A stretch of DNA of 46,709 nucleotides from Clostridia bacterium. Lineage in GTDB: Bacteria; Bacillota; Clostridia; Oscillospirales; CAG-272. The notes under the pieces were generated by a model. That model saw only the letters and a list, made by a program, of their open reading frames with translations, did not search any database and was not told where the DNA came from. The stretch covers positions 1-46,709 of the forward strand of contig JAFTPV010000002.1 in the NCBI GenBank assembly GCA_017463125.1. The letters are read 5' to 3'. Below, in pieces: positions 1 to 46,709 of this stretch. How positions within the stretch are numbered: the stretch's first letter is position 1; the number at the start of each line of letters is the position of its first letter. Position numbers and translations under genes: made by a program.

Positions 1-104
1 CAACAGGTAAGCAGTTTGTAACGAAGCCGTTCCCCGAATTCATTCAAAAGATAATTAGCGCAGGCGGGCTCGTTGAGTCTATAAAGCGCGGTGATATTAA
101 GTAA
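1..104 (+). CDS. leuD: 3-isopropylmalate dehydratase small subunit (C-terminal end only)
   Basis: Only the last 33 codons are in the window, read in frame from base 3 to a TAA at 102-104. The peptide contains [20 protein letters not shown], which fits the C-terminus of the LeuD (isopropylmalate isomerase small subunit) family. It lies directly before leuB, and the leuB ribosome site AAGGAG (103-108) begins inside its stop codon. Known role: with LeuC it isomerises 2-isopropylmalate to 3-isopropylmalate in leucine synthesis. The call rests on a short tail plus the neighbour. Confidence 0.8.
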
Positions 105-117
105 GGAGACTGTTGCG

Positions 118-1185
118 ATGAATTATAATATAGCCCTTCTTCACGGTGACGGTATAGGTCCCGAGATAGTTGACAGCGCCGTCAAGGTGCTGAAGGTCGT
201 TGGCGAAAAATACGGTCATACTTTTATTTTCACACCATACGATATAGGCGGTATAGCAATAGACAAGCACGGTATGCCTCTTCCTGAGGAAACGGTTGAA
301 GGCTGCCTTGCCGCTGACAGCGTGCTTCTTGGAGCCGTTGGCGGACCAAAGTGGGATACTCTTCCCGGAAATATGCGTCCTGAGAAGGCTCTTCTCGGCA
401 TCCGCTCGGCAATGGGCCTTTTCACAAACCTCCGTCCCGCAAAGCTCTATCCTGCACTCGCAGGTGAGTGCCCTCTCCGCGAGGATATCGTAAAAGACGG
501 CTTTGACATTATGATTGTCAGAGAGCTTACCGGCGGTATATATTTTGGCGAGCGCGGATACAGAGAAGGCAAGTACGGTGAGGAGGCGTACGATACCGAG
601 GCTTATAGCCGTATGGAGATTGAGCGAATTGCAAGAGTCGCCTTTGAAACCGCAAGAAAGAGAAATAAGAAGCTTTGCAGCATTGATAAAGCAAACGTTC
701 TTGAAACCTCTCGCCTTTGGAGAAAGATAGTACACGAGATAGCAGCGGAGTATCCGGACGTTGAATGTACCGATATGCTTGTTGACAATGCCGCAATGCA
801 GCTTGTAAGAAATCCCGCACAATTTGATGTTATCGTAACCTCGAATATGTTCGGTGACATTCTCTCCGACGAGGCGTCGCAGATTACAGGCTCGATAGGT
901 ATGCTCCCTTCCGCCTCTCTTAACAAAACCACCAAGGGACTTTACGAGCCTATTCACGGCTCCGCTCCCGACATAGCAGGGCAGAATAAGGCAAACCCCA
1001 TAGCAACTATCCTCTCCGCCGCTATGATGCTTCTTTACTCCTTTGGTCTTAATAAGGAGTCAGACGCCATAGTTTCTGCCGTTGATAAGGTGCTGGAGGC
1101 GGGTTACCGTACTGCCGATCTTGCTCACGGAGGCGCAGCTCTTACTACAACAGAAATCACTGAAAAAATAATAGAAAATCTTTGA
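118..1185 (+). CDS. leuB: 3-isopropylmalate dehydrogenase
   Basis: Oxidative decarboxylation of 3-isopropylmalate to 2-oxoisocaproate, the third step of leucine synthesis; cytoplasmic, NAD- and metal-dependent. The 355-residue product has the normal family length. It opens with [12 protein letters not shown], has the [10 protein letters not shown] substrate-binding segment, the metal and substrate loop around [13 protein letters not shown], and the nucleotide-binding [13 protein letters not shown] segment near the C-terminus. A GTG at 91 is in frame but lies inside leuD and before the ribosome site; the ATG at 118 follows AAGGAG by 9 bases and gives the standard N-terminus, so I use it. Operon with leuD. 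Confidence 0.97.
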
Positions 1186-1203
1186 TTTGAAAGAAATATA
1201 AAT

Positions 1204-2376
1204 ATGTCAGATCTAAAAAAACTGCATCTCGAGCTTTGTATGACAAGCGTCTTTTCAAGAGTACTTGAAAAGTCAATATTCCGTCATTTTGCCGAATATT
1301 CAAGAGCCGGAGCAACGAAGGACGAGCAGGTGCGTGCTTACGCAGCATTTGTTTCGGAGATATATTCCCAAGGACCATCTCTTACCGACGCTGTGATGCG
1401 TGCCGTATTTGAGGATGAGAACGTTTATGTGAAGGCAAGAGCTCACGGCTCTGTGCTTGATGATAATATCGTTAAAGCAACCGAACACGAGCTTAACGTT
1501 TTTGAAGCCTTTGCCTCGCTTACTCCCGAGGATTTCAGGGAGGATATGAACGTATTTTACGTGTCCCCCTTCTCGTCTGAAAAACGTGATTTTCTTACTC
1601 TTTACGAGGAGCGTATACAGGATATTTCAAAGCACGGTTACGGTATTTTTGCCTCCCGCCCAATGTTCCGATTAGCTGACAGCGGCGAGCTCGTTCCCAT
1701 AGTCAGCGCTGATAAAACGTCTGTTGACTCATTTATCGGCTACGAGGAGGAGAGAGCGCGCGTTATCGAAAATACTCGAGCCTTCGTTGAGGGCAGACCT
1801 GCGGCAAACACCCTGCTTTGCGGTGATGCCGGTACGGGTAAATCCTCAACCGTAAAGGCTGTCGCAAACGCCTTCTTTGAGGACGGAGTTCGACTTATCG
1901 AGCTACGTAAGGATCAGCTCTCTATGCTGCCTTACGTTATGGGGAAGATAAGTGAAAATCCCCTGAAATTCATCATATTTATTGACGATCTTTCATTTAA
2001 TCAGAATGACGATAATTTCAGTATGCTTAAGGCGGCTCTTGAGGGCTCGGCATCGGCTAAGGCGGAGAATGCGGTAATATACGCAACCTCAAACCGCCGT
2101 CATATAGTTAAGGAATACTTTGCCGACAGGGAGGGAGGCGACGTTCATCGCAACGATACGCTTCAGGAAACTCTCTCTCTTTCAGAGAGATTCGGCCTCG
2201 TCGTCCTTTTCCAAAAGCCGAACAAGCAGCTATATCTCGACATTGTGAGAACCCTTGCCGAGCGTAACGGTATTACGGTAAATGCCGAGCTTGATATTCA
2301 GGCTGAGGCGTTCGCCCTTCGTCGCGGCAGCCGCAGCGCGAGATGCGCCGAGCAATTTATAAACAGCTTACTCTAA
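1204..2376 (+). CDS. DUF815-family AAA-type ATPase
   Basis: A 390-residue protein of the DUF815 (predicted AAA+ ATPase) family. The N-terminal 190 residues are helical and family-specific. A Walker A motif (GDAGTGKSS, about residue 207), a Walker B-like segment (IIFIDDLSF) and a sensor-1-type segment (YATSNRRH) follow in order, as expected for an active P-loop ATPase. The target is unknown. It sits 18 bases after leuB and 28 before ilvA, so is probably co-transcribed, but nothing ties it to branched-chain amino-acid synthesis. The ribosome site is weak (AAAGAAAT). Confidence 0.88.
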   Translation: MSDLKKLHLELCMTSVFSRVLEKSIFRHFAEYSRAGATKDEQVRAYAAFVSEIYSQGPSLTDAVMRAVFEDENVYVKARAHGSVLDDNIVKATEHELNVFEAFASLTPEDFREDMNVFYVSPFSSEKRDFLTLYEERIQDISKHGYGIFASRPMFRLADSGELVPIVSADKTSVDSFIGYEEERARVIENTRAFVEGRPAANTLLCGDAGTGKSSTVKAVANAFFEDGVRLIELRKDQLSMLPYVMGKISENPLKFIIFIDDLSFNQNDDNFSMLKAALEGSASAKAENAVIYATSNRRHIVKEYFADREGGDVHRNDTLQETLSLSERFGLVVLFQKPNKQLYLDIVRTLAERNGITVNAELDIQAEAFALRRGSRSARCAEQFINSLL

Positions 2377-2404
2377 AACTTACAGAAAAGATAAGGTAAA
2401 TATT

Positions 2405-3598
2405 ATGCTTACACTAGATAACGTATATCGCGCAAGTAACGTTTTACGCGAGGTAGTTCGCAAAACCGATATAGTTCCTGCACCCAAGCTTAAGCCCGGA
2501 GTCGACGTTTATCTCAAAACGGAGAATCTTCAGCTTACAGGTTCATTTAAGGTTCGCGGAGCCTACTACAAAATGTCAAGGCTCTCCTCGGAGGAGAAAT
2601 CTCACGGAGTAGTTGCTTGCTCTGCGGGAAATCACGCGCAGGGAGTTGCTCTTGCCGCGCAGAAAAGTGGAATCAAGTCAGTAATCTGCCTTCCGGACGG
2701 CGCTCCTATCTCGAAGATTGAGGCAACGAAGAGCTACGGCGCAGAGGTATGTCTTGTCGAGGGCGTCTACGACGACGCATATCAGAAGGCACTCTCTCTT
2801 CGTGACGAGTGCGGTTACACGTTTATTCACCCGTTTAACGACGAGGATGTAATAGCAGGTCAGGGAACAATCGCTCTTGAAATTGAGGATCAGCTTCCCA
2901 GTCTTGACGCGGTTATCGTTCCTATCGGCGGAGGCGGACTTATCTCCGGTATCGCTTTTACTATGAAGGCGATAAATCCTAACGTTAAGGTATACGGTGT
3001 TCAGGCAGCAGGTGCGCCCTCAATGTACAATTCCGTAAAGGACGGTGAGATTGAGGAGCTTTCGGGTGTTTCAACTATTGCCGACGGTATTGCCGTTAAG
3101 AAGCCCGGTGATCTTACATACGATATATGCTCAAAATATGTTGACGAGATCGTTACCGTAACCGAGGACGAGATTGCCGCTGCAATTCTCGCTCTTATGG
3201 AGCAGCATAAGCTAGTTACCGAGGGCGCGGGCGCCGTTGCGGTTGCCGCCGCAATGTTTGATAAGCTTGATCTTAAGGGTAAAAAGGTGGTCTGCCTTCT
3301 CTCAGGCGGTAATATCGACGTTACGATACTCTCAAGGGTTATCGAGCGCGGTCTTTTGATGTCGGGCAGAACCTGTCAGCTTATGATAGAGCTTATGGAT
3401 AAGCCCGGCCAGCTTAAGAACGTTTCCCGTATCATTGCCGATATGGGCGGTAACGTTATATCCGTTCACCACGAGCGCGCAAGCGAGGGCTCGGATATCA
3501 ATGGCTGTTATCTGAGGCTCATTCTTGAAACGAGAAACTTTGCTCATATAGAAGAAATAAAGTCGGCCTTGACCGATTTCGGCTTCAAGCTTCTATAA
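2405..3598 (+). CDS. ilvA: Threonine ammonia-lyase (PLP-dependent, with ACT domain)
   Basis: Deaminates threonine to 2-oxobutanoate through an enamine/imine, feeding isoleucine synthesis or threonine breakdown. The 397-residue protein has the PLP lysine in GSFKVRGAY (about residue 49), the SAGNHAQGVA loop, the phosphate-binding glycine run PIGGGGLISG, and a single C-terminal ACT domain from about residue 325 (LMIELMDKPGQLKNVS). One ACT domain is the short, TdcB-like architecture, so IlvA versus TdcB cannot be settled by sequence; the leu genes upstream and ridA downstream favour a biosynthetic role. Ribosome site AAGGTAA. Confidence 0.93.
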   Translation: MLTLDNVYRASNVLREVVRKTDIVPAPKLKPGVDVYLKTENLQLTGSFKVRGAYYKMSRLSSEEKSHGVVACSAGNHAQGVALAAQKSGIKSVICLPDGAPISKIEATKSYGAEVCLVEGVYDDAYQKALSLRDECGYTFIHPFNDEDVIAGQGTIALEIEDQLPSLDAVIVPIGGGGLISGIAFTMKAINPNVKVYGVQAAGAPSMYNSVKDGEIEELSGVSTIADGIAVKKPGDLTYDICSKYVDEIVTVTEDEIAAAILALMEQHKLVTEGAGAVAVAAAMFDKLDLKGKKVVCLLSGGNIDVTILSRVIERGLLMSGRTCQLMIELMDKPGQLKNVSRIIADMGGNVISVHHERASEGSDINGCYLRLILETRNFAHIEEIKSALTDFGFKLL

Positions 3599-3623
3599 TA
3601 ATATATAAGGTAGGATTTGTAAA

Positions 3624-3995
3624 ATGAAAAAAATTGCAACTGATAAGGCCCCTGCCGCAATAGGTCCCTATTCGCAGGCGGTAGTTTATAATAATATTCT
3701 GTTCACATCGGGTCAGATTCCTATAAATCCCGCAACAGGCAACGTTGAGGCAGAGGGCATTACCGCCCAGACCGAGCAGGTTATGAAAAATCTCGGTGCA
3801 GTCCTTGAGGCAGCAGGCTCCTCGTACGAGAAGGCTATCAAGACCACCTGCTTCCTTGCAGACATCTCCGATTTTGCAGCATTTAACGAGGTTTATGCGA
3901 AATACTTTAACGAAAAGCCCGCAAGAAGTTGTGTTGCCGTAAAGGATCTTCCCAAGGGAGTTCTTTGCGAGGTTGAGGTAATAGCAGAAATTTAA
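3624..3995 (+). CDS. ridA: RidA-family enamine/imine deaminase
   Basis: A 123-residue RidA (YjgF/YER057c/UK114) protein. It starts with the usual APAAIGPYSQAV segment, has the SGQIPINPATG loop, and ends in the family motif ARSCVAVKDLPKGVLCEVEVIA, whose arginine (about residue 104) binds the carboxylate of the enamine. RidA clears the reactive 2-aminoacrylate and 2-aminocrotonate released by PLP lyases such as IlvA. It lies 25 bases after ilvA, which matches that job. Ribosome site AAGGTAGGA. Confidence 0.95.
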   Translation: MKKIATDKAPAAIGPYSQAVVYNNILFTSGQIPINPATGNVEAEGITAQTEQVMKNLGAVLEAAGSSYEKAIKTTCFLADISDFAAFNEVYAKYFNEKPARSCVAVKDLPKGVLCEVEVIAEI

Positions 3996-4022
3996 TTTGA
4001 TCCTAAAGGAAGAAGCACTAAT

Positions 4023-4874
4023 ATGAAATACCGTTTTCTTCGCTATCCGGGAGGTAAATTTAAGGCAGTAACTTTAAGCTACGATGATGGCTGTAAGGCT
4101 GATCTTAAGCTTTGCGAGATAATAGAGCGCTACGGAATGAAGGTAACACTTAATCTTTGCGGTGCTATGATAGGTGATTATGAGGGCAGGCTTACCGAAG
4201 AGGATATTAAAGAATTTATTCTCGGTCACGGTCACGAGATCGCCAATCATGGGAATTGGCACAAGGCGCTCGGTCTCCTTACAGAAATAAACGGAATTCA
4301 GGATACACTAAACTGCCGTCTCGCGCTTGAAAAGAGATTTTCCCTTATCATCAGGGGAATGGCATATCCTGACACTGCAAAGAACATAAGCGGTGAAAAG
4401 TATGCAAAAATCAAAGAATATCTCACCGATCTTGGTATCGTTTACGCAAGAACTCCAAGTAGGGATAACGATGTTTTCGATTTGCCAGAGGACTTCCATC
4501 TTTGGACACCAACGGCTCATCACCAGAACGAAAAAATATTTGAGTACATAGATAAATTCCTTGCCCTTGATGATAAAAAGCTTTACTGCGCTTCAAGATG
4601 GCCGCGCCTTTTCTATATTTGGGGACATTCCAGCGAATTTAATTCCAATAACAATTGGGACAGACTTGAGTCCATTTGCGAAAAGCTAGGCGGCAAGGAA
4701 GACGTCTGGTATGCCACCAATATTGAAATATACGATTACGTAACTGCGTATAATTCTCTTGTTTTTTCTGCGGATAATACCCGTGCATATAACCCGACTC
4801 TTATTGATGTCTGGTTTGATATTGGCGGAACTGTATACTGCGTAAAATCCGGTGAAACTATCGACCTTGTCTGA
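4023..4874 (+). CDS. Polysaccharide deacetylase (NodB-domain) family protein
   Basis: A 283-residue NodB-homology protein. The first catalytic motif is LSYDDGC (about residues 19-25), standing for the usual TFDDG, and the metal-binding His pair is in HEIANHGNWH (about 77-86). There is no signal peptide or membrane segment, so it is either cytoplasmic or acts on a small N-acetylated substrate rather than on the wall; the substrate cannot be told. It lies 27 bases after ridA behind AAAGGAAG and is probably the last gene of this operon, since a strong promoter follows at 4910. Confidence 0.85.
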   Translation: MKYRFLRYPGGKFKAVTLSYDDGCKADLKLCEIIERYGMKVTLNLCGAMIGDYEGRLTEEDIKEFILGHGHEIANHGNWHKALGLLTEINGIQDTLNCRLALEKRFSLIIRGMAYPDTAKNISGEKYAKIKEYLTDLGIVYARTPSRDNDVFDLPEDFHLWTPTAHHQNEKIFEYIDKFLALDDKKLYCASRWPRLFYIWGHSSEFNSNNNWDRLESICEKLGGKEDVWYATNIEIYDYVTAYNSLVFSADNTRAYNPTLIDVWFDIGGTVYCVKSGETIDLV

Positions 4875-4909
4875 ATTTTATTATATTTTCACTTTTTTGC
4901 AAAAAACTC

Positions 4910-4938
4910 TTGACAAATCACGTATTAAGTATTATAAT
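4910..4938 (+). promoter_or_regulatory. Strong SigA promoter of the his operon
   Basis: A perfect TTGACA (4910-4915), 17-base spacer and TATAAT (4933-4938). Predicted start of transcription is near 4945. It drives yerC and the downstream his genes. Confidence 0.9.
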
Positions 4939-4947
4939 TTAGTAAAC

Positions 4948-4976
4948 TAAAGCGCTTTATTTTGATAAAGCGTTTG
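4948..4976 (+). promoter_or_regulatory. Palindromic operator-like site / 5' hairpin before yerC
   Basis: TAAAGCGCTTTA (4948-4959) is a perfect 12-base palindrome at the expected transcription start, and the half-site TAAAGCG recurs at 4966-4972. In RNA, CGCTTTAT (4953-4960) and ATAAAGCG (4965-4972) form an 8-bp stem with a TTTG loop, extendable to 11 bp. No T run follows, so it is not a terminator. Either a repressor operator (YerC, the first gene product, is an obvious candidate by inference) or an mRNA 5' hairpin. Confidence 0.6.
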
Positions 4977-4990
4977 AAATGGAGTATTTT

Positions 4991-5278
4991 ATGGAAAAAA
5001 TACATACACCCGAGGTAGACGCGCTATTTGATGCAATCCTTTCTCTTGAGAATAGAGAAGAATGTTATAAATTTTTTGAGGATGCCTTGACAACGAAGGA
5101 GATACTTGATATTGCCCAAAGATTAAAGGCGGCAAGGATGCTGAAGAGCGGTAAGAGCTATACCGAGGTTATAGCCGCAACAGGTATGAGTACCGCAACA
5201 ATCAGCCGAGTCAGCAAGGCGCTGGAGCGCGGTGCAGGCGGTTACGCAATAGTTATGGAACGCGTGGAGGACAAATGA
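4991..5278 (+). CDS. yerC: YerC/YecD-family TrpR-like DNA-binding protein
   Basis: A 95-residue protein of the YerC/YecD family, related to the Trp repressor. The helix-turn-helix is in the C-terminal half (KSYTEVIAATGMSTATISRV), preceded by the TrpR-like helical segment LTTKEILDIAQRLKAARML. An in-frame ATG at 4979 has no ribosome site; GGAG at 4981-4984 sits 6 bases before the ATG at 4991, so I start there. The stop overlaps the hisZ start (ATGA), so it is translationally coupled to the his genes, and a palindrome lies at its own transcription start. Autoregulation or control of his genes is an inference. Confidence 0.88.
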   Translation: MEKIHTPEVDALFDAILSLENREECYKFFEDALTTKEILDIAQRLKAARMLKSGKSYTEVIAATGMSTATISRVSKALERGAGGYAIVMERVEDK

Positions 5279-6375
5279 TACAAAAAGATGTTTTGAAAAA
5301 TGACGAGCGTGCAATATTTGCTCTTCGCTCTATATATAAAAGCTACGGCTATCTGCCGTTTAAGATGCGTAAGTTTGAGGAGTACGACCTTTACGTCGGT
5401 AACAAGGAGTTTCTCGTCAGCGACAGAGTAATTACCTTTAACGATACTGATGGCAGGCTTCTTGCCTTGAAGCCGGACGTTACACTCTCTATCGTGAAAA
5501 ACACGGCAGGGGAGTGCGGAGTAAAGGAAAAGGTATATTATAACGAGAACGTATACAGAGTTTCAGGCTCAACCGGTCAGTTTAAGGAAATTATGCAGAT
5601 GGGTCTTGAGTGCATCGGTGATATTGATATTACCGATCGTTACGAGGTTGTCCTTCTTGCACTTAAGAGTCTTGATGCGGTGTCACGGGATTTTGTGCTC
5701 GATATTTCTCATATGGGTATACTTTCTGCTATACTTTCCGAGGCATCTGACAGTGACTCCTTCAAAAAAGAGGCAACCGAGCTTATAGCAAACAGAAATT
5801 CGCACGAGCTTGCCTCCCTTACCGCAAAATATGCTTTGCCAAAAGAGGCGTCAGACGCAGTCATCAGCCTTGCTTCAATGTATGGCAGTATGAACGGCGT
5901 GCTTGAGCGCCTTGCCCATATTTGTAAAGGTGAGAAGGCAAGGGACGCATACGCCGAGCTTTCTGCCCTTGCAGACCTTATTTCAAAAACCCCGTATGCC
6001 GATAAGGTAAGGTTTGATTTTTCTATCGTAAGTAATATGAAATATTATAACGGCATCGTTTTCTCGGGATTCCTTTCGGGAATATGCGAGGCGGCTCTCG
6101 TCGGCGGAGAGTACGGCAATCTTTTGAAAAGACTAGGCAAGTCCGGCGACGCTATCGGCTTTGCAATGTATCTCGACCTTCTTTCAGAGCTTGATAATGA
6201 GGACGACGGATACGACGGAGACGTTCTTCTTTTGTATAGCGATAACACGGATCCGAAGAATATTATTGAAAAGCGTGAGCAGCTTATATCAGAGGGGCAT
6301 TCGGTGGCCGCTCATAAGACAGCTCCCAAGAAGCTCCGTTATAAAAGGATTATTGATATGAAGGAGGAATGCTGA
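5275..6375 (+). CDS. hisZ: ATP phosphoribosyltransferase regulatory subunit
   Basis: HisZ, a catalytically inactive histidyl-tRNA synthetase paralogue that forms a complex with the short HisG and mediates histidine feedback. The 366-residue protein has class II synthetase core segments: FEEYDLY, the motif-2-like ALKPDVTLSIVK, and VYYNENVYRVSGSTGQFKEIMQMGLECIG. The anticodon-binding domain of true HisRS is missing or reduced, as expected. It overlaps yerC at its start and hisG at its end. Confidence 0.95.
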   Translation: MIQKDVLKNDERAIFALRSIYKSYGYLPFKMRKFEEYDLYVGNKEFLVSDRVITFNDTDGRLLALKPDVTLSIVKNTAGECGVKEKVYYNENVYRVSGSTGQFKEIMQMGLECIGDIDITDRYEVVLLALKSLDAVSRDFVLDISHMGILSAILSEASDSDSFKKEATELIANRNSHELASLTAKYALPKEASDAVISLASMYGSMNGVLERLAHICKGEKARDAYAELSALADLISKTPYADKVRFDFSIVSNMKYYNGIVFSGFLSGICEAALVGGEYGNLLKRLGKSGDAIGFAMYLDLLSELDNEDDGYDGDVLLLYSDNTDPKNIIEKREQLISEGHSVAAHKTAPKKLRYKRIIDMKEEC

Positions 6376-7004
6376 TGTTAAATATAGCCCTCCCTAAAGG
6401 TCGCCTTGGCGAAAAGGTATACGATATGCTCGAGAGAGCGGGCTACGGCTGTCCCTCTATCAAGGAAGGCGGACGAAAGCTGATTTTTGAAAACGAGGAA
6501 GCAGGTGTACGCTACTTTTGGGTAAAGCCCTCTGACGTTTCAATATACGTTGAACGCGGAGCTGCCGATATCGGTATTGCGGGCAAGGATATTCTACTTG
6601 AGTATTCTCCCGATGTATACGAGCTTCTTGATCTTAATATAGGAAAGTGCCGTATGGCAGTTGCCGCAAAGCGCGATTTCCACGATGATAGGAAGAAAAC
6701 CCTTAAGGTCGCAACTAAATTCGTTAATATTGCGAAGGCACATTACGCAAGAGGTAGCCGTGATATTGATATTATAAAGCTCAACGGTTCAATAGAGCTT
6801 GCCCCCATACTCGGACTTTCCGACGTTATAGTAGATATTGTCGAAACGGGAAAGACTCTTAAGGAGAACGACCTTGAGGTTTTTGAAACGATAATACCGA
6901 TAAGCGCAAGGCTTATTTCAAACAAAGCAAGCTTCCGTTTCAAAACGGCCGAGATAGAAGCGCTAACAGAAAAAATGAGGTCACAGATAAAGTACGATGA
7001 TTAA
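6375..7004 (+). CDS. hisG: ATP phosphoribosyltransferase, short catalytic form
   Basis: First step of histidine synthesis: ATP plus PRPP to phosphoribosyl-ATP. The 209-residue product is the short form that needs HisZ, which is encoded just upstream. It begins LNIALPKGRLGEKVYDML and has the PRPP-binding region LSDVIVDIVETGKTLKEN. ATG codons exist at 6369 and 6375; AAGGAGG at 6361-6367 leaves only 1 base before the first and 7 before the second, so 6375 is chosen. It overlaps the hisZ TGA by one base. Confidence 0.95.
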   Translation: MLNIALPKGRLGEKVYDMLERAGYGCPSIKEGGRKLIFENEEAGVRYFWVKPSDVSIYVERGAADIGIAGKDILLEYSPDVYELLDLNIGKCRMAVAAKRDFHDDRKKTLKVATKFVNIAKAHYARGSRDIDIIKLNGSIELAPILGLSDVIVDIVETGKTLKENDLEVFETIIPISARLISNKASFRFKTAEIEALTEKMRSQIKYDD

Positions 7005-8277
7005 GATTTATAAATACGGCGAGGTGTCAAATAACGAGATTTTCGCAAGAGAAAATCCGACTGCAAACGTTTCTGACGTCGTAGCCGATATAATTGCAAA
7101 CGTTGCCAAAAACGGTGACGCCGCTCTTTTTGAGTATTCAAAAAGGTTTGATAAAGCAGATCTCACCTCCCTTGAGGTAACACCCGAGGAGATAGAAGAG
7201 GCATTTGCGGCAGTAGATCCCGAGTTTATTGATATTCTCACAGAAGCCAGATTGAATATTACCGATTTCCATTCTCGTCAATGGAGAGGCAGTTTTATAA
7301 TTAATGAAAAAGATGGCGTTATTACAGGGCAGAAGGTAATTCCGATAGAAAAAGTAGGCCTTTACGTTCCCGGAGGAACGGCGGCTTATCCCTCGACGGT
7401 TCTTATGGACTCCATTCCCGCAAAGATTGCCGGTTGCTCCGAGATAGTAATGGTAACCCCCCCCTCTGCTGACGGAAAGGTAAATCCCGTAATTCTCGCG
7501 GCGGCAAAGATTGCCGGAGTTGACAGGATATTCAAGGTTGGCGGAGCGCAGGCTGTTGCAGCCCTTGCATACGGAACCGAGAGTATTCCCAAGGTTGATA
7601 AGATCGTCGGTCCTGGTAATGCTTACGTTGCCGAGGCAAAAAAACAGGTCTTTGGCAGAGTGTCTATTGATATGATAGCAGGCCCCTCGGAGATACTCGT
7701 GGTTGCTGACTCCAAGAGCGACCCCACCTTCGTTGCAGCAGACCTTCTCTCTCAGGCAGAGCATGACAAAAACGCCAGCGCGGTTCTCGTAACCGACAGC
7801 TTTGCCTTTGCCGAGCAGGTAAGTGCAGAGCTTGAGCGTCAGATACCCAAGCTTGAGCGCTCCGAGATTGCAAGATCCTCTGTTGACAATAACGGTAAGA
7901 TTATAGTTGCCGAGGACGACCTTATGCTTGCTCTCGAGATAGCAAACGAGATAGCACCCGAGCATCTTGAGCTTTGCGTGGATAATCCCTTCGATTATCT
8001 CGATAAGGTAAAGCACGCAGGCTCTGTATTCATGGGAAGATATTGCCCCGAGGCTCTCGGTGATTATTTCGCGGGCCCTAACCACACTCTTCCCACAAGC
8101 GGTACGGCTAGATTTTCATCTCCTTTGAACGTAGAGGATTTCATAAAGACAACGCAGTTTACCTATTATACCAAGGACGCACTTATGAAGGTTGCCGACA
8201 AGGTAGCATATTTTGCAAATAAGGAAGGACTTGGCGCTCACGCTAAAAGTGCAACAGTCCGTTTTGAAAAGAAATGA
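6997..8277 (+). CDS. hisD: Histidinol dehydrogenase
   Basis: Last two oxidations of the pathway, L-histidinol to L-histidine with 2 NAD and a zinc ion. 426 residues, normal length. Visible motifs: VPGGTAAYPSTVLM, KIVGPGNAYVAEAKK, the AGPSEILV segment, the HDKNASAVLVT region with metal/active-site histidine, and the C-terminal FAGPNHTLPTSGTARF. The start ATG overlaps the end of hisG by 8 bases, which implies coupled translation. Confidence 0.97.
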   Translation: MIKIYKYGEVSNNEIFARENPTANVSDVVADIIANVAKNGDAALFEYSKRFDKADLTSLEVTPEEIEEAFAAVDPEFIDILTEARLNITDFHSRQWRGSFIINEKDGVITGQKVIPIEKVGLYVPGGTAAYPSTVLMDSIPAKIAGCSEIVMVTPPSADGKVNPVILAAAKIAGVDRIFKVGGAQAVAALAYGTESIPKVDKIVGPGNAYVAEAKKQVFGRVSIDMIAGPSEILVVADSKSDPTFVAADLLSQAEHDKNASAVLVTDSFAFAEQVSAELERQIPKLERSEIARSSVDNNGKIIVAEDDLMLALEIANEIAPEHLELCVDNPFDYLDKVKHAGSVFMGRYCPEALGDYFAGPNHTLPTSGTARFSSPLNVEDFIKTTQFTYYTKDALMKVADKVAYFANKEGLGAHAKSATVRFEKK

Positions 8278-9341
8278 GCAGATTTTTCAGCAGTAAATAT
8301 GATGCGCTTACTCCGTACACCCCCGGTGAGCAGCCGAAGGAGCGCAGCTATGTAAAGCTAAATACGAATGAATCCCCCTTTCCTCCGTCACCTGCCGTTA
8401 TCAAGGCGGTGAATGAAGAGGCGGGGAAACTCCAGCTTTACTCCGACCCGGAGTGCACGCCTCTTGTCGCAGAGCTTGCTAGGCTTTACGGTGTAGACAA
8501 AAGCCAAGTCATTATGACAAACGGCTCTGACGAGGTTCTGAATTTTGCGTTTATGGCATTTTGCGATAAGGACCACCCGATAGTATTTCCTGATATAACC
8601 TATGGGTTTTACACGGTTTTTGCGGAGCTTTCGGGCATACCTTATGAGGAAATTCCTTTGGCTGACGATTTTTCTGTAAATGTTGGCGATTATATAGGAA
8701 TAGGTAAGAATATCGTTATCGCAAATCCCAATGCACCGACGGGCATCGCACTATCTCTTTCGGACGTTGAAAAAATAGTGAAATCAAATCCCGATAATAT
8801 CGTAATAATCGACGAGGCATACGTCGATTTTGGCGGAGAGAGCGCCGTGACACTTATCAAAAAGTACGATAATCTTCTCGTAACCGGTACTTTTTCCAAG
8901 TCCCGTTCTCTTGCGGGCGCAAGGCTCGGCTTCGGTATCGCCTCCGAAGAGATTATAAGAGATCTTAATACTATAAAGTATTCTACAAATCCCTATAACG
9001 TAAACCGTATGACGATGGCAGCGGGATACAGCGCCCTTCTTGATAACGGTTATTATATGGATAATGCGAAGAAAATCATAGAAAACAGGCAATATACCAA
9101 GGCAGAGCTTGAAAAACTCGGATTTTCCATCCTTGATTCAAAGGCGAATTTTCTATTCTGCGAGTCGGATATGATAGACGGTGAGAGCCTATATCTCGCC
9201 CTGAAAGAAAAGGGTATACTTGTCAGACATTTCAGTAAAGAGCGAATTAAAAACTATAACCGCATAACTATCGGAAGCCGCGATGAGATGAAAACGCTTA
9301 TCAAGGCGGTAAAAGAAATTTTGGAGGAAGTCAAAAAATGA
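8274..9341 (+). CDS. hisC: Histidinol-phosphate aminotransferase
   Basis: PLP-dependent transfer of an amino group from glutamate to imidazole-acetol phosphate. 355 residues, fold-type I. It has NTNESPFPPSP at the N-terminus, NPNAPTG, DEAYVDF, and the PLP lysine in TFSKSRSLAGARLGF (about residue 208), followed by the substrate-binding arginine region near the end (NRITIGSRDEM). ATGA overlap with hisD. Confidence 0.97.
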   Translation: MSRFFSSKYDALTPYTPGEQPKERSYVKLNTNESPFPPSPAVIKAVNEEAGKLQLYSDPECTPLVAELARLYGVDKSQVIMTNGSDEVLNFAFMAFCDKDHPIVFPDITYGFYTVFAELSGIPYEEIPLADDFSVNVGDYIGIGKNIVIANPNAPTGIALSLSDVEKIVKSNPDNIVIIDEAYVDFGGESAVTLIKKYDNLLVTGTFSKSRSLAGARLGFGIASEEIIRDLNTIKYSTNPYNVNRMTMAAGYSALLDNGYYMDNAKKIIENRQYTKAELEKLGFSILDSKANFLFCESDMIDGESLYLALKEKGILVRHFSKERIKNYNRITIGSRDEMKTLIKAVKEILEEVKK

Positions 9342-9937
9342 GAACTGCCGAAATTATCAGAAATACTAATGAAACCAAGGTTTCATTAAAGCTTAACCTT
9401 GACGGCACAGGTGTGTCGAGCGTTGATACGGGTTGTCCCTTCCTTGACCATATGCTTACCCTTTTCTCAAAGCACTCACGCATAGACCTAGAGGTAAAGG
9501 CTAAGGGAGATATTGAGGTAGATTACCATCACACGACGGAGGACGTCGGCATCTGTCTTGGTAAGGCTGTGTCTTATGCTCTTGGTGCATCTGCCGACGC
9601 GATGAAGGGAATACGCCGCTACGGGAATATGATAATTCCGATGGATGAGGCTCTCATACTCTCTGCCGTTGATATATCGGGCAGAGCGCACCTTGAATTT
9701 TCGGCTGATATTCCTGCGGAGAAGGTTGGTGACTTTGACACCGAGCTTTGCGAGGAGTTCTTTGAAGCATTTACCAGAGAAGCAAGACTCACCCTGCACA
9801 TAAAGCAGCTTGCAGGTAAGAACTCTCACCATATAATAGAGGGGATATACAAGTCGGTTGCCCGCTCGTTATTTGAGGCGTTATCAAAGGACGAGAGATT
9901 TGCAGGTGATATTCCCTCAACGAAAGGTACTATTTAA
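9338..9937 (+). CDS. hisB: Imidazoleglycerol-phosphate dehydratase
   Basis: Mn-dependent dehydration of imidazole glycerol phosphate. The 199-residue product is the monofunctional form without a fused histidinol phosphatase, which is consistent with a separate PHP phosphatase gene at the end of the operon. It has the duplicated metal-binding histidine motifs: FLDHML and YHHTTEDVGICLG in the first half, and the corresponding HIKQLAGKNSHHIIEGIYK in the second half. ATGA overlap with hisC, TAATG overlap with hisH. Confidence 0.97.
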   Translation: MRTAEIIRNTNETKVSLKLNLDGTGVSSVDTGCPFLDHMLTLFSKHSRIDLEVKAKGDIEVDYHHTTEDVGICLGKAVSYALGASADAMKGIRRYGNMIIPMDEALILSAVDISGRAHLEFSADIPAEKVGDFDTELCEEFFEAFTREARLTLHIKQLAGKNSHHIIEGIYKSVARSLFEALSKDERFAGDIPSTKGTI

Positions 9938-10545
9938 TGATTGCAATAATTGATTACGGAGTTGGAAACTTGTTTTCTCTCCGTTCATCTCTTGATATGA
10001 TAGGCGCTGAATGCGTCGTAACCTCCGATCCTGTCCTGATTCGCTCGGCTGATAAGATTCTTCTTCCCGGTGTCGGCGCATTCGAGGACGCAAAGCGTAA
10101 GCTTTCCGAGAGCGGTCTTGATAAGGTAATTGTAGACGAGGTCAGAGCGGGTAAGAAGATACTCGGTATCTGTCTTGGTATGCAGATGCTCTTTGAACGC
10201 TCGTACGAATACGGAGAGCACGAGGGACTCTCGCTTCTTTTGGGAAGTGTCGTTGCTATGGAGAATAAGATTCCAAAGGAGCTTAAGATTCCGCACATCG
10301 GCTGGAACACCCTTTCGGTAAAAGGCGAGCACCCTATATTCAAATACACAAACGACGGCGACTACGTATATTTCGTTCATTCATATTACGCCTCTGGGTG
10401 TGAAGATAGCCTTCTTGCCACTACCGATTACGGCATTCAGATGACTGCCGCAGTTGCAAAAGGGAATATTGCAGGCATGCAGTTCCACCCGGAGAAAAGT
10501 GGCGAGGCAGGACTTAATATACTGCGTGCTTTTGCAGAATGGTAA
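9937..10545 (+). CDS. hisH: Imidazole glycerol phosphate synthase, glutaminase subunit
   Basis: Class I glutamine amidotransferase that supplies ammonia to HisF. The 202-residue protein has the nucleophile cysteine in GICLGMQMLFE (about residue 77) and the His/Glu pair in MQFHPEKSG (about residues 182-184), so the catalytic triad is intact. Its start overlaps the hisB stop by one base (TAATG); hisA follows after 24 bases. Confidence 0.97.
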   Translation: MIAIIDYGVGNLFSLRSSLDMIGAECVVTSDPVLIRSADKILLPGVGAFEDAKRKLSESGLDKVIVDEVRAGKKILGICLGMQMLFERSYEYGEHEGLSLLLGSVVAMENKIPKELKIPHIGWNTLSVKGEHPIFKYTNDGDYVYFVHSYYASGCEDSLLATTDYGIQMTAAVAKGNIAGMQFHPEKSGEAGLNILRAFAEW

Positions 10546-10569
10546 AAAATATTAAGGCAGAAAAAAGAT

Positions 10570-11286
10570 ATGAAGATTTTTCCCGCAATAGATCTCTATG
10601 ACGGTAAGGCGGTAAGGCTCTATAAGGGCGATTACGGCAATATGACCGTTTATAGTGACAATCCGATAGAAATAGCCCGCGACTTTGAAGCGGCGGGCGC
10701 TGAATATATTCATATGGTCGATCTCGAGGGCGCCAAGGACGGCACTACTCCTAATATAAATATTGTAAGTCAGGTAGCAAGAGAAACGTCGCTCCGTGTC
10801 GAGATAGGCGGCGGCATTCGCTCGCTTGAAGCTCTTGATAAATACTTTGCGGCAGGGGTCTATCGTGCCATACTCGGCACCGCTGCCGTAACCGACGAAG
10901 ATTTTCTCAAAGCGGCAATAGCAAAATATGGTAAAAGGATCGCCGTAGGCGCTGATATCAAGGACGGTATGGTGGCAATAAAGGGTTGGCTTGAAAAATC
11001 TGAATACACGACAGATGCCTTTTTTGAAAAAATGTGTAAGCTCGGGGTTAAAACCATAATATGCACTGATATCTCAAAGGACGGAGCAATGAAGGGTACG
11101 AACCGAGAGCTGTATAAGTCGCTTTCCGAGAAATTCAGTATTGATATTATCGCTTCCGGCGGCGTTTCCTCTATTGCGGACGTTGCGGCTCTTGCCGAAA
11201 TGAATCTCTACGGTGCAATAATTGGTAAAGCGTACTATATCGGAGCTATCGACCTTAAAGAAGCAATAAAAATTTCCGAAAGATAA
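10570..11286 (+). CDS. hisA: ProFAR isomerase
   Basis: (beta/alpha)8-barrel isomerase converting ProFAR to PRFAR. 238 residues. The N-terminal catalytic aspartate is in IFPAIDLYDGKAVRLYKG, the second catalytic aspartate in TDISKDGAMKG (about residues 127-133), and phosphate-binding loops in GGGIRS and ASGGVSS. It is the HisA rather than HisF paralogue because of the FPAIDL opening. Four bases separate it from hisF. Confidence 0.96.
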   Translation: MKIFPAIDLYDGKAVRLYKGDYGNMTVYSDNPIEIARDFEAAGAEYIHMVDLEGAKDGTTPNINIVSQVARETSLRVEIGGGIRSLEALDKYFAAGVYRAILGTAAVTDEDFLKAAIAKYGKRIAVGADIKDGMVAIKGWLEKSEYTTDAFFEKMCKLGVKTIICTDISKDGAMKGTNRELYKSLSEKFSIDIIASGGVSSIADVAALAEMNLYGAIIGKAYYIGAIDLKEAIKISER

Positions 11287-11290
11287 AGAT

Positions 11291-12049
11291 ATGATAACTA
11301 AAAGAATAATCCCCTGTCTTGACGTAAAGGATGGCAGGGTGGTAAAGGGAGTGAACTTTCTCGGCCTTGCCGATGTGTCATCTCCCGTAAAGCTTGCAAA
11401 ATTTTATTCCGAGTGCGGAGCAGACGAGCTTGTCTTTTACGACATAACCGCATCTGCCGAGGGGCGCGCCCTGTTCACCGATATTCTCACAGAGGTTGCA
11501 AAAACTATATTTATACCTCTTACCGTTGGCGGAGGCATAAACACTCTTGCTGATTTTGACAGAGTGCTTAAATGCGGTGCGGATAAGGTTAGCGTAAATT
11601 CGGGAGCAATAAGGAACCCAAGCCTTATCGAAGAGGCGGCGAAGAGATACGGCAATCAGTGTGTCGTTATCTCCGCTGACGTAAAGAGAGTTGACGGGCA
11701 GTTTCGCGTCTTTGCCAAGGGCGGCAGAGAGGATACGGGTATGGAGGCTATCTCTTGGATAAAGCACTGTGTTGATTCAGGTGCAGGAGAGGTAGTCGTG
11801 AACTCTATTGATACCGACGGCGTGAAGGGCGGCTTTGATATAGAGCTTCTGAAGCGCGTATGTGATACTGTAAACGTCCCTGTTATTGCCTCTGGCGGCG
11901 CAGGTAATATGCAGCACTTTATCGATCTGTTTTACGAAATTCCCGAGATGTCGGCAGGCCTTGCCGCGTCTGTGTTCCATTTTGGTGAAATACAGATAAA
12001 TGACCTAAAAAGAAAAATGAGAGATAGCGGTATTACCGTTAGATTATAA
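11291..12049 (+). CDS. hisF: Imidazole glycerol phosphate synthase, cyclase subunit
   Basis: Partner of HisH; makes IGP and AICAR from PRFAR. 252 residues with the RIIPCLDVKDGRVVKGVNF opening (catalytic Asp about residue 11), VGGGINT and ASGGAGN phosphate loops, and the second catalytic Asp in SIDTDGVKGGFD (about residue 130). A normal, complete gene. Confidence 0.97.
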   Translation: MITKRIIPCLDVKDGRVVKGVNFLGLADVSSPVKLAKFYSECGADELVFYDITASAEGRALFTDILTEVAKTIFIPLTVGGGINTLADFDRVLKCGADKVSVNSGAIRNPSLIEEAAKRYGNQCVVISADVKRVDGQFRVFAKGGREDTGMEAISWIKHCVDSGAGEVVVNSIDTDGVKGGFDIELLKRVCDTVNVPVIASGGAGNMQHFIDLFYEIPEMSAGLAASVFHFGEIQINDLKRKMRDSGITVRL

Positions 12050-12068
12050 TTATTACGGAGAGTGAGAT

Positions 12069-12716
12069 ATGCTTAATATTGAAGAGCTTAAATTTGACGA
12101 GCGCGGACTTATTCCCGCAGTAGTCGTTGATTCTATAACCAAAAAGGTGCTCACAGTCGCTTATATGAGCCGTGAGAGCCTAAAAATATCAATGGAAAAG
12201 GGACTGACCTGCTTTTATAGCCGCTCGCGCGATGAGCTTTGGCTCAAGGGTGAAACCAGCGGAAATTATCAGCACATAGTTTCCATAACCGCAGACTGTG
12301 ATAAGGACGCCCTCACCGTAGTGGTTGAAAAGGACGGCCCCGCCTGCCATCTCGGAACAGATTCCTGCTTCACAAATCCCGTGTATCAGAGTGATGAGCG
12401 CTCGGAGTTTTCTCTTGAGGGTCTTTATCAGCTTCTCGTAGGAAGAAAGCAGGATAAGCCCGAGGGCTCTTACACCACGTATCTTTTTGAGAAGGGAATT
12501 GACAAAATTCTCAAGAAGGTTGGAGAGGAATGTACGGAGGTTATAATTGGAGGTAAGGCAGGGGATAAGGCTGAAACGGTATACGAAATTGCCGATCTTG
12601 CATATCACGTAATGGTCCTTATGGTTGAAATGGGCATCAGCGTTGAGGATATCCACCGCGAGCTTGCGTCAAGACATATAATAGACCATAAGGTAAAGCA
12701 GGAGAAGATGAAATAA
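12069..12716 (+). CDS. hisIE: Bifunctional phosphoribosyl-AMP cyclohydrolase / phosphoribosyl-ATP pyrophosphatase
   Basis: Fusion of HisI and HisE, catalysing steps 3 and 2 of the pathway. Residues 1 to about 115 are HisI: FYSRSRDELWLKGETSGNYQ and the metal-ligand segments TADCDKDAL and GPACHLGTDSCF. From about residue 118 is HisE: LYQLLVGRK, KVGEECTEVIIGGK and EIADLAYHVMVLM, the MazG-like helical motif. 215 residues is typical of the fusion. Ribosome site CGGAGAG; the stop overlaps the next ATG (TAATG). Confidence 0.97.
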   Translation: MLNIEELKFDERGLIPAVVVDSITKKVLTVAYMSRESLKISMEKGLTCFYSRSRDELWLKGETSGNYQHIVSITADCDKDALTVVVEKDGPACHLGTDSCFTNPVYQSDERSEFSLEGLYQLLVGRKQDKPEGSYTTYLFEKGIDKILKKVGEECTEVIIGGKAGDKAETVYEIADLAYHVMVLMVEMGISVEDIHRELASRHIIDHKVKQEKMK

Positions 12717-13525
12717 TGGCTCTTCCAACATACCATGCCCACACAACCTTCTGTGACGGAAGGGACAGTGCGGAGGATATGATAAAAGCTGCAATTGAGC
12801 TCGGACTTTCGGAAATAGGCTTTTCGGGTCATGCGCCTATGCCCTTTGCTACCGATTGGTGCATGACGAAGGCGGGCGAGCGTGAGTATTTTAAGACTCT
12901 TACCGCCTTGAAGGAAAAATATAAGGATAAGATTCGCGTTTTTGTCGGAGTGGAGTTTGATGCTTATTCTTCTCCCACTGACATTCCTTACGATTATGTT
13001 ATCGGTTCTGTACACCACGTTCTTAAGGACGGGGTGTACCTTACGGTAGATGAATCAAAGGAAACCACAAGAGCCAACATAATGAACTATTACGGCGGTG
13101 ACGCTTATTCGTACGTAGAGGACTATTATCTCACGGTTTCAAGGATCTACGAGGCAACGCGCTGTGATATAATAGGTCATTTCGACCTTGTTACAAAATT
13201 TATAGATAAGGATCCACTTTTCTCGGAAAGCCATCCGAGGTACATAAACGCCAGAAACCATGCCTTAACAGACCTTCTTGAAACTCCGGCAGTCTTTGAA
13301 ATCAATACCGGAGGTATATACCGAGGCTACCGTAACGTCACGTTCCCATCTTTAGATTTAGCAAAAGAAATATACGAGCGCGGCGGCAAGCTCGTCATCA
13401 ACTCCGATACCCACAGCGTAAAAAGCATAGATTTTATGCTTTCGGACGTTGCGTCGGCGCTTGACGGTATGGGGGTAGAATATTTAATGTCGATGAATCA
13501 GATACTTAGAGTAACAAGACAATGA
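12716..13525 (+). CDS. hisK: Histidinol-phosphatase, PHP family
   Basis: 269-residue PHP-domain phosphoesterase, HisK/HisJ type. Metal-ligand motifs: YHAHTTFCDG at the N-terminus, GFSGHAPMP, GVEFDAY, GSVHHV, GHFDL and the C-terminal INSDTHSV. It closes the only gap left by the other his genes (histidinol phosphate to histidinol) and is translationally coupled to hisIE. A paralogue lies at 14542-15318. Confidence 0.94.
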   Translation: MALPTYHAHTTFCDGRDSAEDMIKAAIELGLSEIGFSGHAPMPFATDWCMTKAGEREYFKTLTALKEKYKDKIRVFVGVEFDAYSSPTDIPYDYVIGSVHHVLKDGVYLTVDESKETTRANIMNYYGGDAYSYVEDYYLTVSRIYEATRCDIIGHFDLVTKFIDKDPLFSESHPRYINARNHALTDLLETPAVFEINTGGIYRGYRNVTFPSLDLAKEIYERGGKLVINSDTHSVKSIDFMLSDVASALDGMGVEYLMSMNQILRVTRQ

Positions 13526-13571
13526 AAAAACTTCTCATAATATATAAATTTACAAAAACGGGGAGTTTTTT
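13526..13571 (+). terminator. his operon terminator with large loop
   Basis: AAAAACTTCTC (13526-13536) can pair along its full 11 bases with GGGGAGTTTTT (13560-13570), allowing two G-U pairs; the right arm ends in the T run. It begins directly after the hisK stop. The loop is long (23 bases) and A/T-rich. A short GGAG-T6-CTCC hairpin overlaps it as an alternative. Confidence 0.55.
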
Positions 13572-13583
13572 CTCCAAAATCTA

Positions 13584-13612
13584 TTGACAAATCGTGCAGA
13601 ATATGCTATTAT
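13584..13612 (+). promoter_or_regulatory. Promoter of tRNA-Lys
   Basis: TTGACA (13584-13589), 17 bases, TATTAT (13607-13612), about 20 bases before the tRNA. The -10 box is flanked by a perfect 9-bp inverted repeat, AAATCGTGC (13589-13597) and GCACGATTT (13619-13627). Confidence 0.85.
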
Positions 13613-13632
13613 ATTAAAGCACGATTTCATAC

Positions 13633-13708
13633 GCCCCTGTAGCTCAGTTGGTAGAGCACTTGACTTTTAATCAAGGTGTCCGGGATTCGAGTTCCCGCAG
13701 GAGCACCA
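13633..13708 (+). tRNA. tRNA-Lys (anticodon TTT), CCA encoded
   Basis: All arms can be drawn: acceptor GCCCCTG/CAGGAGC, D-arm GCTC-AGTTGGTA-GAGC, anticodon stem CTTGA/TCAAG with loop CTTTTAA (anticodon TTT, lysine), variable GTGTC, T-arm CGGGA-TTCGAGT-TCCCG, discriminator A and encoded CCA. 76 bases. The only flaw is a C-A mismatch at acceptor position 3-70 (13635/13702); every other pair is Watson-Crick. Confidence 0.95.
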
Positions 13709-14118
13709 AATATAAAAGGCACCCGTAGAGGTGCCTTTTATATTTGGTCGCCCTTGCGTACGAATACCGCCGCTCGTAGAGCGAGGGATTCGTAACATTG
13801 CGGAGCCTTTCGCAGAGCGAGAGCTTGTAGGCGGAGCAAAATTCCCGCAGGAGCAAGCACCCGTAGAGGTGCCTTTTATATTTGGTCGCCCCTGCGAACG
13901 AATCCAGTCGCTCGTAGAGCGAGGGGTATTGCCGCTCGGAGATAAATTTGTTTTAATGCGTGGTTTTGTGTTATGGTTTAGTAGCATCTCCTCGCTTGGC
14001 AAGATTCCGCTGTCGCGTAATACGAAACACTGCGGAGCCTCTCGCAGAGCGAGAGCTTGTGGGCGGAGCAGAATTCCCGCAGGCACAGACAGCCCTTGCG
14101 GTTGTCTCTCTCTTTTTG
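13690..14118 (+). repeat. Degenerate tandem hairpin modules derived from the tRNA 3' end
   Basis: The block TTCCCGCAGGAGCA of the tRNA 3' end recurs at about 13842-13855 and, shortened, at about 14074-14083. The terminator core GCACCCGTAGAGGTGCC and the following ATTTGGTCGCCC also recur after the second copy (13857-13892). Between copies sit the hairpins TACGAAT...ATTCGTA (enclosing CGCTC-GTA-GAGCG) and CTTTCGC-AGA-GCGAGAG; the latter appears in the next module as CTCTCGC-AGA-GCGAGAG, a change that keeps pairing. The last module ends in a hairpin GACAGCC-CTTGC-GGTTGTC with a T-rich tail (14088-14118), a probable terminator. Open frames across this stretch are artefacts. Confidence 0.75.
13706..13747 (+). 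terminator. tRNA-Lys terminator
   Basis: An 18-bp perfect inverted repeat, CCAAATATAAAAGGCACC (13706-13723) and its complement (13730-13747), around the loop CGTAGA. The right arm includes the T-rich stretch CCTTTTATATTT. It begins inside the CCA of the tRNA. Confidence 0.85.
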
Positions 14119-14281
14119 TCCCCCTGCACAAATGTTATTACCATATCGCCGGCATAATTGATTATCCCGAAAAACTGCAAAGAAAATAAAAAATGTAGAA
14201 AAGCCTATATCTGTCCAAATTATCGTACACATAATTCTGTATAATGAAATCACCAAGAAAAAAGAAAAAGGAGATTTCACT

Positions 14282-14500
14282 ATGGAATACAAATACGCGG
14301 TAGCGGTTTTGAGATACGGGGAAGAGGAGATAATGGGCCTCTTTGACACAAAGGAGGACGCGGACGAATACGGAAGGTCGCACATCGTACCCAGAGAACG
14401 TGGGCTTCAGTTCTGCTATTCCTCGCTCTTCACACGCACAGGAAAACAACGGGGAGATATAAAGATGTATGACTACTACAATTTTACCTGCCAGGCATAA
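14282..14500 (+). CDS. Small acidic-basic mixed protein of unknown function
   Basis: 72 residues (MEYKYAVAVLRYGEEEIMGL...). Support for coding: a good ribosome site AAAGGAGA 8 bases before the ATG, a -10-like TATAAT at about 14239-14244, and a perfect terminator just after the stop. No signal peptide or membrane segment; N-terminal half looks like a small beta-rich domain, C-terminal half is rich in aromatic residues. I do not recognise the family. Confidence 0.6.
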   Translation: MEYKYAVAVLRYGEEEIMGLFDTKEDADEYGRSHIVPRERGLQFCYSSLFTRTGKQRGDIKMYDYYNFTCQA

Positions 14501-14505
14501 AATGA

Positions 14506-14537
14506 GAAAGCGGTTGGAAATTTTTCCAACCGCTTTC
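14506..14537. terminator. Bidirectional terminator between the small ORF and the PHP gene
   Basis: GAAAGCGGTTGGAAA (14506-14520) and its perfect complement (14523-14537), 15 bp with a 2-base loop. It lies between two convergent genes; T-rich stretches are contained in or next to both arms. Confidence 0.8.
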
Positions 14538-14541
14538 GTAA

Positions 14542-15318
14542 TTAATTCAACTCGATTATCTTAGGCATACCAATATAATTTAATTTATATCTTCTAACAA
14601 GCCATTCCGCGACAGAGAGCGACTTCTCATCGAAAGCATCAATAGGATCGTGCGCGTCACAACCAAACGTCACGGGACACTGTGCCTCGCCTGCGATCTC
14701 CCAAAATTTCGGGTTAGGGTAGTGACGCCCCTTTCTTATGCCAAGGAAGTTAATTTCCAGAGGGATTCCGCTTTGCTTTGATACCTCGCATATTCTAGAC
14801 ATCTCTTTACGGAAAATATTATCGTTACCGACAAAGTTAATAATATCCGGGTGTGCAACGTAAGTAAAAACACCGCTGTCAACAGCACTGCAAACACAGT
14901 CGACATATCTTGAAAGTAGCTCCTCGGAGTCCGTCTTTTTCGTCGAAGCGTAAGTGTCCGGATGCTCGTTTCCTATATAGTGCTGACCGAGAATTAGGTA
15001 TTCTGCCCCGATGTTTTTCGCGTTTTTGAGCATTTTTTCAAAATGTTCGGGATAATACTCCATCTCAAAGCCAATTTTGATTTCGATTTTATCCTTATAC
15101 TTTTCCCGTATTGAGCCGAGGCTGTCAAAGTAGCTTTGAATATCCTGCGTCTTGACTCTGTAATGCGATTCGTACCCATCAGGAAACACAAAAGGCGCGT
15201 GGTCAGAAAAGCCCATATATTTTATTCCACCGTTTATGGCTCGGATAACGTAGTCCTCATCCTCGCCTGTCGCATGTCCGCACCGATATGTGTGGGCGTG
15301 ATAATTGTAGTTCATCAT
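14542..15318 (-). CDS. PHP-family phosphatase, histidinol-phosphatase paralogue
   Basis: 258 residues, same family as the his-operon HisK: YHAHTYRCGHA, GFSDHAPFV, GFEMEYY, GQHYIG, VAHPDIIN and FGCDAHDP carry the expected metal ligands. Its ATG overlaps the TGA of tyrS, so expression is coupled to tyrosyl-tRNA synthetase and falls under the Tyr T-box. As a full his operon with its own hisK is present nearby, this copy may use another phosphate ester; the substrate is unknown. Confidence 0.85.
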   Translation of the reverse strand: MMNYNYHAHTYRCGHATGEDEDYVIRAINGGIKYMGFSDHAPFVFPDGYESHYRVKTQDIQSYFDSLGSIREKYKDKIEIKIGFEMEYYPEHFEKMLKNAKNIGAEYLILGQHYIGNEHPDTYASTKKTDSEELLSRYVDCVCSAVDSGVFTYVAHPDIINFVGNDNIFRKEMSRICEVSKQSGIPLEINFLGIRKGRHYPNPKFWEIAGEAQCPVTFGCDAHDPIDAFDEKSLSVAEWLVRRYKLNYIGMPKIIELN

Positions 15319-16565
15319 TTATTCATCAGCTCGTCGTAGCTGATGGTGTAAACTACCTTCATATAGGACTTCTTACCCTTACGCAGAAGCTTACCGTCCG
15401 CAAGCTCTTCCTTCGTGAAGTAGGTCTTTATATCAGCGACTTTCTCACCGTCAACCGAAACACCGCCCTGCTGTACCGCCTGACGAGCCTCTGACTTGGA
15501 TTTGCAGAGCCCGCTCTTGACAAGCATTGTGAGAATATCCGTCTTACCCTCAATATAGAAGTCCTCGTCTGCCATCTCTACTGTAGGAGCATCAGCCTCG
15601 CCACCCGCACCGAAGAGCGCCTTTGCCTGCTCCTGAGCCTTGTTTGCCTCATCCTCACCGTGAACAAGCTTTGTCAGCTCGTATGCAAGAATCTCCTTTG
15701 CGGTGTTGAGCTGCGCGCCCTCCCAAGAGTCCATCTTATCAATCTCCTCGAGGGGCAGGAACGTCAGCATTCTTATGCATTTAAGAACGTCAGCGTCGCC
15801 AACGTTTCTCCAGTACTGATAGAAGTCGTAGGGAGATGTCTTGTTCGGGTCGAGCCAAACGGCGCCCGATGCAGTTTTACCCATCTTCTTACCCTCGGAG
15901 TTTAAGAGCAGGGTAATTGTCATAGCGTGTGCGTCCTTGCCGAGCTTACGTCTGATAAGCTCCGTACCGCCAAGCATATTCGACCACTGGTCATCACCGC
16001 CAAACTGCATATTACAGCCGTATTCTCTGAAGAGATGATAGAAGTCGTAGGACTGCATTATCATATAGTTAAATTCAAGGAAGGAGAGTCCCTTTTCCAT
16101 TCTCTGCTTGTAGCACTCTGCCGAGAGCATTCTGTTTACGGAGAAGCAGGCGCCAACCTCGCGCAGCACCTCAACGTAGTTGAGTCCGAGAAGCCAGTCC
16201 GCATTATTTACCATAATAGCCTTACCTTCGCCAAAGTCGATGAATCTTTCCATCTGCACCTTAAAGCAGTCGCAGTTGTGCTGAATGGTCTCTCTTGTCA
16301 TCATCTGGCGCATATCCGTTCTTCCCGAGGGGTCACCGACCATAGCCGTACCGCCGCCGATAAGGACAACAGGCTTGTTACCCGCCATCTGTAAGCGCTT
16401 CATAAGGCAAAGCGCCATAAAGTGACCAACGTGCAGCGAGTCTGCCGTAGGGTCAAATCCGATGTAGAAGGTTGCCTTTCCGTTATTTATCATTTCTTTG
16501 ATTTCTTCTTCATTCGTTACCTGCGCGATAAGCCCACGCGCAACAAGCTCTTCGTAAATTTTCAT
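15315..16565 (-). CDS. tyrS: Tyrosyl-tRNA synthetase
   Basis: 416-residue class I aminoacyl-tRNA synthetase. The HIGH-type signature is HVGH in SLHVGHFMAL (about residue 45), the tyrosine-binding segments are IGGGTAMVGDPSGR and FGGDDQWSNML, the KMSKS-type loop is KKMGKTASG, and the C-terminus carries an S4-like RNA-binding domain (LVKSGLCKSKSEARQAVQQGGVSVDG). It is preceded by AAGGAG and a T-box leader and is coupled to the PHP gene after it. Confidence 0.97.
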   Translation of the reverse strand: MKIYEELVARGLIAQVTNEEEIKEMINNGKATFYIGFDPTADSLHVGHFMALCLMKRLQMAGNKPVVLIGGGTAMVGDPSGRTDMRQMMTRETIQHNCDCFKVQMERFIDFGEGKAIMVNNADWLLGLNYVEVLREVGACFSVNRMLSAECYKQRMEKGLSFLEFNYMIMQSYDFYHLFREYGCNMQFGGDDQWSNMLGGTELIRRKLGKDAHAMTITLLLNSEGKKMGKTASGAVWLDPNKTSPYDFYQYWRNVGDADVLKCIRMLTFLPLEEIDKMDSWEGAQLNTAKEILAYELTKLVHGEDEANKAQEQAKALFGAGGEADAPTVEMADEDFYIEGKTDILTMLVKSGLCKSKSEARQAVQQGGVSVDGEKVADIKTYFTKEELADGKLLRKGKKSYMKVVYTISYDELMNK

Positions 16566-16890
16566 AATCTATCTCCTTAAAATTATTAACTAATAAAAAA
16601 CGTCCTCGGACAAAAGCCCAAGGACGCATAAAAACGTGGTACCACCTTGATTTGCAGAAATAATGCACAAAAAACGTATAGGACGGCGCCTCGACATCCT
16701 GTGAAAAAATATCTGCCTCAAAATTGCTATAACGGGCTTACCCGTCGCAGCCTACACACCGCAAAAAAGCGGCTTCGGTGCGCGCTCAAAGACGTATTCA
16801 CTGTAAAAACTCACGCGCCTCTCATCACCCGGCAGCTTTCTGTTTTACGTTTTTTACAGCTACTTGCTCTTCTCATAACTTTATTTACTT
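16566..16890 (-). promoter_or_regulatory. T-box leader, tyrosine-specific
   Basis: The leader on the minus strand contains the hallmark T-box sequence AAGGTGGTACCACG (plus 16635-16648). It is followed by an intrinsic terminator, arms 16616-16626 and 16601-16611 with an A4/T4 loop and a T6 run (16595-16600). A candidate specifier TAC (Tyr) lies in GTGAATACGTC (plus 16794-16796), in the right place for Stem I. By the known T-box mechanism, uncharged tRNA-Tyr would favour the antiterminator and switch on tyrS and the PHP gene. Specifier choice is by context. Confidence 0.92.
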
Positions 16891-16894
16891 AAAA

Positions 16895-16923
16895 ATTATA
16901 CAATATTTTATAATAAAAGTCAA
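16895..16923 (-). promoter_or_regulatory. Promoter of the tyrS T-box transcript
   Basis: Read on minus: TTGACT (16923-16918), 17 bases, TATAAT (16900-16895). Transcription should begin near 16888. Confidence 0.85.
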
Positions 16924-16941
16924 TACCTAAAAAGCAAAAGT

Positions 16942-17163
16942 TTATTTGTTTTCGTCATCCTTGCTTTCTGAGTTTAGCATGTCATTTTTATCTTCTTCTA
17001 TGAAGGTACATGATTTTTTGATTTTACAAAAACAAAAGGAAATAATTATTCCAATAAAAATTCCTACCAAAAGCGTAATAACATGGTCTTTTGCTTCATC
17101 GCCAAGACTACCTGTCAACTCCGGTATGTTATCAGTGCCGGCAGTAAGTAACCAATTAAGCAT
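16942..17163 (-). CDS. Small single-pass membrane protein, unknown
   Basis: 73 residues with one clear membrane segment (VITLLVGIFIGIIISFCFC, about residues 28-46), a short N-terminal part and a charged C-terminal tail (EEDKNDMLNSESKDDENK). It lies 22 bases after galM on the same strand; a GAGG sequence precedes the ATG at somewhat long spacing. The hydrophobic stretch and charge pattern make it plausible as a real gene, but there is no family match I can name. Confidence 0.5.
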   Translation of the reverse strand: MLNWLLTAGTDNIPELTGSLGDEAKDHVITLLVGIFIGIIISFCFCKIKKSCTFIEEDKNDMLNSESKDDENK

Positions 17164-17185
17164 ATTACAAGCCTCGTAATAATAA

Positions 17186-18208
17186 TCAAATCTTTTTCAC
17201 CGAATAGACGGTGGTATGAGTATAAATATCACCTACGTCGTATATAGCCTCACCGTGATTTACACAGTTAGGCTCGGTCTGTGCCTCGAGGCAAAACGCG
17301 CCGTATCTGACGGGTGTTACACCACCTCGGAATTTGCCCGCGTCGCCAAATTTGCCGCTTCCGAGAAATCCCGCAGTATAGAACTGAACGCAGGGCTGAT
17401 CAGTGTATACCGAAAGGCGCAAATTGTCAAACGCAACCTCCGCGCCAAGTCCCAGCCTTTTGCCAAGAAATTCGTCGAATACCCTAGGCTTTAAGAAATA
17501 ATTATGGTCGTAGCTTTTAAGCTCCTCGCCGAGCCTCTCGCCTATTTTATGCGGCTCGTTAAAATCGAATGGTGTTCCCGTAACGTCAGGGCGCTCTCCT
17601 GTGGGAATAAGCTTTTTATTGACCCTTGTATACCTGTCAGCGTATATCGTAGCGGTATGGTCAAAGACCGTTTTTCCAAAATCTCCGCTGAGATTAAAGA
17701 ATGCGTGGTTCGTCATAGCGACAGGCGTCTTGCCCTCGGGAATAGCCTCGTATTCTATCACAATGTTAGCACCTACGAGCGTAAAGCGCGCCTTTGCTAA
17801 AAGTCCGGAAGGGAAGCCGTCCTCGCCGTCAGGTGAATAATAACTCATCGTAACCGAGTCGTCAGTAACCTCGGTAACGTCCCATACCTTCCTGTCAAAT
17901 CCAACTCCGCCGTGCAGGCAGTTTCCTCTGTCGCCGTCATTTACCGTCAGCATATAAACCGCGCCGTCCATAGTGAGCGTTGCGTCCTCTATCCTGTTAC
18001 AAACTCTGCCGACCGTAACCCCCTGATTAGACCTGTCAAGCGCGTAACCCTCCAGCGTGTCAAAGCCACCGACGATATCTACGCCAAAAGGGCAAAATCT
18101 TGCAATAGTAGCGCCCAGCGTTATAATCTCGGCAACAGCCGACTCGTTCTTCATCGTGTAAATATAAACGTCCTTACCCTCGTACTGACCGAAAAGTCTC
18201 TTTTCCAT
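17186..18208 (-). CDS. galM: Aldose 1-epimerase (mutarotase)
   Basis: Interconverts alpha and beta anomers of aldoses such as galactose. With the start at 18208 it is 340 residues, the usual size. Motifs: GVTVGRVCNRI, NCLHGGVGFDRKVWDV with the catalytic His region, VAMTNHAFFNLSG with the second His, and the acidic catalytic residue near FCLEAQTEPN at the C-terminus. An open frame continues upstream to 18325, but that includes the promoter region; MEKRLFGQYEG is the family-like start. No galactose operon neighbours. Confidence 0.92.
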   Translation of the reverse strand: MEKRLFGQYEGKDVYIYTMKNESAVAEIITLGATIARFCPFGVDIVGGFDTLEGYALDRSNQGVTVGRVCNRIEDATLTMDGAVYMLTVNDGDRGNCLHGGVGFDRKVWDVTEVTDDSVTMSYYSPDGEDGFPSGLLAKARFTLVGANIVIEYEAIPEGKTPVAMTNHAFFNLSGDFGKTVFDHTATIYADRYTRVNKKLIPTGERPDVTGTPFDFNEPHKIGERLGEELKSYDHNYFLKPRVFDEFLGKRLGLGAEVAFDNLRLSVYTDQPCVQFYTAGFLGSGKFGDAGKFRGGVTPVRYGAFCLEAQTEPNCVNHGEAIYDVGDIYTHTTVYSVKKI

Positions 18209-18224
18209 AATAGTCATCCATTCT

Positions 18225-18239
18225 GTCACTTTTAGTAAC
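18225..18239 (-). promoter_or_regulatory. 5' hairpin followed by AATGGAT before galM
   Basis: On minus: GTTAC-TAAAA-GTGAC, a 5-bp stem starting at the predicted transcription start, then AGAATGGATGACTATT and the ATG. The same layout occurs before yerC, the DUF1508 gene and the ClpP-like gene. Confidence 0.5.
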
Positions 18240-18245
18240 GAAAAT

Positions 18246-18274
18246 ATTATACAGCATTTTTCATCAAAAGTAAA
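18246..18274 (-). promoter_or_regulatory. galM promoter
   Basis: Read on minus: TTTACT (18274-18269), 17 bases, TATAAT (18251-18246). Confidence 0.7.
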
Positions 18275-18318
18275 TAGCAAATATATTTTTCTTTTCATTT
18301 GCCGCCGCATAAAAATCC

Positions 18319-18347
18319 TTGACATTCGAGTAACAATGTGCTAAAAT
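18319..18347 (+). promoter_or_regulatory. Promoter of the first BspA-type gene
   Basis: TTGACA (18319-18324), 17 bases, TAAAAT (18342-18347); transcription should start near 18354, leaving a leader of about 250 bases. Confidence 0.85.
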
Positions 18348-18354
18348 GTATTTG

Positions 18355-18602
18355 CCAAACGAATTCAATATTTTTATGTATGGGTGTTTTTTATCCTTAA
18401 GGGGATATTATACCCCTTTTCGCATATCATAACTAGGCAAATTTGCATAGGTAAAAATGCAAACTCCTGCCTTGTTTATGATATAATATACTCATACAAC
18501 ATTGAATTTGTTTGGCGACAATTGGAGTCTTGCGTTTTTCGGTGCGGCGACTTCGGTTGCCGCATCTTTTATTTTTCACCGAAAAGAAAAGGAGAAAAAC
18601 AA
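18355..18602 (+). promoter_or_regulatory. Structured leader RNA of BspA-type gene 1 (candidate new attenuator/riboswitch)
   Basis: In order: AAGGGG-ATATTATA-CCCCTT hairpin (18399-18418); a compound hairpin with arms ATATCATAA (18424-18432)/TTATGATAT (18476-18484) and AGGCA/TGCCT, and an inner stem TTTGCAT/ATGCAAA (18442-18448/18457-18463) with loop AGGTAAAA; the segment GGCGACAATTGGAGTCTTGC (18514-18533), whose GGAGTCTTGCGTT can pair with ATGCAAACTCC; then GCGGCGAC-TTCG-GTTGCCGC (18544-18563) followed by ATCTTTTATTTTT, a terminator-like hairpin with a cUUCGg loop. The AAGGAG site comes just after. The leader at 30326-30580 has the same blocks and compensatory arms. Confidence 0.8.
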
Positions 18603-21500
18603 ATGAAAAAGACTATGCGAAAAATTTTTCCCATCATTGCTTGCATTCTCGTGCTGCTGATAGGTCTTGTTGCCTGTGAGATAAACGGTGACAAGAGCAA
18701 CGTAAGCAATGAAAAAAATCTGATTGCCGTAAGGGTTGAAGGCTCTCCGATAGAGGTTTATGTAGGAGAAGCCTTTGAAGCAAAAAATCTTACGGTACAT
18801 CTTGATTACGATGACGGAACAACAGAAGCGGTAAAATTTACCGAAGAGGATCTTCCCGAGGAGTATATCCCTCTTTTAAGCATTGTCGGTGAACACACGG
18901 TAGAAATGCTTTACCGAGGTTTCGACATCTCTTTCACGATAATTGTGAAAGAACCGCCCCTTTTGGTTAGATTCTTTAACTGTCTTGACGAGATCGTAAA
19001 GGAAGAGTATGTTGACTACGGAGCGTCGGCAACAGCGCCCACTGACGAGGAAATGTACGTTGAAGGGTATCACTTCACGGGCCAATTTGATAAGGACTTT
19101 TCAAACGTAACGGAGAATATGGACGTTTACGGCATTTATGAGCAGCTTTATACGGTAAAGTTTTACAATGCAGTAAACGAAGTTGTGAAAAGCGTGACTG
19201 TCGTTTCCGGAGCTGCGGCAGAAGCGCCCAATAACGAGCAAATGTACGTTGAGGGCTATCACTTTACGGGCGAATTTGATAAGGACTTTTCAAACGTAAC
19301 GGAGAATATGGACGTTCACGGTATTTATGAAAAGCTCTTTAAGGTTGAATTCTTTAACGGTAAAAGTGAACTTATTTCTACACAGTACGCTAAGCTCGGT
19401 GAGGATGCCACAGAGCCTACCGAGGAGCAAAGAGCTATGGAAGGCTATGTCTGGAAATCGTGGGATAACTCTTTTACTAATATACAAAAGGATACAAAGG
19501 TCTACGGCATATATGCTAAAGCCTATACAATAATCTATTCCAGCGAGGACGAAAATAAGGGTACCGTCAGCGGAAACGTTGCAAGCGGCAGCGCTATTAT
19601 ACTAGGAACTAATATAACTCTTGCAGCCGAAGCTAAAGAGGGCTACACCTTTAACGGCTGGTATATGAGCGACGAGCTTGTGTCTGACGAAGCAGAATAC
19701 TCCTTCACAGCCCTCGCAAAAAACTATACCTTTGTCGCAAAGTTTGACGAGAATGAAGTTGAAAACGTAGCCGGACTTTATGACGCAAACGACAATCTTG
19801 TAGCTTCTTGGGAAACCCTCGTTAATATTTACGGTATGGATGTTGTCACTGATTATACTTATTCTAATTTAAAAACAAGTACGTCATCACCCTATTACAT
19901 ATTAAATAACAATGCGGAACTTAATTCCGGTGTTAAATTGGTTATAGATAAAAGCATTGAGCATATAGGCGCACATGCGTTCGCTGATTGTGACAACCTT
20001 ATAAGCGTAGTGATAGGGGAGGGTGTAACAAGCATAGGCGATTCTGCATTCATATTCTGCACTTCTTTGACGAGTGTAAAAATAGGAAACGGCGTAACAA
20101 GCATAGGTGATTACGCGTTCAGATTTTGCGATTCTTTGCTAAGCCTAATGATACCTAACAATGTAACAAATATAGGCTATTATTCTTTTAATCAGTGCAA
20201 CTCTCTTGAAAACATAACTGTAGATGATAATAATATATCATACAAATCTATAGATGGTAACCTATATAAAATAAATAGGGACAGTGCAACTCTCACATTA
20301 GTACAATACGCAATAGGAAAAACGGATACTTCTTTTGCAATTCCCTATAGTGTAACAAGCATAGACGAAGGGGCGTTTTGGGGTTGCACTTCTCTGACAA
20401 GTGTAACAATAGGAAATGGAGTAATGCGTATAGGTGAAGATGCTTTCTATTATTGCAGATCTTTAACAAATGCAACAATTCCTAATAGCGTAACAAGCAT
20501 AGGGGGAGGAGCATTTTATTATTGTGACTCTATGACAAGTGTAACAGTAGGAGATGGAGTAACAAGCATAGGGGGAGGGGCATTCTCGAATTGCAACTCT
20601 TTGACAAGTGTATATATTACCGACCTAGCAAGATGGTGTCAAATAAGCTTCGAGGATAGCAGTGCAAACCCCTTAAATGCGGCAAAAAATCTTTACCTTG
20701 ATGGAGAACTTGTAACTAAACTTATAATTCCTGACAACGTAATTAGTATAAGTGATTATGCGTTCCATTATTGCAAATCTTTAACAAGCGTAACAATCTC
20801 TAATAGTATAACAAATATAGGCGAAGCTGCGTTCAGATTTTGCACCTCTCTGACAAGTGTAACAATAGGAAACAGTGTAAAAAACATAGGTACCGCCGCG
20901 TTCCTTAGTTGTACATCACTAACAAGCATAACGATACCGAGTAGCGTGACAAGCATAGGCTATCTTGCGTTTGGTACATGTGAATCTCTGACAAATATAA
21001 TAGTCGATACAGGAAACTCGACACATAAATCAATAGATAACAACCTCTATAGAATTAACGAGGATGGGAAAACTCTGACTTTAGTACAGTATGCTATTGG
21101 TAAACAGGATACGAGTTTTACAATCCCAGATAACGTAACAAACATAGGTGAACGAGCATTCTATCATTGTGACTATTTGAGAAGCATAACTATCTCGAAT
21201 AGCGTAACAAGTATAGCCGAAGAGGCGTTCTCTTTTTGTTACGTTCTGTCAAGTGTAACAATACCAAATAGCGTAATAAGGATAGGCAAAGATGCGTTTT
21301 ATCATTGCAGATTTCTTACAAGCGTAACAATCGGAAATGGTGTAACAAACATAGGCAATAATGCGTTCGCCTATTGCGACTCTCTTAATAACGTTTACTA
21401 CACCGGCACGGAGGAAGCGTGGACTGCAATTACAATCGGCACGAACAACGCTCCTCTCACAAATGCCACAATTCATTACAATTACACTCCCGAGGAATAA
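18603..21500 (+). CDS. BspA-type leucine-rich-repeat lipoprotein with InlB-like repeats
   Basis: 965 residues from the ATG at 18603 (AAGGAG 6 bases upstream; the open frame reaches back to 18384 through the leader). The N-terminal MKKTMRKIFPIIACILVLL is a lipoprotein signal with lipobox LVAC. Then a bacterial Ig-like domain (about 45-115), three InlB/Listeria-Bacteroides-type repeats (about 120-310), a divergent InlB-B-like domain with GYTFNGWY (about 315-385), and about 20 BspA/LRR_5 units of about 23 residues (SVTIGNGVTSIGDYAF...C.SL). It ends ATIHYNYTPEE. Predicted surface adhesin or binding protein, ligand unknown. Confidence 0.88.
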   Translation: MKKTMRKIFPIIACILVLLIGLVACEINGDKSNVSNEKNLIAVRVEGSPIEVYVGEAFEAKNLTVHLDYDDGTTEAVKFTEEDLPEEYIPLLSIVGEHTVEMLYRGFDISFTIIVKEPPLLVRFFNCLDEIVKEEYVDYGASATAPTDEEMYVEGYHFTGQFDKDFSNVTENMDVYGIYEQLYTVKFYNAVNEVVKSVTVVSGAAAEAPNNEQMYVEGYHFTGEFDKDFSNVTENMDVHGIYEKLFKVEFFNGKSELISTQYAKLGEDATEPTEEQRAMEGYVWKSWDNSFTNIQKDTKVYGIYAKAYTIIYSSEDENKGTVSGNVASGSAIILGTNITLAAEAKEGYTFNGWYMSDELVSDEAEYSFTALAKNYTFVAKFDENEVENVAGLYDANDNLVASWETLVNIYGMDVVTDYTYSNLKTSTSSPYYILNNNAELNSGVKLVIDKSIEHIGAHAFADCDNLISVVIGEGVTSIGDSAFIFCTSLTSVKIGNGVTSIGDYAFRFCDSLLSLMIPNNVTNIGYYSFNQCNSLENITVDDNNISYKSIDGNLYKINRDSATLTLVQYAIGKTDTSFAIPYSVTSIDEGAFWGCTSLTSVTIGNGVMRIGEDAFYYCRSLTNATIPNSVTSIGGGAFYYCDSMTSVTVGDGVTSIGGGAFSNCNSLTSVYITDLARWCQISFEDSSANPLNAAKNLYLDGELVTKLIIPDNVISISDYAFHYCKSLTSVTISNSITNIGEAAFRFCTSLTSVTIGNSVKNIGTAAFLSCTSLTSITIPSSVTSIGYLAFGTCESLTNIIVDTGNSTHKSIDNNLYRINEDGKTLTLVQYAIGKQDTSFTIPDNVTNIGERAFYHCDYLRSITISNSVTSIAEEAFSFCYVLSSVTIPNSVIRIGKDAFYHCRFLTSVTIGNGVTNIGNNAFAYCDSLNNVYYTGTEEAWTAITIGTNNAPLTNATIHYNYTPEE
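19052..19330 (+). repeat. Near-identical InlB-like coding repeat pair
   Basis: The stretch starting AATGTACGTTGA at 19052 recurs at 19241 (period 189 bases, 63 residues), with only a few mostly silent changes over about 90 bases. This points to recent internal duplication or gene conversion. Confidence 0.8.
19940..21400 (+). repeat. BspA LRR_5 coding repeats
   Basis: About 20 units of roughly 69 bases (23 residues), each with a core like AGCGTAACAAGCATAGGNGA..GCGTTC...TGC..TCTTTGACAAGTGTAAC in varied form. Two longer non-repeat inserts (ENITVDDNNISYKSIDGNLY type) interrupt the array. Confidence 0.85.
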
Positions 21501-21511
21501 TCCATAACAAG

Positions 21512-21537
21512 AGGCGAGTCCGAATTTGGACTCGCCT
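21512..21537 (+). terminator. Hairpin after BspA-type gene 1
   Basis: AGGCGAGTCC (21512-21521), loop GAATTT, GGACTCGCCT (21528-21537), 10 bp perfect. Only TTAATAATT follows, so the T tract is weak. The same GGCGAGTCC/GGACTCGCC stem, slightly altered, lies after BspA-type gene 2 at 28352-28380. Confidence 0.7.
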
Positions 21538-21609
21538 TAATAATTACCCTCTGCTATAAAGTTTTTGCCGAGCTTTTTTCAAAAAGCGACCTTAATTTTC
21601 CTATTCCTC

Positions 21610-21638
21610 TTGTATTTTCTTTCCATTTGTGCTAAAAT
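21610..21638 (+). promoter_or_regulatory. metG promoter
   Basis: TTGTAT (21610-21615), 17 bases, TAAAAT (21633-21638). Confidence 0.65.
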
Positions 21639-21698
21639 ATTAAAATAACAAAATATTCGTGTTCCATTCGCACGAAGAATAAGGAAGGAACCTTAATT

Positions 21699-23648
21699 AT
21701 GGAAAAGTTTTATCTCACAACAGCAATAGCCTACGCTTCCCGCAAGCCACATTTCGGCAACACCTACGAGATCATTATGTCTGACGCATTTGCGCGCTTC
21801 CAGCGCAGTATGGGCCGTGACGTCTTTCTCTGCACGGGCACTGACGAGCACGGTCAGAAGATCGAGAATCTTGCAAACGAGGCGGGCATAACACCCAAGG
21901 CGTACGTAGACGGCGTTGCCGCAGAGATCAAGAAGATATGGGATCTTATGGATGTTCAGTACGATCATTTCATTCGTACGACGGACGATTACCACGTTGC
22001 AGCCGTGAAAAAAATATTTAAGAAATTCTACGATAAGGGCGATATATACAAGGGCTTTTACGAGGGCTGGTACTGCACTCCGTGTGAGTCCTTCTTCACC
22101 GCAACGCAGGCAGCGGAGGGCAAGTGCCCCGACTGTGGCAGACCTGTTACGCAGGCAAGGGAAGAGGCGTATTTCTTCAAGATGTCAAACTATGTTGACC
22201 GCCTTATCAAGCATATAGCGGACAACCCCGGATTTATCGAGCCCGAGAGCCGCAAAAAGGAAATGGTAAACAATTTCCTTAAGGCAGGCCTTCAGGATCT
22301 CTGCGTTTCTAGAACCTCGTTTAAGTGGGGAATCCCCGTTGACTTTGACGACAAGCACGTAACGTACGTTTGGCTCGACGCGCTTACAAATTACATCACT
22401 GCCATCGGCTACGACCCGGACAAGACGTTCGAGCAGCAGTCGGAGAGCTTCAAGAAATGGTGGCCCGCAGACGTCCACATTATCGGTAAGGACATTCTTC
22501 GCTTCCACACGATCTATTGGCCTATTTTCCTTATGGCGCTCGATCTTCCTCTGCCTAAGAAGGTGTTCGGCCACCCCTGGTTCAATTTCGGTAACGATAA
22601 GATGTCTAAATCAAAGGGCAACGTTGTCTTTGCTGACGAGCTTGCCGAAACCTTCGGTGTTGACGCCGTGCGCTACTATGCGCTCTCGGAAATGCCTTAC
22701 AGCTCCGACGGCTCTATAACCTACGAGAGCGTTATATCAAGATACAACAACGACCTTGCCAACAACCTCGGAAACCTCGTCAGCCGTACTCACGCTATGA
22801 CGAAGAAGTACTTTGGCGGTATAGTTCCCGCGCCCGATAGATGTGAGAGCGTTGACGACGATCTTAAGGCTACTGTCAGCGAGGCGATAAAGAAATCAAC
22901 CGAGCTTATGTCGGCATATCACGTCGCGGATTCTCTTGACGCAATTTTTGATATGCTCAGACGAGCTAATAAGTATATTGACGAAACTATGCCCTGGGCA
23001 CTTGCTAAAAACGAGGAAGATAAGCCCCGCCTTGCAACCGTAATTTATAATCTCCTCGAGGTTATCAGAGTCGGCGCGGTTCTCCTCACACCTTATATTC
23101 CGGGGACTGCGCAGAATATCTTCTCCCAGCTCGGCACAGAGCAGAAGAGCCGCGAAACTATCGCAAAGTTCGGCGCTCTCGAGGCGGGTAGGCCTCTTGG
23201 TGAGTCCTTCGTTCTCTTTGCCAGAATTGATGAGAAAAAGTTCCTTGAGGAAATGGAAAAAGCAGCAGAAGAGGCGAGGAAAAATGCAGAAAACGCACTT
23301 AAATCAGAGGCAGAACCCGAGCATGAGGCGGAAATCGGAATTAACGCCTTTGCCGCAGTAGAGCTGCGTGTTGCCGAGATTATTGCCTGCGAGCCCGTCC
23401 CAAAGGCAAAGAAACTGCTTAAGCTTCAGGTAGACCTTGGTTACGAGAAGCGCCAGGTCGTTTCCGGTATCGCAAAGTTCTACACCCCCGATGACCTTGT
23501 AGGTAAGAAGGTCGCCCTTGTAACCAACCTTAAGCCTGCCAAACTTTGCGGAGTTGACAGCTACGGAATGATTCTTGCCTCGGGCGAGGAGGACGTAAAG
23601 GTTCTCTTCATTGACCCGTCAGCAAAGAACGGAGATAGAATACACTAA
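21699..23648 (+). CDS. metG: Methionyl-tRNA synthetase
   Basis: 649-residue class I synthetase. HIGH-type signature PHFGNTYE, zinc knuckle with cysteines in CTPCESFF and CPDCGRP, KMSKSKGN (about residue 296), anticodon-binding helices (about 380-530), then a charged linker and a C-terminal Trbp111/EMAP tRNA-binding domain (VELRVAEIIACEPVPKAKKL to the end). This is the Bacillus-type architecture. Ribosome site AAGGAAGGA; the TAA overlaps the ATG of tatD. Confidence 0.97.
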   Translation: MEKFYLTTAIAYASRKPHFGNTYEIIMSDAFARFQRSMGRDVFLCTGTDEHGQKIENLANEAGITPKAYVDGVAAEIKKIWDLMDVQYDHFIRTTDDYHVAAVKKIFKKFYDKGDIYKGFYEGWYCTPCESFFTATQAAEGKCPDCGRPVTQAREEAYFFKMSNYVDRLIKHIADNPGFIEPESRKKEMVNNFLKAGLQDLCVSRTSFKWGIPVDFDDKHVTYVWLDALTNYITAIGYDPDKTFEQQSESFKKWWPADVHIIGKDILRFHTIYWPIFLMALDLPLPKKVFGHPWFNFGNDKMSKSKGNVVFADELAETFGVDAVRYYALSEMPYSSDGSITYESVISRYNNDLANNLGNLVSRTHAMTKKYFGGIVPAPDRCESVDDDLKATVSEAIKKSTELMSAYHVADSLDAIFDMLRRANKYIDETMPWALAKNEEDKPRLATVIYNLLEVIRVGAVLLTPYIPGTAQNIFSQLGTEQKSRETIAKFGALEAGRPLGESFVLFARIDEKKFLEEMEKAAEEARKNAENALKSEAEPEHEAEIGINAFAAVELRVAEIIACEPVPKAKKLLKLQVDLGYEKRQVVSGIAKFYTPDDLVGKKVALVTNLKPAKLCGVDSYGMILASGEEDVKVLFIDPSAKNGDRIH

Positions 23649-24436
23649 TGAAATATTTCGATTCTCACGCCCATTATTATGACGAGAGATTTGCGGAAGA
23701 GCTTTCAGGGGGCGTCGATGAGCTTATCGGCGCCCTTTTCTCCGATAGTATCTCTTATATCGTAAATATCGGTACCTCGCCCGAAACCTCCAGGCAGGCG
23801 GCAGAGCAGGCGCGCCGATTTGAAAATATGTATACTGCCATAGGTATTCACCCCTCTGATACTCGCTTCCTCTCCGATATCGACTCCGAGCTTTCTGATA
23901 TAGAGTCATTGGTAAAGGACAAGTCGAACAAGTGCGTTGCCCTTGGCGAGATAGGACTTGATTACCACTATCCCGACACGGACAAGGCGTGTCAGGCACG
24001 CTATTTTGAGGCACAAATGGAGCTTGCCCGCTCGCTTAATATCCCAGTCTGTATTCACGACCGCGAATCTCACGGCGATATAATGGATATGATACGTCGT
24101 TTTCCCGACGTTACAGGCGTTCTTCATAGCTTTTCTGGGTCTGCTGAGATGGCCGAAGAGCTTGTATCCCTCGGATATATGATATCCTTCTCGGGAACCT
24201 TGACTTTTACCAACGCCCGCCGTCCGAGAGAGGTTGCGGCGGTGCTGCCTCAGGATAAAGTACTGATAGAGACCGACTGCCCCTATCTTGCCCCGCACCC
24301 AAAGCGCGGCACACTTAATCATTCCGGTAATCTGGTTTACACAAATGCTTGCCTTGCATCTATATTTGGCATAACTCCTGAGGAGTGTGCCGCTATAACT
24401 GAAAACAATGCAAAAAGGTTCTATCAAATCAATTGA
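23648..24436 (+). CDS. tatD: TatD-family metal-dependent hydrolase (DNase)
   Basis: 262 residues. Metal ligands are visible in DSHAHYYD (HxH), GEIGLDYH, CIHDRESHGD, LHSFSG and IETDCPYLAPHPKRG. TatD proteins are 3'-5' exonucleases involved in DNA repair, and possibly tRNA turnover. Coupled to metG by a TAATG overlap, a common arrangement in Bacillota. Its usual partner radical SAM gene is found one gene further on. Confidence 0.94.
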   Translation: MKYFDSHAHYYDERFAEELSGGVDELIGALFSDSISYIVNIGTSPETSRQAAEQARRFENMYTAIGIHPSDTRFLSDIDSELSDIESLVKDKSNKCVALGEIGLDYHYPDTDKACQARYFEAQMELARSLNIPVCIHDRESHGDIMDMIRRFPDVTGVLHSFSGSAEMAEELVSLGYMISFSGTLTFTNARRPREVAAVLPQDKVLIETDCPYLAPHPKRGTLNHSGNLVYTNACLASIFGITPEECAAITENNAKRFYQIN

Positions 24437-24488
24437 TTTTGGTACAAAATCGTAAACTCTTTAATTTATTTCTATTTACAATTTTATA

Positions 24489-24516
24489 TTGACAAAAGCT
24501 CCTTAAATGTTATAAT
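24489..24516 (+). promoter_or_regulatory. Promoter of the GH2 gene
   Basis: TTGACA (24489-24494), 16 bases, TATAAT (24511-24516). Shows that the GH2 gene is transcribed apart from metG-tatD. Confidence 0.85.
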
Positions 24517-24552
24517 TTAACTGTATAATCATTTATATGAAAGGATACGTCA

Positions 24553-27500
24553 ATGAGTAAAAATTCTAAAGAAAAGCTTGACGAATTTATTCAGATAGCA
24601 CAGGGCGGAAAGCGTAAAATGAACGCTAAGGTAAAGAGGCTTAAGCCTCTGCCGCCCCTTCCTATAAACAGAAAGGAAATTCAGCCTGCGGAAGAGAAAT
24701 TCGGTTTGGTCGAACCCGAGTTTTGCGAGACGGAGGCTTATGCGGATTTCCTTCGTGAGAAGGCGGAGCTTCGCAAATATTACGCCCCCTTCCTTGAAAA
24801 TCACGCAAGGGTAGTGAAGGAGGATAGCGTTGATATCGTTGATTTTCAGTTCCGTCACGAAACCGAGGAGGATAAGTCGGATTTTTCGCTAGCACTTTCC
24901 GGTAAGGGAGAGTGGCAGGACGTCAAGATTCCGCACTATTTCGGTCCCGAGGGTATCTGGAACGCCTTTTATCGCACCGAGATAACAATTGATAAGAAAC
25001 AGGATAAAAATTATATCCTAGATTTTCAGGGTGTTGACTATATAGGCGAGGTTTACGTAAACGGCCGTATGGCAGGCAGGCACGTGGGCTTCTTCGCGCC
25101 TTTCTCGGTCAATATTACCGACTATGCTGTAAACGGCAAAAATACCATTCTCGTGGTTGCTAAAAATCACCTGACAACAATGGGCGTTTACGACAAGGAC
25201 GGGAAGAGATGCTTTGGAGATAAGATTTATGCCGCAACCTTCCTTGGCTACGACGAGCCCGAGCTTGGATGGCATCACTGTCCTGCGGGTGCGGGAATCT
25301 GGGGGAGCGTGAAACTTGTAACTGTGGGCCGCCACAGAATAAAGGAGATCTACGTCCGTCCCAATATTGATAATTCCGAGATCACCGTGAACACCGTTCT
25401 TGATACCTATGAGTTTAACGGCACCTTCTCCGAGTTTAAGGGTAAGGTGAAATACACCCTTGAGGGCAGAAACTTCAAGGAAACCGTTTTTACGGATAGG
25501 GAAGGCGGCGCTCTAACACCTATTACAGTTAGCGAAAACTATATTTCGGATAAATTTAAGCTTGATAGCTTCAGACTTTGGACACCCGACGAGCCCTATC
25601 TTTACGAGATAACCGTGACTCTTACCGATATGGACGGAAACACCCTCGCCGAGGGGCAGACCCATTTCGGTATGCGTAAATTCCACATGGATGAAAACAG
25701 TACCCCGAAGGGCGCGTTTTATCTTAACAATGAGCGCGTAATTATGCGCGGCACAAACGAGATGGGGCATCTTCCGAGATGTGTTATGGAGGGAAATTAC
25801 GAGCAACTGATCGATGATATCCTTATAGCTAAGGTCTGCCACCTTAATTTTTACCGTGTGACCCAGCGTCCTGTGCATAAGGAGATATACGATTATTTCG
25901 ATATGCTAGGTATGATGTGTCAGTCGGATTTCCCCCTCTTCTCATATATGCGTTACAGCGTCCTCGGTGACGCTCTTAAGCAGGTTGACGAGATGGCAAA
26001 GCAAACGAGAAACCACCCCTCCGTCGTTATCGAAACATTCTGTAACGAGTCAAGCGACCCAAGTAGCTGGGATCACGAGCAGTACGCTATGTCAAAGGAG
26101 CATCTTGACCGCTTCTGCGACGCCGCAAGAATAATAGTTAATATTGCAAATCCCGACAGGGTTATTAAGTACTACGAGGGTGACTACGCCCCTCTTTCCG
26201 AGTGCTACGGAATCAGTGATTTCCATTGCTACACCTTCTGGTACATATCTCACGGTATGCCAAGCGGCAAGATGAATAAGGGATATATCCCCGGCATTCG
26301 GCCGGAGTGGATGTGCGGCTGCGGTGAGTTCGGAACGGACGGACTTGACCGCTGGGAGCTTCTTAAAAAGTACGCACCTGACGGCTGGATTCCCGAAACC
26401 CAGGACGAGCCTTGGGTGCCTAACACTATCCCGCGAGCCCAGTGCTACGGTCTGCACGGTAACTTCTTCCCAGAGAAGACCACCGCGCGCGAATGGATAG
26501 CCGCAAGCCGAGAGTGGCAGCGGGAGGCTATGAAGCACTACGTGCATATTCTTCGCCGCAGGGTAGACTATATCGAGAGTACGGCGGTGCATCTTCTTAT
26601 CGACGCTTGGCCTTCGGGGTGGACAAAGACCCTCGTCGACGTTGACAGGATACCGAAGCCCGCGTATTACTCCTTCAAGGAAGCAAATATCTTAACTCGC
26701 GTTGACTTAAGACGGGATAAATACGTGGTATATGAAAACGACGTTATCCCAACGGAAATATACGCCTTCAACGATCTTCCGAGAGATAAAAACGTAAATG
26801 TTAAAGTCAGCGTATATCTTGACGAGAGGGAGGTTGAGTCATACTCTCTTTCACAGGTGGCAGGTGCCGTGTCGGCAACCTATATAGGCGAGATACATAC
26901 AAGTCTGCCCGGAGTTAAATCGGGAAAAATAAAGATTGTTGCATGTATGGATTGTGACGGTGCGCTGACCTACGACTCCGTAGAATATGTGATAAAGCCG
27001 CGCACCTTACCCGCAAGCTTCACTCCCGAGATTCACGGTGAGAGAGTTTCTTCCGTAAGTAACGTATGTACAGGAAGCGTCAGCGACAAGGTAATTGTTG
27101 TCGACTGCGACTATTTCAGAGATCATCAGGACGAGCTTGAAAAGAAGGCTTATGCAGGCTCCCGACTTATAGTCTTTATGGATAAGCCTCTTAATATAAT
27201 TGGTGACGACGTTATCTTCCTCACTCACGAGGACGATACCGAATGCGCGTCAAAGAATCTTGTTTATAGGAGTGCCACATCTGTGTTTACAGAAGAGTTT
27301 GACGAGCTTGATTTTAAGAATTTCTATAACGCAGAGATGGATTATCAGGACGTTACCGCGAGGTATAGATTCGATTGGGAAGGTAGCGAGGAGATTCTTT
27401 ACACCTATGCCGATAGATCAAATCCCGAGGATAAATTCCATAAGCCTCATATTAACGTGGTTGCTAAAAAACTCTATGGTAAGGGTGAGGTTATTCTTAC

Positions 27501-27579
27501 TACTCTCCATACGGTAAACGGTTGTATCGGATGTAATCCTGTGCTTGATAAATTTATAGTAAACCTTATTGAGAAATAA
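24553..27579 (+). CDS. Glycoside hydrolase family 2 protein (beta-glycosidase)
   Basis: 1008 residues. A jelly-roll sugar-binding domain (about 110-280; YFGPEGIWNAFYRTE, GVDYIGEVYVNGRMAGRHVGFFAPF), an Ig-like domain (about 285-400), then the TIM barrel. The GH2 acid/base is Glu about 499 in FCNESS, and the nucleophile Glu about 592 in GCGEFGTDG, so it looks active. The C-terminal 300 residues are Ig-like. No signal peptide: intracellular. Substrate (galactoside, glucuronide, mannoside) cannot be told. The N-terminal 90 residues are an unusual charged extension. It sits between tatD and the TatD-linked radical SAM gene. Confidence 0.88.
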   Translation: MSKNSKEKLDEFIQIAQGGKRKMNAKVKRLKPLPPLPINRKEIQPAEEKFGLVEPEFCETEAYADFLREKAELRKYYAPFLENHARVVKEDSVDIVDFQFRHETEEDKSDFSLALSGKGEWQDVKIPHYFGPEGIWNAFYRTEITIDKKQDKNYILDFQGVDYIGEVYVNGRMAGRHVGFFAPFSVNITDYAVNGKNTILVVAKNHLTTMGVYDKDGKRCFGDKIYAATFLGYDEPELGWHHCPAGAGIWGSVKLVTVGRHRIKEIYVRPNIDNSEITVNTVLDTYEFNGTFSEFKGKVKYTLEGRNFKETVFTDREGGALTPITVSENYISDKFKLDSFRLWTPDEPYLYEITVTLTDMDGNTLAEGQTHFGMRKFHMDENSTPKGAFYLNNERVIMRGTNEMGHLPRCVMEGNYEQLIDDILIAKVCHLNFYRVTQRPVHKEIYDYFDMLGMMCQSDFPLFSYMRYSVLGDALKQVDEMAKQTRNHPSVVIETFCNESSDPSSWDHEQYAMSKEHLDRFCDAARIIVNIANPDRVIKYYEGDYAPLSECYGISDFHCYTFWYISHGMPSGKMNKGYIPGIRPEWMCGCGEFGTDGLDRWELLKKYAPDGWIPETQDEPWVPNTIPRAQCYGLHGNFFPEKTTAREWIAASREWQREAMKHYVHILRRRVDYIESTAVHLLIDAWPSGWTKTLVDVDRIPKPAYYSFKEANILTRVDLRRDKYVVYENDVIPTEIYAFNDLPRDKNVNVKVSVYLDEREVESYSLSQVAGAVSATYIGEIHTSLPGVKSGKIKIVACMDCDGALTYDSVEYVIKPRTLPASFTPEIHGERVSSVSNVCTGSVSDKVIVVDCDYFRDHQDELEKKAYAGSRLIVFMDKPLNIIGDDVIFLTHEDDTECASKNLVYRSATSVFTEEFDELDFKNFYNAEMDYQDVTARYRFDWEGSEEILYTYADRSNPEDKFHKPHINVVAKKLYGKGEVILTTLHTVNGCIGCNPVLDKFIVNLIEK

Positions 27580-27591
27580 TAAAAGAAAGAT

Positions 27592-27613
27592 GAGGGAGGC
27601 TCTGTCCTCCCTC
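27592..27613 (+). promoter_or_regulatory. Hairpin carrying the only SD-like sequence before the radical SAM gene
   Basis: GAGGGAGG (27592-27599), loop CTCTGT, CCTCCCTC (27606-27613), 8 bp perfect, followed by AAAAA rather than a T run. The GGGAGG in the left arm is the only good Shine-Dalgarno-like sequence near the ATG at 27625, but it lies about 25 bases away and is paired. Confidence 0.5.
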
Positions 27614-27624
27614 AAAAAGCTAAA

Positions 27625-28260
27625 ATGAAAAAATCAATGTGCATAACCTATGAGGTAGAGGACGCACTTTACGTGAACGTCACCAACAAGTGCTCAAACC
27701 GATGTACCTTCTGTATTCGCAATAACGGTGATAGTGCATACGGCTCGGACTCGCTTTGGCTTGAGCGCGAGCCCACCGTTACCGAAATAGTTGACTCTAT
27801 TCTATCGCGTGACGTAGATTCCTACTCGGAAATAGTCTTTTGCGGCTACGGTGAGCCTAGTGTCAGGCTTCGTGATGCGAGAGCCGCCGCCCTTGCGGTA
27901 AAGGAAAAACACCCGACCGTCAAAATCCGAATAAATACAAACGGACAATCCGACCTGATTTTAGGCTATGACACAGCACCATTTTATAAGGACGCGTTTG
28001 ACTCGGTTTCAATAAGCCTCAACACTCCGGACCCCAAAAGGTACGTGCAGATCTGCCGCCCCGCCTTTGGCATTAATACACATAGAGCCATAATAGACTT
28101 TGCAAGAAGAGTTAAAGCCTACGTTCCGAAGGTTGCCTTCTCGGTAGTCCGTGAAACGCTCACCGAAGAGGAAATTACCGAGTGCCAAAAAATCGCCGAC
28201 TCGGTAGGCGTCACACTCCGTATACGAGCCTATATCACGCCCGATAATCTGTCATCATGA
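27625..28260 (+). CDS. TatD-associated radical SAM protein
   Basis: 211-residue radical SAM protein of the TatD-linked family. The [4Fe-4S] motif is CSNRCTFC (C-x3-C-x2-C, about residues 23-30), followed by FCGYGEP, RINTNGQ and SVSISLNTPDP, the usual SAM and core strand segments. No C-terminal accessory cluster domain, and the substrate is unknown. In many Bacillota genomes this family lies beside tatD; here a GH2 gene with its own promoter separates them. No clear ribosome site directly before the ATG. Confidence 0.88.
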   Translation: MKKSMCITYEVEDALYVNVTNKCSNRCTFCIRNNGDSAYGSDSLWLEREPTVTEIVDSILSRDVDSYSEIVFCGYGEPSVRLRDARAAALAVKEKHPTVKIRINTNGQSDLILGYDTAPFYKDAFDSVSISLNTPDPKRYVQICRPAFGINTHRAIIDFARRVKAYVPKVAFSVVRETLTEEEITECQKIADSVGVTLRIRAYITPDNLSS

Positions 28261-28351
28261 GGAGTAGAGGCAATACCCGAAGACGGAGCGATTTTCACAA
28301 AGGATATCTTTTGATAACACGTAAATTAACCTTACAATACCACATAAAGCA

Positions 28352-28391
28352 AAGGCGAGCCCTGAAAATGGACTCGCCTTGGATTTTTTAG
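28352..28391. terminator. Terminator shared by the radical SAM gene (+) and BspA-type gene 2 (-)
   Basis: AAGGCGAGCCC (28352-28362), loop TGAAAAT, GGACTCGCCTT (28370-28380) with one mismatch. On + it is followed by GGATTTTTT; on - by TGCTTTATG. Confidence 0.75.
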
Positions 28392-28435
28392 AGGTAATTC
28401 CGTGCGCACAATTGTTGCGATATTATTTTTTATCT

Positions 28436-30325
28436 TTATGGTGTATAGTTATAGTGCATAGTAGCGGAAATAAGATTGTCGTGAGTATTACCGAAAGAAG
28501 CGGGATTATTACGAATTTCAACTTTTGACCATTGCTCCTCTGTTCCGGCGTAGTAGACATCAGCAAGCTTGGGACAGCTATAGAATGTTTCACCGTAAAT
28601 AATCGTAATGCTAACAGGAATTGTTATGCTTGCGAGGCTTGCGCAATTGTAGAACGCCCTGTTTTTAATAGATGTAACACTTGAAGGAATTACTATACTT
28701 GTAAGACTATAGCAATCCGAAAAAGCAGATTGACCGATAACGGTAACGTTATTTCCGATTACAACGTGTGTAAGATTTTCACAATACTCGAAAGTCGCTT
28801 CACGAATAATTTTAATACTGTCGGGAATTGTTATGCTTGCTAGATTGTCGCAACTGTAGAACGCGGATTCTCCAATTGATGTAACACTATTCGGTATCGA
28901 TACGCTTGCAAGATTTGCACAGTATGCGAAAGCATAATCTCCAATAGTTGTAACGCTATCCGGAATTGTGAAATTGGTATCTTCTTTTCCGATAGCATAT
29001 TGTATCAGAACTTTATCGTCTTTTGTATATAGATTTCCATCTATAGACTTGTATACGGTATTATTATTTCCAACTGTTATATTTTCAAGGCTACCGCAAG
29101 CGTTGAATGCCTTGTCACCAATACTCGTCACGCCGCTGGGGATTGTTATGCTTGAGAGTTGATCGCAACTGTAGAACGCACGATAACCAATACTCGTCAC
29201 GCCGTCGGGGATTGTTATGCTTGAAAGCATATTGCAACCTGCGAACGCATTATTACCAATATTCGTCACACTATCGGGGATTTTAATTGCGACGTGTGTA
29301 GTGCAGCCGCCAAATGCAGAATCTGCAATTGTTTTAACACCGTTTTTTATAGTAACTCTATGTTCTCCTGTACTGAATTTTCCTGCCTCAATTAAATGAT
29401 TTCCAATATAGAGAACTCCGTCATTATCCCAATTATTTTCATAATCATTATAATATGCAGTACCTACAAACGCCCATTCACCAATGCTGATGACACTATC
29501 CGGTATCGTTATGTTTTTAAGTGCTTTGCAATCATTGAATGCGTAACCTTCTATAATTTTAACACTGTCGGGTATGACAACGTCGGTAAGTCCGGCACAA
29601 TCATCAAACGCGTTACTTGCGATAGTAATAGTACCCTCTTTTATATTGCATTCACCGGATATAGTATCCCGTGCCTCGATCAAGTGCTTACCAACGTAAA
29701 GAACGTCGTTTTCCCAGTTGTTATCGTCGTTGTAATATGCGGTACCGATCAACATACTGCTATTGATACCTGTAACGCTGTCGGGTATAGTTATGTCGGC
29801 AAGTGAGCTGCAATCAGAGAACGCTTCGTAACCAATACTCGTAACGCCGTCCGGTATCGTTATGCTTTCAAGTGATTTACAATCGGAGAAAGCATTACTA
29901 CCAATGCTGGTAAGTTGGCTGTTTTCTCCAAATGTTATGCTAGTGAGGCTTTCACATTTCTCGAATGCGTAATCACAAATGGTGGTAACGCTTTCGGGAA
30001 TTATTATACTTGAAAAAATATTGTGGCTGAATGCTTTTTCGTCAATCCCTGTGACTATATCACCTTCCGGAGACGTAGAGGGGATTACAACTTCTCCTAA
30101 CCAAATTTCGCAGTTACTAACATAGCAAGTTCCGTCGCCGTTTGATTTGAATTCCATGTAGCACCCAAATAACAGGATGTCAAGCAAAATGGCGCCTACC
30201 AAAAGCAAAATAACACCTGCGATTGCTGATAAGATTATAATCGTCTTTTTAGATAAGGTTTTTTTGCTTTTTTTAGTTTCTCCGATAACGTCATCCACGA
30301 GCTTTTCTTTCTTTTTTTCTTCCAT
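28436..30325 (-). CDS. BspA-type leucine-rich-repeat protein with N-terminal membrane anchor
   Basis: 629 residues. Positively charged N-terminus, then one membrane segment (TIIILSAIAGVILLLVGAIL, about residues 28-47) with no lipobox, then LRR_5/BspA units to the end (ITIPDSVTSIGDYAF...C.SL). Two similar inserts of about 45 residues (GTAYYNDDNNWENDVLYVGKH and a second like it) interrupt the array. The tail VYYAGTEEQW...ATMHYNYTP matches the tail of the other BspA-type protein. It is anchored type II (N-in) rather than a lipoprotein. Ligand unknown; probable surface protein. Confidence 0.87.
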   Translation of the reverse strand: MEEKKKEKLVDDVIGETKKSKKTLSKKTIIILSAIAGVILLLVGAILLDILLFGCYMEFKSNGDGTCYVSNCEIWLGEVVIPSTSPEGDIVTGIDEKAFSHNIFSSIIIPESVTTICDYAFEKCESLTSITFGENSQLTSIGSNAFSDCKSLESITIPDGVTSIGYEAFSDCSSLADITIPDSVTGINSSMLIGTAYYNDDNNWENDVLYVGKHLIEARDTISGECNIKEGTITIASNAFDDCAGLTDVVIPDSVKIIEGYAFNDCKALKNITIPDSVISIGEWAFVGTAYYNDYENNWDNDGVLYIGNHLIEAGKFSTGEHRVTIKNGVKTIADSAFGGCTTHVAIKIPDSVTNIGNNAFAGCNMLSSITIPDGVTSIGYRAFYSCDQLSSITIPSGVTSIGDKAFNACGSLENITVGNNNTVYKSIDGNLYTKDDKVLIQYAIGKEDTNFTIPDSVTTIGDYAFAYCANLASVSIPNSVTSIGESAFYSCDNLASITIPDSIKIIREATFEYCENLTHVVIGNNVTVIGQSAFSDCYSLTSIVIPSSVTSIKNRAFYNCASLASITIPVSITIIYGETFYSCPKLADVYYAGTEEQWSKVEIRNNPASFGNTHDNLISATMHYNYTP

Positions 30326-30580
30326 TTGTCAAAATCCTTCCATGTTGTTATTTTCTTCGGTGAAATTAAAAAGTGTGTACAACCGAAGTCGTACACACCG
30401 AAAAATGCAAACTCCGATTGTTGTCACACAAACTAATCGGATTAGAGCCTTTTTAAGCAAACCTAAATTAGAGGAGCTTGCATCTTTACCAAGTCCTATA
30501 ATTTAGGATTGCCGAAAAAAGGTATAATATCCCCTGTGAAGGAAAAATACCCTAATGCCGATTATTCAGTTCGTGTGACA
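30326..30580 (-). promoter_or_regulatory. Structured leader RNA of BspA-type gene 2 (candidate new attenuator/riboswitch)
   Basis: Read on minus: GGGGATATTATACC (30534-30521) and TTTTTTCG; a compound hairpin with arms CCTAAATTA/TAATTTAGG (plus 30499-30507/30462-30470), AGGA/TCCT and CTTG/CAAG, loop GTAAAGATG; TGTGTGACAAC (30430-30420); GGAGTTTGCAT (30415-30405), complementary to ATGCAAGCTCC in the hairpin; then GTGTGTACGAC-TTCG-GTTGTACACAC (30398-30373) followed by TTTTTAATTT, a terminator-like hairpin; then CACCGAA and the AAGGA site. Blocks and spacing match the leader at 18355-18602, while the helix arms differ with pairing kept. Confidence 0.8.
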
Positions 30581-30585
30581 CGGAT

Positions 30586-30614
30586 ATTATAGCATAAAGA
30601 GTTCAATTTTTCAA
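30586..30614 (-). promoter_or_regulatory. Promoter of BspA-type gene 2
   Basis: Read on minus: TTGAAA (30614-30609), 17 bases, TATAAT (30591-30586). The -35 box lies inside the perfect 11-bp inverted repeat CAATTTTTCAA (30604-30614)/TTGAAAAATTG (30622-30632), which looks like an operator. Confidence 0.75.
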
Positions 30615-30652
30615 TACTTTTTTGAAAAATTGTTATGTGTGTAAACTACGTA

Positions 30653-30687
30653 CCCCTTATGGCTTCTTACGCGTCGTAAGGGAGGGG
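30653..30687. other. Isolated GC-rich hairpin in the gap between the two divergent genes
   Basis: CCCCT (30653-30657) and AGGGG (30683-30687) enclose the stem CTTACG-CGT-CGTAAG (30666-30680). No T run on either side and no ORF. Role unknown. The rest of 30688-30790 holds nothing I can name. Confidence 0.45.
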
Positions 30688-30791
30688 CTTGCTTATCTCG
30701 CGAAATTCTTGCTTCCTCAGTTACATCGTTTAAGAGAATTACCGCTAAAATGTTCACAAAATTCAAAAACACCTTATTTTTTGGTTCGGAC

Positions 30792-30820
30792 TTGACAAAT
30801 ACCTCTTAATATAGTAATAT
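30792..30820 (+). promoter_or_regulatory. Promoter of the secreted GDSL-type gene
   Basis: TTGACA (30792-30797), 17 bases, TAATAT (30815-30820). Confidence 0.8.
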
Positions 30821-30861
30821 ATAATATATATTTCTATTATATTTTCTAAAAAGAGGGAAAA

Positions 30862-32607
30862 ATGAAAAACAAACTTCACGGTTTAACCCATTCGTTAACA
30901 GCGGTTACGCTTTCGCTCTGTATGCTTCTCGGAATCTCTGCTCCCACAGTTATGGCTGCGGCAGAGTCAACGGTAGCCGCAGAGTCCTATGTTACATCTG
31001 CCGCTTCTTCTTATGATGAAGAGAAAAAGGAGCACGAGAGCGGTAAAAAAGCAGCAGAAGAAATTTCTGCAAGCATTACGGCTTGGGTGGATTGGCTCAA
31101 GGATTATGCAAATGACCCTAAAGCCGAGACGGAAGAGGTGCTCGATAGCCTTGTAGAATATCTGGGACTCGGTGAGTTAGTAGCTCTTTGCAATCAGCTT
31201 GATGCCATTTACAGTCAACTGGATGAGCAAGTAACTCCCGAACAGAAGGTTAGACTTGGCAATAAGACTTATGAGCTTACAACTCGCCTGCAGTCGATTG
31301 CCGCTATGGCTACAACAAAGAAGCTTCAGCCTAAATACTACCTTTCTATAGGCGACTCTACTCTGTCGGGCTACGGTCTTGACGACTATGTTCTCGGCGA
31401 AAACAACGGTGAAGGGCAGGTTCTCGGAACCGAGGCTCCCGTTCTTCTTGCTCAGAGGCTCTTTGGCGAGGATTACGAGAATCATTTCAAGAAGCTTGAC
31501 AAGGGAGGTCTGCGTATAGACGACCTTCTCGTATGGCTTGGCGAAGAAGAGTATATTGACGATTTTTATATCCGCTATACTATGGATGCAAACGCTGTGG
31601 AGTCGGAGACGGCATACTATCAGAATCTCTTCAAGAGCGAGATAGAGAAGGCGGATCTTATCACCCTTGCTCTCGGTGGAGGAAATGTTTCCACCTTCCT
31701 TGGTCAGCAGATCAAAGCAATGAGTCAAGGTCAGCCTCTTTACGAGATGGATTGGTCCAGATATTTTCCGGACGGGGATCTTTCTAAAATTAAGAGCTGT
31801 ATTAGCGCAGCTCAGAAGCTTCTTGAAGGCAAGCTTCCCGAAATTCAGGGCGTTGCCGCAGAGCAGCTTGCTCCCGTAGTAGTTGAAAGCTTCCTGTTCG
31901 GAATGGTCGGCTACATAAATAACTATTATAAGGTGGTTGAGCGTATTCACGAAATTAATCCCGATGCACATATTGTAATTGTCAGCTTCTTCAATTTTGC
32001 TGATGATATGGAAATACCTGTGAGCATCGGCGATAAGACGGTTAATATTCCGCTCGGAAGAATGCTTGGCTCGCTTATGGATAGCTGCAACGCATCAAGC
32101 CTTGCATACGCTGTTGAAAACAGGGATTTTGTAACCTATGTTTCCATTAGTGATACGACGACGATCCTTGACGAGCAAGGACTTTATGATTGGGAATCAC
32201 AGCTCAGAGGAATGATAACGCAGACCTGGCTTACTCATGCAGGCCCCGAAGGTCACGTTTACATTACCGATCAGATCTATAATGCAATTACAAACGAGTA
32301 CACCGATGGGAAAATTGCTCGTGAGGTGCTTTTGGCATTTTGTGATTACACCGCTTATCTTGCTTGTGAGTTCGGTGATGAGCTGATTTGCGCGGCAGGT
32401 CTTGATGAGCTTATAAACGCAAATATTTCAAGTCTCGAGGACTTCTTCAAGGAAGAGACGGCAAAACTTGAGATAGCGACCGAGGCTGTTAAGACCGAAC
32501 TTGAGCAAAGGCGGGCAGAGCTTTACGCTCTTATATCGGAAAAGAAGGATGAGGTAAAGGAACTTTGCACGTCCGCATCTGAATTCTTCAATTATCTGAA
32601 AAAATAA
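30862..32607 (+). CDS. Secreted SGNH/GDSL-type hydrolase-like protein
   Basis: 581 residues with a Sec signal peptide (hydrophobic core LTAVTLSLCMLLGI, cleavage probably after VMA about residue 32). After a helical stretch, the SGNH core begins near 160: block I IGDSTLSG (Ser about 166), block III LALGGGN (Asn about 275), block V LTHAGPEGH (His about 459). The Asp normally three residues before that His is not there (WLTH). The last 60 residues are a charged coiled-coil-like helix (KTELEQRRAELYALISEKKD). Probably an extracellular esterase or lipase-like protein; substrate unknown. Ribosome site AGAGGG. Confidence 0.75.
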   Translation: MKNKLHGLTHSLTAVTLSLCMLLGISAPTVMAAAESTVAAESYVTSAASSYDEEKKEHESGKKAAEEISASITAWVDWLKDYANDPKAETEEVLDSLVEYLGLGELVALCNQLDAIYSQLDEQVTPEQKVRLGNKTYELTTRLQSIAAMATTKKLQPKYYLSIGDSTLSGYGLDDYVLGENNGEGQVLGTEAPVLLAQRLFGEDYENHFKKLDKGGLRIDDLLVWLGEEEYIDDFYIRYTMDANAVESETAYYQNLFKSEIEKADLITLALGGGNVSTFLGQQIKAMSQGQPLYEMDWSRYFPDGDLSKIKSCISAAQKLLEGKLPEIQGVAAEQLAPVVVESFLFGMVGYINNYYKVVERIHEINPDAHIVIVSFFNFADDMEIPVSIGDKTVNIPLGRMLGSLMDSCNASSLAYAVENRDFVTYVSISDTTTILDEQGLYDWESQLRGMITQTWLTHAGPEGHVYITDQIYNAITNEYTDGKIAREVLLAFCDYTAYLACEFGDELICAAGLDELINANISSLEDFFKEETAKLEIATEAVKTELEQRRAELYALISEKKDEVKELCTSASEFFNYLKK

Positions 32608-32624
32608 AAATAAATAAAAAAATT

Positions 32625-32688
32625 GGAGCAGAGAAATTCGTGAGTTATCCTTAACGGAGAACGTCGCCTATTTCTCGGCTCCTTTTTT
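32625..32688. terminator. Bidirectional terminator with a 32-base loop
   Basis: GGAGC-A-GAGAAAT (32625-32637) pairs with ATTTCTC-G-GCTCC (32670-32682), 12 bp with one A-G mismatch, followed by TTTTTT (32683-32688); on the minus strand the stem is followed by AATTTTTTTA. It serves both the GDSL gene (+) and the EamA gene (-). The loop is unusually long. Confidence 0.75.
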
Positions 32689-32692
32689 ATTC

Positions 32693-33589
32693 TTATTTCT
32701 TATGATGGTCGCTCTTACTGTTTGCTATACATATTCCTACGCTTATCAAAATAAAAGCGATGAAATATTGAGGCTTCAATATATCCTCACCGAGAAGTAT
32801 GGCGCCGAAAACGCAGGCAAATACCGGTTCCGCAAACTTAATTATAAAGAGCTGTGACAACTCGCCTCCCTTTACAATACCATACCATATACAATAGCTG
32901 ATGATAGAAGCAATGCAAATATACGCCATAATAAATAGTGAAAAATCGGGTGAAAAATGCACGCTACCTCCCATAGCAAGTCCGACGAAGAGAAGAACTC
33001 CTCCGCCGAAGAGCTGTGAGATTCCCGTAGCCGCAACAGGATCTACCGTCTTAAATACCCTTTTGCTTATAACGTTTGAAAATACTGTACAAAATGAGGC
33101 GCAAAGTATAAGAATATCTCCTATACCGAAGGAAAATCCCTGTGAGTCAATATTCAAAGCAAGTATTCCCAAAAATCCGATAAGCGAGGCGACGATCTTC
33201 TTAACAGATGGCTTATCTTCTTTGATAAAGATGAATGAGAAGCAAACGTAAACCAAGGCACCAACCTGTTTTAGCAGGGCGGTTTTCGAGCTGTCTGTTA
33301 ATTCTAGACCGAGATATGTAAAGCCGTAATGCAGAATTATTGCGAACATTCCCGACAAGAGAATTGGAAAAATAGAATTCTTTACGTTTTGGAAAGAGCC
33401 CTTATTCTTAACAGCGGAAAAAGCACAGATAACACCTCCGCAAATCACGAATCGAATTCCAGCGAATAGAAGAATGTCGGCGGTTCCGTCAATCTCGTAT
33501 GCCGCAAATCCAAGCTTCACCATAGGGAAAAGCGAGCCCCATAGGAGCATCGTCAGAAGCGCTGAAAGCAGTGTTTTATTTTTACTCAT
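32693..33589 (-). CDS. EamA/DMT-family membrane transporter
   Basis: 298 residues, almost entirely hydrophobic with about 10 predicted membrane segments in two EamA halves (LLSALLTMLLWGSLFPMVKLGF in the first; GDILILCASFCTVFSNVISKR opening the second). The open frame starts at a GTG (33592), but the ATG at 33589 is preferred. It overlaps the oxidoreductase gene before it by 8 bases and is the last gene of the AraC-linked operon. Probably exports or imports a small metabolite of that pathway; direction and substrate unknown. Confidence 0.85.
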   Translation of the reverse strand: MSKNKTLLSALLTMLLWGSLFPMVKLGFAAYEIDGTADILLFAGIRFVICGGVICAFSAVKNKGSFQNVKNSIFPILLSGMFAIILHYGFTYLGLELTDSSKTALLKQVGALVYVCFSFIFIKEDKPSVKKIVASLIGFLGILALNIDSQGFSFGIGDILILCASFCTVFSNVISKRVFKTVDPVAATGISQLFGGGVLLFVGLAMGGSVHFSPDFSLFIMAYICIASIISYCIWYGIVKGGELSQLFIIKFAEPVFACVFGAILLGEDILKPQYFIAFILISVGICIANSKSDHHKK

Positions 33590-34562
33590 CACAGACGGAT
33601 AAAACCACCTTGCCGATATTTTCGCCCCGCTCTAGTATGGCGTGAGCCTCGGTGGCGTCAGCCATTGGCAAGACCTTGTAAATAGAGGGCTTTATAGTTC
33701 CGTCCTCAATTTTTGGCCACACGTTTTTTACAAGCTCTGAAAGAATGTACGCCTTAAATTTCGGTGTGCGGTTTCTGAGCATACTGCCAACAAGGTGTAA
33801 GCCCTTCGTGAGAAGCGGACGGAGCTGTACGGTTGTTTCGATTCCCGCAAGCGTTGAAATCACTATCCAATATCCGCCGCGCGCCATATAGGGCAGGCTT
33901 TTTCCTAGTGTTTCGCCCGAGAGGCAGTCCATAGAAACGCTAACGGGTGTTCCGCGCTTCTCCTCCTCCGATAGAATTTCCTCAACAGCCTGCGTTCTTG
34001 AATTTATTATTACGTCAGCGCCGAGAGGTTTAATTTTTTCGGCAATATCGTCGGATAGCACCGAGGTGATAACGCGCGCTCCAAACGCCTTTGCCATAGG
34101 TATCGCCACAGAGGCAAGACCGCTTGCGCCTGCGGGAATAAACGCCGTCTGTCCCACCTCAAGATGCCCTTCAATAAAGAGGTTTAAGTACGACGTCGCA
34201 TAGGCTTCGGGAAGAGCCGCCGCCTCGGCCAGAGATACCCCCTTCGGTATAGGCATCAGCATATCGTATTTTACCGCGACATACTCTGCGTATCCGCCGC
34301 CGCCAAGCAGGGCACATACCTTGTCACCGATTTTCCACTCGGTAACGCTTTTACCAGTCTTGACAATAACGCCGGCTATCTCGAGCCCCATCCATTCGGG
34401 ACAGCCCGCAGGAGAAGGGTATTTTCCTTGTCTTTGTAGCAGGTCGGCGCGGTTCAGGGCTGCCGCGTGAATTTTAACGAGAACCTCGTCGTCCTTAATA
34501 ACAGGGTCGGGAACCTCGCTCCACACGAGATTCTTATTTTCATCAACAAGCATTGCTTTCAT
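33582..34562 (-). CDS. Quinone-oxidoreductase-type MDR enzyme (zinc-free)
   Basis: 326 residues of the medium-chain dehydrogenase/reductase superfamily, quinone oxidoreductase branch. GroES-like N-terminal domain (NRADLLQRQGKYP, GLEIAGVI), then NADPH-binding AGASGLASVAIPMAKAFGARV (about residues 150). The catalytic and structural zinc cysteines of true alcohol dehydrogenases are missing, as in this branch. One base separates its start from the SDR gene upstream. Probably reduces an enone or quinone-like intermediate of the operon pathway. Confidence 0.85.
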   Translation of the reverse strand: MKAMLVDENKNLVWSEVPDPVIKDDEVLVKIHAAALNRADLLQRQGKYPSPAGCPEWMGLEIAGVIVKTGKSVTEWKIGDKVCALLGGGGYAEYVAVKYDMLMPIPKGVSLAEAAALPEAYATSYLNLFIEGHLEVGQTAFIPAGASGLASVAIPMAKAFGARVITSVLSDDIAEKIKPLGADVIINSRTQAVEEILSEEEKRGTPVSVSMDCLSGETLGKSLPYMARGGYWIVISTLAGIETTVQLRPLLTKGLHLVGSMLRNRTPKFKAYILSELVKNVWPKIEDGTIKPSIYKVLPMADATEAHAILERGENIGKVVLSVCDE

Positions 34563-34563
34563 T

Positions 34564-35328
34564 TTAGTCGGTTCCTTTCATAGAGAGAGTTCTTCCACCG
34601 TCGCAGACGTATGTCTGCCCTGTAATAAATCTCGCTTTAGCGGAAACAAGAAATTCAACGAGATTCGCAATATCCTCGGCGGTGCATTTTTCTCCAAGAA
34701 GATTTGTTTCGTACATTCTCTCGTGACTGACGTTTTCTTCGGGACGGCAGACAATACCCGGAGCTACCGAGTTTACGGTTATCTTGTATTCTCCAAGCTC
34801 CTTTGCGAGAGCTTTTGTCATAGACATAACGCCGCCCTTTGCCGCCGCATAATCAACGCAGCCCTTTAGTCCGTTAAGTCCAACAGCAGAGGAAAAGTTT
34901 ATTATTCTTCCGCCATCTCCTTGCTTTATCATAATTCTTGCGGCTGCGCGGCTCGCGTATATTGCGCCGTAAAGATTGACCTTAAGCACCTTGTCAATAA
35001 CGTAATCCTCTTGGTCAACAAGGTGATAGAATTTTGCATTTGGTCCAGCAATACGAGCGCTTCCTCCCGCAACGTGTACCATAATATCAAGCCTGCCTAA
35101 ATGTTCTGCTGCGTTTTTAATAGCGTTATTTATGCTTTCCGGCTCGGTAACGTCGGCAACGTAACCCTTCGCGGTATAGCCCTCCGCAGTAATTCGTGCG
35201 ACTGTTTTAGAAACTGTTTCTTCGTTAATATCGCACACGGCAACAGCCACTCCGGATTTTGCCAAGGTTAAAGCTACCTCGCTGCCGATATATCCGCCAC
35301 CACCTGTTATAAATGCAACCTTTTTCAT
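34564..35328 (-). CDS. Short-chain dehydrogenase/reductase
   Basis: 254-residue classical SDR: TGGGGYIGSEVAL cofactor loop (TGxxxGxG-like), CDINEET (Asp after strand 2 suggests NAD preference), HVAGGSA (NNAG equivalent), catalytic FSSAVG serine and YAAAK (about residues 159-163), and the C-terminal ITGQTYVCDGGRTLS. Ribosome site AGGAG before ATG; 12 bases after the amidohydrolase stop. Likely oxidises a secondary alcohol in the pathway. Confidence 0.9.
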   Translation of the reverse strand: MKKVAFITGGGGYIGSEVALTLAKSGVAVAVCDINEETVSKTVARITAEGYTAKGYVADVTEPESINNAIKNAAEHLGRLDIMVHVAGGSARIAGPNAKFYHLVDQEDYVIDKVLKVNLYGAIYASRAAARIMIKQGDGGRIINFSSAVGLNGLKGCVDYAAAKGGVMSMTKALAKELGEYKITVNSVAPGIVCRPEENVSHERMYETNLLGEKCTAEDIANLVEFLVSAKARFITGQTYVCDGGRTLSMKGTD

Positions 35329-35340
35329 TTTTTCTCCTTT

Positions 35341-36408
35341 TTAGTGCCTATAGATAACCTGTCCGTTAAGGACTGTTAAAAGACATCTGTAACCTTTTTT
35401 GTTTTTTATTCTGTTTTCTGCTTTGTCCGTTAAGTCGTATCCCTCGTCGGTATAATCAAAAACCGCAATATCCGCAGAGCGTCCAACCTTTAAGTATCCC
35501 CACTCACACTCTTTGCCGAGTGCCTTTGCGGGAGAAGCTGTTACTGCTCGGAATATAGCCTCTTCGCTCATTCCTGCGTCTTTAGCAATGCTCATACACA
35601 TAGTCATACCGTATCTGCCGCCTCGCCTGTATGCACTGAGCTTTGTTATATCTGTGCTTATAGTGTCGGGGAGAAATCCTGCGCTTGTTGCCCTTGCCAG
35701 AACTCCAAAGTCGGTATGCACGTGACCTGCAAAGCCCGAATCCATTATAACTCCACGTTCTTTTGCAATCCTGAACGCCTCAAAATTTTCGGCTTCACAA
35801 GTGTTCTCACCGCCGTGATAAATATGTGTGAGGATATCTCCCTTTGAGAGCGTGCGTACGATATTAGCCATTGGTACGGGCGAGTTTGAGCAGTGAACCA
35901 TTACTTTGATCCCTATCTCTCTTGCATAGGCACACACCGCCTCCAAAGGCTTTATATCCTTTATATCCGATATGGTTTTGTCAAAATAGACTTTAAGACC
36001 TATTGCTTTGTCACCGTATTTTTTCAATAGCTCCTCGGCAAATTTGAAGTTAAGCTCCTTGCCCTCAAGGCTTTGGGCCACGAAAACAACATTCTTTACG
36101 GCAATGCTATCAAGAAAAGCTCTGTCACCGTAGGCGCTTCCTGCATCGTTTGCGGCGGTAACTCCAAAGGGTAAACAGCTCATCTCCGCATTTATGCCAA
36201 AAGCATCCGAGGAAAGCCTTTTTATATGAACGTGGGTGTCGACAAGCCCTGCCGAAACGGTCTTGCCCGTCGCATCGTAGATATAATCGGCATCAAGGGA
36301 AATATCAGGCTCTATCTTTTCAATTTTTTCGCCATCTGTCAAAACGTCGGCAAAAGAGAATCTCTCTCCGTCAAATACTCTGCCGCCCTTAATCAATATT
36401 TTTTCCAT
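35341..36408 (-). CDS. Amidohydrolase-superfamily enzyme (dihydroorotase-like)
   Basis: 355 residues, TIM-barrel amidohydrolase of the dihydroorotase-like/COG3964 group. Metal-binding HxH in VDTHVHIK (about residue 60), the Lys that is carbamylated in this group in IGLKVYFD, later ligands in VMVHCSNSP and LTHIYHGG, and the final Asp in STDITKL. Members tested elsewhere hydrolyse acyl esters or amides of hydroxy acids; the substrate here is unknown. Its ATG lies inside the end of the Gfo/Idh/MocA gene (20-base overlap), behind GGAGGGG. Confidence 0.85.
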   Translation of the reverse strand: MEKILIKGGRVFDGERFSFADVLTDGEKIEKIEPDISLDADYIYDATGKTVSAGLVDTHVHIKRLSSDAFGINAEMSCLPFGVTAANDAGSAYGDRAFLDSIAVKNVVFVAQSLEGKELNFKFAEELLKKYGDKAIGLKVYFDKTISDIKDIKPLEAVCAYAREIGIKVMVHCSNSPVPMANIVRTLSKGDILTHIYHGGENTCEAENFEAFRIAKERGVIMDSGFAGHVHTDFGVLARATSAGFLPDTISTDITKLSAYRRGGRYGMTMCMSIAKDAGMSEEAIFRAVTASPAKALGKECEWGYLKVGRSADIAVFDYTDEGYDLTDKAENRIKNKKGYRCLLTVLNGQVIYRH

Positions 36409-37402
36409 TAAAGCGTACCCCTCCTATAATCTCGGAAAGAACCTCTTGAACCGCGTAGTCGTGCTCGTAGGTAAAGGGATTTTCTTTTTCGCCGATAATA
36501 TAAGCGTAAAAATCTTGCATCATCTCGTCGTATCTTCCATCGGCAGTGTTATCTTCAAAGGGAATTATGATTTTTCTGTCCTCGTAGGTCGCATCGGCGA
36601 TAGAGGTGTCAGAGTATGTCATAGTTATTGGTCTTTCGAGAGGACAGATGTTGACAGACCCAAGACTTCCCGAAACCACAAGCTGGCGTCTGCCAAAGCC
36701 GTTTACCTCAACCGATGAAACGAAAATACGCGCAATTGCCTTTTTGTACTCCATAACCGCAAGGTTATTGTCCTCAAAATCAATGCCGTCAAGTCCCGTG
36801 TGCTTAAGAAACGAGGTAACTCTATCGGGGTTACCTAAAATATAAACGGCAAGGTCAACGAGATGACTTCCGAGAATATACATAATTCCGCCGCCGAAAT
36901 TGGTGAGCCACCTTTTGTATTCTGGTGGGTGGTAAGTACTCATCTCAGCGTTTATCGAGTATATTTCGCCTAACTTTCCGTCCTTGATAAGCTCAAAGCA
37001 CTTCTTTACCGCAGGGTTGTAGCGGTACATATAGGCGAGCTGAACCACGAGACCTTGAGCCTTTGCACTGTCTAGGAGAGCCTTATATTCTTCCAGTGTT
37101 CCGCTTGCGGGCTTATCCATATGTATATGCTTTCCCGCATCGATACACATTTTTGCATATTTCGTTAGGTCCCATACGTCGCTTTCAATCAGTACGGCGT
37201 CCGAGTGTTCTATTATTTCATCAACCGAAAGCCTCGGTATGCCGTTATACGCAGGGGTATCTCCCCGCTTTTCTACCCATTTTTCGTTCTCCTCGGCATA
37301 GCCTACTACCTCAAAAAGTTCAGGGAACTTTCTCACCGCCCGCATTTTTTCACTTCCGTGATTGTGACCTATGCCTATTTGTCCTATCTTGATTTTTCTC
37401 AT
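36389..37402 (-). CDS. Gfo/Idh/MocA-family oxidoreductase
   Basis: 337 residues. N-terminal Rossmann fold starting KIGQIGIGHNHG, the EKP-type motif as HMDKPASG (about residues 90-97), and the substrate-domain GGGIMYILGSHLVDLA with the catalytic-type histidine. The frame opens at a TTG (37417), but the ATG at 37402 overlaps the stop of the preceding gene (ATGA) and gives the normal start. Acts on a sugar, cyclitol or related polyol with NAD(P). Confidence 0.88.
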   Translation of the reverse strand: MRKIKIGQIGIGHNHGSEKMRAVRKFPELFEVVGYAEENEKWVEKRGDTPAYNGIPRLSVDEIIEHSDAVLIESDVWDLTKYAKMCIDAGKHIHMDKPASGTLEEYKALLDSAKAQGLVVQLAYMYRYNPAVKKCFELIKDGKLGEIYSINAEMSTYHPPEYKRWLTNFGGGIMYILGSHLVDLAVYILGNPDRVTSFLKHTGLDGIDFEDNNLAVMEYKKAIARIFVSSVEVNGFGRRQLVVSGSLGSVNICPLERPITMTYSDTSIADATYEDRKIIIPFEDNTADGRYDEMMQDFYAYIIGEKENPFTYEHDYAVQEVLSEIIGGVRFNGKNID

Positions 37403-38403
37403 TTTATATTCCGCCAATCAAATACCGTTCCGATAGGGAATTTCGGGTCGTCGCATAGCTGGTTAAATATTTCAGGCGCCTCGTTAGGAGATACAACGCG
37501 GGATACGATAGGCTCTACCTTAACTCTTCCGCTCTCAATCATATCTAAAATTGCACGGCAGTCGTCGTGATGTGTCCAGTGGTGAGGATAGGACTCAACC
37601 TTTGGGCGAACAAAATTATGCGCGCCGATAAGCCTTACACCCGGGCGGTGCACCTGCTGGTAATAGTCAACCGCGCAGTCTGAAACTCTGGTACAGCCGA
37701 GAAGCGAGATCCGTCCCATCCACGAGGCACACTCAAGCGCCTGCTTCATTGCTACGGATGCGCCCGTAACCTCAACCGACGCGTTGACACCGCGCCCCTT
37801 GGTAATTCTTTTTATTGTTTCTACAAAATCGGGTTTCGTAGGGTCGAGAGCATAGTCTGCACCGAGCGTTAAGGCAAGAGCGCGCCTTTCTTCATTGGGG
37901 TCGGCGGCAATGACCGGATTCGCACCGTTAAGTCTTGCAAACTGAACCGCGAACATACCGAGAAGCCCAAGGCCCATAACCATAGCAGATTCGCCAAGCT
38001 CGATTTCCAGCTTTCTCACACCGCCAAGACCCATAGAAGCGATGATAACGAATGACGCATCAAGGGAGGAAACAGAATCGTTTTCCACCTTCGTTATCTC
38101 ATCTATAGTTCTGATATTGTATTTTGCGTGACAGCCGTGATAAACCAGAACTCTGTCCCCGATATTCAGCGTCTTAACAGACTCGCCGAGCTTTATAACT
38201 CTACCGACTCCGCAGTAGCCGAGTGATTGAGGAAATACCCTCGAGGTGTTTGGCATTCCCATAATGCAGGCTCGCTCCGTTCCTCCGCTGACTACGGTGT
38301 ATTCCATTTCACAAAGCACCTCGTCACCGTTTATCTCACGAATCTCGGTGTCGAGAAGCTCCGCCTTATGTATAGCTGTAAAAAATATCTGCTTTCCTTT
38401 CAT
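37399..38403 (-). CDS. MDR-family alcohol dehydrogenase-like protein
   Basis: 334 residues of the medium-chain dehydrogenase superfamily. GroES-like region with SGGTERACIMG and GYCGVGRVIKLG, then Rossmann fold MVMGLGLLGMFAVQFARLNGANPVIAADPN. The GHE zinc signature of classical zinc enzymes is replaced by GYCG, so zinc use is uncertain. Resembles the polyol/threonine dehydrogenase-like group found next to Gfo/Idh/MocA genes. Twelve bases after the dehydroquinase-like gene. Confidence 0.87.
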   Translation of the reverse strand: MKGKQIFFTAIHKAELLDTEIREINGDEVLCEMEYTVVSGGTERACIMGMPNTSRVFPQSLGYCGVGRVIKLGESVKTLNIGDRVLVYHGCHAKYNIRTIDEITKVENDSVSSLDASFVIIASMGLGGVRKLEIELGESAMVMGLGLLGMFAVQFARLNGANPVIAADPNEERRALALTLGADYALDPTKPDFVETIKRITKGRGVNASVEVTGASVAMKQALECASWMGRISLLGCTRVSDCAVDYYQQVHRPGVRLIGAHNFVRPKVESYPHHWTHHDDCRAILDMIESGRVKVEPIVSRVVSPNEAPEIFNQLCDDPKFPIGTVFDWRNIK

Positions 38404-38414
38404 CGTTTATCTCC

Positions 38415-39233
38415 TCAGATTATTTTATTTGCATTTTCTATTATCGCTTTTACCGATTGTAGCTCTGGCTGCTCTATAAGGCTTCCTTCATTGTAGTGCT
38501 CTACGCAAAAGGCGATATGACCGCCAAGTATGGGGTTTACAACTCTGGAGAGTCTGCCCGCCTTGCCCGCCGTGTGATAGCTGACCGGCGTTTTAACCTC
38601 ACGCTTTAAGGCAAGCATCGTCTTAAAGCTTTCGATAAGGTCATCCTCGCTTTCCGCTATGGTAACGATCTTTATAACATCGGGGCATCTCTTTTCAAGG
38701 AAGAGCGCAAGATCGACTATCTGCTCGCAGCTCATAGCTATGCCGGGATGGCAGGATAGAAGCACCTCGGCGCCCATAGTATGAACCTGCTCGATTACCT
38801 CGCATTGCTTTGCGATAACGGTCTTGTCTGTGACTATTTCTTTAGGGTTCCCCTTGGTAAAGGAGTATTTATCCTCGCCGAAAAATCCGTCCTTGGATTT
38901 TATATCAAGGGTGTACCCCTGCATATCGATGCCTGCGGCTCCTGCCTCAACTGCCCGAAGGAAAAGCTGTACGCGCTCCTCTTCAGAAAATCCGGCAGGG
39001 ACGCCATCGTAGTCCGCGTTGTAATTGAGCGCAAGCACCGGCAGCCTTGAATAACCGATAACGGCCTCGAGGCTCTCCTTGTCGCGATTTTCAAGACAGG
39101 AGAGATGCAGGTCTATCATTGACGCACCGCCGTAGGTGCAGTTTGCGATTTCGGCGATAGCGCCCTTCACACTTTTTGATTTTACCACGCCCGCAAGAGC
39201 CGGCGAGGGTAACTTTGATATTTTGTTTGTCAT
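38415..39233 (-). CDS. Divergent type I 3-dehydroquinate dehydratase-like protein
   Basis: 272 residues, (beta/alpha)8 fold of AroD type. Schiff-base Lys about 188 (VIKIVTIA), catalytic His about 162 (LLSCHPG) and the C-terminal Arg about 230 (GRLSRVVN) are kept. The strand-2 signature E-x-R-x-D of true dehydroquinases reads D-L-H-L-S (about 41-45), and the TFR arginine is replaced (LALNYNAD). So it probably dehydrates a different substrate by Schiff-base chemistry. GGGAGG precedes ATG 39233; the open frame further upstream to 39266 is not used. First gene of the operon, divergent from the AraC gene. Confidence 0.8.
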   Translation of the reverse strand: MTNKISKLPSPALAGVVKSKSVKGAIAEIANCTYGGASMIDLHLSCLENRDKESLEAVIGYSRLPVLALNYNADYDGVPAGFSEEERVQLFLRAVEAGAAGIDMQGYTLDIKSKDGFFGEDKYSFTKGNPKEIVTDKTVIAKQCEVIEQVHTMGAEVLLSCHPGIAMSCEQIVDLALFLEKRCPDVIKIVTIAESEDDLIESFKTMLALKREVKTPVSYHTAGKAGRLSRVVNPILGGHIAFCVEHYNEGSLIEQPELQSVKAIIENANKII

Positions 39234-39239
39234 AATAAC

Positions 39240-39327
39240 GTTTCCTCCCGAAAAAAAGTATAGCACAGAGGAAAACGGTGGTAAATGTCAAAAATGATGT
39301 AATTTATCATATTTGATGTAAAATGTA
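39240..39327. promoter_or_regulatory. Divergent control region of the catabolic operon and the AraC gene
   Basis: On minus, TTTACC-17-TATACT is a weak promoter of the operon (-10 at plus 39258-39263). Two direct copies of TGATGTAA (39295-39302 and 39314-39321, 19 bases apart) lie upstream of it, next to TTATCATATTTGATG, as expected for AraC-family half-sites. Confidence 0.5.
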
Positions 39328-39355
39328 TTGACTTTTTCTCAAGTTTTGATATAAT
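39328..39355 (+). promoter_or_regulatory. Promoter of the AraC-family gene
   Basis: TTGACT (39328-39333), 16 bases, TATAAT (39350-39355). Confidence 0.8.
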
Positions 39356-39388
39356 TAAGATAGGATATTACACAGATTGGAGCAAAAA

Positions 39389-40147
39389 ATGAATCTAAAT
39401 TTTTTGTCAAATTTGATTATAAGTAAGGTAAGCTTTGTATCAACACTTTATAATAAAAAAGGAGCCGTGAATGTCAGATCTGACAGACCTCGTTGGGCTA
39501 TAATATTAAAATACGAGGGCGAAACCGAATATTTTTCAGACGGTAAAATATATAGGTCGAATATTGACAATATTGCGATTTTGCCAAAGGGATCATCGTA
39601 CAACTGGAGATGCACGGAGGAGGGGCATTATTCGGTTGTTGAATTTGACGGCGAGCTGACTTATGATAAAATCCTAACAGTTCCGATAAAAAACGGCGAA
39701 AAGCTTCTCGATGATATGAAAAAAATGGAGTTGAAGAGCGCCTATAAGAGCGATTTTTACGAAATTGAAACTCTAAAGGACGTCTATTCGCTTTTGTTTT
39801 CAATAATCCAATCTGCGCCTAGACGCTATACCCCTACCGAAAAGCAGAAAAAAATAGCCCCCGTCCTTGATTATATTGCCAAAAACTATGACAAAAAAAT
39901 CAAAAACGAGGAGCTTGCAAGACTAACAGGATATTCAACCGTGTATTTTCGCCAGCTGTTCACCGAGGTTATCGGCAGATCGCCCATAGACTATATCCAA
40001 TCGGTTAGGATAGCTAAGGCAAAGGAAATGCTTAAGAGCGATCACACAGGCATCACTGACATTGCATTGTCGCTCGGATATCAGAGTATATACGATTTTT
40101 CAAGAGCTTTTAAGAAACATACGGGTGTGCCGCCTACGAAATATTAA
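39389..40147 (+). CDS. AraC/XylS-family transcriptional regulator
   Basis: 252 residues. N-terminal cupin-like sensor region (about 1-140; YFSDGKIYRS, IAILPKGSSYNW) and a C-terminal double helix-turn-helix from about 155: NEELARLTGYSTVYFRQLF and ITDIALSLGYQSIYDFSRAF with the GVPPTKY end. The frame begins at a TTG (39377), but the GGAG at 39379-39382 sits 6 bases before ATG 39389. Divergent from the catabolic operon, so probably its activator, responding to the pathway substrate. Confidence 0.92.
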   Translation: MNLNFLSNLIISKVSFVSTLYNKKGAVNVRSDRPRWAIILKYEGETEYFSDGKIYRSNIDNIAILPKGSSYNWRCTEEGHYSVVEFDGELTYDKILTVPIKNGEKLLDDMKKMELKSAYKSDFYEIETLKDVYSLLFSIIQSAPRRYTPTEKQKKIAPVLDYIAKNYDKKIKNEELARLTGYSTVYFRQLFTEVIGRSPIDYIQSVRIAKAKEMLKSDHTGITDIALSLGYQSIYDFSRAFKKHTGVPPTKY

Positions 40148-40148
40148 C

Positions 40149-41336
40149 TCATCCGCCTCTTGCGCAGCCCTCGGGCGCTCTTACGCTTGTATGAGATGCC
40201 GTTCTGAAAAGCGAGTTATACATCAGAAGATGAGATATCGGCGTTCTTTCTATATCAAACGCAATTCCCATATATCCATATTCCTCTATAATATCTAATA
40301 TATTTTTTATATTTCCTAATGATGAAAAAGATATTCTGCCCGAGTTTTTATTTTCAAAATGCGAAATTGAAGTTGATTTGTCAGTTTCTATTTCATATTC
40401 GTTCATCCTAGCGATAGAAATTGCCTCGTCCTTTGACAAGAATTTATCGCTATCAGTTTTTGCCAGCGATGGCAGCTCTATAAACGTCTTTGAGCATTCA
40501 CCGTAGCATGCAAATTCTGAATAAATTCTTTTCTCTCCGTCCTCAAAGCTTGGCGCGTCTTTGAGTGAGTATTTGGGGTATGAAAGAATACACCCGTCTG
40601 TAAAATCGGATATAGTGTGGCTTGAATTTTCATCTGTTTCTACAATGAGTATCAGGTCGCAGCCGATAAGGCTTTTTCTGAAATCCAGAATAAATTCGTA
40701 AAACGCCTCGCTCCCCGTGTCACCTCCTGGTGAAAGCACAATGCCCTTGTAACCGCCTTTTTTGGCGGTTTTTATCATACTCTGTATGTAGTCTGTATTT
40801 TTTTCTTTGCACCCGTAGTTGCGCCTGCATACCGTGTCGTATACTCTTATCAGAGGTATTTTGCTTTCGGATATTATTATTTCCATAACGTCATCTGCGT
40901 TAAAGGTAGTGTGCACTCCGCTTTCGTCACTTACCGCACCTCCTACGGTAACATAGGTGAGATAGGGCAGAGCTGTACGCAGCTTCTCGATAGTGCTACC
41001 TTTGTAAAAATATCCGTTTGCCGCTGCTGTACCGTACATTTTGTCGTCGTACTTTAAGACGATGCTCCTTCCTGGCGTAAGACCTTCGTTTGTTATCCAG
41101 GGATTCTGAGCTAAAATATCTGACTGCCTTACCCTGAATCTTAAGCAGAGCCTTTCCATAGTGTCCGATTTTTTTAACGTATACGTTCTGGTCGGAACGA
41201 GAATTAGCAGCTCCTCGCCGATAGCTGCGTTTTTTATCCCCGGTGTATTTGTTGAAATAACGGTTTCCTCGCTGACGCCGTATTTTTTTGCAATATCTGA
41301 TAGGCTCTCGCCTCTCTTTTTCGTGTGTATCTGCAT
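40149..41336 (-). CDS. LysM protein with degenerate YaaH/GH18-like domain
   Basis: 395 residues. Two LysM modules (KRGESLSDIAKKYGVSEETV about 7-26; YTLKKSDTMERLCLRFRV about 52-69), then a YaaH/SleL-like barrel. In YaaH-type GH18 enzymes the motif GxxGVxIDFE carries the catalytic acid; here the matching strand reads GYKGIVLSPGGD (about 194-205), so the acid motif is gone. No signal peptide, as in spore-coat YaaH proteins. It ends 1 base from the convergent AraC gene. Probably a spore or wall peptidoglycan-binding protein without hydrolase activity. Confidence 0.72.
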   Translation of the reverse strand: MQIHTKKRGESLSDIAKKYGVSEETVISTNTPGIKNAAIGEELLILVPTRTYTLKKSDTMERLCLRFRVRQSDILAQNPWITNEGLTPGRSIVLKYDDKMYGTAAANGYFYKGSTIEKLRTALPYLTYVTVGGAVSDESGVHTTFNADDVMEIIISESKIPLIRVYDTVCRRNYGCKEKNTDYIQSMIKTAKKGGYKGIVLSPGGDTGSEAFYEFILDFRKSLIGCDLILIVETDENSSHTISDFTDGCILSYPKYSLKDAPSFEDGEKRIYSEFACYGECSKTFIELPSLAKTDSDKFLSKDEAISIARMNEYEIETDKSTSISHFENKNSGRISFSSLGNIKNILDIIEEYGYMGIAFDIERTPISHLLMYNSLFRTASHTSVRAPEGCARGG

Positions 41337-41367
41337 GATAAACTCTTCCTTCTTGTTTTCTAAATGT

Positions 41368-41396
41368 ATTATATGTTATCTTAACATTTTTTGTAA
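41368..41396 (-). promoter_or_regulatory. Promoter of the LysM gene
   Basis: Read on minus: TTACAA (41396-41391), 17 bases, TATAAT (41373-41368). Confidence 0.7.
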
Positions 41397-41454
41397 CGCC
41401 GATAGCGTCGAAATCTGCGTATTTTCAAAAAGATATTAAATTTACTTTTTTCGA

Positions 41455-41483
41455 TTGATTTTTTACCTCCTTTGTGATAAAAT
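41455..41483 (+). promoter_or_regulatory. Promoter of the GH28 gene
   Basis: TTGATT (41455-41460), 17 bases, TAAAAT (41478-41483). Confidence 0.7.
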
Positions 41484-41515
41484 ATATTAGAATAAATTTT
41501 TGTCCGGAGATTAAA

Positions 41516-42826
41516 ATGTTTTTTAAGCAATTTAAGTTGCCGACAGACCCCGTATTTCGTGCCGAGTCGGTTGACATAAGAGATTTTGGCGCAGAGGAGG
41601 GAGCTTTTGCTACAAGCGCAATAAACGCTGCAATAGATTTTCTTTCCGAGCGCGGAGGAGGAAGAGTTGTCGTACCTCGTGGCAGGTGGCTCTCGGGCGC
41701 GATACATCTTAAGAGCAATATCAACCTTCATTTTGAAGAAGGTTCCTTTGTTCAGTTTTCGGCAAATCCAGAGGACTATCTTCCCGCAGTTTTCACAATG
41801 TACGAGGGTATAAGATGCATTAACTACTCACCACTTATTTACGGAAGAGGCCTTGAGAACATTGCCGTAACGGGTAAAGGAATACTTGACGGTAACGGTC
41901 CTATTTGGTGGAGCTGGGCAAAAAATCTTAACGGCCGTGATATTCTTTACTTTGACCGCCGTCCTGTAGAGGAGCGCGTTTACGGTACTCCCGAGCTTGC
42001 TCTTCGTCCTATGTTTTTACAAATACTTGAAAGTAAAAATGTGCTTATCGAAGGCATAACTCTTAATAATTCTCCTTGCTGGACGGTTCATCCCGTATTT
42101 TGCGAGGACGTTACAGTAAGAGGTGTCACGATAGAGAACCCGACAGTTTCCCCGAACACCGATGGCGTAAATATTGAGTCCTGTAACAGAGCGCTGGTCG
42201 AGGACTGTACGGTGGTTATGACCGGTGACGATATGTTCTGCCTCAAGGCAGGCAGGAACGAGGACGCGTGGGAGGTTGGAATCCCTTGTGAGAACGTAGT
42301 TATCCGCAACTGCCGCTCCATAGGTCCCAGCTCCAGCGGCGGTGTCGTCATTGGCAGTGAGATGTCGGCAGACGTGCGTAATATCCTTGTAGAAAACTGC
42401 GACTTTGCCCATAACGCAAACTGCATTCGCATAAAAGCGAAGGACGGCAGAGGTGGCGTGGTAGAGAATATCGACTATAAAAACCTGCGCCTTAAAAAAG
42501 GCTCTCGCGGCATAAACCTCTCATTCCGTTATAGCTGCGAGGCAATTGACGATCCTCTCGAGCCGGGAAAGTATCTGCCTACGATACGCAATATTTATTG
42601 TGAGAATATTATCTGCGACAGCGTAAGCTCTGGACTTACCCTTGACAATATTCCTGGCGCGGTTATGGAGAACCTGCACTTTAAGAATATCACTATGACG
42701 GCAGGTGCCTGCATGACGGTAGACAGCGTAGATGGCCTCTATCTTGATAACGTTAATCTCACAGAGCAAATCGATGCAGGTCAGGCTCCACTTGATTCCG
42801 AGCTTGCGGTAATATACGGCGAGTGA
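41516..42826 (+). CDS. Glycoside hydrolase family 28 protein (polygalacturonase-like)
   Basis: 436 residues, right-handed beta-helix. N-terminal VDIRDFGAEEGAFATSAINAAIDF, then the GH28 motifs NTDG (214-217), TGDD (238-239 are the Asp pair) and RIK (305-307). The third motif, normally GHG, reads PSSSGGVVIGSE (His position is Ser 274). Asp residues are intact, so it may still be a hydrolase, perhaps of the rhamnogalacturonan type, which also lacks that His. No signal peptide: intracellular, so likely acts on imported oligosaccharides. GGAG precedes the chosen ATG. Confidence 0.87.
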   Translation: MFFKQFKLPTDPVFRAESVDIRDFGAEEGAFATSAINAAIDFLSERGGGRVVVPRGRWLSGAIHLKSNINLHFEEGSFVQFSANPEDYLPAVFTMYEGIRCINYSPLIYGRGLENIAVTGKGILDGNGPIWWSWAKNLNGRDILYFDRRPVEERVYGTPELALRPMFLQILESKNVLIEGITLNNSPCWTVHPVFCEDVTVRGVTIENPTVSPNTDGVNIESCNRALVEDCTVVMTGDDMFCLKAGRNEDAWEVGIPCENVVIRNCRSIGPSSSGGVVIGSEMSADVRNILVENCDFAHNANCIRIKAKDGRGGVVENIDYKNLRLKKGSRGINLSFRYSCEAIDDPLEPGKYLPTIRNIYCENIICDSVSSGLTLDNIPGAVMENLHFKNITMTAGACMTVDSVDGLYLDNVNLTEQIDAGQAPLDSELAVIYGE

Positions 42827-42885
42827 TTTTTGCCGTGAATATTTTCAAACCAAAAAGAAATAATATTAAAAGAAAGGATAAGAAT

Positions 42886-43119
42886 ATGAAAAAGATTATT
42901 TGCAAAAAAGAGTACGATACCGAAACCTCCAGCCTTGTTAAAAAGGTAACCTTCGGTGCCTTCGGAGACCCTATGGGCTATGAGGAAACACTCTATCAGA
43001 CCGAGAGCGGTAGCTATTTCCTATACGTAAACGGTGGGGAAGACTCGAAGTATCCCAAAGAGGACATCAAGCGTATGTCCGAAAAGGCCGCAAAAGCCTG
43101 GCTTGAAGAGAATAACTAA
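42886..43119 (+). CDS. Small conserved-looking protein, unknown
   Basis: 77 residues (MKKIICKKEYDTETSSLVKKV...), beta-rich and charged, with a helical tail MSEKAAKAWLEENN. Ribosome site AAAGGAT 7 bases before the ATG; the frame upstream to 42823 overlaps the GH28 stop and is not used. A strong terminator follows directly. Looks like a cytoplasmic single-domain protein. I cannot name a function. Confidence 0.7.
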   Translation: MKKIICKKEYDTETSSLVKKVTFGAFGDPMGYEETLYQTESGSYFLYVNGGEDSKYPKEDIKRMSEKAAKAWLEENN

Positions 43120-43123
43120 AAGA

Positions 43124-43158
43124 AAAGAGATTTTAGCGATTTTCGCTAAAATCTCTTT
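43124..43158. terminator. Bidirectional terminator
   Basis: AAAGAGATTTTAGCGA (43124-43139) and its perfect complement (43143-43158), 16 bp with a TTT loop. Lies between convergent genes. Confidence 0.85.
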
Positions 43159-43169
43159 ATCTATAACCG

Positions 43170-43949
43170 TCACTTAAGATAAGACTTATCAATGCTTGCT
43201 GCCTCGGAGGCAAAGCGCATAATGCTCTCAATTCCGCCCTTGCAGCCGCCCTTTGTCGAATAGCCGTGAGCAGAGTGGCAGACGCAGAGTCCGTTTTGTG
43301 CGTAAAGGCGGAAGCGGTATTCACCCGCTTTGTCTATGTATATCTCCCATTTGGGGAAGGGCTTGGCTACGGGAGCCTTTACCGTATTGTCCTCTATGGG
43401 AGTCTTTGCCGCGTTGGTTATAACGCTCTTAATGCCCGTCATAGCAGCGGCGGCGGAGGAGTATATCTGCGAGTAGGCAATAACTGCGTAGTTTGACGCG
43501 TAAAGGCTGAAGAAATATCTGCCGTCCTTGGCACGTCTAATGTCAAACTTACCGTTCCTTACAGACTTGCTTTCCGTAACGGTGACAGAGCCCTCTGCGA
43601 TAGCGGTGTCACCCGTAACAGCCGCCTTCATCTTCGGCACCTTTTTTTCAGACGTAGTGACCTTAATGGTAGGCTTCTCGGCCTTTTTGCTATCGTTCCT
43701 ATCGCCCGAACCGGTTCTGATTACCTCGCTCTTTTTGGTAATCTTCTTCGGCACCGGCTTTTTTTCTTCCACAGCCGCGCTTTTCTCGGCGGCGGACTTT
43801 GCTGCAGGTTTAACTGACTTCTTTTTAGGGGGATCGTCCTCGTCCTTTAAGAACATTTCATGCTCGTCGGGCTTTTGCTCAACGAATTTTATCCTTATTT
43901 TGCCTTTTTTCGTGTCCCTTTTCTTGAACCATTTATCAAAGAAGCCCAT
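43170..43949 (-). CDS. DUF1508 (YegP-type) tandem-domain protein
   Basis: 259 residues. A short N-terminal part (MGFFDKWFKKRDTKK), a Lys/Ala/Glu-rich low-complexity linker (about 35-125), then two DUF1508 domains: GKFDIRRAKDGRYFFSLYASNY (about 134) and WEIYIDKAGEYRFRLYAQNG (about 204). No membrane segment. Family function is not settled. The start at 43949 follows GGAG by 6 bases; the frame to 43961 has no ribosome site. It has a long, strongly folded leader. Confidence 0.8.
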   Translation of the reverse strand: MGFFDKWFKKRDTKKGKIRIKFVEQKPDEHEMFLKDEDDPPKKKSVKPAAKSAAEKSAAVEEKKPVPKKITKKSEVIRTGSGDRNDSKKAEKPTIKVTTSEKKVPKMKAAVTGDTAIAEGSVTVTESKSVRNGKFDIRRAKDGRYFFSLYASNYAVIAYSQIYSSAAAAMTGIKSVITNAAKTPIEDNTVKAPVAKPFPKWEIYIDKAGEYRFRLYAQNGLCVCHSAHGYSTKGGCKGGIESIMRFASEAASIDKSYLK

Positions 43950-44128
43950 AGTGATCTCCATTCTGTCGCCTTATGGCGACCGCACAAGTAATTGATGAAT
44001 TTTCGGCATCGTGCTTTGCACGACGATTTGGAACAAGGCTCTAAATCGCGAAAATTTGGGCGTGAAACTCACAAATCGTATGTGAGATGTTACAAAACTT
44101 TCACGCTAACCCTCCCCCGAAAATATCA
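43950..44128 (-). promoter_or_regulatory. Folded leader RNA of the DUF1508 gene
   Basis: Perfect stems (plus coordinates): GCGTGAAA/TTTCACGC (44060-44067/44099-44106) continued inward by CTCACA/TGTGAG (44068-44073/44081-44086); then a three-way junction made of AATTTTCG/CGAAAATT (43998-44005/44049-44056), TCGTGC/GCACGA (44009-44014/44018-44023) and CGATTT/AAATCG (44024-44029/44043-44048), with almost no unpaired base at the junction; then GTCGCC-TTAT-GGCGAC (43965-43980) and AGAATGGAG before the ATG. On minus a promoter lies just upstream, so this is most likely a 5' UTR structure. Confidence 0.65.
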
Positions 44129-44134
44129 TACTTA

Positions 44135-44163
44135 ATTTTAACATATTTTTTGCATAATTACAA
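44135..44163 (-). promoter_or_regulatory. Promoter of the DUF1508 gene
   Basis: Read on minus: TTGTAA (44163-44158), 17 bases, TAAAAT (44140-44135). Expected transcription start near 44128. Confidence 0.65.
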
Positions 44164-44189
44164 GAGCAATCTCTATATTTTTTGAAATT

Positions 44190-44861
44190 TTACCCATTAC
44201 ATTCGCTTCGTAAATAATCGAGTGCTTCTTTTATTCCGCCAATCTCGTCAATAAGGCCGCACTCGGTTGCACCGTATCCGTCAAGTATTGAGCCTATGTC
44301 ATTTGCGAGAACGTCTGTTCTGACGATAAGCTCTCTAAATCTCTCCTCTGAAATGCGTGAATGCTCGGTTATAAATCTGATTATTCTATCCTGCATTTTC
44401 TGAAGGTAATCAAACGCCTGCGGAACTCCGAGAACAAGCCCGTTGGTTCTTACAGGGTGTATTGTCATCGTCGCGCTTGGTACTATGAAGGAGCGGCGCG
44501 TGCTGACAGCCAGTGGCACACCGATGGAGTGACCTCCGCCTAGAACTACCGATACCGTAGGCTTTGTCAGACTTGCTATCACCTCCGCTATGGCAAGCCC
44601 GGCCTCAACGTCACCCCCCAGGGTATTGAGCAGAATTAAAATTCCGTCTATCTGCTCGCTTTCCTCAAGTGCCACGAGGGTAGGTATCAGGTGGTCGTAT
44701 TTCGTGGTCTTTTGCGTATTGTCGAGAACGTAATGCCCCTCAATCTGCCCGATAATCGTCAGACAGTAGAAGGAGCCTCTCGAGCTTTCGATGACCGTGC
44801 CCCCGTCCTTTATCATACCTACGTCATTAACAGATGATATATTCTCACGCTCTTTATCCAT
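44190..44861 (-). CDS. ClpP-class serine peptidase (TepA-like)
   Basis: 223 residues of the ClpP/crotonase fold, TepA type. The catalytic serine is about 112 in [11 protein letters not shown], the catalytic histidine about 135 in MTIHPVR, and the [15 protein letters not shown] strand-helix precedes them. It lacks the Clp-ATPase loop features I would expect of a housekeeping ClpP, and there is no signal peptide. TepA was linked to protein export in Bacillus, but the role is uncertain. Start 44861 follows GGAG by 6 bases; the frame upstream to 44897 runs through a hairpin. Confidence 0.85.
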
Positions 44862-44867
44862 AATACT

Positions 44868-44891
44868 CTCCATTCTGTCGCAATATTGCAA
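44868..44891 (-). promoter_or_regulatory. 5' hairpin followed by AATGGAG before the ClpP-like gene
   Basis: On minus: TTGCAATATTGCGA (6-bp stem around TA) followed by CAGAATGGAGAGTATT and the ATG. Same layout as before the DUF1508 gene, yerC and galM. Confidence 0.5.
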
Positions 44892-44934
44892 AAACATTTT
44901 TATTATTTTTTTCGATAATCTTTGCTTTTATGCA

Positions 44935-44963
44935 TTGATTTTCGCATTATTTTGTGTTATAAT
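44935..44963 (+). promoter_or_regulatory. pduL promoter
   Basis: TTGATT (44935-44940), 17 bases, TATAAT (44958-44963). The 5' UTR then has a hairpin TGCGGA/TCCGCA (about 44977-45002). Confidence 0.8.
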
Positions 44964-45032
44964 GTTAAATGGATTTGTGCGGACATAGCATTTTGCTCCG
45001 CAGATTAATAAATTTCAAGGAGTTTTTTGAAA

Positions 45033-45614
45033 ATGAAAAAGGTAATTATCGAAACCTCTGCAAGACACATTCACGTTTCCCGCGAGGATCTTGATGTCCT
45101 CTTCGGTAAGGGCTACGAGCTTACTAAGAAAAAGGATCTTAGCCAGCCCGGTCAGTACGCTTGCGAGGAGAAGCTTACAATAGTTGGTCCCAAGGGCACT
45201 CTCAAGGCGTCTATCCTTGGTCCCACAAGACCTGCAAGCCAGGTTGAAATTTCTCTTACCGATGCTCGTTCTATCGGTGTTGCAGCTCCTATCCGTGAGT
45301 CCGGCGACGTTGCAGGCAGCGGTGCTTGCAAGCTCGTTAACCCCGAGACAGGTGCCGAGGTTGAGCTTAAGGAAGGCGTTATTGCCGCAAAGCGCCACAT
45401 TCACCTCACTCCCGAGACAGCAGCAGATATGGGCGTTGCTGATAAGGAGATAGTTTCCGTAAAGATTGATTCCGACTCTGGCAGAAGCGCAATCCTTGGT
45501 GACGTTGTAGTTAGAGTTTCCGAGAAATTCGCTCCGGCAATGCATATTGATACCGACGAGGCTAACGCTGTATTTAACACATCTCGCGAGGTATGGGGCG
45601 AGATCGTTAAGTAA
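45033..45614 (+). CDS. pduL: Phosphate acyltransferase, PduL type
   Basis: 193 residues. Two related halves with zinc-binding histidines in ETSARHIHVSRED (about 11-14) and IAAKRHIHLTPETA, plus DLSQPGQYAC and the closing MHIDTDEANA. PduL-type enzymes swap acyl-CoA plus phosphate for acyl-phosphate plus CoA, often as a Pta substitute feeding acetate kinase. No microcompartment genes or shell-targeting N-terminal extension, so a housekeeping phosphotransacetylase role is likely. Start at ATG 45033 with AAGGAG upstream. Confidence 0.93.
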   Translation: MKKVIIETSARHIHVSREDLDVLFGKGYELTKKKDLSQPGQYACEEKLTIVGPKGTLKASILGPTRPASQVEISLTDARSIGVAAPIRESGDVAGSGACKLVNPETGAEVELKEGVIAAKRHIHLTPETAADMGVADKEIVSVKIDSDSGRSAILGDVVVRVSEKFAPAMHIDTDEANAVFNTSREVWGEIVK

Positions 45615-45635
45615 TTTTAGAGGTTCATCTTACCT

Positions 45636-46274
45636 ATGAAAAATATAAAGATTCTTTTCCAGGGTGATAGCATAACGGATTGGGGAAGAGACAGGCGTAA
45701 TTATCACAATATGGGAAACGGTTATCCTAAATACGCTTCGCAGATTATATCCGAAACCCATCCCGATGTTAATTTTGAGTTTATCAATTTCGGTATCAGT
45801 GGCAACCGTACCTGTCAGCTTTTTGACAGACTTTATAACGACGGTATCGCTTTTCAGCCTGATGTGATCTCTATCCTAATTGGTATAAATGACATTTGGC
45901 ACCGATATGGTTCCGAGAGGATCGAAACCACCGATAAGCAGATCGCTACAAATTACCGCGCAATTCTTGAGCGCCTTAAAGCGCAGACAAATGCAAAAAT
46001 TGTGATGATAGCTCCTTATGTTCTCGATGATGAAACAAAGGATCATCTTCGCCCCGACCTTGCAAGGATTCTTCCTATTATAGAGGAGCTTGCAGGCGAG
46101 TTTGCTGACGTTTATATTCCTCTTAATAAGATTTTTGAGGAAGCGCTTAGGACGCAGCCCGCACCTATGTATTATTCTGATGACGGAGTGCACCCGAACG
46201 ATAACGGTGCAAGATTTATCGGTAAGATTTACGCAGAGGCTGTTGAGCCTATCATAAAAGAGTTAATTTATTAA
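45636..46274 (+). CDS. SGNH/GDSL-family hydrolase
   Basis: 212 residues, cytoplasmic (no signal). Block I FQGDSITDWG (Ser 12), block II Gly in FGISGNRT, block III IGINDIW (Asn), block V DDGVHPNDNGA with Asp and His. The complete Ser-Gly-Asn-His set is visible, so active esterase or deacetylase on carbohydrate or lipid is expected; substrate unknown. It starts 21 bases after pduL with a weak site (AGAGG). Confidence 0.9.
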   Translation: MKNIKILFQGDSITDWGRDRRNYHNMGNGYPKYASQIISETHPDVNFEFINFGISGNRTCQLFDRLYNDGIAFQPDVISILIGINDIWHRYGSERIETTDKQIATNYRAILERLKAQTNAKIVMIAPYVLDDETKDHLRPDLARILPIIEELAGEFADVYIPLNKIFEEALRTQPAPMYYSDDGVHPNDNGARFIGKIYAEAVEPIIKELIY

Positions 46275-46290
46275 AAGGAGAAAATAAATC

Positions 46291-46709
46291 ATGGCAGAAC
46301 TTGTTTATTCCAAAGAAGTGGAAAACATGTGCGTTGTTGCCAAGGGCCCTCATCACGGACCCGCACCTATTCCCGAAGAGGGCAAGTGGGTTAAGGCAAA
46401 GGACATCGCAGACATCTCGGCTTACACTCACGGTGTGGGCTGGTGCGCACCTCAGCAGGGCGCTTGTAAGCTTTCGCTTAACGTAAAGGACGGCATCATT
46501 GAGGAGGCTCTCGTTGAGACTATCGGTTGCTCCGGTATGACTCACTCCGCTGCAATGGCGGCAGAGATCCTTCCCGGTAAGACTCTTCTCGAGGCTCTTA
46601 ACACCGACCTTGTTTGTGACGCTATTAACACAGCTATGCGTGAGCTCTTCCTTCAGATCGTTTACGGACGTTCTCAGTCCGCATTCTCCGAGGGCGGTCT
46701 CGTTATCGG
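46291..46709 (+). CDS. NifU-like iron-sulfur scaffold-family protein (5' part)
   Basis: The first 139 codons of a gene cut by the window edge. It starts MAELVYSKEVENMCVVAKGP with AAAAGGAG 10 bases upstream, and contains WCAPQQGACKLSLNV, ETIGCSGMTHSAAMA and LVCDAINTAMRELFLQIVYGR, matching a Clostridia family annotated as iron-sulfur cluster assembly scaffold protein (NifU-N-like). In related genomes a GGGtGRT-family gene usually follows; that would lie beyond the window. Function is by family only. Confidence 0.8.
   Translation, partial: MAELVYSKEVENMCVVAKGPHHGPAPIPEEGKWVKAKDIADISAYTHGVGWCAPQQGACKLSLNVKDGIIEEALVETIGCSGMTHSAAMAAEILPGKTLLEALNTDLVCDAINTAMRELFLQIVYGRSQSAFSEGGLVI

Follow-up and report, generated by a model that had tools for sequence, protein, structure and literature searches.

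Homologous leaders ahead of two BspA-type genes are members of a large and apparently undescribed family of putative RNA switches in gut Clostridia

The window analyzed here, a stretch of 46,709 nucleotides from a Clostridia bacterium (contig JAFTPV010000002.1), contains two genes for BspA-type repeat proteins, each preceded by a long leader. Leader A (18354-18576, forward strand) and leader B (30579-30363, reverse strand) were homologous over their full length. As the sequence-only reading had claimed, the two could be aligned end to end at about the places it had given, with a mean column identity of 79%, and the sequence blocks it had quoted as shared were found in both. The folding z-scores of A and B were -8.14 and -8.12, respectively, and none of 200 dinucleotide shuffles folded as well in either case. 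The RNA proper stops at the U-tract (around 18576 in A and 30363 in B), short of the start codon, and the genes start 27 bases (A) and 38 bases (B) past the RNA end. Both leaders display the same order of elements. The promoter is followed by P1, P2, a hairpin block that is conserved, and P4, whose tip carries strands h and a; after the return strands come strand b and a terminator with a UUCG loop followed by the U-tract. The individual features are as follows.

18319-18347 (+): promoter of A (TTGACA, TAAAAT), from sequence; its spacing to P1 is fixed family-wide
18354-18369 (+): A, P1 5' strand, from the fold and P1 covariation; its first G is the transcription start predicted from the -10 spacing
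18378-18385 (+): A, P2 5' strand (GTATGGGT), from sequence and pairing
18401-18416 (+): A, conserved block GGGGATATTATACCCC, hairpin P3 of the long form, from alignments; helix 3 of the long-copy covariation test
18423-18432 (+): A, P4 5' strand, from fold and pairing
18442-18448 (+): A, strand h, local partner of a, from pairing and the swap test
18453-18467 (+): A, strand a (AAAAATGCAAACTCC), 15 bp with b including one bulge, from family tests
18476-18484 (+): A, P4 3' strand, from fold and pairing
18490-18497 (+): A, P2 3' strand, from pairing
18501-18516 (+): A, P1 3' strand, from fold and pairing
18524-18539 (+): A, strand b, pseudoknot with a and, with a few upstream bases added, antiterminator with c, from swap, column and pairing tests
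18543-18564 (+): A, intrinsic terminator c:d with UUCG loop, from pairing and covariation (helix 5 of the long-copy test)
18565-18576 (+): A, U-tract, from sequence
18603-21500 (+): gene behind A, lipoprotein-like protein of 965 aa with BspA-type repeats (Pfam LRR_5, E 4.3e-112; lipoprotein start judged by eye)
30586-30614 (-): promoter of B (TTGAAA, TATAAT), from sequence
30568-30579 (-): B, P1 5' strand, from fold and pairing
30549-30556 (-): B, P2 5' strand, from pairing
30521-30534 (-): B, conserved block GGGGATATTATACC, from the alignment with A
30499-30512 (-): B, P4 5' strand, from fold and pairing
30491-30497 (-): B, strand h, from pairing
30473-30487 (-): B, strand a (AAAGATGCAAGCTCC), unbroken 15 bp with b (-19.6 kcal/mol)
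30457-30470 (-): B, P4 3' strand, from fold and pairing
30441-30448 (-): B, P2 3' strand, from pairing
30423-30434 (-): B, P1 3' strand, from fold and pairing
30401-30415 (-): B, strand b, from pairing
30374-30397 (-): B, intrinsic terminator c:d, from pairing
30363-30373 (-): B, U-tract, from sequence
28436-30325 (-): gene behind B, BspA-type repeat protein of 629 aa (Pfam LRR_5, E 3.3e-121; N-terminal membrane segment judged by eye)

From a GTG at 18384, the reading frame of the BspA-type gene runs without a stop through most of leader A (18384-18603, +), probably by chance, since the listed ORF behind B begins at its own ATG.

Of the helix arms that the sequence-only reading had described, the compensated pair ATATCATAA/TTATGATAT versus CCTAAATTA/TAATTTAGG was genuine and corresponded to P4, and the second set, GCGG/CCGC versus GTGTGTA/TACACAC, does pair but turned out to be the stem of the intrinsic terminator before the U-tract. 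Beyond these helices, we identified P1 (18354-18369 with 18501-18516 in A), a pseudoknot, an antiterminator, and a promoter just upstream. The pseudoknot a:b comprises 15 bp (-15.3 kcal/mol in A and -19.6 kcal/mol in B), and b together with a few upstream bases pairs over 15 bp with strand c of the terminator (-16.8 and -14.7 kcal/mol in A and B, respectively). Because a:b and b:c use the same b, and b:c and the terminator use the same c, these pairings are mutually exclusive.

A BLASTN search of the own genome with leader A as query detected 13 copies (E ≤ 3e-8, A itself counted), to which covariance models added a short-form copy (C16:22211-22377), giving at least 14. Model R1 was built from 12 long copies and model R2 from 22 copies of a short form (150-200 nt) revealed by the R1 hits; in the own genome, R1 gave 16 matches at E ≤ 0.1, the 14 copies being those listed. 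The regulon that had been suspected across the genome was borne out by a set of target genes: four BspA-type genes (one of them past a short ORF), four genes for a small, approximately 121-residue membrane protein, two AbrB-like genes and one gene for a 77-residue zinc-ribbon protein (names assigned by eye), with no clear ORF nearby in the remaining three cases. Four of the approximately 13 BspA loci of this genome (our grouping of 53 matches; two at contig ends) carry the leader, and none of the other nine was preceded by a listed copy. Behind three of the own-genome copies (L017, L023 and L024, on C9, C13 and C16 at 76 kb), which have no normal target, there lies a related short stretch, one frame of which encodes a peptide like INASS-CRET-K-AP (by eye); two of the three stretches contain ACGCAAGYTC, which resembles strand a, plus a further hairpin. 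The stretch is possibly a decayed small gene or a trans-acting strand. At another copy (L015), an opposite-strand ORF that resembles an IS200-type transposase lies about 1240 bases behind the leader.

Run on other Clostridia as well, as the sequence-only reading had proposed, the covariance models yielded many homologues with compensatory changes. At E ≤ 0.1, R1 matched 40 of 59 close genomes: 30 of the 36 that belong to the genus, counting the own genome, and 10 of the 23 from elsewhere in the order. E-values are per genome, so that a few chance matches are expected among 59 genomes at this threshold, and two of the genomes were counted on weak matches (G067, E 0.084; G018, E 0.0051). Weak opposite-strand matches of R1 on real copies were ascribed to inverted repeats and left uncounted. 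R2 matched 70 of 197 genomes of the order (E ≤ 0.01) and 100 of 391 sampled genomes of the class (E ≤ 0.001), and among 398 genomes drawn from the phylum it matched the own genome only. As filters were strict and few candidates were scored per genome (38 in the 59-genome search, 14 in the order, 7 in the class and 7 in the phylum, under stricter filters), the true numbers of genomes may be higher than those given, and the virtual lack of matches beyond the class should be taken with caution. With more candidates scored, all 14 of 14 chosen carriers displayed 7 to 30 matches each at E ≤ 1e-4.

An exact two-block pattern, which proved too strict, recovered nothing beyond A and B when applied to 98 genomes, and a long-form core pattern matched at least 119 stretches in named genomes. 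Among the 80 matches listed, the titles named Clostridia or groups that we place there, save one that gave only Bacillota, and many referred to gut samples of ruminants, deer or rabbits. The listed matches include a named strain, Pumilibacter intestinalis CLA-AA-M10, which we take to be a cultured isolate; its leader (L270:6131-6359) lies ahead of a short membrane protein with CxxC pairs. In viral contigs, one long-form and one short-form core pattern gave no exact matches; divergent copies escape such exact patterns. One membrane protein recurring behind own-genome copies had no relative there. No such leader was named in the titles and abstract openings of the searched literature, which consisted mostly of open papers with supplements outside its scope. 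The leaders appear to constitute a large, undescribed family of putative RNA switches in gut Clostridia.

The promoter appeared to be an integral part of the module. In 139 of 180 copies, the first base of the best -10 hexamer preceded the model start by exactly 9 bases, and a -10 plus -35 of set quality was found in 134 of 180, versus 5 in a downstream control restricted to copies with enough sequence. The start predicted from the -10 spacing falls on the fourth model position, which is the first base of P1 and is G in 171 of the 180. At 12 hand-picked tandem loci with 25 copies lying 34-148 nt apart, a promoter-like site (9 to 12 of 12 letters, -10 at -9) preceded 13 of 13 second or third copies. 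We know of no riboswitch class with such a fixed link to its promoter.

Compensatory evolution of the predicted helices was assessed on successively larger sets. The first 12 copies were enough to reveal double changes at 16 of the 35 predicted pairs. Among 98 long copies, 94.0% of cells paired versus 81.6% after shuffling, and 388 cells showed double changes versus 101.6 (0 of 500 shuffles as high), figures obtained on an alignment fitted to the tested structure. In 54 short copies (alignment A7, likewise fitted), pairing cells amounted to 97.7% for P1 and 99.4% for the terminator, and 10 of the 12 P1 pairs showed double changes. The pseudoknot was tested on the same alignment, whose model structure does not include it: 90.7% of cells paired, with 41 double-change cells versus 18.6 (0 of 500), and the measures were weaker for the number of pairs with double changes (8 versus 5.7; 38 of 500) and for pair types (74 of 500 as high). 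The column test of the antiterminator was weaker. While paired cells (80.9% versus 78.1% shuffled; 0 of 500), double-change cells (29 versus 19.9; 5 of 500) and the covariation score (0.281 versus 0.237; 0 of 500) exceeded the shuffled values, pairs with double changes (7 versus 7.1; 373 of 500) and pair types (27 versus 25.6; 148 of 500) hardly differed from them.

Since insertions blur the alignment columns, we employed a copy-by-copy test in which partner strands were swapped among 171 copies. The z-scores were -19.4 for h:a, -19.5 for a:b and -17.9 for b:c, with none of 2000 permutations as good in each case, and the own pairing was better than the median swap in 153, 159 and 159 of 171 copies, respectively; for h:a in the long form alone, this held for only 48 of 95. 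Pairing of h with the strand behind a, which forms the P4 stem, gave -25.3. The control pairings gave -1.9 (a:c), -1.9 (h:b), -1.7 (P1a:b), +2.5 (a:mid), -3.4 (P1a:c) and -6.2 (a with reversed b), the last indicating that composition or relatedness accounts for some of the swap signal. In 42 copies picked for mutual unlikeness, z-scores were still -9.9 and -8.1, although swapping removes relatedness only in part. As to strength, 169 of 171 parsed copies passed all thresholds set for the pseudoknot (≤ -10 kcal/mol), antiterminator (≤ -12 kcal/mol) and terminator (≤ -8 kcal/mol); when b was dinucleotide-shuffled, 20 of 171 still passed for both b-pairings. These strand-swap and strength tests are consistent with an expression platform of mutually exclusive helices, and the sensor fold is conserved with compensatory changes, as in riboswitches.

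The 180 elements are high-scoring matches and no random sample. L071 (no terminator found) and L133 (no motif) were left out of parsing, L121, L123, L069, the second L072 and L127 were dropped by hand, and L158 and L185 were skipped in the 171-copy swap test. The a-window was re-chosen in four copies; L119 stayed wrong, and L077 was kept although probably mis-picked. The divergent copy L133:534-723 (+) has a pseudoknot lacking the usual A-tract and U-tract, yet GTAGAAATAC pairs with GTATTCTAC there through nine pairs with one bulged A (by eye).

Like riboswitches, most copies occupy the 5' leader of a presumed target gene. By crude ORF calling on 173 copies (seven with less than 500 nt downstream being set aside), a same-strand ORF of at least 30 residues lay within 110 nt in 103 and within 300 nt in a further 28, i.e., 131 of 173 in all; in the others, it lay only beyond 300 nt (16), an opposite-strand gene came first (22), or none was found (4). 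A rule-picked set of 131 first ORFs (at least 45 residues, for the 180 copies, duplicates removed) contained 23 LRR_5 proteins, nine with Listeria-Bacteroides repeats and at most five of any single zinc-ribbon family, as counted with no background comparison. BspA-type genes are thus among the presumed targets, but the class is not BspA-specific. Among the 100 ORFs within 110 nt, 32 were lipoprotein-like, 60 had a hydrophobic N-terminus and 18 had two or more CxxC, versus 28, 98 and 24, respectively, among 463 comparison ORFs from the loci of the long-form pattern search, which include some targets and were scored by the same simple rules rather than a signal-peptide program; among 31 ORFs lying further off, the numbers were 4, 11 and 1. 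The targets are thus enriched in lipoprotein-like and CxxC-rich proteins. A small protein starting with DITGIEL recurs behind copies from several genomes (L034, L083, L100, L108, L112, L128, L182 and L175; by eye), at most of these loci with a cysteine-rich stretch like CLGNGEQGFECCCDECDY. At L057 and L142, from genomes of different families, the short form precedes similar genes for an AMP-binding enzyme; metabolic targets of this kind are unusual here and may offer a clue to the effector.

From the pairings and their evolution, we consider it likely that the leaders are cis-acting transcription attenuators with two states, in which a pseudoknot stabilized by an effector would lower expression. 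Each leader would represent a self-contained cassette of promoter, folded sensor and intrinsic terminator, and a same-strand gene was found behind the cassette in about three quarters of the copies examined. The strands h, a, b, c and d, in this order, would permit two alternative sets of pairings. In the OFF state, a would quit its local hairpin and pair with b just behind P1, forming the pseudoknot; with b held by a, c would be free for d, so that the terminator would form and transcription would stop. In the ON state, a would be kept by h, and the free b would capture c as the antiterminator; with c captured, no terminator would form and the gene would be transcribed. Because b is synthesized before c, an available a would take b first and termination would follow, and an effector holding the pseudoknot would repress. 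In our view, the effector is most probably a small molecule, a protein being the less probable alternative. The sequences document the strands, the mutual exclusion of their pairings and the compensated way in which these have evolved, as well as the promoter and the linkage to genes; that the leaders switch in the cell, in the direction given here and in response to an effector, is what we infer.

The main rival to attenuation, or else a second role beside it, is that the cassettes are genes of a multicopy trans-acting small RNA, whose terminator would be a normal 3' end and whose downstream genes would be reached by leakage only. The -10 at one fixed distance in 139 of 180 copies, the position of P1 at the predicted 5' end, the own promoter-like site of 13 of 13 second or third tandem copies, the opposite-strand gene next in 22 of 173 and the three own-genome copies with no clear target ORF would all suit such an RNA. 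An antiterminator, however, would be superfluous in a free RNA, yet b:c is kept and compensated, even in the 26 copies that we classed as orphans, where it is somewhat weaker (mean -20.8 versus -22.6 kcal/mol, p 0.016); moreover, a same-strand ORF follows within 300 nt in 131 of the 173 copies, and the near ORFs are enriched in lipoprotein-like starts. We thus regard the small-RNA reading as unlikely. An RNA-binding protein that reads the attenuator by holding or opening the pseudoknot would be a sub-case within the likelihood assigned above to attenuation, and we are doubtful of it while granting it some weight: the P1 sequence is kept beyond the need for pairing (A at position 7 in 174 of 180 copies, at 9 in 171 and at 12 in 169) and the targets are diverse, with no single pathway, but the few conserved unpaired letters cluster at the pseudoknot (GG before the A-tract and CAA after P1), which fits a small ligand too.

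Two further explanations were considered. That the leaders are c-di-GMP riboswitches of an unrecognized kind would agree with the control of adhesins by such switches in other Firmicutes, as with the gene of the collagen-binding surface protein CbpA, downstream of a c-di-GMP riboswitch according to PMC7423583. No Rfam match to a c-di-GMP class was found at the elements, however, and GGDEF was missing from 15 of 39 carrier genomes, including the own genome and five congeners (13 of the 15 being at least 90% complete), making c-di-GMP unlikely as the common effector; we consider this explanation very improbable. A phase-variable invertible leader like that of cwpV in Clostridioides difficile (PMC2784873), with the P1 arms as recombination repeats, would account for inverted repeats between promoter and gene, and cwpV shares the terminator and the surface protein. 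Nevertheless, none of 114 sites, as judged by the P1 3' strand and b, had an inverted interior: 90 were forward, six had both motifs, three were flagged as inverted but read as forward with altered letters, and 15 had neither motif. P1 also contains G-U pairs (e.g., 11 U-G at pair 10-157), which are expected of an RNA and unexpected of a DNA repeat and hence argue against inversion, to which we accord next to no probability. A leader-peptide attenuator was not supported, as RBS-preceded short ORFs were present in 18 of 180 leaders, fewer than the shuffled mean of 28.6.

As a tentative extension of the attenuator model, this may be a new class of sensory RNA by which many uncultured gut Clostridia determine their surface coat. 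With the RNA tied to its own promoter, the sensor would begin with the very first base of the transcript, and promoter, sensor and terminator would spread within genomes as one cassette, independently promoted tandems included; the terminated RNA of 150-240 nt may in addition act in trans, for example by binding the b strands of sister leaders. With up to 30 matches per genome, the class would be a numerous orphan attenuator with no Rfam 15 family at the cut-off. It would connect what is probably one signal with BspA repeats, zinc-ribbon proteins and lipoproteins of the surface, in bacteria for which metagenomes are the main source of knowledge. A search for the effector would therefore be a direct route to what these bacteria sense, and the presence of a leader in the named strain P. 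intestinalis CLA-AA-M10 renders the class testable. The five-strand relay would also be a clear natural example of how sequence alone can reveal an expression platform, since both b and c have evolved in a compensated manner with two partners each.

Comparison with known RNAs was in good agreement with the view that these are structured leaders of the cis-regulatory type outside the known classes. Rfam 15 scans of the window, 20 loci and 20 further loci gave no family at the gathering cut-off over an element, many homologues were found, and their changes were compensatory; thus, none of the three outcomes named beforehand against the proposal (no homologues, an Rfam match, uncompensated copies) occurred. 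The overlaps below the cut-off were at chance level, namely Phe_leader (29.2 bits, cut-off 55) and, on the other strand, ylbH (28.4, cut-off 50) in L060, and SNORA57 (21.1, cut-off 40) in L018. A tRNA gene was located in the window at 13633-13705 (+; 68.2 bits). Gut-1 RNA (RF01706) is likewise a structured RNA of gut bacteria, and its model was unmatched at the elements in the scans made. Gut-1 itself scored above the cut-off at L060:990-1064 and L040:2130-2199, about 0.6 and 1.1 kb, respectively, from the copies at these loci, and each locus has a second, weaker match adjoining on the other strand.

The candidate motifs of comparative screens, which covered 26 bacterial genomes, 50 bacterial genomes and the human microbiome, were found by the same logic, and some motifs of the 50-genome screen combine a terminator with an antiterminator pairing. 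The main texts of PMC8632094, PMC11109978 and PMC8040213 contain none of the terms "leucine-rich", "surface protein" (or "surface") and "lipoprotein", and their supplements could include an unnamed listing. With respect to individual classes, the leaders resemble c-di-GMP-I/-II riboswitches in the presumed control of surface proteins and, for class II, in having a pseudoknot, and differ from them in the missing Rfam match and in the absence of GGDEF from 15 of 39 carriers. T-box leaders (RF00230) are long attenuator leaders in Clostridia with competing terminator and antiterminator, like the leaders described here. The T-box model gave no match at A or B, and the same scan matched a true T-box in the window at 16617-16885 (-; 94.9 bits, cut-off 93), upstream of ORFs 15315-16565 and 14542-15318 (-). 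The fluoride riboswitch (RF01734) has a much smaller aptamer, and its targets are fluoride exporters. From this riboswitch, the leaders differ in having no Rfam match, a length of 150-240 nt, a five-strand relay, a built-in promoter, and surface or membrane proteins as targets. The likeness lies in its transcriptional form, in which, according to PMC13273304, the sensor and the terminator base exchange a strand of the pseudoknot, as proposed here.
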